In this document: piece by piece, positions 1 through 64,000 of the stretch
Layout: the number at the start of each line of letters is the position of its first letter
Numbering within the stretch: position 1 is the stretch's first letter
Assembly: GCF_003173615.1 (NCBI RefSeq)
Contig: NZ_QGNA01000003.1
Span: forward strand, 806,001 to 870,000
Origin: Falsiroseomonas bella
GTDB taxonomy: Bacteria > Pseudomonadota > Alphaproteobacteria > Acetobacterales > Acetobacteraceae
Length of the DNA stretch: 64,000 nt
Direction of reading: 5' to 3'
Program-made: the position numbers and the translations under genes
Notes under the pieces: generated by a model
Databases searched by the model: none
Seen by the model: only the letters and a program-made list of their open reading frames with translations
Told to the model about the DNA's origin: nothing

Positions 1-1724
1 TGACCGGCGGCGAGGGCGCGGACACCTTCCGGCTGGCAACCGGCGCGCCGGACCCTCTTCTCGGCATGCCGCGCATCACGGACTTCTCGCGCGCGGAAGG
101 CGACCGGCTGCGTATCGTGGAGCGCACCGCGGAGGCGGAGCCCTACGTCTCTCCCCCCGGCTGGTCCACCGGCGGCGGTTTCGTCAACAGCATCGTTCCC
201 TACTCCATTTCAGCCTTCCCGCACGGCGGCTGGGTGTGGATCGGCACCCTCGAGGGCAGCGCACCCACCATGGGCATGCGGCTGCTGGCCGCGGAATATG
301 ACATCATTGGCTGGCACGCAGGCTGGCTGCCGGACCCGGCAGGCGGTGGCTGGGTGCTGCTCGACCGGGACGGCGATGGCGTCTTCGGCGCCCGCGACCG
401 GGTCATCCGCTTCGACGGAGCGCCGGGCTTCGCGATCGGCGCCGACGACTTCCCCGATCTCCGCTTCTCGGCGCAGCGAGCCGGGCCGGCTGGGGAGCGC
501 CTGGTCGGCAGCGACATCATCGTGCCAGCAGACAATCCCGGTTTCGACCCCGTCCTGCCGGCCACCGACATCCTGCTTGGCGGTGCCGGCAACGACACGC
601 TGATCGGCCTCGACGGCGCGGATTTTCTCGCCGACGGGAAAGGCGCCGACATCATGATCGGTGGCGCGGGCGGCGACACCTATGTCGTGGACGATCCCGG
701 CGACATCGTTTCCGAGAAGCCGGACACCGAGCCCTTCTACATCCTGGACGACTTCGACACCGTCATCGTGTCCTTCAGCTACCGACTGCCGCGCAATGTC
801 GAGACCTTGATCCTGCGTGAAAGCGCAGAGGCGATCAAAGGCACCGGCAACGACGGCATGAACTTCCTGTTCGGGAACAGCCTCGACAACCGGCTGATGG
901 GCAGGGGGGGCTTCGACCAGCTGGACGGCGGGGCCGGGAACGACAGCCTGTTCGGCGAGGCAGGCAACGACGTCCTGTACGGCGGCGGCGGCAATGACCG
1001 CCTCGCCGGCGGCGACGGCAACGACACCGTCCGCGGGGAGGAAGGCGCAGATCGCCTGATTGGCGGCAACGGCAACGACAGCCTGATCGGCGGGGCCGGT
1101 CCGGACACGCTCGTTGGCGGCGCAGGCGCGGACACGCTGCGCGGTGGCGAAGATGATCTGGATGATGACAGCGTCGACCGGCTGTTCGGCGACCAGGGCG
1201 ACGATTTCTACATCGTCGAGGCGTCAGGCACGCGAATCCTCGAATTTGCGGGCTTCGGCGCCGACACGATCCTGGCCGACCTCGGCGAGCCCACCGTCTT
1301 CCGCATCCCGGACCATGTCGAGGGCCTGATCCTCGGCTGGCGCGTCGGCACGGGGATCGGCAATAGCGCCGACAACATCATCGAGGGGAGTTTGCGGGCA
1401 GACCGGCTGGAGGGCATGAGCGGCCAGGACACGCTGATCGGCGGCGGCGGCGCGGACACCCTCGTCGGCGGCGACCGGGCCGACCTGTTCGTCATGACAC
1501 TCCATGGCGGCGCCGACGTCATCCTCGACTTCCAGCCCGGCGTGGACCGCATCCGCTATGCGGCGGTCGATCCGCGCCTCGTGGATTTCGCCGATGTGCG
1601 GGCCGTCCTCACGGACACGGCCGAGGGCGTGCGCATCGGCAGCGTGTATTTCGGCGCGCCCACGCTCCTGCTCACGAGCGTCAGCGCCGCGAGCCTGACC
1701 GAAGGCGATTTCCTGTTCGGCTGA
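1..1724 (+). CDS. RTX-type calcium-binding repeat protein, 5' end outside window
   Basis: The reading frame is open from base 3, so the gene begins before the window and only the C-terminal 570 or so residues are visible. It carries many glycine/aspartate nonapeptides of the GGxGxDxLx type (for example GGAGNDTLIG, GGAGADTLRGG), clustered around bases 560-700, 910-1150 and 1430-1480. These form calcium-bound parallel beta-rolls in proteins exported by type I secretion. The last 60 residues have the usual non-repetitive tail ending in a short hydrophobic patch (GDFLFG), the expected uncleaved secretion signal. No catalytic domain is visible in this part, so the function is unknown. The stop lies 9 bases from the end of the convergent next gene. 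Confidence 0.85.
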   Translation, partial: TGGEGADTFRLATGAPDPLLGMPRITDFSRAEGDRLRIVERTAEAEPYVSPPGWSTGGGFVNSIVPYSISAFPHGGWVWIGTLEGSAPTMGMRLLAAEYDIIGWHAGWLPDPAGGGWVLLDRDGDGVFGARDRVIRFDGAPGFAIGADDFPDLRFSAQRAGPAGERLVGSDIIVPADNPGFDPVLPATDILLGGAGNDTLIGLDGADFLADGKGADIMIGGAGGDTYVVDDPGDIVSEKPDTEPFYILDDFDTVIVSFSYRLPRNVETLILRESAEAIKGTGNDGMNFLFGNSLDNRLMGRGGFDQLDGGAGNDSLFGEAGNDVLYGGGGNDRLAGGDGNDTVRGEEGADRLIGGNGNDSLIGGAGPDTLVGGAGADTLRGGEDDLDDDSVDRLFGDQGDDFYIVEASGTRILEFAGFGADTILADLGEPTVFRIPDHVEGLILGWRVGTGIGNSADNIIEGSLRADRLEGMSGQDTLIGGGGADTLVGGDRADLFVMTLHGGADVILDFQPGVDRIRYAAVDPRLVDFADVRAVLTDTAEGVRIGSVYFGAPTLLLTSVSAASLTEGDFLFG

Positions 1725-1733
1725 CGGCCGCCC

Positions 1734-2351
1734 TCACGCCACGAAGACGTCGAACTCCGCGCGCTGACCGCCATCCACGGGCGTCACGCGCGCCATCAGC
1801 AGCGCGCGGCTTTCGGGCGCAACGCGCCGCAGCAGCCCGTCCGTCTCGTTGCGCGGCTCGCCCGGGAAATAGACCTGCGTGGTCAGCCCCGCCCCGCCGC
1901 CCGCCGGCTGCGCGCGCAGATGGATGTGCGGGGTGCGGCCGGGATAGAGGCCGGGGCGGATCGTGCGGAAGGCGTAGCGCCCCGCGCCGTCGGCCACGGC
2001 GCGGCCATAGCCCTGGAAGCCGGAATCGCGCTGCGCCTGGCGCGGGTCGCGGGGATGCAGGTAGATGCCCTGCGCATCCGCCTGCCAGATCTCGATCACG
2101 GCGCCCGCCAGCCCGGAACCATCCGCGCTGCGCACGACGCCGGTCAGCAGCAGCGGGATGCCGCGCGCCGGCGCGGCCTGCCCCGCCACGCGCAGCAGGT
2201 CGGCATCGGCGTCCGCGGGGATCGCGGCCGGGTAGTAGGGCCCCTCCGCCTGGCGCGGCGTGCGCAGCCCCTGGGCCTGGGCGGGCAGCGCGGCCAGCGC
2301 CGGCATGACCAGCAGGGAACGGCGCAGCAGGGCGGGGCGCGAGAGAATCAT
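1734..2351 (-). CDS. secreted intradiol ring-cleavage dioxygenase-like protein
   Basis: 205 residues. The N-terminus (MILSRPALLRRSLLVMPALAALPAQAQG) is a signal peptide with an A-Q-A cleavage region. The mature part resembles the catalytic core of catechol/protocatechuate intradiol dioxygenases: TPRQAEGPYYP near the start, then GAVIEIWQADAQGIY, then RTIRPGLYPGRTPHIHLR, which supplies the ligand tyrosine and the paired histidines (H-x-H) that bind non-haem Fe(III). It is shorter than true protocatechuate dioxygenase subunits and is exported, like the extracellular intradiol-like proteins known in many bacteria. The aromatic substrate cannot be inferred, and no ring-cleavage pathway genes are adjacent. 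The start is the ATG directly before the signal peptide. Confidence 0.8.
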   Translation of the reverse strand: MILSRPALLRRSLLVMPALAALPAQAQGLRTPRQAEGPYYPAAIPADADADLLRVAGQAAPARGIPLLLTGVVRSADGSGLAGAVIEIWQADAQGIYLHPRDPRQAQRDSGFQGYGRAVADGAGRYAFRTIRPGLYPGRTPHIHLRAQPAGGGAGLTTQVYFPGEPRNETDGLLRRVAPESRALLMARVTPVDGGQRAEFDVFVA

Positions 2352-2450
2352 GCCGGCATCTGCCGTGCCGCGGCACGCCAGGGCAAGTGACGAAACGTGG
2401 CGCCATGTCGGCGGGCAACCCGCGGCGCGGCGGCGTGCTATGGTTGCGCG

Positions 2451-2993
2451 ATGAAGCGACGCCTTCTTCCCCTGCTGCTCCTGCTCGGCGCCTGCTCGGT
2501 GGATCCGACGACGGGCTACCTGTTCGGCATCGGCGATCCGGTGCGCGGCGCGGCGCTGTCGGCGCCGGTGCGGCTTGGCAACACCGCGCACCTCGCGGGC
2601 GATCCTGTGGCGGCGGCGCGCGGCGTGATCCTGCTGGAGTTCATCGACGACTCCTTCCGCACGGACCCGCTCTACATGCACGACGTCTCGCCGGCGAACC
2701 AGCAGATCATCCGCCGCGGTCGGGACGAGATGCGCGCGGCCGTCGGCATCGCGCCGAACGCGCCCGCCGGCCCGCTGATGGCGCAGCTGCGCGACTTCGC
2801 GAATGCGCTGGAAGCCGGCAGCCTCGCCCGCGCGGAGGCGGCGCTCAGCGGCCCGATGTTCCCCCTCGGCGCGGAGGCCACGTTGCAGCGGCTGCGCACC
2901 CTGCCCCGGCTGCCGCGCGTGAGCGAGGCAGCCGGCGCGGCGGCCAACGAGATCAACCGCCTCGACAGCCGCCGCAGCACGATCGGCGGCTGA
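2451..2993 (+). CDS. putative lipoprotein of unknown function
   Basis: 180 residues beginning MKRRLLPLLLLLGAC, a clear lipoprotein signal with lipobox LLGAC, so the mature protein would start at Cys15 and be lipid-anchored. The remainder is largely helical, soluble-looking and rich in Ala/Arg/Leu, with no motif I recognise. It is transcribed alone, divergent from the dioxygenase-like gene and converging on serA 12 bases away. The upstream ATG of the same frame at 2397 would put charged residues before the signal peptide and is unlikely. Function unknown. Confidence 0.75.
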   Translation: MKRRLLPLLLLLGACSVDPTTGYLFGIGDPVRGAALSAPVRLGNTAHLAGDPVAAARGVILLEFIDDSFRTDPLYMHDVSPANQQIIRRGRDEMRAAVGIAPNAPAGPLMAQLRDFANALEAGSLARAEAALSGPMFPLGAEATLQRLRTLPRLPRVSEAAGAAANEINRLDSRRSTIGG

Positions 2994-3005
2994 CGCCGCC
3001 GCCGT

Positions 3006-4592
3006 TCAGAAGGCCAGCGGCACCGCGCGCACCACCAGCGGCAGCCCGCGCACCGTCTCCAGCACGCCGGCCGGCAACGGGCCGTCCAGCCCGACCAGGC
3101 AGATCGCATCGCCCCCAGGTGCGGTGCGGCCGAGATGGAAGGTGGCGATGTTCACCCCCGCTTCCGACAGCGTCATGCCGAAGCGGCCGATGAATCCCGG
3201 CCTGTCCTGGTTCGTCACGTAGAGCATGTGCGGCGCGAAATCGGCCTCCACCGCGATGCCCTTGATCTCCACCAGGCGCGGCTTGCCGGTTCCGACCAGC
3301 GTGCCCGTCACGCTGCGCGGCCCGCCTTCCGTCACGACCGTGACGCGCAACAGCGTGACATAGTCGCCGCTGCGCTCATGCACCGTCTCCGCCACCTCGA
3401 TGCCGCGTTGCTGCGCGAGCACAGGGGCGTTGACCATGTTCACCGCGCCCGAGATCGGCGTCAGCACGCCGGCCAGCGCCGCGGCCGTCAGCGGCCGCCG
3501 GTTCAGCTCCGCCGCCTGGCCTTCGTATTCCACGCGGATCGCCTTGATCGAGGCGTCCTGCGCCACCGTCAGCTGCCCGGCCATGGAGCCAAGCAGCCGC
3601 GCGAGTTCCATATAGGGCTTGAGGCGCGGCGCTTCCTCCGCCGTCACGGACGGCATGTTGATGGCGTTGGAGACGGCGCCGGTGAGCAGAAAATCCGACA
3701 TCTGCTCGGCGACCTGCAGCGCGACATTCTCCTGCGCCTCGGTCGTCGCCGCGCCGAGATGCGGCGTGCAGACCACGTTCTCCAGCGTGAAGAGCGGGCT
3801 GTCGGTGGCGGGCTCCGTCTCGAACACATCCAGCGCGGCGCCGGCCAGGTGTCCGGACTGCAGCGCCTCGAACAACGCCTGCTCGTCCACCAGCCCGCCG
3901 CGGGCGCAGTTGATCAGCCGCGCCCCCTTCTTCATGGCGAAGATCCGCTCGCGCGAGAGGATGTTCCGCGTCTGCTCGGTATAGGGTGCGTGCAGCGTGA
4001 TGATGTCGGCGCGCGCGATCAGCGCGTCCAGCTCCACCTTCTCCACGCCGAGCTCGACCGCCCGCTTCTCCGACAGGAAGGGATCGAAGGCGATCACCTT
4101 CATGCGCAGCCCGTTGGCGCGGTCCGCGACGATCGAGCCGATGTTGCCGCAGCCGACGAGTCCCAGCGTCTTGCCCGTCAGCTCCACGCCCATGAAGCGG
4201 TTCTTCTCCCACTTCCCGGCCTTGGTGGAGGCCGATGCCTCCGGGATCTGGCGCGCCAGAGCGAACATCATCGCAATGGCGTGCTCGGCGGTGGTGATCG
4301 CGTTGCCGAAGGGCGTGTTCATCACCACGACGCCGCGCGCGGTGGCGCTGGTGATGTCGACGTTGTCCACGCCGATGCCGGCGCGACCGACCACGCGCAG
4401 CCTCGGCGCGGCCTCGATCAGCTCGCGCGTGACCTTCGTCGCGCTGCGCACCGCGAGGCCATCGTATTCGCCGATGATCTCCCGGATTTCCGCGGGCTTC
4501 AGGCCGGGCTTGAAGTCCACATCCAGGCCGCGGTCCCGGAAGATCTGGACGGCGGCGGGCGAGAGCTTGTCGGAGATGAGGACGCGCGGCAT
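3006..4592 (-). CDS. serA: D-3-phosphoglycerate dehydrogenase
   Basis: 528 residues, the length of the long (type 1) PGDH. It oxidises 3-phosphoglycerate with NAD+ in the first step of serine synthesis. Visible features: substrate-domain start [15 protein letters not shown]-binding loop GLVGCGNIGS at about 144-153, catalytic Arg in NCARGGLVDE, catalytic His in HLGAATTEAQ, an intervening ASB-type domain and a C-terminal ACT domain (LYVTNQDRPGFIGRFG) that usually gives serine feedback control. The start codon overlaps the serC stop (TGATG), so the two are translationally coupled and serC-serA form an operon. Confidence 0.96.
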   Translation of the reverse strand: MPRVLISDKLSPAAVQIFRDRGLDVDFKPGLKPAEIREIIGEYDGLAVRSATKVTRELIEAAPRLRVVGRAGIGVDNVDITSATARGVVVMNTPFGNAITTAEHAIAMMFALARQIPEASASTKAGKWEKNRFMGVELTGKTLGLVGCGNIGSIVADRANGLRMKVIAFDPFLSEKRAVELGVEKVELDALIARADIITLHAPYTEQTRNILSRERIFAMKKGARLINCARGGLVDEQALFEALQSGHLAGAALDVFETEPATDSPLFTLENVVCTPHLGAATTEAQENVALQVAEQMSDFLLTGAVSNAINMPSVTAEEAPRLKPYMELARLLGSMAGQLTVAQDASIKAIRVEYEGQAAELNRRPLTAAALAGVLTPISGAVNMVNAPVLAQQRGIEVAETVHERSGDYVTLLRVTVVTEGGPRSVTGTLVGTGKPRLVEIKGIAVEADFAPHMLYVTNQDRPGFIGRFGMTLSEAGVNIATFHLGRTAPGGDAICLVGLDGPLPAGVLETVRGLPLVVRAVPLAF

Positions 4593-5764
4593 CAGGCAGC
4601 CACCTTCTGCTCGGCCTCGACGCGGGAAAACGCCCAGTCGAGCCAGGGGAGCAGCGCGGCGATGTCGGCGGTCTCCACCGTGGCGCCGCCCCAGATGCGC
4701 AGGCCCGGCGGCGCATCGCGATAGGCTGCGGCGTCCAGCGCCACGCCTTCCTTCTCCAGGATGGAAGACAGCTTCTTCGCCGCGGCGGCCTGCCCCTCGG
4801 CATCCAGCGCGGTGAACCAAGGCGCGACGATCTTCAGGCAGATCGAGGTGCAGGAGCGCGTGGCCGGAACCTCCGCGAGGAAGTCCACCCAGGGCGTCTT
4901 AGCCACCCAGGCGGCGATAGCGGCCAGGTTGCCCTCGCTGCGCGCGACCAGGCCCTTCAGCCCGCCCACGCCTTCCGCCCAGCGCAGCCCGTCCAGCGCA
5001 TCCTCGACGCAGAGCATGGACGGCGTGTTGATCGTCTCGCCCTTGAAGATCCCTTCGTTGATCTTCCCGTCCTTGGTCATCCGGAAGATCTTCGGCATCG
5101 GCCAGGTCGGCTTGTAGGACTCGAGCCGCGCCACCGCGCGCGGCGACAGCGCCAGCATCCCATGCGCCGCCTCGCCCCCGAGCACCTTCTGCCAGGACCA
5201 GGTCACGACATCGAGCTTGTGCCAGGGCAGGTCCATCGCGAAGGCCGCGCTCGTCGCGTCGCAGATCGCGAGCCCCTCGCGGTCGTCGCGGATGAAGTCG
5301 GCATCCGGCAGCCGCACACCGCTCGTCGTGCCGTTCCACACGAAGACCACGTCCCGATCCGGCGAGACCTGCGCGAGATCCGGCAGCTTGCCGTAGCCGG
5401 CGGAGATCACCTTCGCATCGGCAAGCTTGAGCTGCTTCGTGACATCCGTCGCCCAGTCCTTCGAGAAGCTCTCCCAGGCCAGGATGTCCACACCCCTGGA
5501 CCCCAGCAACGACCAGAGCGCCATCTCCACCGCGCCGGTGTCGGAGGCCGGCACGATGCCGAGCCGCCAATCGGCCGGCATGCCGAGGATCGCCTTCGAT
5601 CGCTCGATCACCTCGACCAGTTTGGCCTTGGGATCCTTGGCCCGATGACTGCGCCCGAGCAGCGCGCCGGAAAGCGCCTCCAGCGTCCAGCCGGGACGCT
5701 TGGCGCAGGGACCGGAGGAGAAACGGGGATTGGCCGGACGGATGTCCGGTTTCGCGTGCGACAT
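4592..5764 (-). CDS. serC: phosphoserine aminotransferase
   Basis: 390 residues. This PLP-dependent class V aminotransferase converts 3-phosphohydroxypyruvate and glutamate to phosphoserine, the second step of serine synthesis. The sequence opens with [15 protein letters not shown], typical of the alphaproteobacterial/archaeal-type SerC. The Schiff-base lysine is K193 in [15 protein letters not shown] and the C-terminal part holds [13 protein letters not shown]. It is first in the serC-serA operon, sharing a TGATG junction with serA. The start ATG is preceded by GGAAGGGAGCTTC, a good ribosome-binding region that may also sit in a leader hairpin. Confidence 0.95.
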
Positions 5765-5815
5765 ATGAAGCTCCCTTCCAGAAGCTGATGCGCCCCGGTG
5801 GGGGGGCGTGGCCCG
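5765..5815 (-). promoter_or_regulatory. candidate structured leader immediately upstream of serC
   Basis: Read on the minus strand, the last 50 bases before the serC start hold two consecutive potential hairpins. One is a GC stem, CGCCCC pairing with GGGGCG. The second pairs AGCTTC-like arms around GGAAGG, which includes the Shine-Dalgarno sequence. A conserved two-hairpin 'serC' RNA motif directly before serC is known from alphaproteobacteria; whether this is a member is inference from position and shape only. The rest of the 228-base divergent gap to 5993 shows nothing else I can name. Confidence 0.3.
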
Positions 5816-5992
5816 CCGCGAGGCTTAGCCGCCTGCCTCCCGTGCCGCAAGCGGCTGCGTCCGCCGCAACCCATCCGCTTGCACCCCGTTATGGCGGGGA
5901 ACGCGACGCCCGGAGGAACGGACGACCGGGCCCCGGCAGCGACGCCCATGCGGTGCGTCGCCAGTCACCCCAAGCGGAAGGAAGAAGGCTTC

Positions 5993-6157
5993 ATGCTGAC
6001 CTGGGCCATCATCGCCCTCGTGATCGCGCTGATTGCCGGCGCGCTGGGCTTCACCGGCGTCGCCGCGGCGGCCGGCAGCGTCGCCAAGATCCTGTTCGGC
6101 CTCTTCCTGGCGATCGCGATCATCCTGTTCCTGCTGAGCCTGTTCGCCGTCGCGTGA
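5993..6157 (+). CDS. DUF1328-type small membrane protein
   Basis: 54 residues: [20 protein letters not shown], then a small Ala/Gly turn, then a second hydrophobic helix ending FLLSLFAVA. Two transmembrane segments and the [19 protein letters not shown] signature match the DUF1328/YtjA family of short inner-membrane proteins, often stress-induced and of unknown role. The start follows GGAAGAAGG with good spacing; the longer frame from 5798 has no membrane-protein character. It stands alone, divergent from serC and converging on the tdt gene 10 bases away. Confidence 0.85.
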
Positions 6158-6167
6158 CGGCTGCGCA

Positions 6168-7112
6168 TCACTCCGGGCGGTAGAAGGCGCCGGCGCGCGC
6201 CGCCAGCGCGGTGCGCCATGTCACCCAGCCGGTCAGCAGCGTCGCGAAGGCCAGCGCGGGCCAGCAGAGCCAGGGCGGGAAGCGCAGCGTCATCAGCATG
6301 ATGGCGAAGGCCGCTGAGGGGAAGGTCGTGCCCCACCAGGCCATGCCGAAGGGGATCCGCGCGATCTCCCCGGCCATGGCGAGCAGCACGGCCACCAGCA
6401 GCAGCGCGACGCCTGCCAGCGCCAGGGCGGGGCCGAAGGGAGTGCCGGTGAGCGCCGCCACCGCCACCGCGCCGACGGCCGGCGGCGCCACCAGGATCAC
6501 CAGGCTCGGCACCAGCGGCAGCGGCAGCGCCGGGCCGGCGAACAGGCGGTAGAGCAGCAGCGGCAGCACCGCCAGCCACAGCAGCAGCCCGATGCCGAAC
6601 ATCATCCAGGACATGTGATGGAAGCCCATCGCCACGCCGAAGACCGGCGCGAGGATGTTGCCCACGAGCGGAATCAGCAGCGGCGGCGCGATCATCGCCG
6701 GATCGCCCCGCCCGCTCAGCACGCGACGCAGCAGCAGCATCGCGACCAGCAGATGCACCGCCACCGCGATGCTCCACAGCGCCGCGCCGAGGCCCGGCGC
6801 ATGCGGGAAGGCCGCGGCGGCGAGGATCATCAGCCCGATCGTCGGCGCCGCGGCGAAGGAGACGCGGACGGGATGCCCGATCTCCTCGATCACCGATTCC
6901 GGGTGGTGCAGCAGCCGCGCGACCTGCAGCGCGACCACGCCGATCCAGACCAGCGCCGTCAGCAGCAGCAGCGCCTCCCCGATCGCCGCGGGCGCGCCAA
7001 GCAGCGCATGCGCCTGCCGCCAGGCGAGGCCGACGCCGCCAAGGCCCATCGGCATCGCCAGCAGCGGCAGCGGCAGATGCGCGAGCGTCGGCCGCGATGC
7101 GGCGTGGGTCAT
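6168..7112 (-). CDS. TDT-family (TehA/SLAC1-like) transporter
   Basis: 314 residues and about ten hydrophobic segments. LPLPLLAMPMGLGGVGLAW near the N-terminus, HPVRVSFAAAPTIGLM, and PPLLIPLVGNILAPVFG are hallmarks of the tellurite-resistance/dicarboxylate transporter family (voltage-dependent anion channel fold; TehA, Mae1, SLAC1). The substrate is not predictable; family members move organic acids, chloride or other anions through the inner membrane. It is last in the folP-glmM-thiD-phzF-tdt operon. I chose the ATG at 7112; a TTG at 7121 would overlap the phzF stop as TTGA and add three residues. Confidence 0.85.
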   Translation of the reverse strand: MTHAASRPTLAHLPLPLLAMPMGLGGVGLAWRQAHALLGAPAAIGEALLLLTALVWIGVVALQVARLLHHPESVIEEIGHPVRVSFAAAPTIGLMILAAAAFPHAPGLGAALWSIAVAVHLLVAMLLLRRVLSGRGDPAMIAPPLLIPLVGNILAPVFGVAMGFHHMSWMMFGIGLLLWLAVLPLLLYRLFAGPALPLPLVPSLVILVAPPAVGAVAVAALTGTPFGPALALAGVALLLVAVLLAMAGEIARIPFGMAWWGTTFPSAAFAIMLMTLRFPPWLCWPALAFATLLTGWVTWRTALAARAGAFYRPE

Positions 7113-7117
7113 GGCCG

Positions 7118-7999
7118 TCAAAGGAACGCCTCGCCTTCCATGACCTTCACGCAGCCGCCGCCGACGGTGGAGCGGATGCCGTCGGCCGCGCGATGCGCGG
7201 TGCTGCGCAGCAGGCTCGGCCGCCCCATCTCGACGCCCTGCACGATGTCCCAGGCACCGCGGTCCGCGCCCGAGAGATGCAGGAGCGTCGCGGCGAGCGC
7301 GACCGCCGCGCTGCCCGTCGCCGCATCCTCCTTCACGCCGAGCCCGCCGCCGAACATGCGCGCGCGCAGAGCCGCGCCATCGCGGGCATAGAGATAGATC
7401 GCCAGCCGCTTCGCCACCTGCGGCATCGCGGCCATCACGCGCTGGAACTCGGCATCCGCGGGCGCCGCGCGGGTCAGCGCATCCGGCGTCACCTCCATCA
7501 GCACGAAGGGATTGCCGACCGAGGCGACGACCGGTCGGTGGTTTTCGGTCACCACCTCCCAGGGCTCGAGGCCGGCGCAGGGCGCAAGCTGCACGGGCGT
7601 GAACTCCGCGCCGAGCGAGAGCGGCTGCGGCGCCGCGATGTCGGCCTGCGTCACGGCGCCCGCGGCGTCGCGCGCGATGCGGATCTCGACGCGGCCCGCG
7701 ATCTCCTCGAAGCGCAGCAGGTCACCGCCTCTTTCGGACGCGATCACGTAGCCGGTGCCGACATTCGGATGACCGGCGAAGGGCATCTCCACCTTCGGCG
7801 TGAAGATGCGCACCCGCGCGGTGTTTTCCGCGCGTTCCGGGGGCAGCACGAAGGTCGTCTCGCTGAGGTTGAACTCGGCGGCCAGCGCCTGCATCTCGGC
7901 GTCGCTCATCCCCCGCGCATCGGGAAAGACGGCCAGCGGGTTGCCGCCGAAGCGCGTGTCGGTGAACACGTCCAGCGTGACGAAGCGGTACTTTCTCAC
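7118..7999 (-). CDS. PhzF family isomerase/epimerase-like protein
   Basis: 293 residues starting RKYRFVTLDVFTDTRFGGNPLAVFPDA, the diagnostic PhzF N-terminus, with catalytic Glu in FNLSETTFVLPP and the later GHPNVGTGYV and EDAATGSAAVALAA segments. The fold is like diaminopimelate epimerase; in phenazine producers PhzF isomerises a cyclohexadiene acid, but most members, this one included, have no known substrate and no phenazine genes nearby. The start is a GTG whose last two bases lie in the thiD stop (GTGA overlap), so translation is coupled to thiD. Confidence 0.88.
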   Translation of the reverse strand: MRKYRFVTLDVFTDTRFGGNPLAVFPDARGMSDAEMQALAAEFNLSETTFVLPPERAENTARVRIFTPKVEMPFAGHPNVGTGYVIASERGGDLLRFEEIAGRVEIRIARDAAGAVTQADIAAPQPLSLGAEFTPVQLAPCAGLEPWEVVTENHRPVVASVGNPFVLMEVTPDALTRAAPADAEFQRVMAAMPQVAKRLAIYLYARDGAALRARMFGGGLGVKEDAATGSAAVALAATLLHLSGADRGAWDIVQGVEMGRPSLLRSTAHRAADGIRSTVGGGCVKVMEGEAFL

Positions 8000-8817
8000 G
8001 ACAGGCCCTCGACGCGGGAAGGATCCACGGTGACGCCATGGCCGAGCGGACCATGCCCGGCGCCGAAGCCCGGCGCGGCCAGCATCGCCGCGCGCACATA
8101 GGCACGCGCGCGGATCACCGCGTCGCGCAGCGCCATGCCCTGCGCCAGGCCGCAGGCCAACGCGGACGCCAGGGTGCAGCCCGTACCATGGGTGTGCCGC
8201 GTCTCGAGCCGCGCGCTCTCGAAAACTTCCGTGCCGTCCTGCGTCGCGAGCAGGTCGGTCAGCACCGCGCCGCTGCCATGCCCGCCCTTCAGCAGCACCG
8301 CGCGCACGCCCATCGCCAGCAGCGTCTCCGCCGCCCGATGCATCCCCGCCACATCGCCGATGGCGACGCCCGACAGCGCCTCCGCTTCGGGGATGTTCGG
8401 CGTGATCACGGCGACCATCGGCAGCACGCGCGCGCGCAACGTCGCCACCGCTTCGGGTGCGAGCAGCGGATGCCCGCCCTTCGCCACCATCACCGGATCG
8501 GCGACCAGCGGGATGCCCGGCCCGAATTCCGCCAGCGCGTCGCACACCGCGTCGATCGTCGCGCTGTCGGCCAGCATGCCGGTCTTGATCGCATCCGCGC
8601 CGAGGTCCTGCAGCACCACGCGGATCTGCAGCCGGATGAAGTCGGGCGGCACGCCCATCACGCCATGCACGCCGAGCGTGTTCTGCGCGGTCAGCGCGGT
8701 GATCGCCGTCATCGCGAAGCCGCCGAGCGCCGTCACGGCCTTGATGTCCGCCTGGATGCCCGCCCCGCCGCCGGAATCCGATCCGGCGCAGACGAGAACC
8801 CTCCCGGAAGGAGCCAT
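7996..8817 (-). CDS. thiD: hydroxymethylpyrimidine/phosphomethylpyrimidine kinase
   Basis: 273 residues, the usual ThiD length. It phosphorylates HMP and HMP-phosphate to HMP-PP for thiamine synthesis. Motifs: N-terminal VLVCAGSDSGGGAGIQADIK (substrate/ATP site), TALTAQNTLGV, DPVMVAKGG, and the ribokinase-family anion hole with catalytic Asp-region THGTGCTLASALA. The start ATG overlaps the glmM stop (TGATG) and the stop overlaps the GTG of phzF. No TPP riboswitch is visible here; the gene appears driven from upstream of folP. Confidence 0.95.
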   Translation of the reverse strand: MAPSGRVLVCAGSDSGGGAGIQADIKAVTALGGFAMTAITALTAQNTLGVHGVMGVPPDFIRLQIRVVLQDLGADAIKTGMLADSATIDAVCDALAEFGPGIPLVADPVMVAKGGHPLLAPEAVATLRARVLPMVAVITPNIPEAEALSGVAIGDVAGMHRAAETLLAMGVRAVLLKGGHGSGAVLTDLLATQDGTEVFESARLETRHTHGTGCTLASALACGLAQGMALRDAVIRARAYVRAAMLAAPGFGAGHGPLGHGVTVDPSRVEGLS

Positions 8818-10211
8818 CACTCCGCCGCTTGCACCTTGCGCGCCGCGCCCGCGGCGGCGGCCCGCGCTCGGATCAGCGCGGCCAGATCGTCCACCGTCGC
8901 CTGCATCTCCGCCTGGTCCTCCGCCTCCGCCATCACGCGGATCAGCGGCTCCGTCCCGCTGGCGCGCACCAGCACGCGGCCGCGGCTGCCGAGCTTCGCG
9001 CCCGCCGCCTCGATCGCCTGCTGCACCTCGGCATCGCCGAGCGGCGAGGCGCCAGCATAGCGGATGTTCACGAGCTTCTGCGGCAGCGGATCGAAGCGAC
9101 GGCAAACCTCGCTTGCCGGGCGCTCCTCCTCCACCAGCAGCGCCAGCACCTGCAGCGCCGCGACCAGCCCGTCGCCGGTCGTGGCAAAGTCCGACAGGAT
9201 CATGTGGCCGGACTGCTCGCCGCCCAGGTTGCAGCCCGTCTCGCGCATCACCTCGGCCACGTAGCGGTCGCCCACCTTGGCGCGATGCAGCGCGAGGCCC
9301 ATGCCCTGCAGGTGCCGCTCCAGCCCCAAATTGGACATCACGGTCGCCGCGATGCCGCCGCCGCGCAGCCTGCCGTCGCGGTGCCAGGAGCCGGCGATGA
9401 GCGCCAGGATCTGGTCGCCATCCACGATGCGCCCCAGCTCGTCGGACAGCACCAGCCGATCGGCGTCGCCATCCAGGGCGATGCCGAGATCCGCGCGCCG
9501 CTCCTTCACCAGCTCCGCCAGCTTCTGCGGCGCCGTCGCCCCGCATTCGCGGTTGATGTTGAGCCCGTCCGGCGCGACGGCGACCGAGACCACCTCCGCG
9601 CCCAGCTCCCACAGCACGGTCGGCGCCACCTTGTAGGCGGCGCCGTTCGCGCAATCGAGCACGATGCGCTTGCCCTCCAGGCTGCGCCCCTTCGGGAAGG
9701 TGGATTTCGCCGCCTCGATGTAGCGGCCCGGCGCGTCCTCGATCCGGCTCGCGCGGCCGAGCTTGCCCGGCGAGGCCATGTTGTCCGCCAGGTCCGGCGC
9801 GCCCATCAGCGCCTCGATCTGCGCCTCCTCGGCATCCGAGAGCTTCAGCCCGTCCGGCCCGAACAGCTTGATGCCGTTGTCCTCATAGGGGTTGTGGGAG
9901 GCCGAGATCATCACGCCGAGATCGGCGCGCAGGCTCCGCGTCAGCAACGCGATCGCCGGCGTCGGCAGCGGCCCGACGATCATCACGTCCATGCCCGCGC
10001 CGATGAATCCCGCCGTCAGCGCCGGCTCGATCATGTAGCCCGACAGGCGCGTATCCTTGCCGATCACCACGCGGTGACGGTGGTTGCCGCGGTTGAAGAA
10101 CCGGCCCGCCGCCTGGCCCAGGCGGAGCGCGGTCGCCGCATCCATGGGCGGGCGGTTGGCCGTGCCCCGGATGCCGTCGGTGCCGAAGAGCTTGCGGGCG
10201 GGCGTCGTCAT
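8817..10211 (-). CDS. glmM: phosphoglucosamine mutase
   Basis: 464 residues. It interconverts glucosamine-6-phosphate and glucosamine-1-phosphate for UDP-GlcNAc, feeding peptidoglycan and LPS. The start [16 protein letters not shown] is the canonical GlmM N-terminus. The phosphorylated serine is Ser105 in [13 protein letters not shown], the Mg-binding loop is DGDADR and the sugar-binding loop GGEQSGH is present, followed by the phosphate-binding [12 protein letters not shown] near the end. It lies 10 bases after folP, the same folP-glmM order as in Escherichia coli. The tail after RVMAEAED is slightly longer than average. Confidence 0.96.
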
Positions 10212-10221
10212 GGCGGGCTGA

Positions 10222-11289
10222 TTATTCCTCCTCCGCCTCCGCGTCCACCGGCGGCGCGGCCCCCGCCTCGCAAGCGGCCGCGACCCGCAGGGCCTGCACC
10301 GTCTCCGCCACGTCATGCACGCGCAGCACCGCCGCGCCGCGCTCCGCGGCCGCGAGCGCCACCGCGAGGCTGCCGGCCAGCCGGCGCTCCGCCGAGGCCA
10401 CGCCCGACAGTTCCCCGATGAAGCGCTTGCGGCTGGCGCCGAACACCACCGGGCAGCCGATCCCGGCCAGGATCGGCAGGCGCTCGATCAGCGCCAGGTT
10501 CTCGGGCGTGCGCTTGCCGAAGCCAATGCCGGGGTCCACGGCGATGCGGCCGCGGGGGATGCCCTGCGCCTCGGCCCAGGCGACGCGGGCGGCCAGGAAC
10601 TCCGCGACCTCCAGGGCCGCATCCTCGTAGCGGATGTCGTCCTGCATGGTGCGCGGGTCGTCGCCCAGCATGTGCATCAGGATCACCGCGGCCTCGCTCT
10701 CCGCGACCACCCGCGCCGCCTCCGGATCATGCCGAAGGGCAGAGACGTCGTTCACGATCTCCGCCCCCGCCTCCAGCGCGGCGCGCATGGTCGCGGCATT
10801 GCGCGTGTCCACGCTGACGGTCGCGGCCTTCGCGAGTTCCCTGATCACCGGCAGGATGCGCCGCTGCTCCTCCTCCGGCGTCACCGGCTCGGCGCCGGGC
10901 CGGGTGCTCTCGCCGCCGATATCGAGGATGTCCGCGCCCGCCTCCAGCATGGCATGGCCGACGGCGATGGCGCGCGACGGGTCCAGATGCCGCCCGCCAT
11001 CGGAGAAGCTGTCCGGCGTGACATTCACCACGCCCATCACCAGCGGCCGTCCGGACGGCAGGCCGGCGAAGGGCGGCAGCGCCCTGGTCAGCGCCATCAC
11101 ATGCTGCTGCCAATCCGCCGGCACATCGGCCAGCGCCAGCGCCCCCTCCGGGGCGCCCGCGCCGAGCAGCCGCACCATGGTGAAGGCGGCCGGCCCGCCG
11201 GCCAGCGGCAGCGCCAGGTCCGCGGCCAGCGCGAAGTCCGCAGCCCGGCCGCGCAGCAGCCCGAGCGGCTCGACCCTCATGGACTGCAT
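10222..11289 (-). CDS. folP: dihydropteroate synthase
   Basis: 355 residues. It condenses p-aminobenzoate with dihydropterin pyrophosphate in folate synthesis and is the sulfonamide target. After about 90 extra N-terminal residues come the family blocks [59 protein letters not shown] and the C-terminal arginine/histidine elements (GASRKRF, RVHDVAE). The N-terminal extension is common in Acetobacteraceae homologues. Of the three in-frame ATGs (11322, 11289, 11280) I prefer 11289 because GAGG sits seven bases before it. First gene of a five-gene operon. Confidence 0.94.
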
Positions 11290-11432
11290 CGAAGCGCCTC
11301 GGTCTTGCGTGGGAGCGGGCATGGAGATCTCGGCACGTGCCCGAACGAGCAGGCGATCGCGTCATGCTGCGGCCTCGGTCCGCGATCGGCAAGCCGCGCA
11401 GAGGCCGGCCCGGCGCCGGAACCGCGCCGGCC

Positions 11433-11450
11433 CATTGATGCGAATCAATG
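11433..11450. repeat. small perfect hairpin in the folP / RTX intergenic region
   Basis: CATTGAT, loop GCGA, ATCAATG: a seven-base-pair AT-containing stem with a GNRA-like loop, in an otherwise GC-rich 265-base divergent gap (11290-11554). It could be an operator or a transcript 5' structure for the RTX gene. I see no clear -35/-10 pair in the gap. Confidence 0.4.
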
Positions 11451-11554
11451 AACGTTGAAATTCTCTTATGGATGCTGGTTCTCACGAAGCAGCCGATCGG
11501 CAAAGGCGCGCGCGGGGATCCGCAGCCGCGCATGGCAGGGAAAGGAGCCCGCCC

Positions 11555-12733
11555 ATGGTCCTCATCTGCACCCTGTTCGGCTGCGTCGAGTTCGACGAGA
11601 CGCTGAGCGGAACGGATTACAACGACCGCCTCGAGGTCTACGTCGGGACCTACATCGTCCGCGACGCGCTCCTCGGCCTCAGCGGCAACGACACGCTCAT
11701 CGGCAGCGTCTTCACCGAGACGCTCGATGGCGGACCAGGCGACGATCTTCTGATCGGGAATGGCGGCCGTGACGCGCTGATCGGCGGCTCCGGCACCGAC
11801 ACAGCGCAGTTCAACAGCCTGTCGAGTTCCTACCAGATCTCGCGCTTCGACGACCGCACGATTTTGGTGAACGACGCGCGGCTCTACGAGGTCGAGTTCC
11901 TGCGCTTCCCCGATGCGACGTGGTCCACCGCCTCGATTTCCACCGTGAGCCTGGACCACCACCTGCCCGGTGCGGGCGTGCCGGTCACGCGCGTGATGAC
12001 CGCCACCACCCTGCCCGTCACTGACTACGACATCATGAACCTCGAGCATGGCTGGGCGATCGCCCATGAGAGGCTCGACACGATCGGCTACGCCATTCCG
12101 GGCGACCGCTTCCTCGCTTTCGGCGGCAGCCAGCCGATGACCCTCGACTTCGGCATCGCCGAGGGGCGCAACTGGGACCTGCGCGACTACGACGGCAACG
12201 ACTTCGCCAATGACAGCTGGAACCTGATGGGCGTCGCCGACGTGAACGGCGACGGGCGGCCCGAATACATCCTCGTCAACCCCGACCAGGACGGCAATGG
12301 CGGCCGCTGGGCCACCCTGGAACAGCTTGGCCAGACCACGGGCTCGATCGACACCGGCGATTATGGCGCCGGCGGCAGTACGCGCATCGTCGGCACCTAT
12401 ATCGACCCGCTCGTCGCCAACGGCACCCACGCCCCGGGCAGCGAGTTCGACAGCCAGAAGCGGGTCACCGCCGACCTGACCGAGGATCGCCTGCGCGTCC
12501 TCGGCGGCTACGACATCGATGGCGACGGAAGGCTGAACCTCGTCTTCCGCCGCATCGACAACGATGCGGATCCGTCGAACGACGTCTTCCTCAACGCCCG
12601 GCTGCACCAGGACGGCAACATCGAATACGCCAACTACGTCAATCTGCAGCAGCTCTACGACCTGCTGACCCACCAGCCCAACAGCCCCGACGCCGCGCCG
12701 CAGACCGTCTGGCAGTGGTGGATACCGCTGTAG
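11555..12733 (+). CDS. short RTX protein with EF-hand-like/VCBS-type repeats
   Basis: 392 residues. Residues 10-90 contain calcium-binding nonapeptides (LSGNDTLIG, LDGGPGDDLLIGNGGRDALIGGSGTD). The centre and C-terminal half contain DVNGDGRPEYILVNPDQDGNGG and DIDGDGRLNLVFRRIDNDAD, which are EF-hand-like calcium loops of the FG-GAP/VCBS sort used in beta-propeller repeats. No classical signal peptide is present, consistent with type I export, but the RTX block lies at the N-terminal rather than C-terminal end, which is unusual. The start follows AAAGGAG with ideal spacing; upstream in-frame codons from 11468 are low-complexity Arg/Ala. Substrate or function unknown. Confidence 0.8.
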   Translation: MVLICTLFGCVEFDETLSGTDYNDRLEVYVGTYIVRDALLGLSGNDTLIGSVFTETLDGGPGDDLLIGNGGRDALIGGSGTDTAQFNSLSSSYQISRFDDRTILVNDARLYEVEFLRFPDATWSTASISTVSLDHHLPGAGVPVTRVMTATTLPVTDYDIMNLEHGWAIAHERLDTIGYAIPGDRFLAFGGSQPMTLDFGIAEGRNWDLRDYDGNDFANDSWNLMGVADVNGDGRPEYILVNPDQDGNGGRWATLEQLGQTTGSIDTGDYGAGGSTRIVGTYIDPLVANGTHAPGSEFDSQKRVTADLTEDRLRVLGGYDIDGDGRLNLVFRRIDNDADPSNDVFLNARLHQDGNIEYANYVNLQQLYDLLTHQPNSPDAAPQTVWQWWIPL

Positions 12734-12750
12734 ACGCGATAGCCGGCAAC

Positions 12751-12781
12751 GAAAAAAGGCGAGGGGCCGGTGCCCCTCGCC
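12751..12781 (-). terminator. intrinsic terminator of the tol-ftsH transcript
   Basis: On the minus strand, GGCGAGGGGC and GCCCCTCGCC form a perfect ten-base-pair stem with a four-base loop, followed by six T residues. It is placed 28 bases past the ftsH stop and also lies just beyond the stop of the convergent RTX gene. The polarity of the T run assigns it to ftsH. Confidence 0.85.
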
Positions 12782-12808
12782 TCTCGCAGGCCAGCTTCGC
12801 GCCGCCGA

Positions 12809-14737
<1,929 letters not shown>

Positions 14738-14867
14738 CTGTTGATTCCCATGTCTCGCAGCCCGGCTGGGCCGCGCCGTCGTGTAGATAGGGTGGCGGCG
14801 CCGTTCTTCCATCCGCCTTGCTGCGGCGCGACGTCGTCCCCTGCCCCGGCCGGCGCGGCGGGGCGGA

Positions 14868-16133
14868 TCACGTCATCGCCCCGCCCGCAGGCGCGAAGCG
14901 GAAGGCGCTGTCCGCACGACATGAAGCAATACGATAGGCCAGCGCCGGGACCTCTGCCAGCGTTCCGTTCACATAAAGCGCCGGAAGGGTCGGGACGACG
15001 CCGGCCGGCATCCAGCCCGGCCGCTTGAGGCGCCGGGCCGCCTCCCCCGCTGCCCCGATCATTGCGCCCGGCGGGGGCGCGCCGACCAGCCGGAACCGCC
15101 CGTCCCACAGCGCCCCGGCCCGCGCCTCCACCGGCGGACCGAGCGCCGCCGCCTCCCGCAGCAGCAGCCCTCCGCGGCGCAGCACCACCCCGGCAAGCGT
15201 CCCCTCCCCCTGCGCCAGCAGCCGGCCAACGGCGGCCTCGGGCGGCGGATAGGCGGCGCCGGCCACCACCCGGACCAGCGCCGACAGGGCGGCCCGCGCC
15301 ACCGGGTCGGACCCCAGCGCCGGCAGGTCGAGTCGGGCGAAGCCCGCGTCGTGCAGCATCGCCGCACCGGCGAGCCGCCCGGCCACCTGTGCGGCCATGC
15401 GCCGGCGGCGCTGGCCGAAGCGGGCCGCGGTCTCGGCCAGGACGGAGACGGCCCCCTCCCCCAGGCCGCCGCGCAGCCGGATACGCGTGAAGCGCGCATC
15501 CCGGTTGGAGGGGTCGCGCACCGGCTCGAGCCCGGCCTCGGCCACCACCGCCTCCAGCCGCGCGGGCGCGACGCCGAGCAGCGGGCGCAGCACCAGCGCC
15601 TCGGCCTCCGCCCGCACGGTCGCCATCGCCGCCAGCCCCGCCGGGCCGCTGCCGGCCAGGGCGCGCATCAGCAGCGTCTCCGCCTGGTCGTGCCGGTGGT
15701 GGCCGAGCAGCAGCCAGGGCGCGCCCTGCGCCCGGCAGGCCCGCAGCAGCGCCCGCAGCCGCGCCGCCCGCGCCCGCTCCTGCGCGCCAGCCCCGGGCGT
15801 CAGGCCGAGCGACTCGACCCGCGCCGCGATCCCCCGCCGTGCCAGCATCGCCGCCACGCCGGCCGCCTCCTCGCCGCTTTCCGGCCGCAGCCCGTGATCG
15901 CAGACCAGCGCCAGGAGACGGCCGCCGCGCGCCCGCGCCCAGGCATCGGTCAGCAGCGCAAGCGCCAGGCTGTGCGGCCCGCCCGAGACGCCGGCCAGCA
16001 TGACGGGTGTCGGCCCGAAGGGGCCGAGCGGCGCCATCAGCGCGTCGAATTCGCCCTTTGTGACGGGTTCGGCCGCCTCGGCGGCCGGGCCGGGCCCGAT
16101 CCGGCTAGCGGCAGGAGGCGCGGCGGCGCGCAT
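14868..16133 (-). CDS. tilS: tRNA(Ile)-lysidine synthase
   Basis: 421 residues. It attaches lysine to C34 of the CAU-anticodon tRNA-Ile, allowing AUA decoding. The N-terminal PP-loop reads [18 protein letters not shown] (SGGxxS), followed by [35 protein letters not shown] and the [10 protein letters not shown] segment typical of TilS. The C-terminal part is weakly conserved. From the ATG at 16133 the gene overlaps the end of cpoB by 29 bases; an internal ATG at 16037 would avoid the overlap and still precede the PP-loop, so the start is uncertain. The gene order pal-cpoB-tilS-ftsH is typical of alphaproteobacteria. Confidence 0.9.
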
Positions 16134-16956
16134 TGGCGGCGCGCTCGGCCACCGGCCCCGAGAGGTTCGGGTTGCTGCTGCGCAGCTCGTTCAGCAGCGT
16201 GCAGGCGTCGCGGTTGTTGTTGAGGCCGATCAGCGCATTGGCGATGCCGACCGTCGCCTCCGGCGCGCGGGAGCCGCGCGGGTTGCGCCGGCGCGCGTCG
16301 TCATAGGCGACCGCCGCGCCCGCGAAGTCGCGCTTCCCCATCAGCGCATCGCCCAGGAGGATCTGCCCATCGGCGATCCGCGCCGTGTCGCGGCTGCCGA
16401 TCACCTCGCGCGCCGCGGCCTCCGCCGTCGTGAAGTCGCGCCGGCCGAGCGCCGCCTGGCCTTCGGCCAGCGCCCGCTGCGGGGTGCGCGCCGCCGCGGT
16501 GGCCGGGCTGGCGGCGGCGGCTGCGGGTGCCGCTGCCGCCGCGGCGGGCGGGCGGGCCGCCGGCGCCGCGCCCTGACGCTGGCCCTCCAGCTGCTGCAGC
16601 CGGAAGTCGATGTCGCCCTCCAGCTTCTCCACCCGCTCGCGCAGCTGCCGCTCGCGGAACTCCGCTTCCTCGGCGCGGCCGCGCACGCTGCGCAGCTCCT
16701 CCTCCAGCCGCTGCACCCGGTCGAGCAGCGCCGGCACCAGGTCGCCCTGCGCGCCCGCGGGGCGGGAGGGCATGGGCGCGGCGAGCACGCCGCCGGTCGA
16801 GGGCTGCGGCGCGGAAAGCCCGCCGCGGCGCAGGATCTCCACCTCCTGGCGCAGCTGCAGGATCTGGTTCTGCAGCGCGATCCCCTCGCGGCTGTCGACC
16901 TGCGCCACGGCGATGCCCGGCAGGGCGATCAGCAGGGCGGCAATCACAAGACGCAT
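16105..16956 (-). CDS. cpoB: Tol-Pal system coordinator CpoB (YbgF)
   Basis: 283 residues. It has a signal peptide MRLVIAALLIALPGIAVAQ, a coiled-coil N-terminal trimerisation segment (heptads around LQNQILQLRQEVEILRR and LLDRVQRLEEELRSVRGRAEEAEFRERQLRERVEKLEG), an Ala/Pro-rich linker, then TPR-like helices (ALAEGQAALGRRDFTTAEAA..., ADGQILLGDALMGKRDFAGAA). CpoB is periplasmic, binds TolA and links outer-membrane constriction to peptidoglycan synthesis. It follows pal after a 109-base gap holding a strong hairpin. The final residues end in Cys-Arg. Confidence 0.92.
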   Translation of the reverse strand: MRLVIAALLIALPGIAVAQVDSREGIALQNQILQLRQEVEILRRGGLSAPQPSTGGVLAAPMPSRPAGAQGDLVPALLDRVQRLEEELRSVRGRAEEAEFRERQLRERVEKLEGDIDFRLQQLEGQRQGAAPAARPPAAAAAAPAAAAASPATAAARTPQRALAEGQAALGRRDFTTAEAAAREVIGSRDTARIADGQILLGDALMGKRDFAGAAVAYDDARRRNPRGSRAPEATVGIANALIGLNNNRDACTLLNELRSSNPNLSGPVAERAANARRRASCR

Positions 16957-17028
16957 GGCGTTTCCCCCGAAAGCGCGACGCCCGGACCGGCTCCTGCCGG
17001 CCCGGGCGCGATCGTGTCAGGACGCGTC

Positions 17029-17056
17029 CCGGCCGGGCGAGGCAGCGCCCGGCCGG
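17029..17056 (-). terminator. strong GC hairpin between pal and cpoB
   Basis: CCGGCCGGGCG pairs perfectly with CGCCCGGCCGG over 11 base pairs with a six-base loop. There is no T run on either side, so it is not a classical intrinsic terminator. It more likely stabilises the upstream pal mRNA or reduces read-through into cpoB-tilS-ftsH. Confidence 0.55.
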
Positions 17057-17065
17057 ACCCCGCCG

Positions 17066-17542
17066 TCAGCGAACGACGGTGACCGCGCGCCGGTTCTGCG
17101 CCCAGGCTTCCTCGTTGGAGCCGAGCGAAGCCGGGCGGTCCTTGCCGTAGGAGATGGTGGAGATGCGCGCCGGCGCCACGCCGCCCGCCACCAGCACGTC
17201 GCGCGCCGCATTGGCGCGGCGCTGGCCGAGGGCGAGGTTGTACTCGCGCGTGCCACGCTCGTCGGTGTGGCCCTCAACGCTCACCTGCACCTGCGGGTAG
17301 CGGCCGAGCCACGCCGCCTGGCGCTCCAGCACCGGGCGCTGGTCGGCGCGGATGTTGCTGCGGTCGAAGTCGAAGAAGACGCGATCGCCGACATTCGCGA
17401 CCAGGTCCTCCTGGCTGCCCGGGCGCGGGGCGGCGCCGTTGGCGGCGGAGCCCGCGCCGCTGGCGGCGGCGTTCTCGTCGCCGCTCTGGCAGGCGCCGAG
17501 CAGCGCGATGGCGGCGAGTGCGCCGATCAGCTTCATCTTCAT
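17066..17542 (-). CDS. pal: peptidoglycan-associated lipoprotein
   Basis: 158 residues. It has a lipoprotein signal MKMKLIGALAAIALLGACQSG with lipobox LGAC, an Ala/Gly/Asn linker, then an OmpA-like domain: VFFDFDRSNIRADQRPVLERQAAWL, VSVEGHTDERGTREYNLALGQRRANAARDVL, and a terminal RRAVTVVR. The Asp and Arg of HTDERGTREYN bind meso-diaminopimelate of peptidoglycan. Pal anchors the outer membrane to the wall and is recycled by TolA/TolB. It lies 147 bases after tolB; no promoter could be identified with confidence in that gap. Confidence 0.96.
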   Translation of the reverse strand: MKMKLIGALAAIALLGACQSGDENAAASGAGSAANGAAPRPGSQEDLVANVGDRVFFDFDRSNIRADQRPVLERQAAWLGRYPQVQVSVEGHTDERGTREYNLALGQRRANAARDVLVAGGVAPARISTISYGKDRPASLGSNEEAWAQNRRAVTVVR

Positions 17543-17689
17543 GTGGAAACGACCCCTTGCGTGATGCCTGCCCTGCGGGCGGTGGCTGGGCCGTTACCCA
17601 TGCGGGCCGGCCCGGTCAACGATTCGCGCGCCGTCAAGATCGCAGCGGGGCCATGCCGGACGCGCAACCCGCCCGGCCGCCCCTGCCGC

Positions 17690-19066
17690 TCACGACAGCA
17701 GCGGCGACCAGGACGGGTCCGAGGCATCGGACGGCGTCACCATCTGCCGTTCGTTGAAACCGGCGATGTCGATCTGCGCCAGGCGCGAGGAATAGCCGCC
17801 GCCCCGCGAATCCCGCGCCCGCGTCTCGCGGTAGAAGGCCAGCACGCGGCCGTTCGGCGCGAAGGTCGGGCCTTCCATGGCCCAGCCCTCCGACAGGATG
17901 CGCTCGCCGCTGCCGTCGGGGCGCATCACGCCGATGGCGAACTGGCCGCCCGCCATGCGGGTGAAGGCGATCAGGTCGCCGCGCGGTGACCACACCGGCG
18001 TCGCGTAGCGCCCGTTGCCGAAGGAGATGCGCCGCACGCCCGAGCCGTCCGCGCCCATCACATAGAGCTGCTGGTCGCCGCCGCGATCCGAGTTGAACAC
18101 GATCTGCGTCCCGTCCGGCGAGAAGCAGGGCGAGACGTCGAGCGACCCGCCGGAGGTCAGCTGCCGCTCCCGCCGGCTGGCCAGGTCCACGATGAAGATG
18201 TTGGCATCGCCCCCGCGCGCCGCGGAGAGGATCACGCTGCGCCCATCGGGCGAGAAGCGCGGGCTGAAGGTCATGCCGGAGAAGCTGCCGAGCACCTGCT
18301 GCTGCCCGCTGTCCAGGTTGAACAGGTAGACCCGCGGCTCGTTGCGCAGATAGCTCATGAAGGCGATCTGGCGCGCATTCGGGTGGAAGCGCGGCGTCAG
18401 CGCCTGGAAGCGCCCGTCGGTCAGGAAGCGGTGGTTCTCGCCATCCTGGTCCATGATCGCGAGCCGCCGCGTGCGCCGGTCGCGCGGGCCGCTTTCGGAG
18501 ATGTAGACGATCTGGGTGTCGAAATAGCCTTTCTCGCCCAGCATCCGCTCATAGATCACGTCGCTGATCAGGTGCGCGATGCGCCGCCACTGCGCGGCCG
18601 GCGCCGTGAAGGCGGTGCCCTGGATCTGCTGCTCGGCCAGCACGTCGAACAGGCGGAACTCGACGCGCACGCGGTCGCCCTGCGCCTCGACCCGGCCGGT
18701 GGTCAGCGCCTGGGTGCCGATCACGCGCCAGTCCTGCCAGCGCGGCGTCGCCGCCGCCGCCTCGGGCGACTGGATGAAGGCCTGGCGCTCCACCGGGCGG
18801 AACAGGCCGGAATTGCGCAGATTGGTCTGGATCACATTCGCGATGTCGCGCCCGAGCCGCTGCGCATCGGCCGAGGCGCCGGCCATCGCCGGAATGGCGA
18901 TCGGGATCGGGTCGGTGCGCGCGCGCGTGATGTCGATCACCGCGCCCTGCGCCATCGCGGATTTCGGCATCAGCGGCCAGGACAGCACGCCGGGCGCCAC
19001 CATCGCCGCGCCGGCGCCGAACAGCGCGTGGCGGCGGGTGAGCAGGAAGGGGGAACGGAGGCTCAT
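17690..19066 (-). CDS. tolB: Tol-Pal system beta-propeller protein TolB
   Basis: 458 residues. The signal region is [20 protein letters not shown] ending in SAMAQ and looks twin-arginine (R-R-H-A-L-F) rather than a plain Sec signal, a notable feature for TolB. After the N-terminal TolB domain, five or six propeller repeats are visible ([73 protein letters not shown]). TolB binds Pal and TolA in the periplasm. The start overlaps the tolA stop (ATGA). Confidence 0.95.
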
Positions 19067-20166
19067 CGCACGAGACCCCTCGGGTTGAAGCGGAAGGTTG
19101 AGGCCATGACGGTCTGCATCTTGTCGGCCGGGACCCTGAGCGGGTTGCAGTTCGGGGACAAGAGTGCGCGGCGCGCCGATTCGTAGACCGCACGAGCACG
19201 TGCATCGCTCGGCACGCCCCGGTCGCCCGGCACCACGTTGCGCACATTGCCCTGGCCGTCGAGCTGTACGCGCAGCTCCACCACGATCTGGTCGAGGCCG
19301 AGCATCCCGGCATCCACGCTCCAGCACTCGCCGATCTGCTCGGCGAGCCCACGGATCTCGCCCTGGGTGAGCTGCGCCGTGCCGGTCGGCGCGCCGCCGC
19401 CGGAAGCGGGGCGGCCGGCCTGGGGCTGCGGGCGCGCGGTGGGCGGGCGCTGCTGCGCCTGCTGCTGGCGCAGCCGCTCGAGCGTGTTGTCCACGCTGCG
19501 GCTGTTCTCCTGCGGGCGCTGCACGGGCGGGGTCTGGGCCGTGCCCGGCGTGCGCGCCGGCGTCGGCGGCGGCGGCGCGGGCGGCGGGGGCAGCGGCAGG
19601 GGTTCGCTCGGCCGCTCCGCGACCGCGGGCGCCGGCGGTGACGGCGTGGCCTGCGCCGGGGCGGGCGGCGCGGGGCGCGGCGGCGGCGTGGGGGTCGCCT
19701 GCGGCGTCGGTGCGGGCGGCGGCGGGGGCGGGATCGGCTCCGGCCGGGGCGCGGCCACCTGCGGCGGCGGGGGCGGCGCCACCTGGGTCGGCGCGGGCGG
19801 CACCGGCACGGTCGGCGCAACCGGCGTCGGCGCCGGCGGCGGTGGCGGCGGGGGGGGCGTCGGCTGCGGCGGCTGGGTGGTCGGCGGCGCCGCCAGGTCC
19901 GGCACGCTGGTGTCGGGCGGCTCGGGCGAGGGCACCGGCGAGGGCGCGGGCGCCGGCTGCTCGCCCGGCGCCTGTTGCGGTGGCACGGGAGAGGTGAACT
20001 CCACCGTGACAGGCACCTCGAGCGGCGGCGGTAGCGGCTTCACATAGCCGTAGAGCACCGCCGCGAGCGCCAGAACGACATGCAGCGCCAGCGACACGCC
20101 GAGCCAGCGGTTCAGCCGCCGGTCGTCCGGGTCCAAGGCCAGCGAGAAGGTCGCCACCCCGCTCAT
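19063..20166 (-). CDS. tolA: TolA-like energy-transducing protein with proline-rich stalk
   Basis: 367 residues. There is a cytoplasmic N-terminus, one transmembrane helix ([22 protein letters not shown]) with the Ser-His pair used to contact TolQ/TolR, then about 170 residues dominated by proline (runs of P with A, Q, T, V), and a C-terminal domain with [24 protein letters not shown]...[17 protein letters not shown] that matches the TolA/TonB C-terminal fold. Classical TolA has a long Lys/Ala-rich helix here; a Pro-rich stalk is TonB-like. Position between tolR and tolB supports the name. Tight spacing to tolR (10 bases) and ATGA overlap with tolB. Confidence 0.9.
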
Positions 20167-20176
20167 CGCGCGAGGC

Positions 20177-20680
20177 TCAGCGCCCCGGCTGCGCCGGCGC
20201 GCCGGCGGGACGGGTGGCGGGGCTTCGCGCGGGCGTTCCCTGCGGCTGCTCGGCCAGCAGCGCCACGCGCTGGAAGCCGGCCGCGCTCACGGTGCCCATC
20301 ACCTCCATCACGCGGCCATAGGAGATGGCGCGGTCGCCGCGCACGAAGATGCGCCGCTCCGGCTGGCCCTGCGGCTGGTTCGCCAGGATGGCCTGGAGCT
20401 GCGGCACCAGGTTCTCGATCGGCACCTCGGTCTCCTGCAGGAAGATGCGGCCCTCGCTGTCCACCGTGATGGTCAGCGGCTCCTGCTCCTGGTTCAGCGG
20501 CGTCGCGGCGGTGCGCGGCAGGTCCACCGGCACGCCGACGGTCATCAGCGGCGCGGCCACCATGAAGATGATGAGCAGCACCAGCATCACGTCCACGAAG
20601 GGCGTGACGTTGATCTCGCTCATCGGGCGGTAGCGCCGGCCGCGCCCGCCGCCATTGCCGCCCATCAGCCCGCCGGCCAT
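20177..20680 (-). CDS. tolR: Tol-Pal system proton-channel subunit TolR
   Basis: 167 residues. ExbD/TolR family: [30 protein letters not shown], where the Asp in [13 protein letters not shown] is the essential proton-conducting residue, followed by a periplasmic domain ([46 protein letters not shown]). A short Gly/Asn/Arg-rich N-terminus precedes it and a Pro/Ala/Arg tail ends it. It works with TolQ to harvest the proton motive force for TolA. It lies four bases after tolQ. Confidence 0.96.
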
Positions 20681-20684
20681 GGCG

Positions 20685-21446
<762 letters not shown>

Positions 21447-21454
21447 GGCCTGGG

Positions 21455-21460
21455 CCTCCT
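21455..21460 (-). promoter_or_regulatory. strong Shine-Dalgarno that fixes the TTG start of tolQ
   Basis: Minus-strand AGGAGG followed by eight bases and TTG. There is no ATG or GTG alternative in that frame nearby that keeps the first membrane helix whole. A perfect ribosome-binding site paired with the weakest common start codon may tune TolQ amounts. Confidence 0.65.
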
Positions 21461-21495
21461 CTCCAACCGCCGGCCGCCCTGGCTTGCGACCACCC

Positions 21496-21951
21496 TCATG
21501 TCCCGGGCCGCGCCAGCAGCGCGCCCAATGCCTGCCGCCAGGGCTCGGGGATCCTGGCGGGCCTCAGCCCATCCGCGCCGCCCGCCGCGCCGTCCAGGCT
21601 GCCGCGCACGCAGACCAGCCCGACCGACAGGCGCGCCAACTCGGCCCCGCCCTCCTCCTCCCGGACCACACGCTGGTCCAGGTCGAGCGTCGCGGCGCCG
21701 AGCGCAACGATCCGCGTCTCGACGATCAGGGGCTCGTCGAGCCGGGCCGGCCGCACATACGCCACTTCGATGCGCCGCACCACAAGCATCGCATTGTAAC
21801 GCTCCATCATAAGTGCATGGGGCAAGTGCATGGCACGCAACGATTCGGTCCGGGCCCGCTCCGCCCATTTCAGGTAGTTGGCGTGGTAGGCGACTCCCCC
21901 CGCATCGGTATCCTCGAAATAGACGCGCACCGCATGGCGGTGCGCTGGCAT
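21496..21951 (-). CDS. ybgC: Tol-Pal associated acyl-CoA thioesterase YbgC
   Basis: 151 residues, hot-dog fold. HAVRVYFEDTDAGGVAYHANYLKWAERARTE carries the 4-hydroxybenzoyl-CoA-thioesterase-type active-site Asp and the (G)GVxYHxNYxxWxExAR signature of YbgC, which hydrolyses short-chain acyl-CoAs and sits at the head of tol clusters in many Gram-negatives. The upstream part of the same frame (to 22035) is encoded by hairpin-rich intergenic repeat DNA, so I start at MPAHRHAVRV. It precedes tolQ by 49 bases. Confidence 0.92.
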   Translation of the reverse strand: MPAHRHAVRVYFEDTDAGGVAYHANYLKWAERARTESLRAMHLPHALMMERYNAMLVVRRIEVAYVRPARLDEPLIVETRIVALGAATLDLDQRVVREEEGGAELARLSVGLVCVRGSLDGAAGGADGLRPARIPEPWRQALGALLARPGT

Positions 21952-21964
21952 TTTCGTGGCCTGA

Positions 21965-22087
21965 GACGCCGACGCCTGCTCCGCAGGCGTGGCGTCGTGC
22001 CGAAGGCACGCCTTCGGCGTGATGCGCCTACGCACTCTTGTTCCTCTATCGATGGTTCGTCTGTGCGCGGGGCCGCATTCGCGGCCC
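21965..22087. repeat. degenerate multi-hairpin intergenic element between ruvB and ybgC
   Basis: Contains ACGCCTG-CTC-CGCAGGCGT nested in GACGCC...GGCGTC, then GTGCCGAAGGCAC, GCCTTCGGC, and at 22070-22087 GGGCCGC-ATTC-GCGGCCC. The last module, with its ATTC loop, is the same as the core module of the long composite repeats at 29.96, 57.5 and 59.0 kb. The element fills most of the 147-base gap. Confidence 0.55.
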
Positions 22088-22098
22088 TGGATCTCCGT

Positions 22099-23151
22099 TC
22101 ATTCGGTGCCGTCCGCCGGCGGCATCGAGGCCAGCAGGTCGAGTTGCGCGCCGAAGCCGGCCGGCGGGGTCAGGCCCAGATGGCGCCAGCCGGGCTCGCC
22201 CAGCACGCGCCCGCGCGGGGTGCGCAGCACCAGCCCCTCCTGGATCAGGAAGGGCTCGATCACCTCCTCCAGCGTGTCGCGCGATTCCGCAAGCGCGGCG
22301 GCCAGCGTCTCCACGCCGACCGGCCCGCCGCCGTGATGCTCCGCGATGCGCCGCAGATAGCGCCGGTCCTGCGCATCGAGCCCGAGCCGATCCACCTCCA
22401 GCCGCGCCAGCGCCGCATCGGCCATCGCGCGATCCGCCGCGCGGCCGGCGGCCTGCGCGAAATCCCGCACCCGCCGCAGCAGCCGCCCCGCCACGCGCGG
22501 CGTCCCGCGGGACCGCCGCGCGATCTCCAGCGCGCCATCCTCGGCGAGGTGGAAGCCGAGCTTCTCGGCACCGCGCCGGACGATCAGCAACAATTCGTCA
22601 ACCTCGTAGAATTGCAGCCGGAGCGGGATGCCGAAGCGGTCGCGCAGCGGCTGGCTGAGCAGCCCCGCCCGCGTCGTCGCGCCCACCAGCGTGAAGGGCG
22701 GCAGGTCGATGCGCACCGTGCGCGCCGCCGGCCCCTCCCCGATGATCAGGTCGAGGCGAAAATCCTCCATCGCGGGATAGAGCGTCTCCTCGATCGCCGG
22801 CTGCAGACGGTGGATCTCGTCCACGAACAGCACGTCCCGCGGCTGCAGGTTGGTGAGGATCGCCGCGAGGTCGCCGGCGCGCTGCAGGATCGGCCCCGAG
22901 GTCGCGCGGAACCCCACGCCGAGCTCGCGCGCCACGATCTGTGCGAGCGTCGTCTTGCCAAGCCCCGGCGGCCCGAACAGCAGCACATGGTCCAGCGCAT
23001 CGCCCCGCTGCCGCGCGGCGCCGACGAAGACCTCGAGATTCTCGCGCAGCGTCCTCTGCCCGATGAACTCCTTGAGCGTCTGCGGCCTGAGGCTGCCCTC
23101 TGTCGCGTCCTCCTCCTGCCGCGCGCCGGCGGTGAGCCTCTCGTCACTCAT
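22099..23151 (-). CDS. ruvB: Holliday junction branch migration helicase RuvB
   Basis: 350 residues. AAA+ motor of the RuvABC resolvasome. Visible: [13 protein letters not shown], Walker [14 protein letters not shown], Walker [11 protein letters not shown], sensor 1 [19 protein letters not shown] with arginine finger, and the winged-helix domain near the end ([19 protein letters not shown]). The start ATG overlaps the ruvA stop (ATGA). Order ruvC-ruvA-ruvB with coupled junctions. Confidence 0.97.
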
Positions 23152-23771
23152 CGCGGCGCCATCTCCTTCAGCGCCTCGGTGATCAGCGCCTCGAGCGCGG
23201 CGTCCTTGCCGACGCGCTTCGCGGCGCGCGCGACGGCCGCACTCGCTTCCGGCCGCTTCATGCCGAGATTGACCAGCGCCGAGACGGCATCGGCCTCCCC
23301 GCCCTCCGCCGCCGGCACCGCAAGGGCGATGCCGCCCAGCCCGTCGGCCTCCGGCGTCGCGCGGCCCACCGCCCATTTCTGCATCGCGGGCTCGTCGATG
23401 ATGCGGTTCGCCGTGGCGGCGCCGAGCCCCTTCACCTCCGAGAGCTTCTTGCGCTCCTTCGCCGCGATCGCCGCGGCGAGCTGGCTCGGCGACAGGCCCG
23501 AGAGCACCAGCAGCGCCTTCTGCGGCCCGACCGTCTTCACCTCGATCAGCGCCCGGAAGGCCTCGCGCTCCGCCGCGTCGAAGAAGCCGAAGAGGGTGAT
23601 TGCATCCTGGCTGACCCGCGTCTCCACCAGCAGCTTCTGCGCGCCCTCCTTCGCCGTCAGCCGGTCGAGCGTCTTGCGCGAGCAGGCGACAAGATAGCCG
23701 ACGCCGTTCACGTCCAGCACGCAGCCGCCGTCGTGGACGGATTCGACAACGCCCCTGAGCGACCCGATCAC
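23148..23771 (-). CDS. ruvA: Holliday junction binding protein RuvA
   Basis: 207 residues from GTG ([27 protein letters not shown]). Tetrameric junction-binding subunit. N-terminal OB fold, two helix-hairpin-helix motifs ([19 protein letters not shown] and [18 protein letters not shown]) and a C-terminal UBA-like domain ([25 protein letters not shown]) that contacts RuvB. The GTG overlaps the ruvC stop as GTGA, which fixes the start. Confidence 0.96.
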
Positions 23772-24292
23772 GCCCGCGCCCTCGCCACCGCCGCCGAATA
23801 CGCATTCCGCGTGCTGCGGTGATGCGCGTGGCAGATCGCGATCGCCAGCGCATCCGCCGCATCGGCACGCTTGAAGGTCACGCCGGGCAGCAACTGCCGC
23901 ACCATCGCCTGCACCTGCTCCTTCGCCGCATGCCCCGTTCCGACCACCGCGCGCTTCACCTCCATCGCGCCGTATTCGCGCACGACCAGCCCGGCCAGTG
24001 CCGGCGCCAGCAGCACCACGCCGCGCGCCTGGCCGAGCTTCAGGGCGCTTTCCGGATTGCGCGCGACATAGGTGTGCTCCACCGCCGCCTCGTCCGGCGT
24101 CCATTGCGCGATCACCTCGGCAAGCCCGCGATGCAGCACCAGCAGCCGCCGCGCCAGTTCCTCACCCGGCGCGGTGGAGACCACGCCATCGGCCAGGAAG
24201 CGCAGCCGGAAGCCGTCATGCTCCACCAGCCCCCAGCCGGTGTGCTGCAGGCCGGGATCGAGGCCCAGGATGCGAATCGGCGGCGGCGCCAT
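23768..24292 (-). CDS. ruvC: crossover junction endodeoxyribonuclease RuvC
   Basis: 174 residues. RNase H-fold resolvase. The catalytic acidic residues are in [15 protein letters not shown] (Asp), [22 protein letters not shown] (Glu) and [18 protein letters not shown] (Asp pair region). First gene of the ruvCAB operon; a 116-base divergent gap separates it from the patatin-like gene. Confidence 0.97.
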
Positions 24293-24408
24293 GCGCCCTG
24301 CATAGCCCCTGCGGCCCGGGAAAGGGATGCCCGCCGCGTCCGGGCTCCACCGCCCGCCCGGCCTGCGCTAGATACCGGCGCGTTTCCTTCCGGCCCGGAG
24401 TCCCGCCG

Positions 24409-25650
24409 ATGCCCGACTGGCCAGCCTCCCGCGGGGTGCGATCCCCGGCGCGACGCAGCCTGCTGCGCGGCGCCGGCGCGCTGGCGCTTGGCGCCGGCCT
24501 GCCCGCCTGCGCCCTGCCGATGCGCGAAGCGCCCGTGCCGCGCGGGCGCAGCGGCGCCGTCAGCGTGCTCGGCCTGCCGAATGAGCGCTTCCGGCCCGAC
24601 AGCCCCGGCGGCTTCGACGCCTTCGACCGGGAGATCACCGCGGCGCTGCAGCGCCAGGCCCGGCATCTGGGCGTCAGCCGGACCGCCGACCTGCCCACCC
24701 TCGACCTGATCGCGATCTCCGGCGGCGGCGAGAACGGGGCCTTCGGCGCCGGGCTGCTGAACGGCTGGACCGCGCATGGCGGCCGGCCGGTCTTCGACCT
24801 GGTCACCGGGGTCAGCACCGGCGCGCTGACCGCGCCCTTCGCCTTCCTGGGCAGCGGTTGGGACGCCAAGCTCAAGGCGGTCTACACGGAAATCACGCCG
24901 GATCGCGTCCTGGTTCGCCGCTGGTTCACTGCGGCGCTGTGGGACGACGCCATGGCGGATTCGACGCCGCTGTTCCGCATGATCTCCGAATACCTCGACG
25001 CGGAGATGATGGCCGGCATCGCCGCCGGCTACGACGAGGGGCGCCTGCTGATGGTCGCCAGCGCCGACATCGACGCGCAGGTGCCGGTCTTCTGGAACAT
25101 CGGCGCCATCGCCAAGAGCGGGCATCCGCGTGCCCTGGACACGGTGCGCCGCATCCTTCTGGCCTCCGCGGCCATCCCGGGCGCCTTCCCGCCGGTGCTG
25201 TTCGACGTGGAGCTGGACGGCGTGAAGCACCAGGAGATGCATGTGGATGGCGGGGCCTTCGCCCAGGCCTTCCTCTACCCCGCCGTCGCCACGCGCGGCC
25301 GTCGCGACGCCATCGCGCAGGGCCGCCGCGTCACGCCGGCCCGGGCCTGGGTGATCCGCAACGGCCGCCTCGATTCCGAATGGGCCGCCACGGACCGCCG
25401 GACCGTCTCCATCGCCGCCCGCGCGATCACCACGATGATCGGCTCGAGCGGCTACAACGACGTCATGCGGATCTACTTCGCCGCGCAGCGCGACGGCGTG
25501 GACTTCAACCTGGCCTTTATCGGCAGCGACTTCACCACCGAATACACCGTGCCCTTCGAGCAGGCCTATATGCGCGCGCTCTATGATTACGGCTTCGAGC
25601 GCGCGCGGCGCGGCTTCGACTGGACGCGGATTCCGCCCGGCGCGGCGTAA
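24409..25650 (+). CDS. patatin-like phospholipase, putative lipoprotein
   Basis: 413 residues. N-terminus SPARRSLLRGAGALALGAGLPAC has a twin-arginine-like run and a lipobox (GLPAC), so it is probably exported and lipidated. Patatin signature: oxyanion loop ISGGGENGAFGAGLLNGW, nucleophile Ser in TGVSTGALTAPFAFLG (G-x-S-x-G) and catalytic Asp in HVDGGAFAQAF. Predicted lipid acyl hydrolase acting in the envelope. It is transcribed on the opposite strand between ruvC and yebC, which are usually neighbours. Confidence 0.87.
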   Translation: MPDWPASRGVRSPARRSLLRGAGALALGAGLPACALPMREAPVPRGRSGAVSVLGLPNERFRPDSPGGFDAFDREITAALQRQARHLGVSRTADLPTLDLIAISGGGENGAFGAGLLNGWTAHGGRPVFDLVTGVSTGALTAPFAFLGSGWDAKLKAVYTEITPDRVLVRRWFTAALWDDAMADSTPLFRMISEYLDAEMMAGIAAGYDEGRLLMVASADIDAQVPVFWNIGAIAKSGHPRALDTVRRILLASAAIPGAFPPVLFDVELDGVKHQEMHVDGGAFAQAFLYPAVATRGRRDAIAQGRRVTPARAWVIRNGRLDSEWAATDRRTVSIAARAITTMIGSSGYNDVMRIYFAAQRDGVDFNLAFIGSDFTTEYTVPFEQAYMRALYDYGFERARRGFDWTRIPPGAA

Positions 25651-25658
25651 TCTTGGGG

Positions 25659-25690
25659 CCTCAAGCGCCGGCTTCGCCGGCCGCCACGCT
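25659..25690. repeat. truncated copy of the composite palindromic repeat
   Basis: CCTCAAGCGCCGG followed by CTTC and GCCGGCC. The opening is identical to the first 13 or so bases of the long copy at 57508, including the GCCGGC-TTC-GCCGGC hairpin (25667-25681). It occupies the convergent gap between the patatin-like gene and yebC and may act as a bidirectional terminator-like structure. Confidence 0.5.
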
Positions 25691-25695
25691 CGCGG

Positions 25696-26445
25696 TCAGG
25701 CCGTCAGCTTCTCCATCGCGGCCTCGTCGGCCTCGAGGTTCGCATAGACCTGCTGCACGTCGTCATGGTCGTCGAGCGCGTCGAGCAGCTTCATCACCTC
25801 GCCCGCCTTCTCCTCGTCCAGCGTAAGCGTGGTGGAGGGCCACCATTCCAGCCGCCCCGCCTCGGCGGTGCCGAACTTCTGCTCCAGCGCATCGCGCACC
25901 GCGGCGAAATCCTCGACCGAGGTGGACACCTCGTGGCCGTCCTCGCCGCTCTCCACATCCTCGGCGCCGGCCTCGATCGCGGCCTCCAGCATGGCGTCGG
26001 CATCGGCGACGGCGGCCGGGTAGCGCAGCACGCCCTTGCGCTCGAACTGGAAGGCGACCGAGTTCGTCTCGCCCAGCGCACCGCCACCCTTGGCGAAGAT
26101 CGAGCGCAGGTCGCCGCCGGTGCGGTTGCGGTTGTCGGTCAGCGCCTCGACGATCACGGCGATGCCGTGCGGGCCGTAGCCCTCGTAGCGCACCTCCTCG
26201 TAGTTCTCGCCGGCCGCGCCCTGGGCGACGCGCTTGATGGCGCGGTCGATGGTGTCGCGCGTCATGTTCGCGGTCAGCGCGGTCTTCACCGCCGCGCGCA
26301 GGCGCGGATTGTGCGCCGGGTCCGGCATGCCGGTCTTGGCGGCGACGGTGATCTCGCGGATCAGCTTGCCGTAGGCGCGGGCGCGCTTGGCGCCCTGCAC
26401 GGCCTTGCGATGCATCACGTTCTTGGCGTGCGAATGGCCGGCCAT
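25696..26445 (-). CDS. yebC: YebC/PmpR family protein
   Basis: 249 residues. [39 protein letters not shown] matches the YebC N-terminus; [21 protein letters not shown] and [22 protein letters not shown] are the conserved middle blocks. YebC proteins have been described both as transcription regulators and, more recently, as ribosome-associated factors that relieve stalling at proline-rich stretches. The proline-rich TolA encoded 6 kb away would be one natural candidate. Monocistronic, divergent from the EAL gene. Confidence 0.94.
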
Positions 26446-26585
26446 GGCCGGGTTGCTCCGTCTGTCTCGGCTTGGATGGGTGCCGCCCTATAGCGGCCCC
26501 CTGCCCTGCGGGGCAAATCGCCGCCTCCGACGAATATGCGTCCTGCCTCAACCATGGGTTCATCTTCTGCCGCGATGGTGGCGCC

Positions 26586-28112
26586 ATGGCAGGACCACTA
26601 CGTTCCGCGCCGCCCGCCGAGGCGGCGCCGCTGCTCGCCGGCGCGGCCGGCCTGCTGCTGCTCGGCGCCGCGGCCTGGCTGCTGGCGCTCGGCCGCTCCG
26701 CCGGGCCGGAGGACGCGCCGCTGCTCTCGACGGGCGCCGCGCTGCTCTTCGCCTTCGCGGGCATCGCGCCCTTCGCCGTGTACCGCCTTGCCCGCGCCGG
26801 CGCGTCGCCGCGCGGCGCCGAGCCCGACCTGCACGATCCGCTCACCGGCCTGCCGACCCAGTCCGCCCTGCGCGGCAGGCTCGAGGAGACGGCCGCGCTC
26901 TCTCGCCGCCAGGGCTGGAAGGTGGGGGTGCTGGTTCTGAACCTGCGCCGCTTCCGCGACGTCAACGCCGCGCAGGGCCGGGCCGGCGGCGACCTGGCGC
27001 TGCGCCTGATCGCCGCGCGGCTGCGCGGGGCGGTCCGGCTGGAAGACCCGGTCGCGCGCCTCTCGGGCGACCGCTTCTGCGTGGTCCAGACCGCCCTGCA
27101 AGACCCGGCGGATGCGCTCCGCCTGGCCGAGCGCCTGGCCGCGCTGGTGGCCGAGCCGCTCGACCTGCCGGGCGGCACGGTGCACGCGACCGCCGATATC
27201 GGCATCGCCATCGCGCCCGACGACGCGGAGGAGCCCTGCCTGTTGCTGACGCGCGCCGAGGACGCGCTGGCCGCCGCCCGCGGCTCGCCCACTCCCGCCA
27301 TCCTGTGCTTCGCCCCCGAGCGCGAAGCCGCCCTGCGCCGCACCCTGGAGCTCGAGGCCGAGCTGCGCATCGCGATCGCGGAGGGCCAGTTCCAGCTGCA
27401 CTGGCAGCCGCAGCGGCGCCTCTCCGACGGCGAGCTCCTCGGCTTCGAGGCGCTGCTGCGCTGGAACCACCCGACCCGCGGCATGGTGCCGCCCGACGCC
27501 TTCATCCCGCTGGCCGAGAAGACCGGCCTGATCGTGCCGCTCGGCGCCTGGGTGATCCGTACCGCGACCGCCGAGACCGCCGGCTGGCCGGGCGCGCTCA
27601 AGGCGGGCGTGAACCTCTCCGCGATCCAGCTCCGCGCCGAGGGCCTGGTGGAGACGGTGGCCGCCGCACTCGCCGCCTCGGGCCTGCCGGCGCACCGCCT
27701 GGAGCTGGAAGTCACCGAGAGCATGCTGGTCGAGGACGGGCCGCAGGCCGCGCGCGTCATCGGCGGCCTGCAGGCGCTTGGCGTCTCCGTCGCCCTCGAC
27801 GATTTCGGCACCGGCTGGTCGAGCCTCGCCTATCTGCGCCGCTTCGCCTTCGACGAGCTCAAGATAGACCGCCAGTTCCTGCGCGACCTGGAGGCCGACC
27901 CGCGGGTGGAGGCGGTTGTGGGCGCCATCCTCGGCATGGGCCGCGGCCTCGGGATGCGCGTGGTGGCGGAGGGCGTCGAGACCCGGGAACAGGCGGACCG
28001 GCTGCTCGCGCTCGGCTGCGAGCGCGGCCAGGGCTGGCTGCTCGGCCGCCCCATGCCGGCCGAGCAGGCGCGCGCGCTGATCGCGGCGGAGGCGGCGCCG
28101 GCGGCGGCTTGA
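26586..28112 (+). CDS. GGDEF-like/EAL protein, probable cyclic-di-GMP phosphodiesterase
   Basis: 508 residues. Two N-terminal hydrophobic helices (about 12-35 and 47-65) anchor it in the membrane. A GGDEF-like domain follows (DPLTGLPTQSALRGRL), but the active-site motif reads LSGDRF instead of GGDEF, so cyclase activity is unlikely. The EAL domain looks complete: FEALLRWNHP, NLSAIQL, ELEVTESML, LDDFGTGWSSLAYL, ELKIDRQF and VVAEGVET provide the metal and catalytic residues. Likely role: degradation of cyclic-di-GMP, with the degenerate domain as a GTP or regulatory site. ATG at 26586; the longer frame upstream lacks sense. Confidence 0.88.
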   Translation: MAGPLRSAPPAEAAPLLAGAAGLLLLGAAAWLLALGRSAGPEDAPLLSTGAALLFAFAGIAPFAVYRLARAGASPRGAEPDLHDPLTGLPTQSALRGRLEETAALSRRQGWKVGVLVLNLRRFRDVNAAQGRAGGDLALRLIAARLRGAVRLEDPVARLSGDRFCVVQTALQDPADALRLAERLAALVAEPLDLPGGTVHATADIGIAIAPDDAEEPCLLLTRAEDALAAARGSPTPAILCFAPEREAALRRTLELEAELRIAIAEGQFQLHWQPQRRLSDGELLGFEALLRWNHPTRGMVPPDAFIPLAEKTGLIVPLGAWVIRTATAETAGWPGALKAGVNLSAIQLRAEGLVETVAAALAASGLPAHRLELEVTESMLVEDGPQAARVIGGLQALGVSVALDDFGTGWSSLAYLRRFAFDELKIDRQFLRDLEADPRVEAVVGAILGMGRGLGMRVVAEGVETREQADRLLALGCERGQGWLLGRPMPAEQARALIAAEAAPAAA

Positions 28113-28177
28113 CCTGGCGCAAAGCGCCCCGCCGCCCCCCCTGCTAACCGGGGAGCGCGGTGACCTGGGGTTGCGAC

Positions 28178-29818
28178 ATGGCCACGATCTTCGGCACGAC
28201 CGGCAACGACTTCCTCCGGGGCACGGAATTCGACGACGTGATCATGGGCGCGGCGACCTACTCGACGGACGCGGACCAGATCAACGGCCTGCCCGGCAAC
28301 GACAGGCTGGAAGGCCTGGGAGGCAACGACGCCCTGAACGGCTGGCTCGGCACCAACGCCCTGTTCGGCGGCGACGGAAACGACTCGCTGGAGGCAACCG
28401 GCAGCGAGGGCTGGAGCCTGTTCGACGGGGGGGCCGGCAATGACCGGATCGACCTCGCGACCAGCATCGGCAACCACGTGCGCGCCGGCGACGGCAACGA
28501 CATCATCCTCACCCGCAATCCCGCTCGCCATGTGATCGACGGCGGCGACGGCTACGACCGGCTTGAGATGACCTTCTTCGGCGATGTCGGCGCCAGCCTG
28601 GCCTTGTCCCAGTGGCCGGACGTCTTCGTCCCGGTCCGGGGCTACGACTCCCGGATCCGCGGCATCGAGGACTTCCGCATCGATGGCACCAGCGGCGACG
28701 ACAAGTTCATCCTGGGCAACGGCAGGGACTTCGTGTCGGGCGGCCGCGGCAATGACAACATCGTCAGCCAGCTCGGCGCCGACACGCTGTTCGGCGGTGC
28801 TGGCGACGACACGATCTGGAGCACGGCGGGCGGCTCCGTCCTGAAGGGCGACGAGGGGAACGATCGGCTGATGCTCGGAGGCTATGACGCGCCGCTCGGC
28901 GGGATAGCCGAGGGCGGGGACGGCAACGACACGATCCAGGGATTCGTCCACAACGACACCATCGAAGGCGGCCTGGGCAGCGACCGGCTGCACGGCCACG
29001 ATGGCAACGACAGCATCGAGGACAGCTTCGCCGCCGACGGCACCGCCGACATGGTGCTCGGCGGCAGCGGCGACGACACGATCCGCAGCACGGGCGGCAC
29101 CGACACGCTCGATGGCGGCCCGGACAGCGACCTGCTGGTGCTTTCGCGGCGAGGGATCGCGGACTCCCTGACGCTGGACCCGCGCGGCATCGACAAATGG
29201 GCGATGCTGGACGGCGACGGCACCATCATCCGCGGCTTCGAGAGGTGGCAGGTCGTGGCCGGCAACGGCAACGATTCCATCGCGGCTCTCTCGGGCGCCG
29301 ACACGCTCTCCGGCGGACGCGGCAATGACACGCTGGATGGTGCCGGCGGCGCGGATTCGCTCGCCGGCGGCACGGGCACAGACGTCCTTCTCGGCGGCGA
29401 GGGCGCGGACAGCCTGGCCGGCGACATCATGGCGGATGTGCTGCTCGGCGGCCTCGGCGCCGACCTTCTCACCGGCGGCGATGGCGGGGATCGCTTCCGC
29501 TATCGCAGCGCCGCCGAAGGCGGCGACACGATTACCGATTTCGACGCCTCCGACCGCTTCCAGATCTCCGCCAAGGGCTTTGGCGGCGGGCTGGTCGCAG
29601 GCACCTGGCTGACCGGGACCGACATGGTCGCGGAGGACGCATCCGGGCAGGCGCAGGCGACACATGCGGAGTTCGTCTGGCAGCCGCTTTCGGCCACGCT
29701 CGGCCGGCTCTGGTGGGATGCGGACGGCACCCATGGCGTGGACGCCGTGCTGATCGCGGAGATACGGCTGGATCCCGGCGTGAGCGTCACCGCCGCAGAC
29801 TTCCAGATCGTCGCCTGA
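28178..29818 (+). CDS. RTX calcium-binding repeat protein
   Basis: 546 residues, no signal peptide. Starts MATIFGTTGNDFLRGTEFDDVIMG and contains at least four clusters of GGxGNDxLx nonapeptides (for example GNDRLEGLGGNDALNG, GGRGNDNIVSQLGADTLFGGAGDDTI, GGRGNDTLDGAGGADSLAGG, LGGLGADLLTGGDGGDRF). The end (RYRSAAEGGDTITDFDASDRFQISAKGFGG...) is the peptidase M10/serralysin-type C-terminal domain with type I secretion signal. No enzymatic domain is seen. It shares the family with the proteins at 1-1724 and 11555-12733. An upstream GTG at 28160 is a less likely start. Confidence 0.88.
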   Translation: MATIFGTTGNDFLRGTEFDDVIMGAATYSTDADQINGLPGNDRLEGLGGNDALNGWLGTNALFGGDGNDSLEATGSEGWSLFDGGAGNDRIDLATSIGNHVRAGDGNDIILTRNPARHVIDGGDGYDRLEMTFFGDVGASLALSQWPDVFVPVRGYDSRIRGIEDFRIDGTSGDDKFILGNGRDFVSGGRGNDNIVSQLGADTLFGGAGDDTIWSTAGGSVLKGDEGNDRLMLGGYDAPLGGIAEGGDGNDTIQGFVHNDTIEGGLGSDRLHGHDGNDSIEDSFAADGTADMVLGGSGDDTIRSTGGTDTLDGGPDSDLLVLSRRGIADSLTLDPRGIDKWAMLDGDGTIIRGFERWQVVAGNGNDSIAALSGADTLSGGRGNDTLDGAGGADSLAGGTGTDVLLGGEGADSLAGDIMADVLLGGLGADLLTGGDGGDRFRYRSAAEGGDTITDFDASDRFQISAKGFGGGLVAGTWLTGTDMVAEDASGQAQATHAEFVWQPLSATLGRLWWDADGTHGVDAVLIAEIRLDPGVSVTAADFQIVA

Positions 29819-29959
29819 TCGAACACGGCGCGCTTCCTCAGCGACGCCGCAGCGGCCCGCGGCGGATGGTCGGCATGCCGGGCACCCCGTCCGTCCAAAT
29901 TGCCGCCCGGCTGCCGGCGGAAGCGATCCGCGCTGATACCAGGCGCAAAAAGTTCCGAC

Positions 29960-30039
29960 CTGCGGCCCGCAGGGCCGAGGCCGCGAATGCGGCCCGCCGC
30001 TTATGCGGCGCAGCCAAGCAAAGCGCCGACGATTGAGGG
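29960..30039 (-). repeat. composite multi-hairpin repeat, copy A
   Basis: Read on the minus strand it begins CCCTCAATCGTCGG, continues with CTTGGCT, then stem CGCCGC-ATAA-GCGGCG, stem GGCCGC-ATTC-GCGGCC, CTCGG spacer and a last stem GGCCC-TGC-GGGCC. The same order of conserved linkers and variable stems occurs at 57508-57600 and 59012-59103. Copy A has a shortened first stem. It lies in the 261-base gap before the alpha/beta-hydrolase gene. Confidence 0.75.
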
Positions 30040-30060
30040 ACGCAGGCGAAACCTGCGTCC
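30038..30060 (+). promoter_or_regulatory. perfect hairpin in the 5' region of the hydrolase gene
   Basis: GGACGCAGG, loop CGAAA, CCTGCGTCC: nine base pairs with no mismatch, ending 19 bases before the start codon at 30080. It abuts repeat copy A. No T run follows, so an mRNA leader structure or operator fits better than a terminator. Confidence 0.45.
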
Positions 30061-30079
30061 GCTCGGTATAACTCAGCGC

Positions 30080-30862
30080 ATGATCGAAGCGGTCGCCGCG
30101 CTCCCCGACACAAGCCTCGCCTACTGGGACACCGGCGGGCCCGGCGAGCCCGTGCTGCTGCTGCATCCGGGCACGGGCAGCCTGGAGATCTGGGAACACC
30201 AGCGCCCGGCCCTCGCCGCGGCGGGCTATCGCGCCATCGGCTATTCGCGCCGCGGCCATCGCGGCTCCGATCCCGGCAGCGCGGAGGCGCCGGGGACGGG
30301 CAGCGGCGACCTCGCCGCCCTGCTGGACCATCTCGGCATCGCGCGCTGCCACCTGGTCGGGGCGGCGGCCGGCGGCATCGTGGCGCTGGATTTCGCGCTG
30401 TCGCGTGCCGATCGCCTGATCAGCCTGACGCTCTCCTGCTCGATCCTCGGCATCGCGGACCCCGACTATGCCGCCGTGAGCGAAGGGCTGCGCCCGCCCG
30501 GCTTCGCCGCCATGCCGCCCGAGTTCCGCGAGCTTGGCCCGAGCTACCGGGCCGCCAACCCGGCGGGCGTGGCAAGCTGGCTGGAACTGGAGCATCGCGC
30601 CATCCCTGGGCGGCAGTTGCGCCAGCCCACCGCGAACCGGATCACCTTCGCCGCGCTCAGAGCCCTCGACCTGCCCTGCCTGCTGATGACGGGGGATGCC
30701 GACCTCTGGATCCCACCTTCGCTGCTGCGGCAGGTCGCCACGCATGTCCCCCGCGCCGAGACGCGGGTGATCGCGGAATGCGGCCATTCGGCCCATTGGG
30801 AGCAGCCGGCCGCCTTCAACGCCGCGCTGCTGGATTTTCTCGGGCGCTACCCGGCAGCGTAG
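30080..30862 (+). CDS. alpha/beta-hydrolase fold protein lacking the nucleophile serine
   Basis: 260 residues. LAYWDTGGPGEPVLLLHPGTGSLEIWEHQRPALAAAGYRAIGYSRRGHRGSD is the usual alpha/beta-hydrolase N-terminal half with the HPG oxyanion region. The nucleophile elbow, normally G-x-S-x-G, reads HLVGAAAGGIVALDFAL: the codons are GGG GCG GCG GCC GGC, so Ala replaces Ser. The acid (TGDADLWIPP) and base (ECGHSAHWEQP) are still present. It may therefore use another chemistry, such as a lyase, a cofactor-free oxygenase or a binding role. Substrate unknown. The start ATG is poorly supplied with a ribosome-binding site. Confidence 0.82.
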   Translation: MIEAVAALPDTSLAYWDTGGPGEPVLLLHPGTGSLEIWEHQRPALAAAGYRAIGYSRRGHRGSDPGSAEAPGTGSGDLAALLDHLGIARCHLVGAAAGGIVALDFALSRADRLISLTLSCSILGIADPDYAAVSEGLRPPGFAAMPPEFRELGPSYRAANPAGVASWLELEHRAIPGRQLRQPTANRITFAALRALDLPCLLMTGDADLWIPPSLLRQVATHVPRAETRVIAECGHSAHWEQPAAFNAALLDFLGRYPAA

Positions 30863-30874
30863 CGGCCCGAACCC

Positions 30875-31240
30875 TCAGGCCGCCTGTCGGCAGAGCCGGC
30901 CGAGCACCGAGGTCAGCTCGGCGGGGTCATAGGGCTTGGCCAGCACGGTCGCATCCTGGTGCCCTGCGGGCAGGCCGGAGGCGCCATAGCCCGTCGCGAT
31001 GACATAGGGGATGCCGCGCGCGGCCAACGCATCCGCGACAGGGGTCGAGGTCTCGCCCGCCAGGTTGAGGTCCAGCACCACCGCGTCCGGCCGCTCCCGG
31101 TCGAGCATCGCCATGGCCTCCTCCACCGTGGCGGCGGGGCCCATCACGCCGAATCCGGCATCGATCAGCGCGTCCTCCACCAGCATGGCCACCAGAGCCT
31201 CGTCCTCGACCACCATGACCTTCCGCGGACCATGCACCAT
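30875..31240 (-). CDS. single-domain response regulator (internal start)
   Basis: 121 residues, MVHGPRKVMVVEDEALVAMLVEDALIDAGF. A complete receiver: acidic pair VVEDE, phospho-acceptor Asp in AVVLDLNLAGE, ATGYG switch region and LAKPYDP lysine. The ATG is preceded by GGGAGG with seven-base spacing, a much better initiation signal than most starts here, so an independent short product is likely whatever the fate of the longer frame. The sequence resembles the receivers at the ends of the two phytochrome kinases at 40-45 kb (VEDxALVAM...GPVARIEEA), the type usually partnered with HWE or HisKA_2 kinases. Confidence 0.7.
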   Translation of the reverse strand: MVHGPRKVMVVEDEALVAMLVEDALIDAGFGVMGPAATVEEAMAMLDRERPDAVVLDLNLAGETSTPVADALAARGIPYVIATGYGASGLPAGHQDATVLAKPYDPAELTSVLGRLCRQAA

Positions 31241-31681
31241 CAAGCACCCTCCCGCCGAACGCCGGCGACCCACCTCCGCATGTAGCCCGGCCGAGCATGC
31301 GTGGTCGCTCACTTTCTCGCGCGGCTGGGTTGCAAAGCGCTCAGGCTCCCAGAGGACGGAGGGATCGGCGCGGCGACGCGCCGCCATCCAGGCGCGAGCC
31401 CAGCGCGGGCCGCGGGGCGTGCCGACGCGCACGGGGCGCAGCGTATAGCTCGGCCCCTCATAGGCGGCGAGGCGCCGGAACGCTTCCGGGGCGAGGCGGG
31501 GCAGCAGCAACCCGGCGACGGCACCCGCCCCCTCGACCAGGGTCGGATAGGGTGTGCCCCGCAAGCGCACGCGCCGGTAGCCGATCAGCCCTGCCGGAAT
31601 CGCCCGGCGGAGCGGCCGCCGCCCGGCGAGTCGCGCGAAGACGGCAGGGTCGAGCAGCGTCCCATAGATGAACACCGCCAC
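30875..31681 (-). CDS. gamma-glutamylcyclotransferase-like domain in frame with a receiver domain
   Basis: A continuous 268-codon frame from a GTG (VFIYGTLLDPAVFARLAG). Residues 1-118 match the GGCT/AIG2-like fold: the YGTLLD loop, GYRRVRLRGTPYPTLV and LAAYEGPSY with the candidate catalytic Glu. Residues 119-147 look like untranslated DNA read through (Arg/Gly/Ser-rich), and residues 148-268 are a CheY-like receiver. No stop codon separates the two. Either this is a true fusion or the cyclotransferase gene has lost its stop and the receiver is made from its own start at 31240. GAGG lies eight bases before the GTG; pgm ends 10 bases upstream. Confidence 0.6.
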   Translation of the reverse strand: MAVFIYGTLLDPAVFARLAGRRPLRRAIPAGLIGYRRVRLRGTPYPTLVEGAGAVAGLLLPRLAPEAFRRLAAYEGPSYTLRPVRVGTPRGPRWARAWMAARRRADPSVLWEPERFATQPREKVSDHACSAGLHAEVGRRRSAGGCLMVHGPRKVMVVEDEALVAMLVEDALIDAGFGVMGPAATVEEAMAMLDRERPDAVVLDLNLAGETSTPVADALAARGIPYVIATGYGASGLPAGHQDATVLAKPYDPAELTSVLGRLCRQAA

Positions 31682-31691
31682 GACCCAGGCC

Positions 31692-33104
31692 TCAGTGGCC
31701 GGCGTTCGCCCCCGAGAAGTCGGGCGCCGCCAGGCCCGAGGCCTCCAGCTGGCGCGCGATCTGCGCCTTCAACCGATCGAGCCCCGCCTCCGTCGTCGCC
31801 TCGGCGCGCGCCACCAGCACCGCCTGCGTGTTGGAGGCGCGGAGCAGCCACCAGCCATCCCCGGTCAGCACGCGCACCCCGTCCACGTCCTGCACCTTCG
31901 CACCCTCGGCGGCCAGGCGGTCCTTCACCTCCTGGATCACGCCGAACTTCCGGGTGTCCGGGCAGTCGAAGCGAAGCTCGGGCGTGTTGATCACCTGCGG
32001 CAGCGCCGCACGCACCGCCGAGAGCCTGCCCTGCATCCGCGCCACGATGCCGAGCAGACGCACGGCGGAATAGGGCGCGTCGTCGAAGCCGTACCACTTG
32101 TCGGCGAAGAAGATGTGCCCGGACATCTCGCCGGCCAGCGGGCTGCCGGTCTCGGCCATCTTCGCCTTGATCAGGCTGTGGCCGGTCTTCCACATCAGGG
32201 GCGTGCCGCCGGCCTTGGCGATCTCGTCGAACAAGACCTGGCTCGCCTTCACGTCGGCGATGATGGTCCCGCCCGGCTTCTGCTTCAGCACGTCGCGCGC
32301 CAGGACGATCATCAGCTGGTCGCCGAACAGGATGTGGCCCTCGTCGTCCACCACGCCGATGCGGTCGCCGTCGCCGTCGAAGGCGATGCCGAGATCGGCC
32401 TTCTCGCGGGCCACCTCGGCGATGATCTGCTCGAGGTTCTTGGCCACCGTCGGGTCCGGGTGATGCGCCGGGAAGGTGCCGTCGATCGTGCCGTTGATGA
32501 CGAAATGCGTCCCCGGCAGCCGCGCCACCAGCTTCTTCACGATCTCGGCCGAGGAGCCGTTGCCCGGGTCCCACACCACGCGCAGCGCGCGGTCGCCGCC
32601 GTCCCAATCCTCGAGCACGCGCGAGACATACTGCTCGGAGATGTCCACCTGGCGGTCCGATCCGATGGCGGCGGGCACCACGTCGCCCTCGGCAGCCATG
32701 CGGCCGATCTCCTGGATCTGCCTGCCGAAGAAGGGCTTCTTCCCCAGCATCATCTTGAAGCCGTTGTAGTTCGGCGGGTTGTGGCTGCCGGTCACCATCA
32801 CCGCGCCATCCGCCTGCAGCGCATAGGCGGCGTAGTACAGCATCGGCGTCGGCCCGCAGCCGATCCGCAGCACCTCGAGACCGCAGGCGCGCAGGCCGGC
32901 GACGAGCTGCGCCTCCATCTCCGGCGAGGAGAGCCGGCCGTCATAGCCGACCGCGACCTTTGTCCCGCCGCCGCGCGAGACGATGGAGCCGAAGCAGCGC
33001 CCGATCGCGAAGGCGTCCTCGGGGCGAAGCGTCTGCCCGACGATCCCCCGGATGTCGTATTCGCGCAGCGAGGTCGGGTCGAAGCTGTGGTGGAAAGCCG
33101 TCAT
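31692..33104 (-). CDS. phosphomannomutase/phosphoglucomutase
   Basis: 470 residues of the alpha-D-phosphohexomutase family (AlgC/ManB/Pgm type). [16 protein letters not shown] at the N-terminus, active serine in [17 protein letters not shown], Mg-binding [11 protein letters not shown], sugar-binding GEMSGHIFF and the phosphate loop [16 protein letters not shown]. It interconverts hexose-1- and hexose-6-phosphates for GDP-mannose or UDP-glucose linked polysaccharides. Placed directly after galU (26-base gap), consistent with a nucleotide-sugar operon. Which hexose is preferred cannot be told from sequence alone. Confidence 0.92.
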
Positions 33105-33130
33105 GTGCTGATCCGCTCCAGGCTCGCCGT

Positions 33131-34000
33131 TCAGGCGTATTTGTTCAGGATGGCGCGCATCGCAGGCGCCATGTCGTCGCGCGAGAGGGCGAAGGCGACC
33201 TGCGCCTCCAGGTAGCCCTCCTTCGAACCGCAATCGAAGCGGCGGCCCTCGTAGCGCACGCCGTGGAAGGGCTGGCTCCCGATCAGCTTCGCCATGCTGT
33301 CGGTCAGCTGGATCTCCCCGCCCGCGCCCTTCTCCATCTTGGAAAGGTGCGCCATCACCTCCGGCATCAGCACGTAGCGGCCGATCACGGTGAGGTTGGA
33401 GGGCGCCTTCTCGATGGGCGGCTTCTCGACGAGGCCCGTGACCTCCACGAGGTTGCCGCGCGTCGCGCCGGGCGCGATCACGCCGTAGCGCGACACATGC
33501 TCCTTCGGCACCTCCTCGATCGCCACCACATTGCCGCCCGTCGCCTCATAGGCGTCGGCGAGCTGCTTCATGCAGGAGGTGTCGCAGAGCATGAGGTCGT
33601 CCGGCAGCAGGATGGCGAAGGGATCGTCCTGCACGAAGTTGCGCGCGCACCAGATGGCATGGCCCAGCCCGAGCGGCACCTGCTGCCGCGTGGAGACGAT
33701 GGCGCCCGGCGGCAACGCCTGGGCCCGCAGCAGCTCCAGCTCCTTCGTCTTGTTGCGCTCCGCCAGCGTGCGCTCCAGCTCGTAGGGGATGTCGAACTGG
33801 TCCACGAGCATCGTCTTGCCGCGGCCGGTGACGAAGCAGAACTGCTCGATGCCCGCCGCGCGCGCTTCCTCCACCGCATACTGGATCAGCGGCTTGTCCA
33901 CGACCGGCAGCATCTCCTTCGGCATCTGCTTGGTCGCGGGCAGGAAACGCGTGCCCAGGCCCGCGACGGGCAGCACGGCCTTGCGGAGTGGCTTTGGCAC
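33131..34000 (-). CDS. galU: UTP-glucose-1-phosphate uridylyltransferase
   Basis: 289 residues from GTG ([23 protein letters not shown]). It makes UDP-glucose from UTP and glucose-1-phosphate. The nucleotide-binding [53 protein letters not shown] and [16 protein letters not shown] blocks are complete. I prefer the GTG at 34000 because AGGGAAG lies just upstream and homologues begin at this point; another in-frame GTG at 34042 would add 14 residues. Confidence 0.93.
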
Positions 34001-34098
34001 CGACTTGTCTTCCCTGGCGATTTCGGCCGGCACAACTGCCACGGACGGCCATGAGCGTCCACCTGCGGAACCGTGAGCGGCCCGCCGGCCCCTGCCGC

Positions 34099-34803
34099 TC
34101 AGCCGAGCAACACGTCCCGCGCCTCGTTCAACCGCGCGGCGAGCCAGTCCGAGCCGCCCTGGTCGGGGTGGTTGGCCCGCATCAGGCGACGGTGCGCGGT
34201 GCGGATCGCGGCCGCGTCCGCGCCCTCTGCCAGGCCGAGCACCGCCAGCGCCTCCTCCCGTGTCATGCGGCCGCCAGAGGGCCGCCCGGGCGGCGGGCGG
34301 CTGCGGGCCGCGTCGCGCCAGTCGGCATGGGCGCGGTCCAGCCAGGCCTCCAGCAGCGGCACCCCCTCCGGGTCCCGCGCCGCGAGCTCGGCCAGGAGGT
34401 CCAGCAGAAGCCCCTGGTCCAGCTCGCCCAGGTCGCGCCCGGCGAAGCGCCCGGCCTTCACCCGGCCGAACATCTGGCCGCTGTCGTGATCGAGGCCCAT
34501 GGCGAGGTATTCGGTCTCGACATCGCTCGCCTGGCCGGTGCTGGCCTGGCCGCCGCGGGCGAAGGTGCGGGCGGCGCGGATGCCCTGGATCCAGCGCCAG
34601 GCCATCGGCCCGAACAGCGCCAGCGCCCAGAAGGCCTGCGGCCCGCGGCCGGAAGCCAGCAGCACCACGAGCAGCACCGCGCCGAGCAGCCCCCCGCCCC
34701 AGATCGCCGCCGACTTGATCTGCGCCGGCTTCGCATCCGCGAAGGCGCGCAGCAGCCCAAGCAGCGCGAGAAGGGCGATCAGCCCGACGATCAGATAGGC
34801 CAT
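34099..34803 (-). CDS. membrane-anchored J-domain protein
   Basis: 234 residues. Two N-terminal hydrophobic segments (AYLIVGLIALLALLGLLRAF and IWGGGLLGAVLLVVLLASG) and a third near 60, a central region like the alphaproteobacterial DnaJ-family proteins (EYLAMGLDHDSGQMFGRVKAGRFAGRDLGEL), and a C-terminal J domain with MTREEALAVLGL...LMRANHPDQGGSDWLAARLNEARDVLL carrying the HPD tripeptide. Such proteins recruit DnaK (Hsp70) to the inner membrane. It sits three bases after the VWA-like gene, so the two are co-transcribed. Confidence 0.88.
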   Translation of the reverse strand: MAYLIVGLIALLALLGLLRAFADAKPAQIKSAAIWGGGLLGAVLLVVLLASGRGPQAFWALALFGPMAWRWIQGIRAARTFARGGQASTGQASDVETEYLAMGLDHDSGQMFGRVKAGRFAGRDLGELDQGLLLDLLAELAARDPEGVPLLEAWLDRAHADWRDAARSRPPPGRPSGGRMTREEALAVLGLAEGADAAAIRTAHRRLMRANHPDQGGSDWLAARLNEARDVLLG

Positions 34804-34806
34804 CGC

Positions 34807-35511
34807 TCAGCGCGCCTTGGGCGCCGGCAGCTGACCGGCGATCTGCCGCGCGGAGGCCGAGGTCAGCCGCGCGAGCGCCTGCCGCCCGCCCGCCGCGAAG
34901 ACCGCCACCGCGCGCAGCAGGTCGCGCAGCGCCCCGGCGCTGGCGGAATCGAAGGGCGCCCAGGCGCCGCCCGACAGCTTCGCGATCTGCCGGAAGGCAT
35001 TGCCCGCGATGGGATTGTTCCCCTCCTGGAAGCAGAAGACCGGCGTGCCGCGCAGGCCGAGTTCGCCCGCCACATGGCAGATCGGGTCCACATCCTCCTC
35101 CAGCGCGTCGCCGATCAGGATCACGGCATTGACCTTTTCGCGCTGCGACTCGTCGCGGGCGTGCTTCAGGGTGCGCAGGATCTGGGTATGCCCGCCGAGG
35201 CAGCTCACCCCGGTCATGCGTCGGGCCAGGTCGTCCGCATTGGTCAGGAAGGGCGTGGCCGCGAATTCGTTGAAGCCGCGGTAATAGGCGAGGCTGACGG
35301 CCAGCCCGCCGACATCCTTCACCGCCATGAACATCTCGCCCTGCAGCTGGCAGGCCCGATCCCAGGAAGGCTGGCGGGAGGCCGTGGCGTCGATGGCGAA
35401 GATCAGCCGCCCCGGCTTCCCCGAAGCCGGGCGCACGGCGGGCATGGACGCCACCTTGTGGAGGAAGGCGGCGACGGCGGGGTTGCCCGTCTTCTCGGGC
35501 AGCTTGCTCAT
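34807..35511 (-). CDS. VWA-like protein
   Basis: 234 residues. LIFAIDATASRQPSWDRACQLQGEMF is a degenerate MIDAS-type start of a von Willebrand A-like domain (D-A-T-A-S in place of DxSxS), and the later VILIGDALEEDVD and GTPVFCFQEGN keep the Rossmann-like strand pattern. Homologues adjacent to J-domain genes are common in alphaproteobacteria, which suggests a joint but unstudied role. The start is the ATG at 35511 (MSKLPEKTGNPAVAAFL). Confidence 0.8.
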   Translation of the reverse strand: MSKLPEKTGNPAVAAFLHKVASMPAVRPASGKPGRLIFAIDATASRQPSWDRACQLQGEMFMAVKDVGGLAVSLAYYRGFNEFAATPFLTNADDLARRMTGVSCLGGHTQILRTLKHARDESQREKVNAVILIGDALEEDVDPICHVAGELGLRGTPVFCFQEGNNPIAGNAFRQIAKLSGGAWAPFDSASAGALRDLLRAVAVFAAGGRQALARLTSASARQIAGQLPAPKAR

Positions 35512-35527
35512 GCGGGCAACGTGGTGC

Positions 35528-36427
35528 CTATGGGCCGTCACTGCTAGGCGGCGCGTCGAGCGATTTCGTGGTCCTGCTCGCTTGCCTCAAGGCAAGGCGG
35601 AACGCATCGGTATCCCGCCGCGAGAACCGAATGTTCTTGAGCGCCCACTCCAATACTCGCTCAGAAATCTCCACATCTTCTTCTGATGATTCAGCCGCAT
35701 CCAGCGGAAACATCCAGTCCACAAAGGCGCCAGCGCGCACTCTGGAGGGCAGTTGTGCTGGCTCTGGCGCCATATCGCGTAGAAACGCGCAGTTTGCAGC
35801 TTGCGCGCTTTCGATTACCCATGTCTGGACTCGCCGATCACCCTTTAAGGCCTGTTCAAGGATCCCAAGAGGGTCAATTGACCAAAATCCGCCTCTCCAA
35901 GTAAGCTCGTACCAATCAATTCTCTCTTCGCGACCATTATCCCAGAGATGGTATGTATATCGCGACCTGCAGAAGCGACGGAAGTGAAATACACAATGAT
36001 CTACCTTGTGAAGATCGTCAGGAAATATTCGATATCCTATTGTGCCATATCTATTGTCGGCAGAACCATATTTTCCTAGACGCGCCAAAAAACTATCTGG
36101 CGACTCGGCAAATTTGTATTCTTCGAGGTAGCTTGGCGGATATTCAAATTTTCTTATCTCTAGATCGGAATTCTGCGCTAAAATGGCTGCGTAGATAGGT
36201 TCGATTTCGTGCCCATAGTTCGCATGGCCGCCGAGAAATAGATTTAGCGCTTTTAGGTATTTTTCGATGGCATGGTTTGCCATCCAGAAAAAATTCTCTC
36301 CAAATCCGGAGAAAAATGACGTTCTTGCCATGATGTAATTTTCGTCGGCAGTCTGCAAGAACATTCTGCTGATAACCCAGTGTTTGAGCGCGCCTACTCG
36401 TTTGTTTTGGTAGGAATTATCGCTCAA
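35528..36427 (-). CDS. HEPN-like protein of unknown function, AT-rich and probably acquired
   Basis: 299 residues from a TTG that overlaps the maeB stop (TTGA), or 278 from the ATG at 36364. Residues 34-80 (MARTSFFSGFGENFFWMANHAIEKYLKALNLFLGG...YGHEIEPIYAAI) look like the first helices of a HEPN domain, a fold found in nucleotidyltransferase-linked toxins and many defence RNases. An R-x5-H (154-160) is in roughly the place of the HEPN RNase motif, but I cannot confirm the alignment. The rest is aromatic-rich with no known motif. Bases 35650-36420 are visibly AT-rich compared with every neighbour, arguing for transfer; the last 30 codons return to host composition. Confidence 0.65.
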   Translation of the reverse strand: MSDNSYQNKRVGALKHWVISRMFLQTADENYIMARTSFFSGFGENFFWMANHAIEKYLKALNLFLGGHANYGHEIEPIYAAILAQNSDLEIRKFEYPPSYLEEYKFAESPDSFLARLGKYGSADNRYGTIGYRIFPDDLHKVDHCVFHFRRFCRSRYTYHLWDNGREERIDWYELTWRGGFWSIDPLGILEQALKGDRRVQTWVIESAQAANCAFLRDMAPEPAQLPSRVRAGAFVDWMFPLDAAESSEEDVEISERVLEWALKNIRFSRRDTDAFRLALRQASRTTKSLDAPPSSDGP

Positions 36428-38697
36428 GCTTTGAGCCCATTCGCCTGCGCAGCCGCCAGCGCGGTCATGTTGACGATGCCGCGCGCCGTCACGGACGGCA
36501 CCAGCACATGGATGGGCTTCGCCATCCCCAGCAGGATCGGCCCCACCTGCAGCCCCTCGGCCGCCGCCTTCAGCAGGTTGAAGGCGATGTTCGCGGCATC
36601 GAGGCCGGGCATCACCAGCAGGTTCGCCGCATCCGTCAGCGTCGAATCGGGCACCGCCCGGTCTCGGATCGCCGGCACCAGCGCCGCATCCGCGTGCATC
36701 TCGCCATCCACCTCGAAATCCGGCCGCTTCGCGCGCAGCAGCTTCAGCGCCGCACGCATCTTCGCCGCCCCCGGCGCGCCCGAGGCGCCGAAGGAGGAAT
36801 GGCTCAGCAGCGCCGCCTTGGGCGCGATGCCGAAGGCGCGGATCTGCTCGGCCGCCAGCAGCGTCATGTCGCAGAGCTGCTCCGGCGTCGGGTCCACCGT
36901 CAGGTGGGTGTCCACGAAGAACAGGTGACCGGTCTGCAGGATCAGCGCCGACAGCGCATAGACCCGCGTGACGTCGGGATTCTTGCCGATCACGTCATAG
37001 GCGTGGTGCCAGTGGCTCAGCCAGTCGCCGGTGCCGCCGCAGAGGCAGGCATCCGCCATTCCGGCCTCCAGCAGCAGCGCCGCCGCGACGGTCGGGCGGT
37101 TGCCGACGCGCCGCGCCGCGGCATCCGGCGGCACGCCGCGCCGCCCGACCTTGCCCTGGTAGAGCGGCACGAGCCTCTCGAAGACGTCGCGATCGGCGAC
37201 AGGGTCGAGAACGCGCACGGATTCGCGAAAGTCCATGCGCAGCCCCATCGCCGCGGCCCGCGCCTCGATCTCGGCCCGCCGCCCGATCAGGATCGGCTCC
37301 GCCAGGCCCTCGTCCAGCACGGTCTGCACCGCGCGCAGCGTCCGCTCGTCCTCGCCCTCGGCGAAGACCACGCGGGCGAGCTGGCGGCGCGCCACCTCGA
37401 AGACCGGGCGCATCAGGTTGCCGGAGCGGAAGACGAACTTCTCGAGGTCGCGGCGATAGGCGGCGAGGTCGGGCACGGGGCGCCGCGCCACGCCGGATTC
37501 CGCCGCGGCCTTCGCCACCGCCGGCGCGATCTCCAGGATCAGCCGCGGGTCGAAGGGCTTCGGGATGATGTAGTCCGCGCCGAAGACCGGCGCCTCCCCG
37601 CCATAGGCGGCGGCGACGACCTCGCTCGCTTCCATGCGCGCGAGTGCGGCGATGGCATCCGCCGCGGCGACCTTCATCGCCTCGTTGATCTCCGTCGCGC
37701 CGGCATCCAGCGCGCCGCGGAAGATGAAGGGGAAGCAGAGGACGTTGTTGACCTGGTTCGGATAGTCGCTGCGCCCGGTGGCCACGATCGCGTCCGGCCG
37801 CGCGGCGCGCACGGCCTCCGGCAGGATCTCGGGCTCCGGATTCGCCAGCGCGAGCACCAGCGGCTTGCGCGCCAGCTTGTGCAGCCACTCGGCCTTCAGC
37901 ACGCGCGGCGCCGAGAGGCCGAGGAAGATGTCCGCCCCCTCCAGTACCTCCTCCAGCGTCCGCGCGGCGGTCTCCTGCGCATAGGCGGCCTTGAAGGGAT
38001 CGGTGTTCGGGCGCCCTTTCCAAACCACGCCGTCGATGTCGCAGATGGTGACGTTCTCGCGCTTCAGCCCCATCGCGACCAGCAGGTCGAGGCAGGCGAT
38101 CGCCGCCGCGCCGCCGCCGGTGTTCACCACCCGGACGTCTTCCAGCCGCTTGCCCTGCAGCAGCAGCCCGTTGCGCACCGCGGCGGCGACGATGATGGCC
38201 GTGCCGTGCTGGTCGTCGTGGAAGACCGGGATCTTCATCCGCGCGCGCAGCGTGCGCTCGATCGCGAAGCACTCCGGCGCCTTGATGTCCTCGAGGTTGA
38301 TCGCGCCGAAGCTGGGCTCGAGCGCGGCCACCGCCTCGATGAAGCGCTCCGGGTCGCGCTCATCCACCTCGAGGTCGATGGAATCGATGCCGGCGAATTT
38401 CTTGAAGAGGACTGCCTTCCCCTCCATCACCGGCTTGCCGGCCAGCGCGCCGATGGCGCCCAGCCCCAGCACCGCCGTGCCGTTCGAGATCACCGCGACG
38501 AGGTTGCCGCGCGTGGTGTAGTCCCAGGCCTTGTCGGGGTCCCTGGCGATCTCCTCGCAGGCGGCGGCGACGCCGGGCGAATAGGCCAGCGCCAGGTCGC
38601 GCTGCGTCGCCATCCGCTTCGTCGGCTCGACCGAGAGTTTCCCCGGCCGCGGCAGGCGGTGATAATCCAACGCCGCCCTGCGGAAATCCTCGTCCAT
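36424..38697 (-). CDS. maeB: NADP-dependent malic enzyme with phosphotransacetylase-like C-terminus
   Basis: 757 residues. Malic enzyme half (1 to about 430): AYSPGVAAACEEI, AVLFKKFAGIDSIDLEV, INLEDIKAPECFAIE, FHDDQHGTAIIVAAA, VVNTGGGAAAIACLDLL and ATGRSDYPNQVNNVLCFPFIFRGALD. The C-terminal half is homologous to phosphate acetyltransferase (VVFAEGEDERTLRAVQ, NRPTVAAALLLEAGMADACLCGG, LLVMPGLDAANIAFNLLK), regulatory in the MaeB class (acetyl-CoA inhibition). It decarboxylates malate to pyruvate, supplying NADPH. Divergent from the GST gene; the HEPN-like gene begins on its stop codon. Confidence 0.96.
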   Translation of the reverse strand: MDEDFRRAALDYHRLPRPGKLSVEPTKRMATQRDLALAYSPGVAAACEEIARDPDKAWDYTTRGNLVAVISNGTAVLGLGAIGALAGKPVMEGKAVLFKKFAGIDSIDLEVDERDPERFIEAVAALEPSFGAINLEDIKAPECFAIERTLRARMKIPVFHDDQHGTAIIVAAAVRNGLLLQGKRLEDVRVVNTGGGAAAIACLDLLVAMGLKRENVTICDIDGVVWKGRPNTDPFKAAYAQETAARTLEEVLEGADIFLGLSAPRVLKAEWLHKLARKPLVLALANPEPEILPEAVRAARPDAIVATGRSDYPNQVNNVLCFPFIFRGALDAGATEINEAMKVAAADAIAALARMEASEVVAAAYGGEAPVFGADYIIPKPFDPRLILEIAPAVAKAAAESGVARRPVPDLAAYRRDLEKFVFRSGNLMRPVFEVARRQLARVVFAEGEDERTLRAVQTVLDEGLAEPILIGRRAEIEARAAAMGLRMDFRESVRVLDPVADRDVFERLVPLYQGKVGRRGVPPDAAARRVGNRPTVAAALLLEAGMADACLCGGTGDWLSHWHHAYDVIGKNPDVTRVYALSALILQTGHLFFVDTHLTVDPTPEQLCDMTLLAAEQIRAFGIAPKAALLSHSSFGASGAPGAAKMRAALKLLRAKRPDFEVDGEMHADAALVPAIRDRAVPDSTLTDAANLLVMPGLDAANIAFNLLKAAAEGLQVGPILLGMAKPIHVLVPSVTARGIVNMTALAAAQANGLKA

Positions 38698-38845
38698 GCC
38701 CGGCACCTCCGTTGCCAGATTAGGCGGGTTCCGCGGCGGAAGCGACCTCGCCCTCCCGGCCCGGCAGGAACTTTGCGGGATTGCCGGGATGGCATGCGAT
38801 GATGCATCCCAGCCCGGGATACCAAGGGAGGGAAGGACCCCCGCC

Positions 38846-39514
38846 ATGAAGCTGCATTTCTTCGACGGCTCGACCACATGCCGCCCGATCGCCATGTTCG
38901 CGATGGAGGCCGGCATCCCGCTGGAGCTTGCGCCCGTCAACCTGTTCGGCGGCGAGCACAAGGGCGAGGCCTATACGCAGGTCAATCCGAACCAGCTCGT
39001 GCCCGTGCTGGAGGAGGATGACGGCCATCGCCTGATCGAATGCTCGGCGATCCTGAAGTACCTGGCCGATGTCGCCGGGCACGCCGCCTGGCCGGCCGAC
39101 AAGCGTGCCCGCGCCGCGGTGAATGCGCGCATGGACTGGTTCAACACCGGCTTCTTGCGCAGCTTCGGCTACGGCTACGCCTATCCGCAACTGCTGCCCT
39201 ACCTCGCCTGGGAGGACAAGGCGATGCAGGCGGCGGCGCTGGCCCGCGCCAAGGCGGAATCGGAGCGGCTCTTCGGCATCCTGAACGACCACATGCTGTC
39301 CGACGCGCATCCCTATCTCGGCGGCGCGGAGCCCGACCTCTCCGACTTCCTCGGCGTCTGCTACGCGACGCTCGGCGAGCTGGTCGGCTGGGATTTCGAT
39401 CGCTGGCCGCGCGTGGCGCGCTGGATCGCGGCGATGAAGGCGCGGCCGTCCTGGAATCCCTGCAATGTCGGCTTCCATGGCTGGCGCGACGCCGTGCGGG
39501 GGCAGGCGGCATGA
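38846..39514 (+). CDS. glutathione S-transferase family protein
   Basis: 222 residues. Thioredoxin-like N-terminal domain KLHFFDGSTTCRPIAMFAMEAGIPLELAPVNL with the conserved cis-Pro segment NPNQLVPVLEEDDGHRLIECSAILKYLAD, then an all-helical C-terminal domain with EPDLSDFLGVCY. Ser/Thr/Cys residues near position 10-12 are candidates for activating glutathione. The substrate is unknown. A purine-rich GGGAGGGAAGGA precedes the ATG. It overlaps the next gene by four bases (ATGA), implying a joint detoxification or degradation task. Confidence 0.88.
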   Translation: MKLHFFDGSTTCRPIAMFAMEAGIPLELAPVNLFGGEHKGEAYTQVNPNQLVPVLEEDDGHRLIECSAILKYLADVAGHAAWPADKRARAAVNARMDWFNTGFLRSFGYGYAYPQLLPYLAWEDKAMQAAALARAKAESERLFGILNDHMLSDAHPYLGGAEPDLSDFLGVCYATLGELVGWDFDRWPRVARWIAAMKARPSWNPCNVGFHGWRDAVRGQAA

Positions 39515-40008
39515 GCAACCCGGCCTCGATGTTCCACCACGTCGCCTATCGCTGCCGCGATTCCGAGGCGACGCGCGCCTTCTACGAGGATTTCCTGGGC
39601 ATGCCGCTGGCGCAGGCCTTCGAGATCAAGCGCACCGCGACGGGCCGCGACGCCTCCGTGCTGCACAGCTTCTACCGGCTGAAGGACGGCAGCTACCTCG
39701 CCTTCTTCGAAGTCCCGGACGGCGCCTTCGACTTCAAGACGCAGCATGATTTCGACCTGCATGTCGCGATGGAGACCACGCCGGAGGAGCTGCAATCCGT
39801 CCTCGCCCGCGCCAAGGCCGCGGGGATGGAGGCGCGCGGCCCCTCCGACCACGGGATCATGCACTCGATCTACCTGCGCGACCCGAACGGCTACGTGGTG
39901 GAACTCGCCGCGAAGACGCCGAGCCACGACGCCGACATGGACCCGGCGACCAACGGCGCGCGGGCGACGCTCGACGCCTGGACGCGGCGGAAGGCGGCGG
40001 CGGCCTGA
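39511..40008 (+). CDS. VOC (glyoxalase/dioxygenase) family protein
   Basis: 165 residues. Two beta-alpha-beta-beta-beta units: MFHHVAYRCRDSEATRAFYEDFLGM with metal-ligand His, and the second half with FDLHVAMETTPEELQSVL...HSIYLRDPNGYVVELAAKTP carrying further His and Glu ligands. The family includes glyoxalase I, extradiol dioxygenases and glutathione transferases such as FosA. Pairing with a GST gene hints at glutathione-dependent chemistry; this is inference from the overlap. Shine-Dalgarno GGGGGCAGGCGGC lies inside the GST end. Confidence 0.87.
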   Translation: MSNPASMFHHVAYRCRDSEATRAFYEDFLGMPLAQAFEIKRTATGRDASVLHSFYRLKDGSYLAFFEVPDGAFDFKTQHDFDLHVAMETTPEELQSVLARAKAAGMEARGPSDHGIMHSIYLRDPNGYVVELAAKTPSHDADMDPATNGARATLDAWTRRKAAAA

Positions 40009-40015
40009 GTGGGTC

Positions 40016-40041
40016 CGGCGGGCTGCGCCTGCAGCCCGCCG
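40016..40041. terminator. bidirectional hairpin between VOC and phytochrome genes
   Basis: CGGCGGGCTGC and GCAGCCCGCCG form a perfect 11-base-pair stem with loop GCCT, located in the 42-base gap between two convergent genes. There is no T run, but the position and stability suggest it ends both transcripts. Confidence 0.6.
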
Positions 40042-40050
40042 ACGCAGGCA

Positions 40051-42618
40051 CTACCGGGCGCCGGCGGGGCGCAGCGCGGCCAGCGCCGCGGCCGCATCCT
40101 CGCCGCGATAGGGCTTGGCCAGCACCGGGCGCCCGGCGAAGCGCGGCGGCAGCACCAGCCGCGCCTCGTAGCCCGTGGTGAAGACGAAGGGCACGCCCGC
40201 CGCCGCCAGCGCATCGGCCAGCGGGAACACCGCCACCCCGTCGAGGTCGATGTCGAGCAGCGCCGCATCCGGCGGCACCGGCAGGATGGCCGCGGCCGCC
40301 TCCTCGATCCGCGCGACAGGGCCGATCACCTCCGCTCCCTGGGCGCGCAGGGCGGTCTCGAGCTCCATGGCGACCAGCGCGGAATCCTCCACCACCAGCA
40401 CGCGCAGCCCGCGCAGCGCCGGCGCCGCGTCCTGCCCCGCGCCCGGCCCATCGGGCGCCACGCCTGCCTCCGCGACGTGGCGCAGCGGCATCTCGACATG
40501 GAAGAGGATGCCCTCGGGGCGGAAGTCGAGCTTCGTGGTGCCGCCCACCTCATAGGCGAGGCTCCGCTCGATCATCATGCTGCCGAAGCCGCGATGCCCG
40601 GGGGCGGCGACGGGCGGTCCGCCGCTCTCGCGCCATTCCAGCAGCAACTTTCCCTCCGCGACCCGCCAGGAGACCTGCACCCGCCCGGCCGGCACCGAGA
40701 GGGCGCCATGCTTCACCGCATTCGTCGCCAGCTCGTGCAGCGCCAGGCTGACCGCCAGCGCCGCCTTGGGGCGCAGCCTGATGTCCGGCCCGACGATGCC
40801 GATGCGCGGCATGCCGCCCTCGGCGCCGAGATGCGGGTGCAGCTCCTCCTCCACCAGGCTGCGCAGCCCCGCCCCTTCCCAGCGGCTGCGCGACAGCAGC
40901 GAATGCGCCTTCGCCATCGCGCGCAGCCGGCCATGCAGGTCGGTCACGAAGCCGCCGACGGAGCCCGCGTTGCGGCTGGAATGGCGGACCAGCGCCTGGA
41001 TGTTGGCCAGCGTGTTCTTCACGCGATGATCGAGCTCGGCGAGCAGCAGGTCCTGCCGCTGCCTCGCCTCCGCGCGCTCCCGCGCGACCTCGTCCATCCG
41101 GCGCAGCACGACCTCGAGCAGGGAGACGCGCAGCGCCTGCGCCGCCTCCACCTCGATGGCCCGCCACGGCCGGCAGCGCCCGCGCACCGTCTCGCGCCAC
41201 GCGGCGAAGCTGCGGCGGGGCGCCACGCGCGCCCCCCCGCCCGTAACCTCCACCGGCTTGTTCGGGTTGCCCGCCCAGGTCACGGTCTGCACGACCTCGG
41301 GCCGGAACCAGATGATGCAGTCGCGCGGATCGCGCGTGAGGGAGAGCACCAGCGCGCCCGCCGCGACCGCGGCGAACCCGCGCGCCGGCGGAAAGGCCTC
41401 CGCCAGGCTGTCGAGCACCAGCACGCCATCCTCGGCCCGACTGCCGGCCCAGGCCGCGAAGGCGCGCACCTGCTCCTCCTCCGGCACGCGGCCGAGCGCG
41501 GCGTAGTTGCCTTCGATCAGCAGCGCGACGCCGGCGCTGTCCATGAAGTCGAGCAGGTTCGGGCGCTGGCGGATCAGGCCGAGCGCCAGGTTGTCCTCCC
41601 GCGCCATGACGCGGACGAGCCCTTCGTGCACGCGGTGCATGCGCTCGGCATGGGCGTGGTCCTCGGCGCGCTGCTTCGCCTCGATCTGCAGCGAGAACAT
41701 CCGCGCGAAGAGCTCGCAGGCGCCGCGGATCGCGACCGGCACGCGATGCGGCGTGCGGTGGTGGCAGGCGATCAGCCCCCACAGACGCCCGCCCTGCACG
41801 ATGGAGAGCGACATGGAGGCCCGCACGCCCATGTTCGCCAGGTAGTCCAGATGCAGCGGCGAGACGGAGCGCAGCGCGCAGCACGACAGATCCGTGGGTC
41901 GCCCGGTCAGCGGGGAGACGGGGGGCACCAGCGGCGCCGGGACGTAGCGCGCATCCGGGATGATGCGCAGCCAGTTCTGCACATAGAGCTCGCGCGCCTG
42001 CCTCGGCACGTCGCTCGCCGGGTAGTGCAGGCCGAGATAGGCGCCGATGCCCGCATCCCGCGCCTCCGCGATCACCTCGCCGCTGTCGTCGGGGGCGAAG
42101 CGGTAGACCATGACGCGGTCGAAGCCGGTGACGCGGCGGACCTCGTCGGCGGCGGCCTGGCAGAAGGCGCCGAGCGTACCCGCCTCGCCGAGCCGCGCGA
42201 TCATCGACAGCACGACCGGCAGCGGCCCCGGCCGCACCGCGCCGCCCGCGCCCTCCAGCGGCTCGATCTCCAGGATGATGCCGGCCGGCGTGCGGTGCGC
42301 GACGATATCGAGCACTCCACCACCGGGGAGGGCCGCCTCCAGCGCGCGACCGGCGGTCGGCGCCGGCTCCTCGGGCAGGGAGGCGATCTCGGCCAGCACC
42401 GCCGCCGGCAGCAGGTCGGCGGCCGCCTGCCCGGCGGCGGGCGCCGCGCCGGCGCCGAGCAGGCCGCCATCGCCGGCTGCCTGCAGCACCTCGAGGCTCT
42501 CGGGATGCAGCACCAGCAGCAGGCCATGCGGCTGGACGGAGCCGGGAATGTGGATCGGCTCGCGGTCGCAGTTGGAAAGGTCGGCCTCGCCAAAGGCAGG
42601 CAGCGGGAGCGCGCTCAT
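40051..42618 (-). CDS. bphP: bacteriophytochrome hybrid sensor kinase (PAS-GAF-PHY-HWE-REC)
   Basis: 855 residues. The N-terminal LSNCDREPIHIPGSVQPHG has Cys17, which binds biliverdin. The GAF domain shows GFDRVMVYRF, YLGLHYPASDVPRQARELY (PASDIP motif) and SVSPLHLDYLANMGVRASMSLSIV, with the chromophore histidines in LIACHHRTPHRVP. PHY domain next. The kinase is of the HWE type: phospho-acceptor His in ELDHRVKNTLANIQALV, N-box LHELATNAVKHGALS and W-x-E in LLLEWRESGG. The C-terminal receiver has VVEDSALVAM, Asp in LLDIDLDG and LAKPYRG. A red/far-red light sensor that autophosphorylates and can pass phosphate within or between proteins. No haem oxygenase gene is in the window to make biliverdin. 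Confidence 0.94.
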   Translation of the reverse strand: MSALPLPAFGEADLSNCDREPIHIPGSVQPHGLLLVLHPESLEVLQAAGDGGLLGAGAAPAAGQAAADLLPAAVLAEIASLPEEPAPTAGRALEAALPGGGVLDIVAHRTPAGIILEIEPLEGAGGAVRPGPLPVVLSMIARLGEAGTLGAFCQAAADEVRRVTGFDRVMVYRFAPDDSGEVIAEARDAGIGAYLGLHYPASDVPRQARELYVQNWLRIIPDARYVPAPLVPPVSPLTGRPTDLSCCALRSVSPLHLDYLANMGVRASMSLSIVQGGRLWGLIACHHRTPHRVPVAIRGACELFARMFSLQIEAKQRAEDHAHAERMHRVHEGLVRVMAREDNLALGLIRQRPNLLDFMDSAGVALLIEGNYAALGRVPEEEQVRAFAAWAGSRAEDGVLVLDSLAEAFPPARGFAAVAAGALVLSLTRDPRDCIIWFRPEVVQTVTWAGNPNKPVEVTGGGARVAPRRSFAAWRETVRGRCRPWRAIEVEAAQALRVSLLEVVLRRMDEVARERAEARQRQDLLLAELDHRVKNTLANIQALVRHSSRNAGSVGGFVTDLHGRLRAMAKAHSLLSRSRWEGAGLRSLVEEELHPHLGAEGGMPRIGIVGPDIRLRPKAALAVSLALHELATNAVKHGALSVPAGRVQVSWRVAEGKLLLEWRESGGPPVAAPGHRGFGSMMIERSLAYEVGGTTKLDFRPEGILFHVEMPLRHVAEAGVAPDGPGAGQDAAPALRGLRVLVVEDSALVAMELETALRAQGAEVIGPVARIEEAAAAILPVPPDAALLDIDLDGVAVFPLADALAAAGVPFVFTTGYEARLVLPPRFAGRPVLAKPYRGEDAAAALAALRPAGAR

Positions 42619-42776
42619 CGGCAGGCGATCCGGCGAAGCGGCGGCGGCCGGCGCGCGAGTGTCGTGAGGCGTATCACCGGTTCCGGACCGAGGTGTTGAA
42701 CATTGCGTGCGGCGCACCCTAGCCCGGGCCGCGGACGCTTCCTTCCTCGCGGCCGCTCACAAGACAGCGATGCGCC

Positions 42777-45215
42777 TCAGCGCTCGGCGAGGGCGAGCCG
42801 CACCGCCGCCGCCGCCTCGTCCCCACGGCAGGGCTTGGGCAGCACCGCGGCGCGGGCGTAGCGCGGCGGCAGCACCAGGCGCGGCTCGTAGCCGGTGGTG
42901 AAGACGATCGGCACGCCGCGCTCCGTCAGCATGTCCGCCACCGGGAAGACCGGCTCGCCATCGAGGTCGATGTCGAGCAGCGCGGCGTCCGGCTGGCGCT
43001 CGGCGATCAGCGCCTCGGCCTCCGCGATACGCGCCACGGGCCCGAGCACCTCGGCGCCCGCGGCCTCCAGGCCATCGGCCATCTGCATGGCGACGAGGAC
43101 GGAATCCTCCGCCAGCAGCACCAGCGCCCCCTCCAGCCCGCGGGCCGGCTGCGCCGCCGGCGCGGCGCCGGGCTCCGTCAGCGCGGCGAGCAGGATCGCG
43201 GCATGCCAGCGCAGCCCCTCCGACGCGAAGGCGAGCCGGCTGTCCGCGCCGAGTTCCTCGCCGAGGCCCCGCTCGATCGCGAGGCAGCCGAAACCGCGGC
43301 GGGCGGGCGGCGCGACGCGCGGGCCGCCCTGCTCCGTCCAGTCCAGCCGCAGCCAGCCATCCTCCACCCTCCAGCCGAGCCGCACCCGGCCCGAGGGCGC
43401 GGAAAGCGCGCCATGCTTGGCGGCGTTGGTGGCCATCTCGTGCAGGGCGAGGCCGAGGGCGAGGGCCGCGCGGGGCCGCAGGCGCAGCTCCGGCCCCTCG
43501 ATCACGATGCAGCCGGCCGGGCCGTCCGCGAGATGCGTGCGCAGCTGCTCCTGCGCCAGGCCGCGCAGCGAGACGCCGTCCCACCGCCCGAGCGCCGCCA
43601 GCCCATGCGCCTGCGCCCAGGCGCGCAGCCGTCCGAGCAGCCGCGCCAGCAGGCCCTCGAGCCCCGGCGCGGCGGCCTCGCCGTGACGCGCCAGGGATTG
43701 CAGGTTCGCCAGCAGCGTCTCCACGCGATGGTCGAGCTCGCCGAGGCGCATCTCCTGGCGCTGGCGCGCGCCGGCGCGGGCCTGAGCGACGTCTTCCGTG
43801 CGGTGCAGCACGTCGTCGAGCAGCGCGATGCGCAGCGCCTCGGCTGCCTCGATCTCCATCGCCGTCCAGCGACGGCCGGGCGCGGGGCCGTCGCGGAACC
43901 ACAGCACCGCCTCGCCATCCGGCAGGGCGAGCCGGAGCGCGCCGGCCTCGGCCAGCGCCGGCTCCGCCTTCGGCCAGCCCTCGGCGAGCGCATCGAGCGC
44001 CACCACGCCAGCGCCGCCGGCCAGCGCATCGCGGAGTCCCCGCAACACCTGCTCGGCCGGCACGGGGCCTTCGCTGTGCAGCGCGTCGCCCAGGAACAGG
44101 GCGACGCCGCTGCCGGGCAGGAAGGCGGCGAGCGCCGGCAGCGCGGCGCGCAGCCCCTGCCCCGGCGCCGCGGCCAGCGCCGCCATCAGCCGATGCTCGG
44201 CCGCGACGAGGCGCGTGGCCTCGACATCGTCCTCGGCCTGCGCGGCGGCTTCGAGCTGGAGCGAGAAGAGCTGGGCGAAGAGCTCGCAGGCCGCGCGCAT
44301 CGCGACCGGCAGGTGGCGCGGCCGGTCCGAATGGCAGGCGAAGACGCCCCAGAGCCGTCCCTCCCGCACCACGGAGAGCGACAGCGCGGCGCGCACGCCC
44401 TGGCGCGCAAGCTCCTCAAGCTGCGCCTGCGGGGCGCTGCGCAGGCGCGAGAGCGAAAGATCCGTCTGCGCGCCGGTCAACGGCGACAGCGGCGGCTCGA
44501 GCGGGGCCGGGGCGCGGGTGGAGTCCGGCACCAAGCGGGACCAGCCCTGCAGCGCGCTCTCCCGCGCCTCCCGCGGGGCATCGGCGGCGGGGTCGCGCGG
44601 CGGCGGGCCGGGGGGTGTGCCGGGGGCGCGGGCCTCGGCCACCAGTTCACTGCCGCCCTTTGACGTGAAGCGGTGCAGCGCGACCCGGTCGAAGCCCGAG
44701 AACCCCAGCAATTCTTGCGCGGCGGCCTGGCAGAGGGCGGCGCGGCCGGGGACCGCTTCGAGGCGCGCCGCGATGGCGGCAAGCGCGGCCAGGGGCGCGG
44801 GCTCCGTCGCGGCGGGAGCGGCGGGGAAGCGCTCGATCTCCAGCAGCACACCGGCCTCGCCATGCTGGACGGTGAGGTCGAGCCGGGTGCCGTCGGGCAG
44901 CGCGATGCCGGCGGCGTGCAGCTCGGCCTCCGGCGGCTGGTCGAGCAGGCGGGCGATCTCGGCGCGCGTCTCCGGCGGGACGAGGGCGGCGAGCGGCAGG
45001 CCGGGCCGCGCCTCCGCCCCCAGCAGCGCGCCGTCTCCGGCCAGTTGCAGCACGTCGAGCGTGGCGGGATGCAGAACGAGGAGCAGGGCGTGCGGGTGGA
45101 TGCCGGCGGGGAGGTGCTCCTGGTCGAGCAGCCCGGCGCCGCCGCCGGTCATCGCCGGGGCGGTTGGCGCCGGCGCGGCGAGCGCGCTCAGCGGCAGGCT
45201 CGTATCAGGGGACAT
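42777..45215 (-). CDS. degenerate bacteriophytochrome-like hybrid kinase, paralogue of the downstream gene
   Basis: 812 residues with the same PAS-GAF-PHY-HWE-REC order. The expected chromophore cysteine is missing: the N-terminus reads LLDQEHLPAGIHPHALLLVLHP where the paralogue has SNCDREPIHIPGSVQPHG. PASDVP has become PAADAP and CHH has become CHS. The kinase H-box is HRVETLLANLQ (K-N changed to E-T), yet the phospho-His, N-box (LHEMATNAAKHGALS), W-x-E (LDWTEQGG) and the receiver residues (LLAEDS, LLDIDLDG, LPKP) stay. It probably no longer senses light through biliverdin and may bind another ligand or modulate its neighbour. It is upstream of the intact copy on the same strand. Confidence 0.85.
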   Translation of the reverse strand: MSPDTSLPLSALAAPAPTAPAMTGGGAGLLDQEHLPAGIHPHALLLVLHPATLDVLQLAGDGALLGAEARPGLPLAALVPPETRAEIARLLDQPPEAELHAAGIALPDGTRLDLTVQHGEAGVLLEIERFPAAPAATEPAPLAALAAIAARLEAVPGRAALCQAAAQELLGFSGFDRVALHRFTSKGGSELVAEARAPGTPPGPPPRDPAADAPREARESALQGWSRLVPDSTRAPAPLEPPLSPLTGAQTDLSLSRLRSAPQAQLEELARQGVRAALSLSVVREGRLWGVFACHSDRPRHLPVAMRAACELFAQLFSLQLEAAAQAEDDVEATRLVAAEHRLMAALAAAPGQGLRAALPALAAFLPGSGVALFLGDALHSEGPVPAEQVLRGLRDALAGGAGVVALDALAEGWPKAEPALAEAGALRLALPDGEAVLWFRDGPAPGRRWTAMEIEAAEALRIALLDDVLHRTEDVAQARAGARQRQEMRLGELDHRVETLLANLQSLARHGEAAAPGLEGLLARLLGRLRAWAQAHGLAALGRWDGVSLRGLAQEQLRTHLADGPAGCIVIEGPELRLRPRAALALGLALHEMATNAAKHGALSAPSGRVRLGWRVEDGWLRLDWTEQGGPRVAPPARRGFGCLAIERGLGEELGADSRLAFASEGLRWHAAILLAALTEPGAAPAAQPARGLEGALVLLAEDSVLVAMQMADGLEAAGAEVLGPVARIAEAEALIAERQPDAALLDIDLDGEPVFPVADMLTERGVPIVFTTGYEPRLVLPPRYARAAVLPKPCRGDEAAAAVRLALAER

Positions 45216-45348
45216 GGCGCGTGGGCCCTGCGGCGCGTCACGGGAACAGGCTTACCGCAAATCCGGGAGGGGGCGCCGAGCGGGGCGGCTCAACTTCCCG
45301 TGAAGATCGTGAGGAAATGTCGGGCCGGTGCCCGCCGTTGCGCGGCAA

Positions 45349-45434
45349 TGGTGCGGTCGAGAAGATTCGAACTTCCACGGGGTTGCCCCCACCAGCACCT
45401 CAAGCTGGCGCGTCTACCATTCCGCCACGACCGC
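45349..45434 (-). tRNA. tRNA-Leu (anticodon GAG)
   Basis: 86 bases including an encoded CCA end. Acceptor stem GCGGTCG pairs with CGACCGC; D-arm GGCGGAATGGTAGACGC; anticodon arm CCAGC-TTGAGGT-GCTGG with GAG at 34-36; a class II long variable arm with GGGG-CAA-CCCC; T-arm with GTTCGAATC. Reads CUC and CUU codons. It stands between the degenerate phytochrome gene and lipB with no sign of an integrated element at its 3' end. Confidence 0.95.
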
Positions 45435-45463
45435 AAAACCGGTAGAGGCGCGGCGTATAGACC

Positions 45464-46141
45464 ATGACATTCGACCCGACAACGCCCCCGGAAACAGCCT
45501 CCTCCGTGGCGTTCCGCATCACCGAGGGGCTGACGCCCTATGCCGAGGCGATGGCCGCGATGGAGGCGCGCGTGGCGGCGATCCGCGCCGGGGAGGCGGA
45601 GGAGCTGGTGTGGCTGGTGGAGCATCCGCCGACCTACACGGCCGGCACCTCCGCGCGGCCGGACGACCTGCTGGAGCGGCGATTCCCGGTGTTCGCGGCG
45701 GGCCGAGGGGGGCAATGGACCTATCATGGGCCGGGGCAGCGGACGGGATACGTGATGCTGGACCTGACCCGGCCGCACGGGTCCGTGCGGGCGCGGGACG
45801 TGCGGGAGTATGTGCATGGCCTGGAGGAATGGCTGATCCGGGCGCTGGACCGGTTCAACATCCGCGGCGAGCGCCGCGAGGGGCGCGTGGGCATCTGGGT
45901 GGCGGACCGGGCGCGCGGGACCGAGGACAAGATCGGCGCCTTGGGCGTGCGGGTGACGCGCTGGGTGAGCTGGCACGGGGTGGCGCTGAACGTGGACCCG
46001 GACCTGTCGCATTTCGGCGGCATCGTGCCCTGCGGGGTGGCGGAGCATGGGGTGACGAGCCTGCACCGGCTGGGCGTTCTGGCGACGATGGAAGAGGCCG
46101 ACGCGGCGCTGATGGCGGCGTGGGCGGAGGTTTTCGGGTAG
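45464..46141 (+). CDS. lipB: octanoyl-[ACP]:protein N-octanoyltransferase
   Basis: 225 residues. It transfers octanoyl groups from acyl carrier protein to lipoyl domains of 2-oxoacid dehydrogenases and GcvH. Motifs: [40 protein letters not shown], and the catalytic pair Lys156 ([11 protein letters not shown]) and Cys190 ([14 protein letters not shown]). Monocistronic, on the opposite strand from the adjacent tRNA gene. Confidence 0.95.
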
Positions 46142-46182
46142 GCCCACGGGCGATTGTAACGGCGCGGCGGTGGGATTTCTTG

Positions 46183-46312
46183 TTTCGGACAAACTCCCCT
46201 GGGATGCCGGCGCGCGGTTTCGGACAAATTGCCGGGTTGGTTGATCGCGCGGTCAGGTTTGCGCCAGCGAACCGAAAAAATTCACCGGCTCAGCGGTCGG
46301 GGAATTTTTCGG
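46183..46312. repeat. direct and inverted repeats in a 372-base non-coding gap
   Basis: TTTCGGACAAA occurs twice in direct orientation (46183-46193, 46218-46228). Further on, CCGAAAAAATTC (46272-46283) and GAATTTTTCGG (46302-46312) form an inverted repeat with one unpaired A around an inner ACCG-GCTCAG-CGGT hairpin. The gap (46142-46513) between lipB and the antitoxin-like gene has no convincing gene. The repeats could serve the downstream ParD-type autoregulator or terminate lipB. Confidence 0.45.
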
Positions 46313-46513
46313 GAGAGCGAGCGGCGGATTCGCGGGGGTGAAAGAGCGGCGGCCCGCGCCGGGTGGCGCGGACTGAATTCCTAGGATAGCTGGTCGGTGC
46401 GGGGGAAGCCAGCGGAAAACGCGGGAACCCCCGCCTCTGGCCTGGGCGCTGGCGGGCGGTGCAATCCGTTGGCAAAGACTGCCAATGTCGGTGGCGCGCG
46501 GAGAAAAGGCGGC

Positions 46514-46750
46514 ATGGCGACAATGACTGTCTCGCTTCCTGACGAGATGAAGGCCTGGGTCGAGGAGCAGGCGCGCTCCGGCCGCCATGCGAATGCGAGC
46601 GACCACGTCCGCGATCTGATCCGGCGCGACCAGGAACGCGTCGCCTTCCGCCAGTTGATCGAGGACGGGATGAACAGCGGCGTCAGTGACATCAGCTCGG
46701 ACGAGATGCTGGTGGAGATGCGCAAGCGCGCCGCGACATATCACAGGTGA
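46514..46750 (+). CDS. ParD-like type II antitoxin (ribbon-helix-helix), without a toxin
   Basis: 78 residues. MATMTVSLPDEMKAWVEEQARSGRHANASDHVRDLIRRDQER is a ParD/CC2985-type ribbon-helix-helix DNA-binding domain; the C-terminal half (ISSDEMLVEMRKRAATYHR) would wrap the toxin. A ParE toxin gene normally overlaps the antitoxin stop, but only 57 bases separate this stop from the converging restriction gene. So it is an orphan, perhaps a remnant left after loss of the toxin, or a solitary regulator. Confidence 0.82.
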   Translation: MATMTVSLPDEMKAWVEEQARSGRHANASDHVRDLIRRDQERVAFRQLIEDGMNSGVSDISSDEMLVEMRKRAATYHR

Positions 46751-46807
46751 CGTGAGCTGGCGGCCGCCGACCCTCGGCGGTCGAAGCGGCTCGACACGCC
46801 GCGCCGA

Positions 46808-49672
46808 TCAACCTGTACGGGCGCGGTTGAGGGCGAGGAGGGCGGCGAGGGCGTCGTCGGTGGCGATATCCTCGGGCCAGCCATAGGCGGCGGCGACGGC
46901 GCGATCGAGATCGGCATGCAGGGCATCGAGCCAGGCGCCCTCCCCCGTGCCGCGCCGGTTGTAGAGGTTGGTCAGCGTGCGGGTCTTGAGCTGCTTTGCC
47001 GCGGCGGCGTCGCGTGGGATTTTTCGCGGCGGGAGATGCGGCAGCACATCGGGCACCTCCTCCACCCATTCGGGCGGGTTGAGCCAGCGGTCGCGCGCGG
47101 CGACGAGGGCGCGGGCGGCGTCGGCGATGCGGATGGCCCGCGCATCGGCGGCGTAGGAGGCGGCGGGGAGATTCGGGGTGAGGCCTTCGGGGAAGGCGAA
47201 GGTCTCGAAGGTGGTGGTGGGGGTGTAGCGCGGGCGATCCTCCAGCGAGGTGCCGAGGCGGAGCGCCCAGGCTTCGTGGAAGCGGCTGTGCAGGATGCCG
47301 AAGCTGGTGTCGTCGTCGCGGGCGATGGCCACCAGATTCTTGTCTGGAGTCACTGCTTTCGGGAGCCAGACAAAGACCCGGTGCTTCGAGACTTCTGGCG
47401 TGGCGATGAACCGCGCGAGGCCGTCTAGGCGCTGAAACAGTGCAGGTGCGCGACGCGCCAGCAGCCACCAGTGGCGACGCTCGGACGGGGAGCCAGATTT
47501 CGATCTAGCGGGCTGCACGTGCAGCACAACGTGCGCGAAAGGCTGAACAAAGAATGTGGCCTGCGTTTCCGGCATATCGCCAAAATTTATGATCCAGCGG
47601 TTCAGATGGCGGCCAGTGACATCCTCGCCGTTGTACCAAGGCGAAAGAACTTCGGCGTTGCTCCGGCCATTGGGATTGCTGGGTGCAGCGAGCCACGCAT
47701 GTGCGAGGTCGCCATCGATGTTGAACGCACCCTTCTTTGTGACGCCGCTGGACGCGATCGCACGGTTATTCGCGAGCGGCTGCGCCGTCGTCAGGTCGAA
47801 GTCGCCCGCGCTCAAATCAGCAAAGATCGTAGTGACGGTATAGCCGTCTAGGCTTGGTGAGCCAGCAGAATTCCCGTCGCCGAAGCAGACTATCGACACT
47901 CGCACCGCTGCACCGTCGAGCGTCCAGGGCTCGTCGGACCACGCATCGAAGATGACGCCTTGCTCGGTGATGCGATCCAGCACGCGGCGGTTGGCGCCGC
48001 CGCGGATGCTGTTGGTCGCGACGAGCCCCGCACGCGTCGTCGCGCCGTTCTCGATCTGCTCGCGGGCCTTCTCGAACCAATAGCAGACGAAGTCCGCAGC
48101 GCCCGGCACGCGACCGGCATACGCCTTGCGCAGCCGCGCCGTGTAGTCCTCGCCGAGTGCGCCGATCATCGCCTTGTCGCCGATGAAGGGCGGGTTGCCG
48201 ACGATGGCGTCGGCCTTCGGCCAATCCGCCACGCTGCCATCCGGGTTCAGCACGGCGTCGCGGCATTCGATGGTGTTCAGCGGCTTGAGGATGGGGTTGC
48301 CGGGCTGGGGCATGGCGTTGCGGCGCGCCCATTGGATGGCGCCGATCCAGACGGAGATGCGGGCCAGTTCCGCCGCATAGGCGTTCAGCTCGATGCCCAG
48401 CAGCACTTCCGGGCCGACTTCCGGCAATTGGCGTTGCAGGCCGAGCGCCTCCGACTCCAGCCCCGCGCGCAGCTCGATATCCTTGATCGCCATTAGCGCG
48501 AGATAGAGAAAATTTCCGCTGCCGCAGGCGGGGTCGAGCACGCGGTAGGCGCGCAGACGGTCGAGGAAGGCGCGGTAGATCGGCGTCGCCTGGGTGCGGG
48601 CGCGCTCGCGCCGCCGCGCGATCTCCGCGGGCGCGACGCCGGATTTCGGCACGGCAGCCATGATCGCCTCGATCCGCGCGCGCGCCTCCGCCCATTCGCG
48701 TTCCAGCGGGCGGATGATGACGGGGTTGATGATGAGGGAAATCTTCTCGCGGTCGGTGTAGTGGGCGCCGAGCTGGCCGCGTTTTTCGGGATCGAGCCCA
48801 CGCTCGAACAGGGTGCCGAAGATGGTCGGGTCGATCTCGCCCCAGTCGAGGCGCGCGGCCTCCTGCACCGCGGCGATGTCCTGGGCGGTCAGCGGCAGGG
48901 CGGTGTCGTCGTCGAACAGGCCGCCGTTGAACCAGTCGATCTCGACGAAATCGAGCGTGCCGCCGGGGTCCTTCATGGCGCGGAACAGGCGGCCGGCGAG
49001 ATCGGGGAAGCGCGCGGGGTTCTTGCGGGTGGTGGCGAGCAGGCTGTCGAGCACGCCGGCGGGCAGCAGGCCGACATCGTCGGCAAACAGGCAGAAGACG
49101 ATCCGGTTGACGAAATGCGCGACCAATTGCGGATCGTGGCCGCGCGCGCGCAGGCGGGCGGCGAGTTCGGCGAATTTGCCGGCGGCGTCCTCGGTGATGG
49201 CCTGGCGGGTGCGTTCGGGGCGGAGGCGGTCGGGATCGGAGAGGACGGCCTTGAGCAGGGCGCGGCGCCGGGGGTCGCGCAGCTCCTCCAGCGTGACGGT
49301 GTGGGTCTCGCTGACGGCGTTGGTCCAGTTGGTGCGGATGATGATGGTCTCCATGTCGGAGACCACGAGGAGCGGCGGGTTTTCCAGCGCGAGGGCGTAT
49401 TGCTGGAGCTGGACGAAGGCGGCGCGCAGGTCCTTGCGCTTGCCCTTGTATTCCCAGCCGAAATGGCCGCGCTTCCACACATCGGCCCAGCCGCGCTGGC
49501 CGGTGGTCTTGTTGGCGCCGCGTTCGAAGCAGAACCATTCGCCCTTGGGGTCGGCGGCGGCCGGGGTGGGTTCGTCGAGCAGGGCGCAGAGGTCGTTGAA
49601 GTGGGACTGCGAGGCCTGGTCCTCGCGCAGGGCGCTGCCCTGCCACTTGGCAATGAATTGTTCCGGCGTCAT
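46808..49672 (-). CDS. MmeI-like type IIG/IIL restriction-modification protein
   Basis: 954 residues in one polypeptide. N-terminal nuclease region WFCFERGANKTTGQRGWADVWKRGHFGWEYKGKRKD (about 46-81; WEYKGK holds the E-x-K part of the nuclease site). A helical spacer follows, then an N6-adenine methyltransferase: motif X LGAHYTDREKI, motif I VLDPACGSGNFLYLAL and motif IV IVGNPPFIGD. Last comes a target-recognition region (about 570-745) and a C-terminal helical part. Such enzymes cut and methylate DNA from one binding site, and specificity changes with the recognition domain. Bases 47440-47940, the recognition section, are less GC-rich than the rest. No separate specificity or nuclease gene is needed. 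Confidence 0.88.
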   Translation of the reverse strand: MTPEQFIAKWQGSALREDQASQSHFNDLCALLDEPTPAAADPKGEWFCFERGANKTTGQRGWADVWKRGHFGWEYKGKRKDLRAAFVQLQQYALALENPPLLVVSDMETIIIRTNWTNAVSETHTVTLEELRDPRRRALLKAVLSDPDRLRPERTRQAITEDAAGKFAELAARLRARGHDPQLVAHFVNRIVFCLFADDVGLLPAGVLDSLLATTRKNPARFPDLAGRLFRAMKDPGGTLDFVEIDWFNGGLFDDDTALPLTAQDIAAVQEAARLDWGEIDPTIFGTLFERGLDPEKRGQLGAHYTDREKISLIINPVIIRPLEREWAEARARIEAIMAAVPKSGVAPAEIARRRERARTQATPIYRAFLDRLRAYRVLDPACGSGNFLYLALMAIKDIELRAGLESEALGLQRQLPEVGPEVLLGIELNAYAAELARISVWIGAIQWARRNAMPQPGNPILKPLNTIECRDAVLNPDGSVADWPKADAIVGNPPFIGDKAMIGALGEDYTARLRKAYAGRVPGAADFVCYWFEKAREQIENGATTRAGLVATNSIRGGANRRVLDRITEQGVIFDAWSDEPWTLDGAAVRVSIVCFGDGNSAGSPSLDGYTVTTIFADLSAGDFDLTTAQPLANNRAIASSGVTKKGAFNIDGDLAHAWLAAPSNPNGRSNAEVLSPWYNGEDVTGRHLNRWIINFGDMPETQATFFVQPFAHVVLHVQPARSKSGSPSERRHWWLLARRAPALFQRLDGLARFIATPEVSKHRVFVWLPKAVTPDKNLVAIARDDDTSFGILHSRFHEAWALRLGTSLEDRPRYTPTTTFETFAFPEGLTPNLPAASYAADARAIRIADAARALVAARDRWLNPPEWVEEVPDVLPHLPPRKIPRDAAAAKQLKTRTLTNLYNRRGTGEGAWLDALHADLDRAVAAAYGWPEDIATDDALAALLALNRARTG

Positions 49673-49711
49673 GCGCGCATGGTCCCGCGCGCGGGGTTGA
49701 AGGTCCATAGG

Positions 49712-49772
49712 CGGATGGAGGGGTCCGGGGACGATCATCGTCCCCGGCGGGGGTTCGGGGGCAGCGCCCCCG
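49712..49772. repeat. double-hairpin intergenic repeat, copy 1
   Basis: Two hairpins: GGGGACGA-TCA-TCGTCCCC and CGGGGGC-AGC-GCCCCCG, joined by GGCGGGGGTT and preceded by CGGATGGAGGGG. The sequence is almost identical to 52457-52518 (one substitution and one extra T). It lies after the stop of the acyl-CoA dehydrogenase-like gene and before the restriction gene start, so it may end the former's transcript. Confidence 0.7.
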
Positions 49773-49776
49773 CCCT

Positions 49777-50937
49777 TCAGAAGATCCGGTCCACCGGCGC
49801 CCCCAACGCCATCGCGCCGGCGTAGCGCGCCTGCGGGCCGGCCTGGAGCGGGTGGTAGCGGGCGCCCTGGATGTCGCGGAACAGGCGCTCCAGGCCGGCG
49901 GCGCGGTGGAAGCCGGCGCCGCCGGACAGTTCGAGCGCGAGTTCCACGGTGCGGATGGCGTGCTCGGTGACGAGGGCCTTGCCGGTCATCACGTCGTTGA
50001 TGCTGTCGGCGCTTGGCGCGTTGCGCTCGGCGGTCTGCAGCATCCAGTCATGGGCGAGGCGCGCGGCGCGCAGGGACGTGTCCATGCGGCCGGCGAGGTG
50101 GAGGACGTCCTCGGTCGGCACGCGGCGCTTCGCCAGCGTCACGGCCAGGTCGCGGGCCTGCTCGGCGACGCCGAGATAGACGGCGTAGACCAGCGGGAAG
50201 GCGATGGTGGCGATGATGTGGAACAGCGGGTGCCACTGGCCCGCCGGGCGCTTCAGCGCGACGCCGGCATCGGGAATGAAGAGGCCCTCGATCGCGACGT
50301 CGTGCGAGCCGGTGCCGCGCATCCCCAGCGCCCGCCAGGTGTCCAGCACCTTCACCTCCGGCGCCTTCATGTTGACGGCGAAGTGCAGCACGTGGTCGGC
50401 GCCGTCCTCATGCAGCACGGCGCCGGTCATCATCAGGTCGCCCAGCGGGGCGCCTGACGAAAAGACCTTGCGGGCGGTGATGCGGTAGCCGCCCTCGACG
50501 CGCTCGGCCTTGCCGGAGCCGGGCAGCCAGTCGGAGCCGCCGGAGGAGAGCAGGATGATGCGCTCCGCGGCGATGCGCTTCAGCAGCGGCTCCATCGCGG
50601 CGAGCTTCTGGTGGCGCCAGCGCCAGGCCGGCACCGCGACCTGGTGGGTGTGCATGGAGAAGGCGAGCGCGGTGGAGGAGCAGCCATGCGCGAGGATGCG
50701 CAGCATCTCCGCCAGCTCCCGCACGCCGGCGCCGGCGCCGCCCAGCTCGGTGGGGACGCCGGCCTCGACCAGGCCGGCCTGCTTCAGCAACGCGTAGTTC
50801 TCGGCGACGAAGCGGTCCTGCGCGTCGGCCTCGGCGGCGCCGGCGGCGAGGTGGGGGACCAGGCGGTGGGCGCGCTCGGCGATCGGGCCTTCGGTCAGGA
50901 TCGCGTCAGGCTTGGCCGGCGTGGCGATGACGTTCAT
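49777..50937 (-). CDS. acyl-CoA dehydrogenase / flavin-dependent monooxygenase family protein
   Basis: 386 residues of the acyl-CoA dehydrogenase fold. KQAGLVEAGVPTELGGAGAGVRELAEMLRILAHGCSSTALAFSMH opens the helical domain, YRITARKVFSSGAPLGDLMMTGAV and TWRALGMRGTGSHDVAIEGLFIPD form the beta domain, and LALELSGGAGFHRAAGLERLFRDIQGARYHPL closes it. There is no clear catalytic glutamate. The sequence is more like the class D flavin monooxygenase branch (DszC/HpaH type), which uses reduced FMN. Divergent from an HxlR regulator with a shared operator, so likely under its control and part of an oxidative or redox-stress response. Confidence 0.8.
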   Translation of the reverse strand: MNVIATPAKPDAILTEGPIAERAHRLVPHLAAGAAEADAQDRFVAENYALLKQAGLVEAGVPTELGGAGAGVRELAEMLRILAHGCSSTALAFSMHTHQVAVPAWRWRHQKLAAMEPLLKRIAAERIILLSSGGSDWLPGSGKAERVEGGYRITARKVFSSGAPLGDLMMTGAVLHEDGADHVLHFAVNMKAPEVKVLDTWRALGMRGTGSHDVAIEGLFIPDAGVALKRPAGQWHPLFHIIATIAFPLVYAVYLGVAEQARDLAVTLAKRRVPTEDVLHLAGRMDTSLRAARLAHDWMLQTAERNAPSADSINDVMTGKALVTEHAIRTVELALELSGGAGFHRAAGLERLFRDIQGARYHPLQAGPQARYAGAMALGAPVDRIF

Positions 50938-50997
50938 GGCGGTTGCTCCCGTGCCTTTCTGGCCAGGGGAGCATCACGTGTCGGGGCCTTCCGAATC

Positions 50998-51016
50998 CAG
51001 TTCAGGAAATGAACTG
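50998..51016. promoter_or_regulatory. candidate HxlR operator 1
   Basis: CAGTTCA, GGAAA, TGAACTG: a perfect seven-base inverted repeat with five-base spacer, centred in the 132-base gap between the divergent flavoprotein and hxlR genes. The core AGTTCA-N5-TGAACT recurs exactly at 51761-51777. Dimeric winged-helix regulators of this family bind such dyads near their own promoters. Confidence 0.65.
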
Positions 51017-51069
51017 CCGCCGGGCGGTCCGGCACTGGTAGGATGCTGCGCAACACGGGGAGACGGGCC

Positions 51070-51762
51070 ATGGAGGACAAGGGCAGCTACGGGCAGTTCT
51101 GTCCGGTGGCGATGGCGGCGGAGGTGCTCTGCTCGCGCTGGACCGTGCTGGTGCTGCGGGAGATGCTGGCGGGCTCCACGCGCTTCAACGAGTTGCGGCG
51201 CGGGGTGCCGCGCATGTCCCCTGCCCTGCTGTCGAAGCGGCTGAAGGAGCTGGAGGCGGCCGGGGTCGTGGTGGCGGCGCCGGGGGAGCGCGGGGTGGTG
51301 GAGTATCGACTCTCGCCCGCCGGGGAGGAGTTGCGGCCGATCGTGATGGGGATGGGGTTCTGGGGGCAGCGCTGGATCGAGAGCCAGCTGTCGCTGAAGA
51401 ACCTCGATCCCTCGCTGCTGATGTGGGACATGCGGCGGAACCTGCGGGTGGAGCCGATGCCGCCGCGGCGCTGCACCATCGCCTTCCAGTATCCAGAGCT
51501 CGCGGAGAACCGGCGGCATTGGTGGCTGGTGGTGAATGGCGGCGCGGTGGATCTGTGCTCGGTGGATCCGGGGTTCGAGGTGGACCTCTATGTCGTGGGC
51601 TCGCTGCGCGCGCTGACGGCGATCTGGATGGGGCTGACGACGGTGGGGCGGGAGGTCGCGGCGAAGCAACTGGAACTGCTGGGCGACGCCATGCTGGCGC
51701 GCAGCATCGAGCAATGGCTGGGGCTCAGCCCGTTTGCAGGAGAGACTCGGAAGGTCGCGTAG
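51070..51762 (+). CDS. HxlR/winged-helix family transcriptional regulator
   Basis: 230 residues. The N-terminal HxlR domain YGQFCPVAMAAEVLCSRWTVLVLREMLAGSTRFNELRRGVPRMSPALLSKRLKELEAAGVV contains the winged helix-turn-helix and a cysteine (C11) in the place where HxlR proteins often sense electrophiles or oxidants, with a second at C21. About 120 further residues, unlike the short HxlR proteins, may be an SCP2-like ligand-binding domain (WWLVVNGGAVDLCSVDPGFEVDLYVVGSLRALTAIWMG). It probably controls the divergent flavoprotein gene, itself and possibly the haemoglobin gene downstream. Confidence 0.86.
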   Translation: MEDKGSYGQFCPVAMAAEVLCSRWTVLVLREMLAGSTRFNELRRGVPRMSPALLSKRLKELEAAGVVVAAPGERGVVEYRLSPAGEELRPIVMGMGFWGQRWIESQLSLKNLDPSLLMWDMRRNLRVEPMPPRRCTIAFQYPELAENRRHWWLVVNGGAVDLCSVDPGFEVDLYVVGSLRALTAIWMGLTTVGREVAAKQLELLGDAMLARSIEQWLGLSPFAGETRKVA

Positions 51763-51777
51763 TTCAGATCCTGAACT
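51761..51777. promoter_or_regulatory. candidate HxlR operator 2, upstream of the haemoglobin gene
   Basis: AGTTCA, GATCC, TGAACT: same half-sites and spacer length as operator 1 with a different spacer. It overlaps the hxlR stop codon and lies 106 bases before the haemoglobin start. Such an exact match inside 800 bases is unlikely to be chance. Confidence 0.6.
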
Positions 51778-51882
51778 GGAGGCTGAGCGACGCGGGCGCG
51801 CAGGCTCCGCGCCGCGGGACCGGACCGGCCCCGCCCGCCCCGGCAACACGCCCGGGGCGCGCCACGCGGCGTGGAGGCAGCA

Positions 51883-52257
51883 ATGGGCACGAGCATGTAT
51901 GAACGGCTGGGCGGCGCATCGGGGATCGGCCACCTGGTGGACGACATCGTCGAGGCGCACATGGCCAATCCGCTCATCCAGGCGCGCTTCCTGCCCTATC
52001 GCGAGCAGCCGGAGCGCCTGGCCGCGGTGAAGCGGCATCTGCGCGACTTCCTCGGCATGGGAAGCGGCGGGCCGGAGCAGTACGACGGCAAGGGCATGGT
52101 CGGCGCGCATCGCGGGATGAACATCGGCGCCGAGGAGTACATGGCCGCGATGGACGACATCCTCGGCGTGCTGACGAAGCACGGCGTGGACGAGCAGACG
52201 CGGAAGGACGTTCTGGCGATCGCCTATTCGCTGAAGGGCGAGATCCTGCGCGTGTGA
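51883..52257 (+). CDS. group 1-type truncated haemoglobin
   Basis: 124 residues. SMYERLGGASGIGHLVDDIVEAHMANPLIQARF is the helix A/B/E start of 2-on-2 globins; the proximal His is in GAHRGMNIGAEEY, and RHLRDFLGMGSGGPEQYDGKGM is the E-F region. Truncated haemoglobins bind O2, NO or CO and often protect from nitrosative or oxidative stress. The start ATG follows GGAGGCAGCA; a GTG four codons earlier overlaps the ribosome-binding site. Operator 2 suggests HxlR control, matching a redox theme. Confidence 0.88.
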   Translation: MGTSMYERLGGASGIGHLVDDIVEAHMANPLIQARFLPYREQPERLAAVKRHLRDFLGMGSGGPEQYDGKGMVGAHRGMNIGAEEYMAAMDDILGVLTKHGVDEQTRKDVLAIAYSLKGEILRV

Positions 52258-52261
52258 CGGC

Positions 52262-52444
52262 TCAGGGGCCGTCTTCCTCGATCTCCCAGCCCTCGGCGAG
52301 GTAGCGCGCGAGGATTTCCGCGTGGCGGTCCTCGGGGTGGGATTCGAGGAGCTCGTCCTCGCCGTCCAGCACCTCGGTGCCGGCGTCGGTGGTGACGATG
52401 ACGATGGTGGCGAGCTCGCCTTTCGCCAGGACGGTTTCGCGCAT
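52262..52444 (-). CDS. small acidic protein of unknown function
   Basis: 60 residues, MRETVLAKGELATIVIVTTDAGTEVLDGEDELLESHPEDRHAEILARYLAEGWEIEEDGP. Strongly acidic, no membrane segment or known motif. It may be a real small gene given coding-type amino-acid composition and a clean ATG; it also converges closely (four bases) on the haemoglobin gene. Upstream codons of the frame come from the double-hairpin repeat and were not included. Function unknown. Confidence 0.55.
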   Translation of the reverse strand: MRETVLAKGELATIVIVTTDAGTEVLDGEDELLESHPEDRHAEILARYLAEGWEIEEDGP

Positions 52445-52456
52445 GGGGTGTTCTGA

Positions 52457-52518
52457 CGGATGGAGGGGCCCGGGGACGATCATCGTCCCCGGCGGGGGTT
52501 TCGGGGGCAGCGCCCCCG
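52457..52518. repeat. double-hairpin intergenic repeat, copy 2
   Basis: Near-identical to 49712-49772, with both stems intact. It lies between the DEAD-box helicase stop and the small acidic gene start on the same strand, the same placement as copy 1 (after one minus-strand gene, before the next), which fits a terminator-like function of the upstream gene. Confidence 0.7.
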
Positions 52519-52528
52519 ATCCCTGCGT

Positions 52529-53929
52529 TCAGCGTCCGCGGCGGAGGAAGGCCGGGGCGCTGCCGCCGTCGCGGAAATCGGCCTCGCGCCAGCTCCGGTC
52601 CTTGCGGTCCGGCTGGGCGACGGCGGCGGGGCGGCGCTGCGGGGCGTCACCACCGCGGGCCTGAGGCTTCGGCGCGTGGCCGTCGCGGCGCTGGGCCTGG
52701 CCCTGCTGCGGGCGCCGCTGCTGCTGCTGCGGACGGCCGCGGCCGCCGCCGGCGGGCTTCACCGCGTCGGGGCGGCCGGCGGTGCGGTGCATCGGCGCCG
52801 AGACGTCCTGGCGGCGATCCTCGCGCGGGATCTCCTGGCGGATCAGCTTCTCGACCTGCCAGAGCTTCTCGCGCTCGTCCGGGCTGCACAGCGCGATCGC
52901 GATGCCGCTCGCACCCGCGCGCGCCGTGCGGCCGATGCGGTGCACATAGGCTTCCGCGGTGTCCGGCATGTCGTGCTGGATGACATGCGTCACGCCGTCC
53001 ACGTCGATGCCGCGCGCGGCGATGTCCGTGGCGACGAGGACGGGGGCGGTGCCGGTGCGGAACTCCGCCAGTGCGCGCTCGCGCTGCGGCTGGCTCTTGT
53101 TGCCGTGGATCGCGTTGGCGGCGATGCCGTCGGCGGCCAGGTTCTTCACCACCTTGTCGGCGCCGTGCTTGGTGCGCGCGAAGACGAGCGCACGGCCGAC
53201 GCCATCGGCGCGCAGCAGTTCGGCCAGCACGCCGCGCTTGCCGCCCTGCTCGACCAGGATGAGCTTCTGCTCGACCTTCTCGGCGGTGGTGGCGACGGGC
53301 GTCACTTCCACGCGCACCGGGTCGCGCAGGATCTCATGCGCGAGCTTGGCGACCTCGGCGGGCATGGTGGCGGAGAAGAACAGCGTCTGGCGCTGCTTCG
53401 GCAGCACCGGGAGGATGCGGCGGATGGCGGCCCAGAACCCCTTGTCGAGCATCTGGTCGGCCTCATCCAGGACCAGCGCCTCCACGCGGTCGAGCCGCGC
53501 GGTGCCCTGGTCGAGATGGTCCTGCAGCCGGCCCGGGGTGGCGACGAGGATGTCGATGCCGCGCGCCAGCGCGCTGCGCTGCGGGCCGTAGCCGACGCCG
53601 CCGAACACCACCGCGACCGAGAGGCCGAGATGGCGGCCATAGGCCTTGAGGCTGTCGGCGATCTGGCTGGCGAGCTCGCGCGTGGGGGAGAGGATCAGGG
53701 CGCGGCAGCCGCCGCGCGGCGGGCGCGCGCCGCCCTGGGCCAGGCGGTGCAACAGGGGCAGGCCGAAGGCGGCCGTCTTGCCGGTGCCCGTCTGGGCGAT
53801 GCCGAGCAGGTCGCGCCCGGCGAGAATCGCCGGGATGGACTGGGCCTGGATCGGGGTGGGAGTGGTGTAGCCCTCCTCGGCGAGTGCCTGGAGGATGCGG
53901 CCGTCAAGACCGAGAGTGTCGAAGGACAT
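52529..53929 (-). CDS. rhlE: DEAD-box RNA helicase, RhlE type
   Basis: 466 residues. All helicase motifs: Q motif TTPTPIQAQSIPAIL, I AQTGTGKTAAF, Ia PTRELASQI, II VLDEADQML, III FFSATMP, IV-VI with LVATDIAARGIDVDGVTHVIQHDMPDTAEAYVHRIGRTARAG. The C-terminal tail (about 370-466) is basic, Arg/Gln/Gly/Pro-rich, as in RhlE proteins that act in ribosome assembly and mRNA turnover. The gene has a long upstream gap of 271 bases. Confidence 0.93.
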   Translation of the reverse strand: MSFDTLGLDGRILQALAEEGYTTPTPIQAQSIPAILAGRDLLGIAQTGTGKTAAFGLPLLHRLAQGGARPPRGGCRALILSPTRELASQIADSLKAYGRHLGLSVAVVFGGVGYGPQRSALARGIDILVATPGRLQDHLDQGTARLDRVEALVLDEADQMLDKGFWAAIRRILPVLPKQRQTLFFSATMPAEVAKLAHEILRDPVRVEVTPVATTAEKVEQKLILVEQGGKRGVLAELLRADGVGRALVFARTKHGADKVVKNLAADGIAANAIHGNKSQPQRERALAEFRTGTAPVLVATDIAARGIDVDGVTHVIQHDMPDTAEAYVHRIGRTARAGASGIAIALCSPDEREKLWQVEKLIRQEIPREDRRQDVSAPMHRTAGRPDAVKPAGGGRGRPQQQQRRPQQGQAQRRDGHAPKPQARGGDAPQRRPAAVAQPDRKDRSWREADFRDGGSAPAFLRRGR

Positions 53930-54200
53930 GGAGAGAAATCGAATCCGCTCATGCCGCCGCGCGAAGCCTGCGGGCGGTGGGTGCGGTGCGCCCCGCGTGC
54001 TGCGAGCGCGCCAGAGAAGTGTCGAAGCCGGCTTCGGCGAAAGGCGGAAGCCCGTGACTGGTGCGCCCTGGTCCGGGCCCGCGGAGGGGTCCGATCACGC
54101 AACCGGGCGCGGCGGGATGTCCCCGCTGACGAGGGTTAGATAGGGCAGGAAGGGTGACGGAACAAGGGAAAACGCGCGAAAGCCTGGGGGCGGTCGCCCG
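53930..54200. other. 271-base non-coding gap upstream of rhlE
   Basis: GC-rich with no convincing open frame or RNA. Its position would allow a long 5' leader, as often seen for cold-inducible helicase genes, but I cannot identify a specific structure or promoter. Confidence 0.4.
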
Positions 54201-54476
54201 TCACCCTGTCGGGCGGCGGTGGAAGCCGGGTTCCCCGGGGGGCTCGGCCAGGCGTTCCTCGATGCGGTCCACGCGGGCCAGAACCGGGCCGCGGCGGCAG
54301 GCGGTGAGCAGGGCGCGCACCGCACCCTCCTCCCCCTCCACCAGGGCCTGCACGCTGCCATCGGGCCGGTTCCGCACCCAGCCATGCAGGCCGAGGCGCG
54401 CCGCTTCGCGGCATAGCCAGTCGCGATAGCCGACGCCCTGCACCCGCCCCTCGATGCGGAGCAGGCGCGCCGGCAT
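54201..54476 (-). CDS. acyP: acylphosphatase
   Basis: 91 residues. [48 protein letters not shown] contains the family signature with catalytic Arg (GRVQGVGYR) and Asn (GWVRNRPDG). It hydrolyses acyl phosphates such as carbamoyl-phosphate. The start ATG overlaps the upstream ATP12-family stop (TGATG), so the two are co-translated. Confidence 0.94.
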
Positions 54477-55183
54477 CAGCCGCGGGCCAGGGCGATCAGC
54501 CGGGCGGCGAGCGAGACCTCCGCGGCGAGGCGGGTGCGGCGCTGCTCGGCCTCGGCGTCGAGGCCCCAGAATTCCTCCTGGAACCGCTCGTCCAGCGTGG
54601 CGAGGCGGTGGGCGGCCTCGGCATCCAGGCGGCCGGCAGCCAGCGCCAGGCCCAGCACGAGGGAGCCGAGCGCGGGTACGGCGACGCCCAGCGCCGCGAT
54701 CTCCAGCGCCGGATAGGACTCAATGGCGCGGCGAAGGGCGGAGAGGGCCTGCGGGTCCTGCGCCACCGGCATCACGCCGGCGGTGACGCGCAGCGGCGCA
54801 TCCAGCGTCAGCGTCGCCCAGTCGAGCAACGGGTCCCATTCGGCGGCCTGCCGCTCGGCGAGGCGACGATCATCCGCGCGGTAGCAGAGCAGGTCCGTCT
54901 CGCCGTATTTCGCCAGCGCACCGACCGTCGCGGCGGGGTCGGGCGCAATGCGCTCGGCGGCGGTGCCGACCAGGCGGGTGAGCGGCACCTCCTCCGGCGT
55001 GAAGGGGCTTTCCTTCCGGCCGCCGGCGGCCGCGTTCCATTCGGCCGCGATCGCCTCCGCCAACGGGCGCGAGGCGACGGTGAGCGGCGTGCCGCCCGGC
55101 AGACGGACCGGGCGCGCATCGAGCGAGACCGTGAAGCGCCCCCCGGATTCGGCGATGGCCGCCGCGTCCCAGAAGCGCTTCAT
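54476..55183 (-). CDS. ATP12 family F1-ATPase assembly chaperone-like protein
   Basis: 235 residues. [52 protein letters not shown] is the ATP12 N-terminal domain; [34 protein letters not shown] and [19 protein letters not shown] are conserved. In mitochondria Atp12 binds the F1 alpha subunit; bacterial homologues in alphaproteobacteria probably do the same. It is upstream of acyP with a TGATG junction. Confidence 0.92.
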
Positions 55184-55193
55184 CGGCAGCGCG

Positions 55194-55706
55194 TCAGCGG
55201 GACCGGGCGGCCGTGCGGGTCGTGGCGGCGCGGCGCGTGGCCGGCGGCGCGCTGGTCGTGCAGGTCGGCGCGTTCAGCGGGTTGAGCACGTTCCGCTCCT
55301 CCGAGATGCGCGCCAGCTCCTCGACGTCGCGGGCGTTGAGCGCGACCTGGAACAGCGGCGTGACCAGCGGGCAGTAGTGCGAGCCGGCGCGGATCCCGTC
55401 CTGCGACTGCGCGTTGGCGAGCTGGGTGATGAAGCCGTCGAGCTCGCGCTGGTGGGCGCCGCCGGCGGTGCGGCGGAAATGGCCCGCCATGCCGTGGTAG
55501 GACGCGGCGAGGTCGCGCTGGAACTTGCGGACGAAGGCGTTGTACTCGCCGTCCTTGTTGCAGGCGAGCGCCGCGACCATCAGCTGGCTCTGCAGCGCGC
55601 GGACGTCGAAGGCGGTGCGCTCGGCGCTCTGCACGCAGGATTGCGCGATCGCGGGCCCGGCGATCACGGCGGCAAGGCCGCCGAGCAGCAGTCGGAAACT
55701 GGTCAT
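55194..55706 (-). CDS. secreted protein of unknown function
   Basis: 170 residues. Signal peptide MTSFRLLLGGLAAVIAGPAIAQ. The mature part is helical (VRALQSQLMVAALACNKDGEYNAFVRKFQRDLAASYHGMAGHFRRTAGGAHQRELDGFITQLANAQSQ), with three cysteines after the signal (SCVQS, ALACNK, HYCPLV) and a Thr/Arg tail. It resembles uncharacterised secreted proteins of Acetobacteraceae, periplasmic by prediction. It lies 10 bases before the ATP12-family gene and may be the start of that operon. Confidence 0.72.
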   Translation of the reverse strand: MTSFRLLLGGLAAVIAGPAIAQSCVQSAERTAFDVRALQSQLMVAALACNKDGEYNAFVRKFQRDLAASYHGMAGHFRRTAGGAHQRELDGFITQLANAQSQDGIRAGSHYCPLVTPLFQVALNARDVEELARISEERNVLNPLNAPTCTTSAPPATRRAATTRTAARSR

Positions 55707-55851
55707 GCGGCGATTTCCCTGGCGCATGGGCGGTGATCTCCCCTGGGGCGCGCCTATGCCCGGCGGAAGGCCGGGCCCGGGGCCCCCCGGCCCCCGCGGC
55801 GTCGCGAAGCGCCTATTGCCTACTCCAGCCAGCGGGCGAGTGCGAGAGTCT

Positions 55852-55929
55852 TCATAGCACCCCAAACAAGTATAGCAGGATGATGATCGGGATCGGGATG
55901 CCGACCAGCCATAGAAGTATGCCGCGCAT
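55852..55929 (-). CDS. 25-residue hydrophobic peptide
   Basis: MRGILLWLVGIPIPIIILLYLF and three more residues: a single membrane helix with two prolines (GIPIPIIIL). The ATG is preceded by GGAGG with six-base spacing, an ideal ribosome-binding site, and the frame ends TGA. An 11-codon frame (MKTLALARWLE, 55820-55855) overlaps its end as ATGA. Small inner-membrane peptides of this form are widespread in Proteobacteria and usually unannotated; some are stress-induced. It lies in the gap between coq9 and the secreted protein. Confidence 0.6.
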   Translation of the reverse strand: MRGILLWLVGIPIPIIILLYLFGVL

Positions 55930-55967
55930 GGGAAGCCTCCGGGTCGTTGCCCGGCAGCAACGCGCGG

Positions 55968-56558
55968 TCAGGCGGCCCGTTTCGCGCCGCGCCGCGGCCG
56001 CATGATGCGGCCGAGATCGGCGAGGCGCCGCTCGAGGAAGGCGCGGGTCGCCGGGAAGCCCGGCTCGTCGTCCTGCAGCCAGAAGGCGAGGGTCGCGCCA
56101 TAGACGCCGGCCAGGGTCGCGCGGCGCGTATACCAGGACAGGTCGGCCGAGGTGTCGCCGGCCGCGGCCCACATCGAATCGGCGGTCCGCCCAACCGTGC
56201 GGATGGCGGAGGCGACGTTCCAGGGCAGCGACTGCAGCGCGAGTGCGCGGCGGACGGCCTCCCGGTGCGGCTCCGCCTGTTCGAGTCGCAGCTCGACCAC
56301 GCGCCGGATGCGGGCGGGGATCTTGAGATGCGCGAGGTCCTCGGCCGCCGCGGCGGCCTCCATCTCGCGATCGGCCAGGTCGCACCAGGCCTCCACCGCC
56401 TCGATGGCACCGCGGGGGAAGAGCCACTCCACCTCCAGCGGGTCGCGGCCGAGATCCCTGAGCCCGGCCTCCAGCGCCGCGCGGGTCCAGCCCAGCGCCG
56501 GCACATGCGCCAGGGCGGCGCGGATGGCCGAATCGCGCTCCTCGCTGCGCTCGATCAT
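55968..56558 (-). CDS. COQ9 family protein
   Basis: 196 residues. It matches the COQ9 family, a TetR-like fold that binds lipid and assists ubiquinone synthesis: [45 protein letters not shown] and the helix region [49 protein letters not shown]. In mitochondria COQ9 partners COQ7; alphaproteobacterial members are common. The start overlaps the def stop (ATGA). Confidence 0.9.
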
Positions 56559-57073
56559 GCCTTCTCCCCTTCCCCGGCGCGGGCGGCGGCGCGCGACAAT
56601 TCGTCCGTGAAGCCGAACAGCGAGAAATCTGTCATGCGCATCGGGTAGAGGATGCCGTCCAGGTGATCGTATTCGTGCTGCATCACCCGCGCGGCGAGGC
56701 CCGCGGCCTCCCCCTCCACCGGCTTCCCCGCGATATCCACGCCGCGGAAGCGGATGCGGGCGGCGCGCGGGACGCTGCCGCGCAGGCCGGGGATGGAGAG
56801 GCATCCCTCCCAGGCCGATTCGGTCTCCTCGCCCACCTTCTCGATCTCGGGGTTGATCAGGGCGATGACGTTCCCCGCGCCGCCGCGCCAGACGAAAAGC
56901 CGCAGCGGAACATGCACCTGCGGGGCGGCGAGGCCGATGCCGCCGGCATCCTCCATTGTCTCGGCCATGTCCGCAACGAGGCGGTGGATCTCGGGATCCG
57001 TGGGGTCCGCGACCGGGTCGGCCCGGCGCAGCAGGACGGGATGGCCCATTCGGGCGATCTTCAGGATGGCCAT
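56555..57073 (-). CDS. def: peptide deformylase
   Basis: 172 residues. It removes the N-formyl group from nascent proteins. All three metal/active-site motifs are present: [13 protein letters not shown] and QHEYDHLDG. Divergent from rpsU; the end overlaps the coq9 start. It is not next to fmt as in many bacteria. Confidence 0.95.
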
Positions 57074-57189
57074 CGGCGCGTGATCCGGCGTTGTTCCTGC
57101 CAAGGTAATGCGCCGCGGCGTCTGCGGGAGGGCCTTCCTTCGGGGGGCGGACACATGCTAAGGAGCGCGCCTCTTGTGTCGGGGGGCCT

Positions 57190-57218
57190 CGGGACCGAGC
57201 CGGGGCTGCCCCGTTTTT
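57190..57218 (+). promoter_or_regulatory. possible attenuator in the rpsU leader
   Basis: After a stem pairing CTCGG with CCGAG comes CGGGG-CTG-CCCCG followed by five T residues, 45 bases before the rpsU start. This has the form of a short intrinsic terminator inside the leader, so transcription may be attenuated or autoregulated by ribosomal protein bS21. No alternative antiterminator was proven. Confidence 0.45.
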
Positions 57219-57262
57219 GCCTATCCATCGATTCGTCAACACCAACCAGGAGGTTGAGCCGC

Positions 57263-57466
57263 GTGCAGGTCGTCGTTCGCGACAACAACATCGACCAGGC
57301 CCTGAAGGCGCTGAAGAAGAAGCTGCAGCGTGAGGGCGTGTTCCGTGAGATGAAGCTCCGTCGTCACTACGAGAAGCCGTCCGAGCGCCGCGCCCGCGAG
57401 GCCGCCGAGGCCGTGCGCCGCGCCCGCAAGGTGGAGCGCAAGCGCCTGGAGCGCGAGGGCTTCTGA
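57263..57466 (+). CDS. rpsU: 30S ribosomal protein bS21
   Basis: 67 residues from [45 protein letters not shown] then an Ala/Arg/Glu helix. Typical bS21 length. bS21 sits near the anti-Shine-Dalgarno helix of 16S rRNA. AGGAGG precedes the GTG at nine bases. Followed at once by a strong terminator, so monocistronic. Confidence 0.96.
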
Positions 57467-57469
57467 GCA

Positions 57470-57505
57470 CAGCGGCCATTTTCAATGGCCGCTGTTCGTT
57501 TTTCG
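57470..57505 (+). terminator. intrinsic terminator of rpsU
   Basis: CAGCGGCCATT and AATGGCCGCTG form an 11-base-pair perfect stem with loop TTC, then TTCGTTTTT. It begins three bases after the rpsU stop codon. Confidence 0.9.
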
Positions 57506-57507
57506 TG

Positions 57508-57600
57508 CCCTCAAGCGCCGGGCGGCCGCTCCGCGGCCTTGGCTCGCCGGACTGCCGGCGGGCGCCATTCGGCGCCTCGGACGCCTGAGGCGTCCGCAGG
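57508..57600 (+). repeat. composite multi-hairpin repeat, copy B
   Basis: CCCTCAAGCGCCGG, first stem GCGGCC-GCTCC-GCGGCC-like, TTGGCT linker, stem CGCCGG-ACT-GCCGGCG-type, stem GGCGCC-ATTC-GGCGCC, TCGG, and last stem GGACGCC-TGA-GGCGTCC then GCAGG. Linkers match copies A and C while the stems differ but remain paired. It follows directly on the rpsU terminator. Confidence 0.78.
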
Positions 57601-57679
57601 GCGCCCGATCCTCCTGCGTACAGGCCTTGCCCCCCGCTCTGCTGCGTCGTGTGATCCGCGCGGCAGCGGAGGACAGGCT

Positions 57680-58981
57680 ATGGACGGGCTTTCCACGACC
57701 ACGGAGGCCACAAGCGACGAAGCGGCCCTCTTCGGCCGCGCGAAGCGGGTGCTGCCCGGCGGCGGATTCGGCAACTTCGCGCCCGAGGTGATCCTGCGCG
57801 AAGGCCGCGGCGGCCGCGTGTGGGACGTTGCAGGCCGCGAATACGTGGACTTCCTGCTGGGCTCCGGGCCGATGTTCCTGGGGCATGGCCACCCCGAGGT
57901 GCTGGAGGCCGTGCGGGAGCAGCTTGCGCGCGGCACCACCTTCTTCGCCAACAACGAGCACGGCATCGCGCTGGCCGAGGCGATCGTCGAGGCGATGCCT
58001 TGCGCGGAGCAGGTGCGCTACACGGGATCGGGCACCGAGGCCGACCTCTATGCGATGCGCCTGGCGCGCGCCTTCACCGGGCGCGAGCGCATCCTGAAAT
58101 TCGAGGGCGGCTACCACGGCATGAGCGACTACGGGCTGATGAGCCTGGCGCCCAAGGTGCTGGCGAACTTCCCGCGCCCCGTGCCCGATTCCGCCGGGAT
58201 TCCGCGCAGCGTGCAGGAGGAGGTGCTGGTCGCGCCCTTCAACGACCTGGACGCCGTGACGCGCCTGGTGGAGGCGCATGCGGCGGAGATCGCCGGCATC
58301 ATCGTGGAGCCGCTGCAGCGCCTGATCCCGCCCGCGCCGGGATTCCTGCAGGGACTGCGCGACCTCTGCGACGCGCATGGGATCGTGCTGATCTTCGACG
58401 AGGTGGTGACGGGCTTCCGCTTCGCCTATGGCGGCGCGCAGAGCTACTACGGCGTGACCCCCGACCTCTGCACATTGGGAAAGATCATCGGCGGCGGGTT
58501 TCCGCTGGCGGCGGTGGCGGGGCGCGCGGCGATCATGGCGCATTTCGACCGCGCGCTGGTCGGCGACGACGGGTTCCTGATACAGATCGGCACGCTCAGC
58601 GGCAATCCGGTGGCCGCGGTGGCGGGTTTGAAGACGCTGGAAATCCTGCGCCGCCCCGGGACGTACGAACGCGCCTTCGCGACCGGCCGCGCGCTGATGC
58701 AAGGGATGGAGGAGCGGATCGCGCGCGCCGGCCTTCCGGCGCAGATCGTCGGCGAGCCGCCGCTGTTCGACGTGGTCTATGCGGATGGCGCGATCGCCGA
58801 TTACCGCGCCACGCTGCGCGCAGACCGCGCCGTGCAGGCGCATGTGAACCGCGTGCTGCGCGAGGGCGGCATCATGAAGGGCGAGAGCAAGTTCTACGTC
58901 TCTGTCGCGCATGAGGATCGCGACGTGGAGCAGACGCTGGAGGCCTTCGGGCGCGCACTACGGACGCTGCCAGGGCGTTGA
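57680..58981 (+). CDS. glutamate-1-semialdehyde-aminotransferase-like class III aminotransferase
   Basis: 433 residues. AKRVLPGGGFGNFAP, VWDVAGREYVDFLLGSGPMFLGHGHPEV, GSGTEADLYAMRLARAFTGRERILKFEGGYHG, LIFDEVVTGFRFAYGG and PLP lysine in TLGKIIGGGFPLAAVAG place it in the GSA aminomutase-like branch of class III aminotransferases. The true HemL role (5-aminolevulinate) is not needed in most alphaproteobacteria, which use ALA synthase, so a catabolic or secondary transamination is more likely. Neighbouring oxidoreductase and transport genes hint at a degradation locus. GGAGGACAGGCT precedes the ATG. Confidence 0.82.
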   Translation: MDGLSTTTEATSDEAALFGRAKRVLPGGGFGNFAPEVILREGRGGRVWDVAGREYVDFLLGSGPMFLGHGHPEVLEAVREQLARGTTFFANNEHGIALAEAIVEAMPCAEQVRYTGSGTEADLYAMRLARAFTGRERILKFEGGYHGMSDYGLMSLAPKVLANFPRPVPDSAGIPRSVQEEVLVAPFNDLDAVTRLVEAHAAEIAGIIVEPLQRLIPPAPGFLQGLRDLCDAHGIVLIFDEVVTGFRFAYGGAQSYYGVTPDLCTLGKIIGGGFPLAAVAGRAAIMAHFDRALVGDDGFLIQIGTLSGNPVAAVAGLKTLEILRRPGTYERAFATGRALMQGMEERIARAGLPAQIVGEPPLFDVVYADGAIADYRATLRADRAVQAHVNRVLREGGIMKGESKFYVSVAHEDRDVEQTLEAFGRALRTLPGR

Positions 58982-59011
58982 TGCTGGTGCGTGCGGATCG
59001 TGCCCGATCCG

Positions 59012-59103
59012 CCCTCAATCGCCGGCGCGCGCCTCCGCGCGCTTGGCTGCGCCGCACTTGCGGCGGGCGCCGTTCGGCGCCTCGGCCCGCTCCGCGGGCC
59101 GCA
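59012..59103 (+). repeat. composite multi-hairpin repeat, copy C, overlapping the end of the TetR gene
   Basis: CCCTCAATCGCCGG, stem GCGCGC-CTCC-GCGCGC, TTGGCT, stem GCCGC-ACTT-GCGGC, stem GGCGCC-GTTC-GGCGCC, CTCGG, stem GGCCCGC-TCC-GCGGGCC, then GCATG. Same architecture as copies A and B. Its minus strand is read as the last 30 or so codons of the TetR gene, whose stop (59015) falls at the repeat border. Confidence 0.78.
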
Positions 59104-59731
59104 TGTCTCGCCTTATAGGATCCGGCGGGGTCTTCTTCGACAGAAGCCCCGCGAGGAAGCGGGCGACATTCGCCTCCACCACCGGGCCGTCATCCTCCGG
59201 CGTCGGCAGGCGGTAGATGTGGCGGCGGATGCCGAGATAGACGACGCCGCCATGCAGCGCCCAGAGCTCCTCCATGGCCGGCGCGCGGTATCGGCCATCG
59301 GCGGCGATCTCCTCGCGCAGCGGCCCCAGCAGCTGCGTCGTGACGCGGCCCATGTAGCGCTGGTTCAGCTTCTGGCCCGCCAGGCCGGCCCACATGAAGA
59401 TGCGGATCCACTCATAGGTGAAGATGGTGGCGTAGTCGCGGTAGAAGCGCAGCATGCGGCTCTCGATCGGCACGCTGCGGTCGCGCAGCTCGTTCGCCCA
59501 GTGCGGCTTCAGCCGGCCGAGGAAGATGCGCTGGTAGACCGCCTCGACCAGCTCGTCCTTGCTGGCGAAGTAGCGGTAGAGCAGCGCCTGGGTGATGCCG
59601 GCGCGGCGCGCCAGGTCGCGCGTGGTGCCGCCGAGGCCGACCTCCGCGAAGTAGCAGACCGCGGCGGCGACGATCTGCTCGCGCCGCGCCTCCGGATCGA
59701 GCCTTCGTGCCGGTCGCACGCTGCCGTCCAC
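59015..59731 (-). CDS. TetR/AcrR family transcriptional regulator
   Basis: 238 residues from a GTG preceded by GGGAGG at five bases (ATG at 59746 is the alternative). TetR DNA-binding domain: ARREQIVAAAVCYFAEVGLGGTTRDLARRAGITQALLYRYFASKDELVEAVYQ. The ligand domain has aromatic residues (FYRDYATIFTYEWIRIFMWAGLAG). The C-terminal tail after LLSKKTPPDPIRRDM is Arg/Ala/Glu-rich and is encoded by repeat copy C, so the ancestral protein was probably about 30 residues shorter. It lies divergent from the molybdenum hydroxylase operon and is its likely repressor. Confidence 0.88.
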   Translation of the reverse strand: MDGSVRPARRLDPEARREQIVAAAVCYFAEVGLGGTTRDLARRAGITQALLYRYFASKDELVEAVYQRIFLGRLKPHWANELRDRSVPIESRMLRFYRDYATIFTYEWIRIFMWAGLAGQKLNQRYMGRVTTQLLGPLREEIAADGRYRAPAMEELWALHGGVVYLGIRRHIYRLPTPEDDGPVVEANVARFLAGLLSKKTPPDPIRRDMRPAERAEAPNGARRKCGAAKRAEARAGD

Positions 59732-59770
59732 TGTATCCTCCCTCATCCCGCGCTGCGTGCGCGGGCTTGC

Positions 59771-59810
59771 TTGACAGCGGTTTAGTTTTTGCTGATCAGA
59801 TGATCAACAA
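59771..59810 (+). promoter_or_regulatory. promoter and TetR operator upstream of the hydroxylase operon
   Basis: A perfect -35-like TTGACA (59771-59776) is followed by an AT-richer stretch and the inverted repeat TTGCTGATCA-GA-TGATCAACAA (59789-59810), ten-base arms with one mismatch. A dyad overlapping the -10 region of a divergent promoter is the normal binding site of a TetR repressor. No clean -10 hexamer is visible. Confidence 0.6.
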
Positions 59811-59857
59811 GGAACGCACCCGCATCGGACGGGGCATGGACAGGGGGGACACCGCCC

Positions 59858-60733
59858 ATGAAATGGCCGGCCTTCGCCTATGTGCGGGCCTCGACGCTGG
59901 ACGAGGTGTGGCGGCTGCAGGCGCAGCATGGCGAGGGCGCGCGGGTGCTGGCCGGCGGGCAGACGCTGCTGGCGACTCTGGCCTTCCGGCTTTCCGAACC
60001 CGATGTGCTGGTGGACATCACGCGCATCGCCGCGCTGCGCGGCATTTCCGTACAGGGCGGGCGGCTGCGCATCGGTGCGCTGACGCGCCATGCGGAGCTC
60101 GGGCGCGATCCGCTCGTCGCGCAGCATGCAAAGCTGCTGGCCGAGGCGGTGCCCTTCATCGCGCATCCCGCGATCCGCAACCGCGGCACGATCGGCGGCA
60201 GCCTTGCCTATGCCGACCCGGCGGCGGAACTGCCTTCCTGCGTGGTGGCGCTGGATGCGACGCTGGTGCTGGTTTCGGCACGTGGCGAGCGGCGCGTGGC
60301 GACGCGCGACTTCTTCACCGGGCTGCTGCAGACCGCGCTGGAGCCGGGCGAGCTGATCGCCGCGATCGAGGTGCCGCTGCCGGATGCCTCGCGCCGCAGC
60401 GCCATCGTGGAGGTGGCGCGGCGCAGCGGCGACTATGCGATGGCGGGGCTGGCGGTGGCGCTTTCGCTCGATACGGGGATGCGCGTGTCGGCGCCGCGGC
60501 TGGTCTATTTCGGCGTGGGCAACGGGCCGGTGAGCGCGGCGCGTGCCGCCGCGGCGCTGGAAGGCCGCGCGCTGGGCGCCGAAAGCATCGCGGCGGCGCA
60601 GGCGGCGCTGGCGGGCGACCTCGATCCGCCCGCGGACCTGCACGGGCCGCCCGCGATGAAGCTGCATCTCGCGCGCGTGCTGACCGCGCGCGCGCTGCAG
60701 CGCTTCCTGCCCGCGACGGAGATCGCCGCATGA
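59858..60733 (+). CDS. molybdenum hydroxylase FAD-binding subunit
   Basis: 291 residues, the medium subunit of xanthine-oxidase-family enzymes (CoxM/CutM-like). WPAFAYVRASTLDEVWRL starts it; FAD binding by VLAGGQTLLATLAFR and NRGTIGGSLAYADPAAELPS; then the CO dehydrogenase flavoprotein C-terminal domain. It passes electrons from the iron-sulfur subunit to an acceptor. First of three overlapping genes (ATGA to the next). Confidence 0.93.
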   Translation: MKWPAFAYVRASTLDEVWRLQAQHGEGARVLAGGQTLLATLAFRLSEPDVLVDITRIAALRGISVQGGRLRIGALTRHAELGRDPLVAQHAKLLAEAVPFIAHPAIRNRGTIGGSLAYADPAAELPSCVVALDATLVLVSARGERRVATRDFFTGLLQTALEPGELIAAIEVPLPDASRRSAIVEVARRSGDYAMAGLAVALSLDTGMRVSAPRLVYFGVGNGPVSAARAAAALEGRALGAESIAAAQAALAGDLDPPADLHGPPAMKLHLARVLTARALQRFLPATEIAA

Positions 60734-61203
60734 GCCAGCGCGTGGAGATCACCCTTCGGGTGAACGGGGAACGCGTGTCGCGCAGCGTGGAGCCGCGGCG
60801 TCACCTGATCGACTTCCTGCGGCTCGACCTCGGGCTGACGGGCAGCCATGCGGGCTGCGAGCACGGCGTGTGCGGCGCCTGCACGGTGCGGGTGGATGAC
60901 GAGATCGTGCGCGGCTGCCTGGTGCTGGCGGCGAGCCTGGACGGCGCCGAGGTGACGACCATCGAGGGCCTGACGGAGAGCGGCGAGGTCGCCGACCTCC
61001 AGGCCGCCTTCGTCGCGCGTAACGCGGCGCAGTGCGGCTTCTGCACGCCCGGGATGGTGATGGCGGCGGCGGACATCCTGCGGCATCACCAGGATGCGGA
61101 CCGCACGGCGATCCGTGAGCATCTCTCGGGCAATTACTGCCGCTGCACCGGCTACCAGGCGATCGTGGACGCGGTTGCGGAGACCCTGGAGTCCCGGCGA
61201 TGA
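60730..61203 (+). CDS. molybdenum hydroxylase 2Fe-2S subunit
   Basis: 157 residues. The small subunit with two clusters: plant-type ferredoxin fold with CEHGVCGACTV, and a helical domain with QCGFCTPGMVMAA and NYCRCTGYQAIV. N-terminal LRVNGERVSRSVEPRRHLIDFLRLDLGLTGSHAGC is typical. Electrons flow from the molybdopterin site through both clusters to FAD. ATGA overlaps on both sides. Confidence 0.95.
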   Translation: MSQRVEITLRVNGERVSRSVEPRRHLIDFLRLDLGLTGSHAGCEHGVCGACTVRVDDEIVRGCLVLAASLDGAEVTTIEGLTESGEVADLQAAFVARNAAQCGFCTPGMVMAAADILRHHQDADRTAIREHLSGNYCRCTGYQAIVDAVAETLESRR

Positions 61204-63596
61204 ACGAGATTCCGACGCCCGAAAACATCGGGCTCTCGCGCGAGGACCTGCCGAATTCCTATATCGGCCGATCGGTGCCGCGGCCGAACCTGCCGAAGCT
61301 GGTGCAGGGGCTGGCGAGCTACACGGACGACGTGACTCTGCCGCGCATGGTGCATGCGGCCTTCCTGCGCAGCCCGCACGCGCATGCGCGGATCGTGAAG
61401 GTGGACAGCGCCGCGGCGCTGGCGGTGCCGGGCGTGCTGCGCGTGTTCACGGGCGCCGATCTCGCGAAGGTCTGCGATCCCTGGGTGGCGACGCTCGATC
61501 ACCTCAAGGGCATGAAGTCGGCGCCGCAGCACCCGCTGCCGCTGGAGCGCGCGACCTGGCAGGGCGAGCCGGTCGTGGCCGTGATCGCCGAGAGCCGCGC
61601 GGCGGCGGAGGACGGCGTCGCGGCGCTGGCGGTGGAATGGGAGCCGCTGCCGGCGCAGCTCGACATGGAGACGGCGCTGGCGCCGGGCGCGGTGCTGATC
61701 CATCCGGCGCTCGGCGACAACCTGGTCTTCACGCGCACCGCGACGAAGGGCGATGTGGAGGCGGCGATGGCCGCCGCGCACAAGGTGGTGGAGGCCACCT
61801 TCGTCACCGGGCGGCATACCGGCGTCACGCTGGAGCCGCGCAGCATCATCGCCGACTACAACCGCGCCGATGGCACGCTGACCGCGCACCATTCGACGCA
61901 GGCGCCGCACATGATGCAGGGCGTCTTCGCGAAGCAGCTGCGGATGGAGGAAGGCCAGGTCCGCGTCATCTGCAAGGATGTCGGCGGCAGCTTCGGCATC
62001 AAGGTGCATGTCTATCCGGACGAGGTGGCCGTCGCCGCGATCGCCAAGGTGATGGGCCGGCCGGTGAAGTTCGTCGCCGACCGCTTCGAGAGCTTCGTCA
62101 GCGACATCCATGCGCGCGACCACCGGCTGAAGGGCCGCATCGCGGTGGATGCCGAGGGGAAGATCCTCGCCTTCGACATCGACGACCTGACGGGCATCGG
62201 GCCCTATTCCGTCTATCCGCGCACCAGCGCGGTGGAGGGGAACCAGGTGGTGAACCTCTGCGGCGGGCCCTACGACTTCGCGAACTACCGCTGCACGACG
62301 ACGGTGGTGCTGCAGAACAAGACGCCGACCTGCCAGTATCGCGCCGTGGGCCATCCCATCGCGACGGCCGTGACGGAGGGGCTGGTGGACCTCGCCGCGG
62401 AGGCGCTCGGGATGGACCCGATCGAGATCCGCCGGCGCAACCTGATCCGCGACGACGCCTATCCCTACACCTCGCCGCCGGGCATGCGGTTCGAGGGGCT
62501 GTCGCACCATGCCGCGCTGGAGAAGCTGCTGGCGATGGTGCCGGTCGCGAAGATCCGCGCCGACCAGGAGGCGCAGCGGAAGAAGGGCGTGTATCGCGGC
62601 CTCGGCTTCGCGAGCTTCATCGAGCTGACCAACCCCTCGCCCTTCATGTACGGGCTCGGCGGCGCCCGCATCTCGGCGCAGGACGGCGCGACGGTGCGGA
62701 TGGACCCCGATGGCTCGGTGGTGGTGCTCTCCGGCGTGACGGAGCAGGGCCAGGGCACGGAAGGCATCCTGCGCCAGATCGTCGCGCATGGCGTCGGCGT
62801 GGCGCTGGAGCGGGTGAAGGTGGTGACGGGCGACACGCAGACGACGCCCTATGGCGGCGGCACCTGGGCCTGCCGCGGCGCCGGCATCGGCGGCGAGGCG
62901 GCGCTGCAATCCGCAATCGCGCTGAAGCAGCAGATCCTGGTCGTCGCCGGCGCGATGCTGCAGGCGGCCCCGGAGAGCCTCGACATCGTGCTCGGCCAGG
63001 TGGTGGACAAGGCCACGGGCCGCGAACGCATGCCGCTCGGCGAGCTCGGCCGCATCCTCTATTTCCGCGGCGACACGCTCCCAAAAGACCTGCCGCGGGA
63101 GCTGGTGCAGACGCGGCACTTCATCACCAAGGAATACCCCTTCGCCTTCACCAACGGCATCCAGGCCTGCTGGGCCGAGGTGGACGCCGAGACCGGCCTG
63201 GTGACGGTGCTGGAGCATTGGTGCGTCGAGGATTGCGGGCGGGTGATCAACCCGCTTCTGGTGGACGAGCAGGTGCGCGGCGGGATCGTGCAGGGGCTCG
63301 GCGGCGCGCTCTATGAGCATTGCGTGTATGACGGGCAGGGCAACCTGCTGACGACGACGATGGCCGACTACCTCGTGCCGATGTCGGCCGAGATGCCGGA
63401 CATCCATGTCGGCCATGTGGAGACGCCGACGCGGGAATCCCTGCTCGGCGCCAAGGGCGCGGGTGAGGCCGGCACCGCCGGCGCGCCGGCCGCGCTGATG
63501 AACGCGATCAACGACGCGCTGCGCCCGCTGGGCGCGCGCGTGACGGAACAGCCCTTCACCCCCGCCTGCATCCTGCAGGCACTGGGGAAGATCTGA
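61200..63596 (+). CDS. molybdopterin-binding large subunit of a xanthine dehydrogenase/CO dehydrogenase-family enzyme
   Basis: 798 residues. YIGRSVPRPNLPKLVQGLASYTDD, GGSFGIKVHVYPDE and the C-terminal base in LLGAKGAGEAGTAG (catalytic Glu) identify the large subunit. The active-site loop reads TCQYRAVGHPIATAVTEG, not the A-Y-x-C-S-F-R of true form I CO dehydrogenase, so CO is not the expected substrate. The neighbouring TRAP-type binding protein and aminotransferase point to hydroxylation or dehydrogenation of an imported organic compound such as an N-heterocycle, aldehyde or nicotinate-like molecule. Substrate unknown. Confidence 0.92.
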   Translation: MNEIPTPENIGLSREDLPNSYIGRSVPRPNLPKLVQGLASYTDDVTLPRMVHAAFLRSPHAHARIVKVDSAAALAVPGVLRVFTGADLAKVCDPWVATLDHLKGMKSAPQHPLPLERATWQGEPVVAVIAESRAAAEDGVAALAVEWEPLPAQLDMETALAPGAVLIHPALGDNLVFTRTATKGDVEAAMAAAHKVVEATFVTGRHTGVTLEPRSIIADYNRADGTLTAHHSTQAPHMMQGVFAKQLRMEEGQVRVICKDVGGSFGIKVHVYPDEVAVAAIAKVMGRPVKFVADRFESFVSDIHARDHRLKGRIAVDAEGKILAFDIDDLTGIGPYSVYPRTSAVEGNQVVNLCGGPYDFANYRCTTTVVLQNKTPTCQYRAVGHPIATAVTEGLVDLAAEALGMDPIEIRRRNLIRDDAYPYTSPPGMRFEGLSHHAALEKLLAMVPVAKIRADQEAQRKKGVYRGLGFASFIELTNPSPFMYGLGGARISAQDGATVRMDPDGSVVVLSGVTEQGQGTEGILRQIVAHGVGVALERVKVVTGDTQTTPYGGGTWACRGAGIGGEAALQSAIALKQQILVVAGAMLQAAPESLDIVLGQVVDKATGRERMPLGELGRILYFRGDTLPKDLPRELVQTRHFITKEYPFAFTNGIQACWAEVDAETGLVTVLEHWCVEDCGRVINPLLVDEQVRGGIVQGLGGALYEHCVYDGQGNLLTTTMADYLVPMSAEMPDIHVGHVETPTRESLLGAKGAGEAGTAGAPAALMNAINDALRPLGARVTEQPFTPACILQALGKI

Positions 63597-63619
63597 AGCA
63601 TCCAGGGAGACGAACGACC

Positions 63620-64000
63620 ATGACCATCCGTCGCCGCGGCCTGCTGGCCGGCACCGCCGCGCTGCCGCTGTTCTCGATCGAGAGCCGCGCGCAGACCGCG
63701 CTCAACATCACCATCGCCTCCAGCCACCCGGTCGCGAACTACTGGGTCGCCAACATGAAGAACGTGTTCCAGCCGGAGGTGGAGAAGCACCTGCGCGACA
63801 ACGGCAACACGCACCGGATCAACTGGCGCGAGGCCTATGGCGGCACGCTCTATCGCTTCCAGGACACGATGGAGGCGGTGCGCGACAACATCACGGACAT
63901 CGGCTATGTCGGCACGCTGTGGGAAGGCAGCACGATGCCGCTGCAGAACGTGACCTACTTCACGCCCTTCGCCACCGGCGACCACGGCGTCGTGGCCCGC
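63620..64000 (+). CDS. TRAP-type (DctP family) solute-binding protein, 3' end outside window
   Basis: 127 codons visible, open to the window end. The N-terminus MTIRRRGLLAGTAALPLFS has a twin-arginine-type signal ending SRAQ; the mature part ALNITIASSHPVANYWVANMKNVFQPEVEKHLRDNGNTHRINWREAYGGTLYRFQDTMEAVRDNITDIGYVG resembles DctP proteins that bind carboxylates for TRAP transporters. It begins 23 bases after the hydroxylase large subunit with GGGAGA upstream and probably belongs to that operon, suggesting substrate uptake for the enzyme. Confidence 0.82.
   Translation, partial: MTIRRRGLLAGTAALPLFSIESRAQTALNITIASSHPVANYWVANMKNVFQPEVEKHLRDNGNTHRINWREAYGGTLYRFQDTMEAVRDNITDIGYVGTLWEGSTMPLQNVTYFTPFATGDHGVVAR

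Follow-up and report, generated by a model that had tools for sequence, protein, structure and literature searches.

The window analysed here, 64,000 nucleotides of contig C8 of genome G000, carries two minus-strand genes in head-to-tail order. The upstream gene encodes P0001 (42777..45215, 812 aa), a blind phytochrome-derived hybrid kinase, and the downstream gene P0002 (40051..42618, 855 aa), a canonical bacteriophytochrome. The P0002 frame stays open further upstream, up to 888 aa from a GTG at 42717, the ATG at 42618 being the likely start. The genes are separated by 159 bp, a gap in which a consensus search found neither promoters nor terminators, consensus matching alone being uninformative. 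The initial annotation of this DNA had described two PAS-GAF-PHY-HWE-REC proteins on one strand, and the open reading frames, strands and architectures all agree with that description. The two proteins are 50% identical in a protein alignment. In P0001 the Pfam GAF, PHY and HWE_HK profiles match above cut-off, PAS_2 and Response_reg below it.

Several neighbours were named by sequence recognition, among them the two that served as synteny anchors, a lipB-like gene (45464..46141, plus strand) and a maeB-like malic enzyme gene (36424..38697, minus strand). A tRNA-Leu(gag) gene (45349..45434, minus strand) lies between lipB and P0001, an arrangement also found in the congener G302, and GST-like and VOC/glyoxalase-like genes occupy 38846..40008 on the plus strand. 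A gene for an MmeI-like restriction-modification protein with MmeI_N, helicase spacer, methyltransferase and TRD domains (46808-49738, minus strand) sits inserted between lipB and an acyl-CoA dehydrogenase-like gene; it has no match at the corresponding place in G302, and a ParD/RHH-type antitoxin-like frame (46436-46747, plus strand) adjoins it. On the other side, a gene for a HEPN-domain protein (PF05168; 35528-36427, minus strand) adjoins maeB, as does, in G304, the gene for a 37% identical relative.

Judged by its sequence, P0002 is a bacteriophytochrome hybrid kinase of the usual kind. Cys17, PASDVP and HRVKN had been reported for the downstream copy and are all present, the bilin cysteine lying in LSNCDREP, along with SPLHLDY, WAG and PRRSF, and among solved structures its closest matches are photosensory modules of bacteriophytochromes. 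Residue 461, at the PRXSF-8 position, is Thr instead of Gly. Gly at this position is commoner in bathy phytochromes (PMC12362586), so that the resting state of P0002 cannot be called bathy by this mark.

Sensor and output modules of P0001

By profile and by predicted fold, P0001 keeps a PAS-GAF-PHY module. The PAS domain (residues 34-128; 44832..45116, minus strand), preceded by a segment without the bilin cysteine, is followed by the GAF domain (residues 160-324; 44244..44738, minus strand) and by the core of the PHY domain (residues 340-442; 43890..44198, minus strand), a Pfam PHY match where model pLDDT is mostly about 90. GAF and PHY exceed their Pfam cut-offs; PAS_2 reaches 14.9 bits against a cut-off of 21.4, and passes the cut-off in P0003, the G302 orthologue. 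AlphaFold, given a 30-sequence alignment, models the P0001 sensor with confidence (mean pLDDT 86, pTM 0.82); in the model the PAS, GAF and PHY domains are intact, and a loop of about 10 residues between strand 436-441 and helix 452-479 replaces the tongue. In a structure search with this model, the best PDB hits were phytochromes in 50 cases out of 50; bacteriophytochromes were the closest, and the engineered tongue-less DrBphP module 8bor was among the best hits.

The upstream copy had been described as lacking the cysteine (LLDQEHLPAG in that region) and as having PAADAP and HRVET, all of which is confirmed in P0001. The aligned residues indicate, however, that P0001 is blinder than first described, the loss extending past the cysteine to pocket residues and to the whole tongue. 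Tyr176 is replaced by H181, His260 by Q265, Tyr263 by E268 and Met267 by Q272, and the motif around His260, SPLHLDY in P0002, reads PQAQLEE in P0001; equivalents of Asp207, Arg222, Arg254 and His290 are kept. P0003 is also without the cysteine, Tyr176, His260, Tyr263, Met267 and the tongue, and has lost Asp207 too, the equivalents of Arg222, Arg254 and His290 being retained by both proteins. Within the tested pocket set of Tyr176, Asp207, His260 and Tyr263, only Asp207 is kept, and in P0001 alone of the blind pair. By comparison, the cysteine, Asp207, His260, Met267, Arg222, Arg254, His290 and the tongue are kept in 28/28 other aligned photosensory modules, and Tyr176 and Tyr263 in 27/28 each (Phe in the remaining one). 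The reported change from CHH to CHS does exist but hits no key residue, since the His290 equivalent is kept; the pocket histidine that was lost is His260.

The initial inventory of losses was incomplete in that it overlooked the largest change, the deletion of the PHY tongue (site at residues 442-450; 43866..43892, minus strand), by which about 37 residues are missing relative to P0002. The gap opens immediately behind WFR and closes at the conserved W that begins the spine helix; WAG and PRxSF fall within it, and the Pfam PHY match to P0001 covers only the first 114 of 183 positions. A tongue with PRxSF is deleted in both blind proteins and present in all other aligned modules. Binding of biliverdin via another cysteine had been raised as a finding that would contradict blindness, and an alternative bilin cysteine is ruled out at the known sites: neither P0001 nor P0003 has an attachment cysteine at the N-terminal site or at the GAF site of the plant/cyanobacterial type, whereas the bilin cysteine is present in 28/28 others. 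The cysteines of P0001 are six in total, and four are common to P0001 and P0003 (162/160, 294/289, 310/305 and 796/793), the first three of these being found in P0002 as well.

The PHY-to-DHp spine, from W450 to the phospho-His496 (43728..43868, minus strand), measures 47 residues, and the distance from the conserved Trp to the phospho-His is exactly 47 residues in 29/29 family members, the blind pair included. The HWE histidine-kinase (dimerisation/phosphoacceptor) domain, with H496 in HRVET (43491..43739, minus strand), matches profile PF07536 with 49.2 bits against a cut-off of 22.8. The claim that all kinase and receiver residues are retained stands for His496, the N-box Asn, WxE, GFG, Asp748, Thr774 and Lys794, and fails for the Asn of HRxxN. 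P0001 also keeps the N-box His, which is Gln in P0003. The HRxxN Asn is invariant in 27/27 canonical relatives, and is Thr in P0001 and Ala in P0003 (HRVKA). Residues at H+4 of other histidine kinases bear on phosphatase activity, and by analogy the loss of this Asn suggests that phosphatase activity is altered. HRxxN is the motif named for the HWE kinase family (PMC5898713).

The receiver domain (42780..43127, minus strand) has Asp748, Thr774, Lys794 and an acidic pair (ED), and thereby all the residues of the FAT GUY type; its FTTGY signature is common to P0001 and the canonical relatives. Pfam PF00072 stays below cut-off on this domain, as it does on P0002. The P0001 receiver is 85% identical to that of P0003 and 61% to that of P0002. 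At the protein level it is the most conserved and most constrained part of the blind protein, so that on sequence grounds the receiver interface is probably the main output of P0001.

Origin of the blind lineage and selection on it

A maximum-likelihood tree was built from 29 full-length proteins. The blind clade has P0002 as its sister there (support 99/97), and the two together nest inside a clade of canonical kinases that come from other genera; the stem branch of the blind pair has a length of 0.94, as against 0.24 for P0002. By its place in this tree P0001 is a diverged tandem duplicate of P0002, in line with the initial proposal that a gene was duplicated and one copy then lost its chromophore site. 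Recent gene conversion between the tandem copies was rejected: the tracts are old (70-81% identical), and the P0001 receiver is nearer to P0003 (85%) than to P0002 (61%).

P0003, 65% identical over its full length, is the only P0001 orthologue found. There is none in the other 13 of the 15 species of the genus, and beyond the genus none was found in 398 family genomes, in an order sample that largely overlaps this family set, in a genome-contig scan or among plasmids. The evidence on the blind lineage is therefore that of two orthologues in 2/15 species. The expectation of a conserved pair failed, as the one orthologue found in the family genome search, that of G302, has no P0002 at its locus. 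The order there is maeB, blind gene, tRNA-Leu, lipB, syntenic with G000 except that the G000 stretch with the GST-like, VOC-like and P0002 genes has gone, leaving 35 bp between the aligned flanks. Since the GST and VOC genes adjoin maeB in four other species (G300, G301, G303 and G306), their absence from G302 is a deletion, and I infer that P0002 was lost in the same event. Outside this locus, the G302 protein most like P0002 is a kinase from a different clade, with 43% identity. Judged by gene content, then, the blind gene outlived its tandem photoreceptor in G302, and partnership with P0002 is not obligatory for P0001, since the orthologue occurs without P0002 or any close relative of it elsewhere.

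Two side observations concern the same genomes. In G302, maeB now begins about 35 bp past the stop of the blind gene and on the same strand (L051:10350-10390), and with this spacing may be transcribed from the promoter of the blind gene. G302 carries other phytochromes. In G000 a second true phytochrome, a 1170-aa open frame, is followed by a heme oxygenase gene (G000:C1:1567053-1569772; L052, L144), and the arrangement recurs on contig C6 of G302, so that biliverdin is probably made in both.

Selection was assessed with codon-model programs written for this analysis. The frames of P0001 and P0003 are both open, and the indels between them, about 8-12 depending on the alignment, are all in frame. 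In the pairwise model, omega for the blind pair is 0.118 and omega=1 is rejected (2dlnL 280); lipB and maeB give 0.076 and 0.039. These omegas are approximate, as synonymous sites are near saturation (dS 1.85) in GC-rich DNA. Compared with maeB and lipB (0.6-0.8), the blind pair has a dS 2-3 times as high; that of the receiver part, 0.76, is like that of the neighbours. The branch model, fitted to seven sequences of which two are blind, gives for the sensor a background omega of 0.077 and a value of 1.3-1.6 on the post-duplication stem (2dlnL 13.0 versus one ratio), statistically indistinguishable from 1. On the later blind branches the sensor omega is 0.081, and fixing it at 1 costs a 2dlnL of about 175. 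On the stem, omega does not shift significantly in either the kinase or the receiver, and on both blind branches it is 0.08-0.13 in all three modules, omega=1 being strongly rejected. These values fit a single episode in which the sensor alone changed, freely or adaptively, before constraint returned, and they fit a change of input, not decay. The purifying selection expected of a functional blind copy is thus borne out by both types of model.

Possible functions of P0001

The explanation that I favour, with a probability of roughly 0.55, is that P0001 arose as a tandem duplicate of P0002, ceased to sense light and afterwards persisted as an HWE histidine kinase that works independently of light, both the loss and the kinase activity being read from residues. 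The remodelled PAS-GAF-PHY module would serve as a scaffold for the dimer or as a chemical sensor and would control the kinase via the unchanged 47-residue spine, either fixing the level of activity or answering a new signal, and phosphate from His496 would go to the protein's own receiver Asp748, to a stand-alone regulator, or to both. Through the tongue, chromophore site and output are coupled in both directions, and weaker coupling narrows the range of regulation (PMC9630206). Removal of tongue and pigment site is consistent with light control being cut and the dimeric scaffold spared. Against this explanation count two losses that might point to a weakened kinase, that of the HRxxN Asn in both blind proteins and that of the N-box His in the G302 protein. 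A more specific proposal, possible but held only tentatively, is that a single post-duplication burst, in which pigment and tongue were lost, made P0001 responsive to some new signal other than light (a small molecule, redox state or temperature) that acts via the old bilin pocket and the spine to drive the HWE-receiver output.

The adjacency of P0001 and P0002 on one strand, their like architecture, spine length and receiver type, and the conservation of the receiver above all other parts of the blind protein would also suit a protein that heterodimerises or exchanges phosphate with P0002, for instance as a phosphate sink, and so tunes photoreceptor output. The 159-bp gap between the genes speaks against this, as does G302, where the blind gene persists after the deletion of P0002 and nothing close to P0002 occurs elsewhere, although the blind protein may there be partnered with another phytochrome; such a role is rather unlikely. 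It is distinctly improbable that P0001 binds biliverdin or another tetrapyrrole non-covalently and remains a photoreceptor, if a poor one. The cysteine, the pocket residues and the tongue carry attachment, protonation, photoconversion and signalling, and the cysteine, Tyr176, His260, Tyr263, Met267 and the tongue are gone in both blind proteins, Asp207 in G302 as well; what speaks for binding is that both keep equivalents of the propionate-contacting Arg222 and Arg254 and of the pocket His290, that GAF and PAS are under purifying selection, and that a heme oxygenase lies beside another phytochrome in both genomes. Decay, finally, would account for the accelerated stem, the absence from 13/15 species and the loss of HRxxN, and an open frame alone is weak evidence in GC-rich DNA, where stops are rare. 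A recently inactivated copy heading for loss is nevertheless a very improbable reading of omegas of 0.08-0.13 on both blind branches in three modules, of indels that are in frame only, and of a receiver that stayed 85% identical while the sensor diverged. The initial annotation had named frameshifts in sister strains as a sign of a decaying pseudogene; the G302 gene has none, and a pseudogene is rejected by the pairwise and branch codon models alike.

Relation to known systems

Natural intermediates in the gain or loss of light sensing by phytochromes are scarce, which makes these transitions, including signalling without bilin and tongue, hard to study. One genome with a receptor and its blinded duplicate, and a sister species with the blinded one alone, allow a photoreceptor and its light-independent descendant to be compared directly. 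RpBphP4, like P0001, is a bacteriophytochrome that turned from light sensing after loss of the chromophore site, in its case to become a redox sensor; it reportedly retains the tongue in its phytochrome module and differs from strain to strain within one species, whereas P0001 has lost the tongue as well and owes its blind form to a tandem duplication. That a phytochrome can lose light sensing is already known from RpBphP4, and the evolution of a bacteriophytochrome from light to redox sensor is announced in the title of Vuillet et al. 2007 (reference 28 of PMC6879726). As far as the searches reach, what appears to be new is a complete natural loss of the tongue under renewed constraint, the sister photoreceptor alongside, a species with the blind copy only, and a selection shift placed on the tree. 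The engineered DrBphP photosensory module 8bor has its tongue removed, as in P0001, but is a laboratory construct, of which P0001 is the natural counterpart, with pocket residues lost too and back under selection.

Agp2/AtBphP2 and AvBphP2, bathy/HWE bacteriophytochromes with a C-terminal receiver (PMC11021371), share the phytochrome module, HWE kinase and response regulator with both proteins; P0002 fits this type fully, whereas P0001, without the cysteine, pocket residues and tongue, is not expected to photoswitch. A link of P0001 to the general stress response is unsupported, as a NepR search gave only sub-threshold matches in G000 and none in G302. The Paks/SdrG system of the alphaproteobacterial general stress response (PMC5898713) combines, as P0001 does, an HWE/HisKA2 kinase with an F-T/A-T-G-Y receiver; in P0001, by contrast, the receiver is fused to the kinase and HRxxN is broken.

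Follow-up and report, generated by a model that had tools for sequence, protein, structure and literature searches.

Two identical dyads flanking an hxlR-type gene as candidate operators of a predicted HxlR-SCP2 activator

Introduction

In the 64,000-nucleotide stretch of Falsiroseomonas bella DNA analysed here (the window), two copies of one inverted repeat, AGTTCA-N5-TGAACT, stand on either side of a gene for an HxlR-family regulator. This raises the question whether the repeats are operators of the protein encoded between them and, if so, how this protein would act and which genes it would serve. A preliminary description of the locus, made from the letters alone, had placed one dyad in the divergent promoter of hxlR and a flavoprotein gene and the other across the hxlR stop codon, ahead of a truncated globin gene. 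It took the pair for a real binding site of a small regulon comprising a flavin monooxygenase-like enzyme, the regulator and the globin, possibly for NO, oxidant or electrophile stress sensed by N-terminal cysteines, and it named a genome scan for the motif as a check.

Results

The coordinates bear out this placement, and identical half-sites are present on both flanks of hxlR (Table 1); only the first position had been given one base too early (50998 instead of 50999). Dyad 2 overlaps the hxlR stop codon at 51760-51762 and ends 105 bp before the preferred globin start codon, ATG 51883, which stands after GGAGG.

Table 1. Positions of the features discussed, in window coordinates
Feature	Position	Strand	Remarks
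MmeI-type fused methyltransferase and target-recognition domain	46808-49738	-	PF20464, PF20465, PF20466, PF20473; adjoins the regulon
Acyl-CoA-dehydrogenase-fold flavoprotein	49777-50937	-	386 aa, divergent from hxlR
Putative -10 of the flavoprotein gene, GATGCT	50970-50975	-	23 nt after dyad 1
Putative operator dyad 1	50999-51015	.	AGTTCA-GGAAA-TGAACT (AGTTCAGGAAATGAACT); divergent hxlR/flavoprotein promoter
Putative -10 of hxlR, TAGGAT	51039-51044	+	23 nt after dyad 1
hxlR-SCP2 regulator	51070-51762	+	230 aa, corrected start; first-ATG ORF from 51043
Putative operator dyad 2	51761-51777	.	AGTTCA-GATCC-TGAACT (AGTTCAGATCCTGAACT); before the globin gene
Putative -10 of the globin gene, CAGGCT	51801-51806	+	23 nt after dyad 2
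Group 1 truncated globin (TrHbN)	51883-52257	+	124 aa, preferred start; longest ORF from GTG 51871

Within the window, the two dyads are the only matches with zero to two mismatches, and two more matches with three mismatches, at 41277 and 61190, are at chance level. The genome scan showed that the motif is not common genome-wide: in 5,944,573 bases, where base composition predicts 0.016 exact matches, dyads 1 and 2 are the only places with no or one mismatch, and the reversed control pattern gave no match. The loosened pattern RGTWCA-N5-TGWACY with one mismatch allowed occurs at 20 places in the same genome versus 36 for its control, which marks the strict form of the motif as its special feature.

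A scan of 20 genomes from this genus and family showed exact sites at five places (two in G000, one in G005, two in G007), all of them at hxlR loci; several of these genomes hold single-mismatch matches elsewhere. One such one-mismatch sequence, AGTTCAAGGCATGAACG, occurs once each in the same-genus genomes G004, G006, G012 and G013. Across 12 genomes with homologues, six of the seven places with an exact AGTWCA-N5-TGAACT belong to the hxlR locus, as judged by contig, position and site sequence. Neither these genomes nor the loosened pattern in the host genome gave a sign of a larger regulon in trans.

For a wider comparison we used 114 homologous loci, namely 34 stretches and 80 loci (the best 80 of 115 relatives from one contig scan); two are duplicates, leaving 112 distinct, and several are close kin, so that locus counts do not equal independent events. 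The best pattern match in the 320 bp upstream of hxlR had at most one mismatch in 33, at most two in 66 and at most three in 92 of the 114 loci. Dinucleotide shuffles gave 0, 17 and 154 of 2280 in the same test, and hxlR coding sequence taken as control gave 0, 0 and 8 of 114. A matrix built from the sites with at most two mismatches scored above its threshold of 8 bits upstream of hxlR in 100/114 loci (98/112 distinct), where background predicts 0.028 per region; no upstream site above threshold was found in the other 14. It also recovered a site in 33 of the 47 distinct loci that had given no training site. Tandem dyads 21-23 bp apart, corresponding to two helical turns, were seen in 39 pairs. 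These sequence comparisons make the motif the likely operator shared by an entire HxlR clade.

The regulator itself probably starts at ATG 51070 rather than ATG 51043, because the latter falls within the putative -10 hexamer and the initial residues are missing from most homologues. Its DNA-binding part matches PF01638 (HxlR/DUF24) with 76.4 bits (cutoff 20.8) and shares the winged-helix fold of HypR (4a5m; VIA-align Z 13.7 over 94 residues, 1.7 A). Cys11 and Cys163 (20 and 172 in ORF numbering) are invariant in all 112 distinct loci and Cys21 is present in 88 of them, so the proposed sensing by N-terminal cysteines is possible. The C-terminal part, modelled alone with a mean pLDDT of 88.9, resembles SCP2-fold entries (Foldseek E 2e-6 to 7e-4; VIA-align Z 12.1-9), and residues 119-239 (ORF numbering) align best with the alkylsulfatase PisA1 (Z 12.1), SCP2-like-2 (11.8) and rabbit SCP2 (11.4). 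In sequence, PF02036 (SCP2) scores 17.7 bits, below its curated cutoff of 21.3, and is matched at E up to 0.1 by 10 of 42 members; the family profile finds SCP2-like-2 at E 0.06. The modelled domain has the SCP2 fold and would probably bind a hydrophobic ligand, and the regulator is best read as a ligand- and/or cysteine-gated activator. Two records, L131 (labelled Oceanobacillus sp. HTM 045) and L166 (Nodosilinea sp.), also encode this regulator, which is otherwise found mostly in proteobacteria, and may be mislabelled, contaminated or transferred.

The promoter layout suggests activation. Spacing was taken as the distance beyond the closest dyad at which an NA...T hexamer begins. Towards hxlR this hexamer stands at offsets of 21, 22 and 23 nt in 10, 33 and 29 of 100 loci (72 in all), and towards the divergent gene in 1, 35 and 26 of 100 (61 at 22-23 nt); all remaining offsets have 0-9 loci each. 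With the stricter [TC]A...T, the usual offsets account for 57/97 loci towards hxlR and 37/98 towards the divergent gene. Of the 38 loci with tandem dyads, 33 have the hxlR -10 at this distance from the near dyad and three from the far dyad; for the divergent -10, searched with the strict pattern, the counts are eight and one, respectively. The dyad centre would thereby fall at about -43 in standard numbering, beside the -35 slot, where TTGACA is matched a little better than in shuffled sequence (mean 3.19 vs 2.63 of 6), so that a weak -35 may be present. In the window the globin -10 is weak, and no sigma-70 pair was found at 50900-51950. Since spacing this rigid would imply contact with RNA polymerase, i.e. 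activation, it suggests an activator bound near -43 rather than a simple repressor.

YodB, CatR and HypR are described as repressors released by electrophiles, and the dyads could be operators of a protein of this kind that blocks polymerase at the -35 slot. The invariant position of the sensing cysteine and the weak -35 excess would suit such a protein, and an excerpt of PMC8063818 describes redox-released repression for YodB. Repressor sites, however, need no fixed spacing, and here the distance to the -10 varies by only about 1-2 bp across three promoter settings and follows the near dyad in tandem loci; given also the window promoters in which no sigma-70 pair was detected, we consider repression unlikely.

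Dyad 2 is identical in G007 and has the symmetric variant GGTTCA-N5-TGAACC in G005 and G014. A site near or past the hxlR stop exists in 17 of the 114 loci, with NA...T at 21-23 nt in forward direction in 11 and in reverse direction in two. Several of these sites precede a co-directional gene: a globin gene in the window and G007, and also in L149, where the degenerate AGTCCA-N5-AGGACT is below the matrix threshold; a GFA gene in L122 and L123 and, by ORF sequences, in L126 and L136; and a DUF1330 gene in L107 and L119. L035 (G014) and L037 (G005) have kept the downstream dyad with the globin absent and the next gene convergent, and there the dyad may be a relic or serve a different function.

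In 40/114 loci hxlR itself contains another dyad-like stretch, always at the same codons (peptide IQFLYP and variants); it is absent from the window hxlR. Computed with kinship left in, its excess over synonymous shuffles is 40 versus 14.5 above 8 bits and 24 versus 3.8 above 13 bits, which we regard as a lead. No -10 at the right distance was found for it, and its Ile codon column ranks only second in AT bias. The stretch is situated some 280-300 nt ahead of the stop codon of hxlR, with rare ATA codons frequent, and examples are L039, L073, L091, L092, L094, L096, L098, L103-L105, L113, L115, L117, L137, L140, L142, L145, L147, L148, L150, L152, L155, L166 and L167. The 40 loci with an intragenic dyad and the 17 with a downstream dyad share no member (Fisher p 0.0003), an exclusivity that was not significant in a tree-aware test.

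These observations bear on the idea that dyad 1 alone works, dyad 2 being either a relic or an accessory site used in DNA looping and autoregulation, and the globin gene uncontrolled. It would account for the downstream dyads of G005 and G014 that stand without a globin gene and for intragenic dyads that exceed synonymous expectation, have no fitting -10 and never accompany a downstream dyad. With this exclusivity lost in the tree-aware test, and with forward -10 hexamers at the usual distance and co-directional genes of the regulon type behind several downstream dyads, we find the idea improbable. That the dyads are a product of chance, a terminator or another genome-wide motif is suggested by the overlap of dyad 2 with the end of a gene and can practically be dismissed, as both genome-wide occurrences lie at hxlR, the motif is conserved across 112 loci, and the terminator reading fell for want of a T run or a scan match at 50900-51950.

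The flavoprotein scores above cutoff for PF00441, PF02770, PF02771 and PF08028 and reaches no NCBIfam equivalog cutoff. Its PDB neighbours include nitrososynthases, flavin monooxygenases and dehydrogenases, so it is probably a group D flavin monooxygenase or a dehydrogenase by sequence; the earlier label of a flavin monooxygenase-like enzyme fits the fold. Neighbouring genes were called by a composition score that missed hxlR in 17 loci, which makes all neighbour counts lower bounds: the flavoprotein family occurs in at least 40 loci and was scored as immediate divergent neighbour in at least 29. Other divergent neighbours encode DUF1330, a FAD_binding_4/BBE oxidase, SRPBCC, a tautomerase, a SCO4226-like protein and globin. 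Together, the genes of the regulon look like a small set of enzymes against a hydrophobic or electrophilic compound.

The globin matches PF01152, and its best PDB match is Shewanella benthica HbN (7tt9, E 5.8e-27). The heme pocket alignment retains the proximal His F8, which places the protein among TrHbN globins; as far as an excerpt of PMC11904497 describes S. benthica HbN, the B13 His is kept as well and Val replaces Phe at B10. The stretch after CD1 is longer than in the Shewanella protein. At B10, M. tuberculosis HbN (MtHbN) has Tyr, a residue absent from this alignment column in all 13 linked globins. With Val in place of Tyr B10, NO sensing or NO detoxification is not supported, and the NO response considered in the preliminary description was dropped as the main hypothesis.

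Globins of this subfamily occur near hxlR in 13/114 loci, downstream in three and divergent in 10, in L164 beyond a berberine-bridge-like gene. In a search with the globin, 25 of 385 genomes of the class gave a match at E 1e-8. The top six comprise the window globin and five others, three of which stand beside an HxlR gene with a dyad; for the other two, from one genus, no such gene was found in the flank examined, and none of the weaker matches has one. Among the 20 genomes from genus and family, a close globin exists only in G000 and G007, with a marginal match (E 7e-4) in G010. On the HxlR tree, in which 49 of 109 inner branches are unsupported, globin linkage changes at least six times.

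A perfect palindrome, GGGGACGATCATCGTCCCC, has identical copies at 49727-49745 and 52472-52490 (0 expected) that sit in a longer repeated intergenic stretch. Called ORFs start within it (MIVPGPLHP), so the genes at 46808-49738 and 52262-52483 have probably been given start codons that are too early.

Discussion

The recurrence of motif, gene linkage and promoter spacing in homologues sustains two proposals of the preliminary description, that the dyads belong to a real binding-site family with the regulator as likely owner, and that flavoprotein, regulator and truncated globin form a small local regulon. The activator-like spacing between dyad and -10, the C-terminal SCP2 domain and the broader range of target enzymes go beyond it. 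We consider it probable that the dyads are operators of the intervening HxlR-SCP2 protein acting as an activator, which would serve hxlR and the flavoprotein gene as well as the globin gene. This reading draws on features visible in the DNA: a conserved motif that keeps a fixed distance to the -10-like elements and is nearly confined to the hxlR locus. An HxlR-SCP2 dimer would bind each 17-bp dyad and, placed at about -43, recruit RNA polymerase to promoters without a good -35. Dyad 1 would thereby serve both hxlR and the divergent flavoprotein gene, and dyad 2 the globin gene. More speculatively, the activating signal could be a hydrophobic or electrophilic molecule that reaches the SCP2 domain and/or the invariant Cys11, and the flavoprotein might deal with this molecule together with the globin, which would be a heme protein that binds oxygen or is redox-active.

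A broader proposal, which we put forward tentatively and would not yet bet on, is that HxlR-SCP2 proteins are a new class of hydrophobic-ligand-gated, cysteine-bearing activators with divergent promoters, exchangeable enzymes and a hidden intragenic operator. One operator or a tandem pair would drive symmetric divergent promoters, and enzymes would join simply by gaining a 17-bp dyad suitably spaced from their -10. The exchangeable detoxification enzymes would comprise the flavoprotein, a berberine-bridge-like oxidase, DUF1330, SRPBCC, a tautomerase, GFA and the truncated globin, and many lineages would keep a further operator in their own hxlR coding sequence. The activator reading itself turns the two sites of the window into a testable code for the regulon, in which a 17-bp operator stands 21-23 nt ahead of a -10. 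If it is right, operator, mode of action and targets could be assigned to a widespread clade of regulators, a group of bacterial truncated globins would gain a candidate regulator, and the inducer of the SCP2 domain would show the substrate of the target enzymes.

Among known systems, the type member of the family, HxlR of Bacillus subtilis, is an activator and responds to formaldehyde by a Cys11-Lys13 bridge according to an excerpt of PMC7835342. Its structures (PDB 7bzd, 7bze, 7bzg) share the winged-helix fold of the window regulator (Z 12.7-13.2) with Cys11 in the same place, and an activator-type promoter layout may be common to both. In contrast to the B. subtilis protein, the window regulator has a C-terminal SCP2 domain and Val instead of Lys two residues past the Cys. 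This Lys is present in none of the 112 distinct loci, and with no partner for the Cys11-Lys13 bridge, formaldehyde sensing of the B. subtilis type is unlikely; a different role in relation to aldehydes may be compatible with the GFA-family neighbours in some loci.

The redox sensors YodB, HypR and QsrR likewise share the fold (Z 13.2-13.7), an N-terminal cysteine and a palindromic operator. An excerpt of PMC8063818 gives the YodB operator as TACT-N7-AGTA, different from AGTTCA-N5-TGAACT in the window, and the length of YodB as 112 aa; these sensors are short, have no SCP2 domain and are described as repressors. The C-terminal part of the regulator has the same fold as the ligand domains of the alkylsulfatase C-terminus, SCP2 and UbiJ; unlike in these, it is fused to a DNA-binding domain, and its sequence is below the Pfam cutoff. 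No account of an HxlR-SCP2 operator system was found in open-access PMC full text. An HxlR regulator with a palindromic operator is of a known kind, and the fusion with an SCP2 domain together with this operator code appears to be new.
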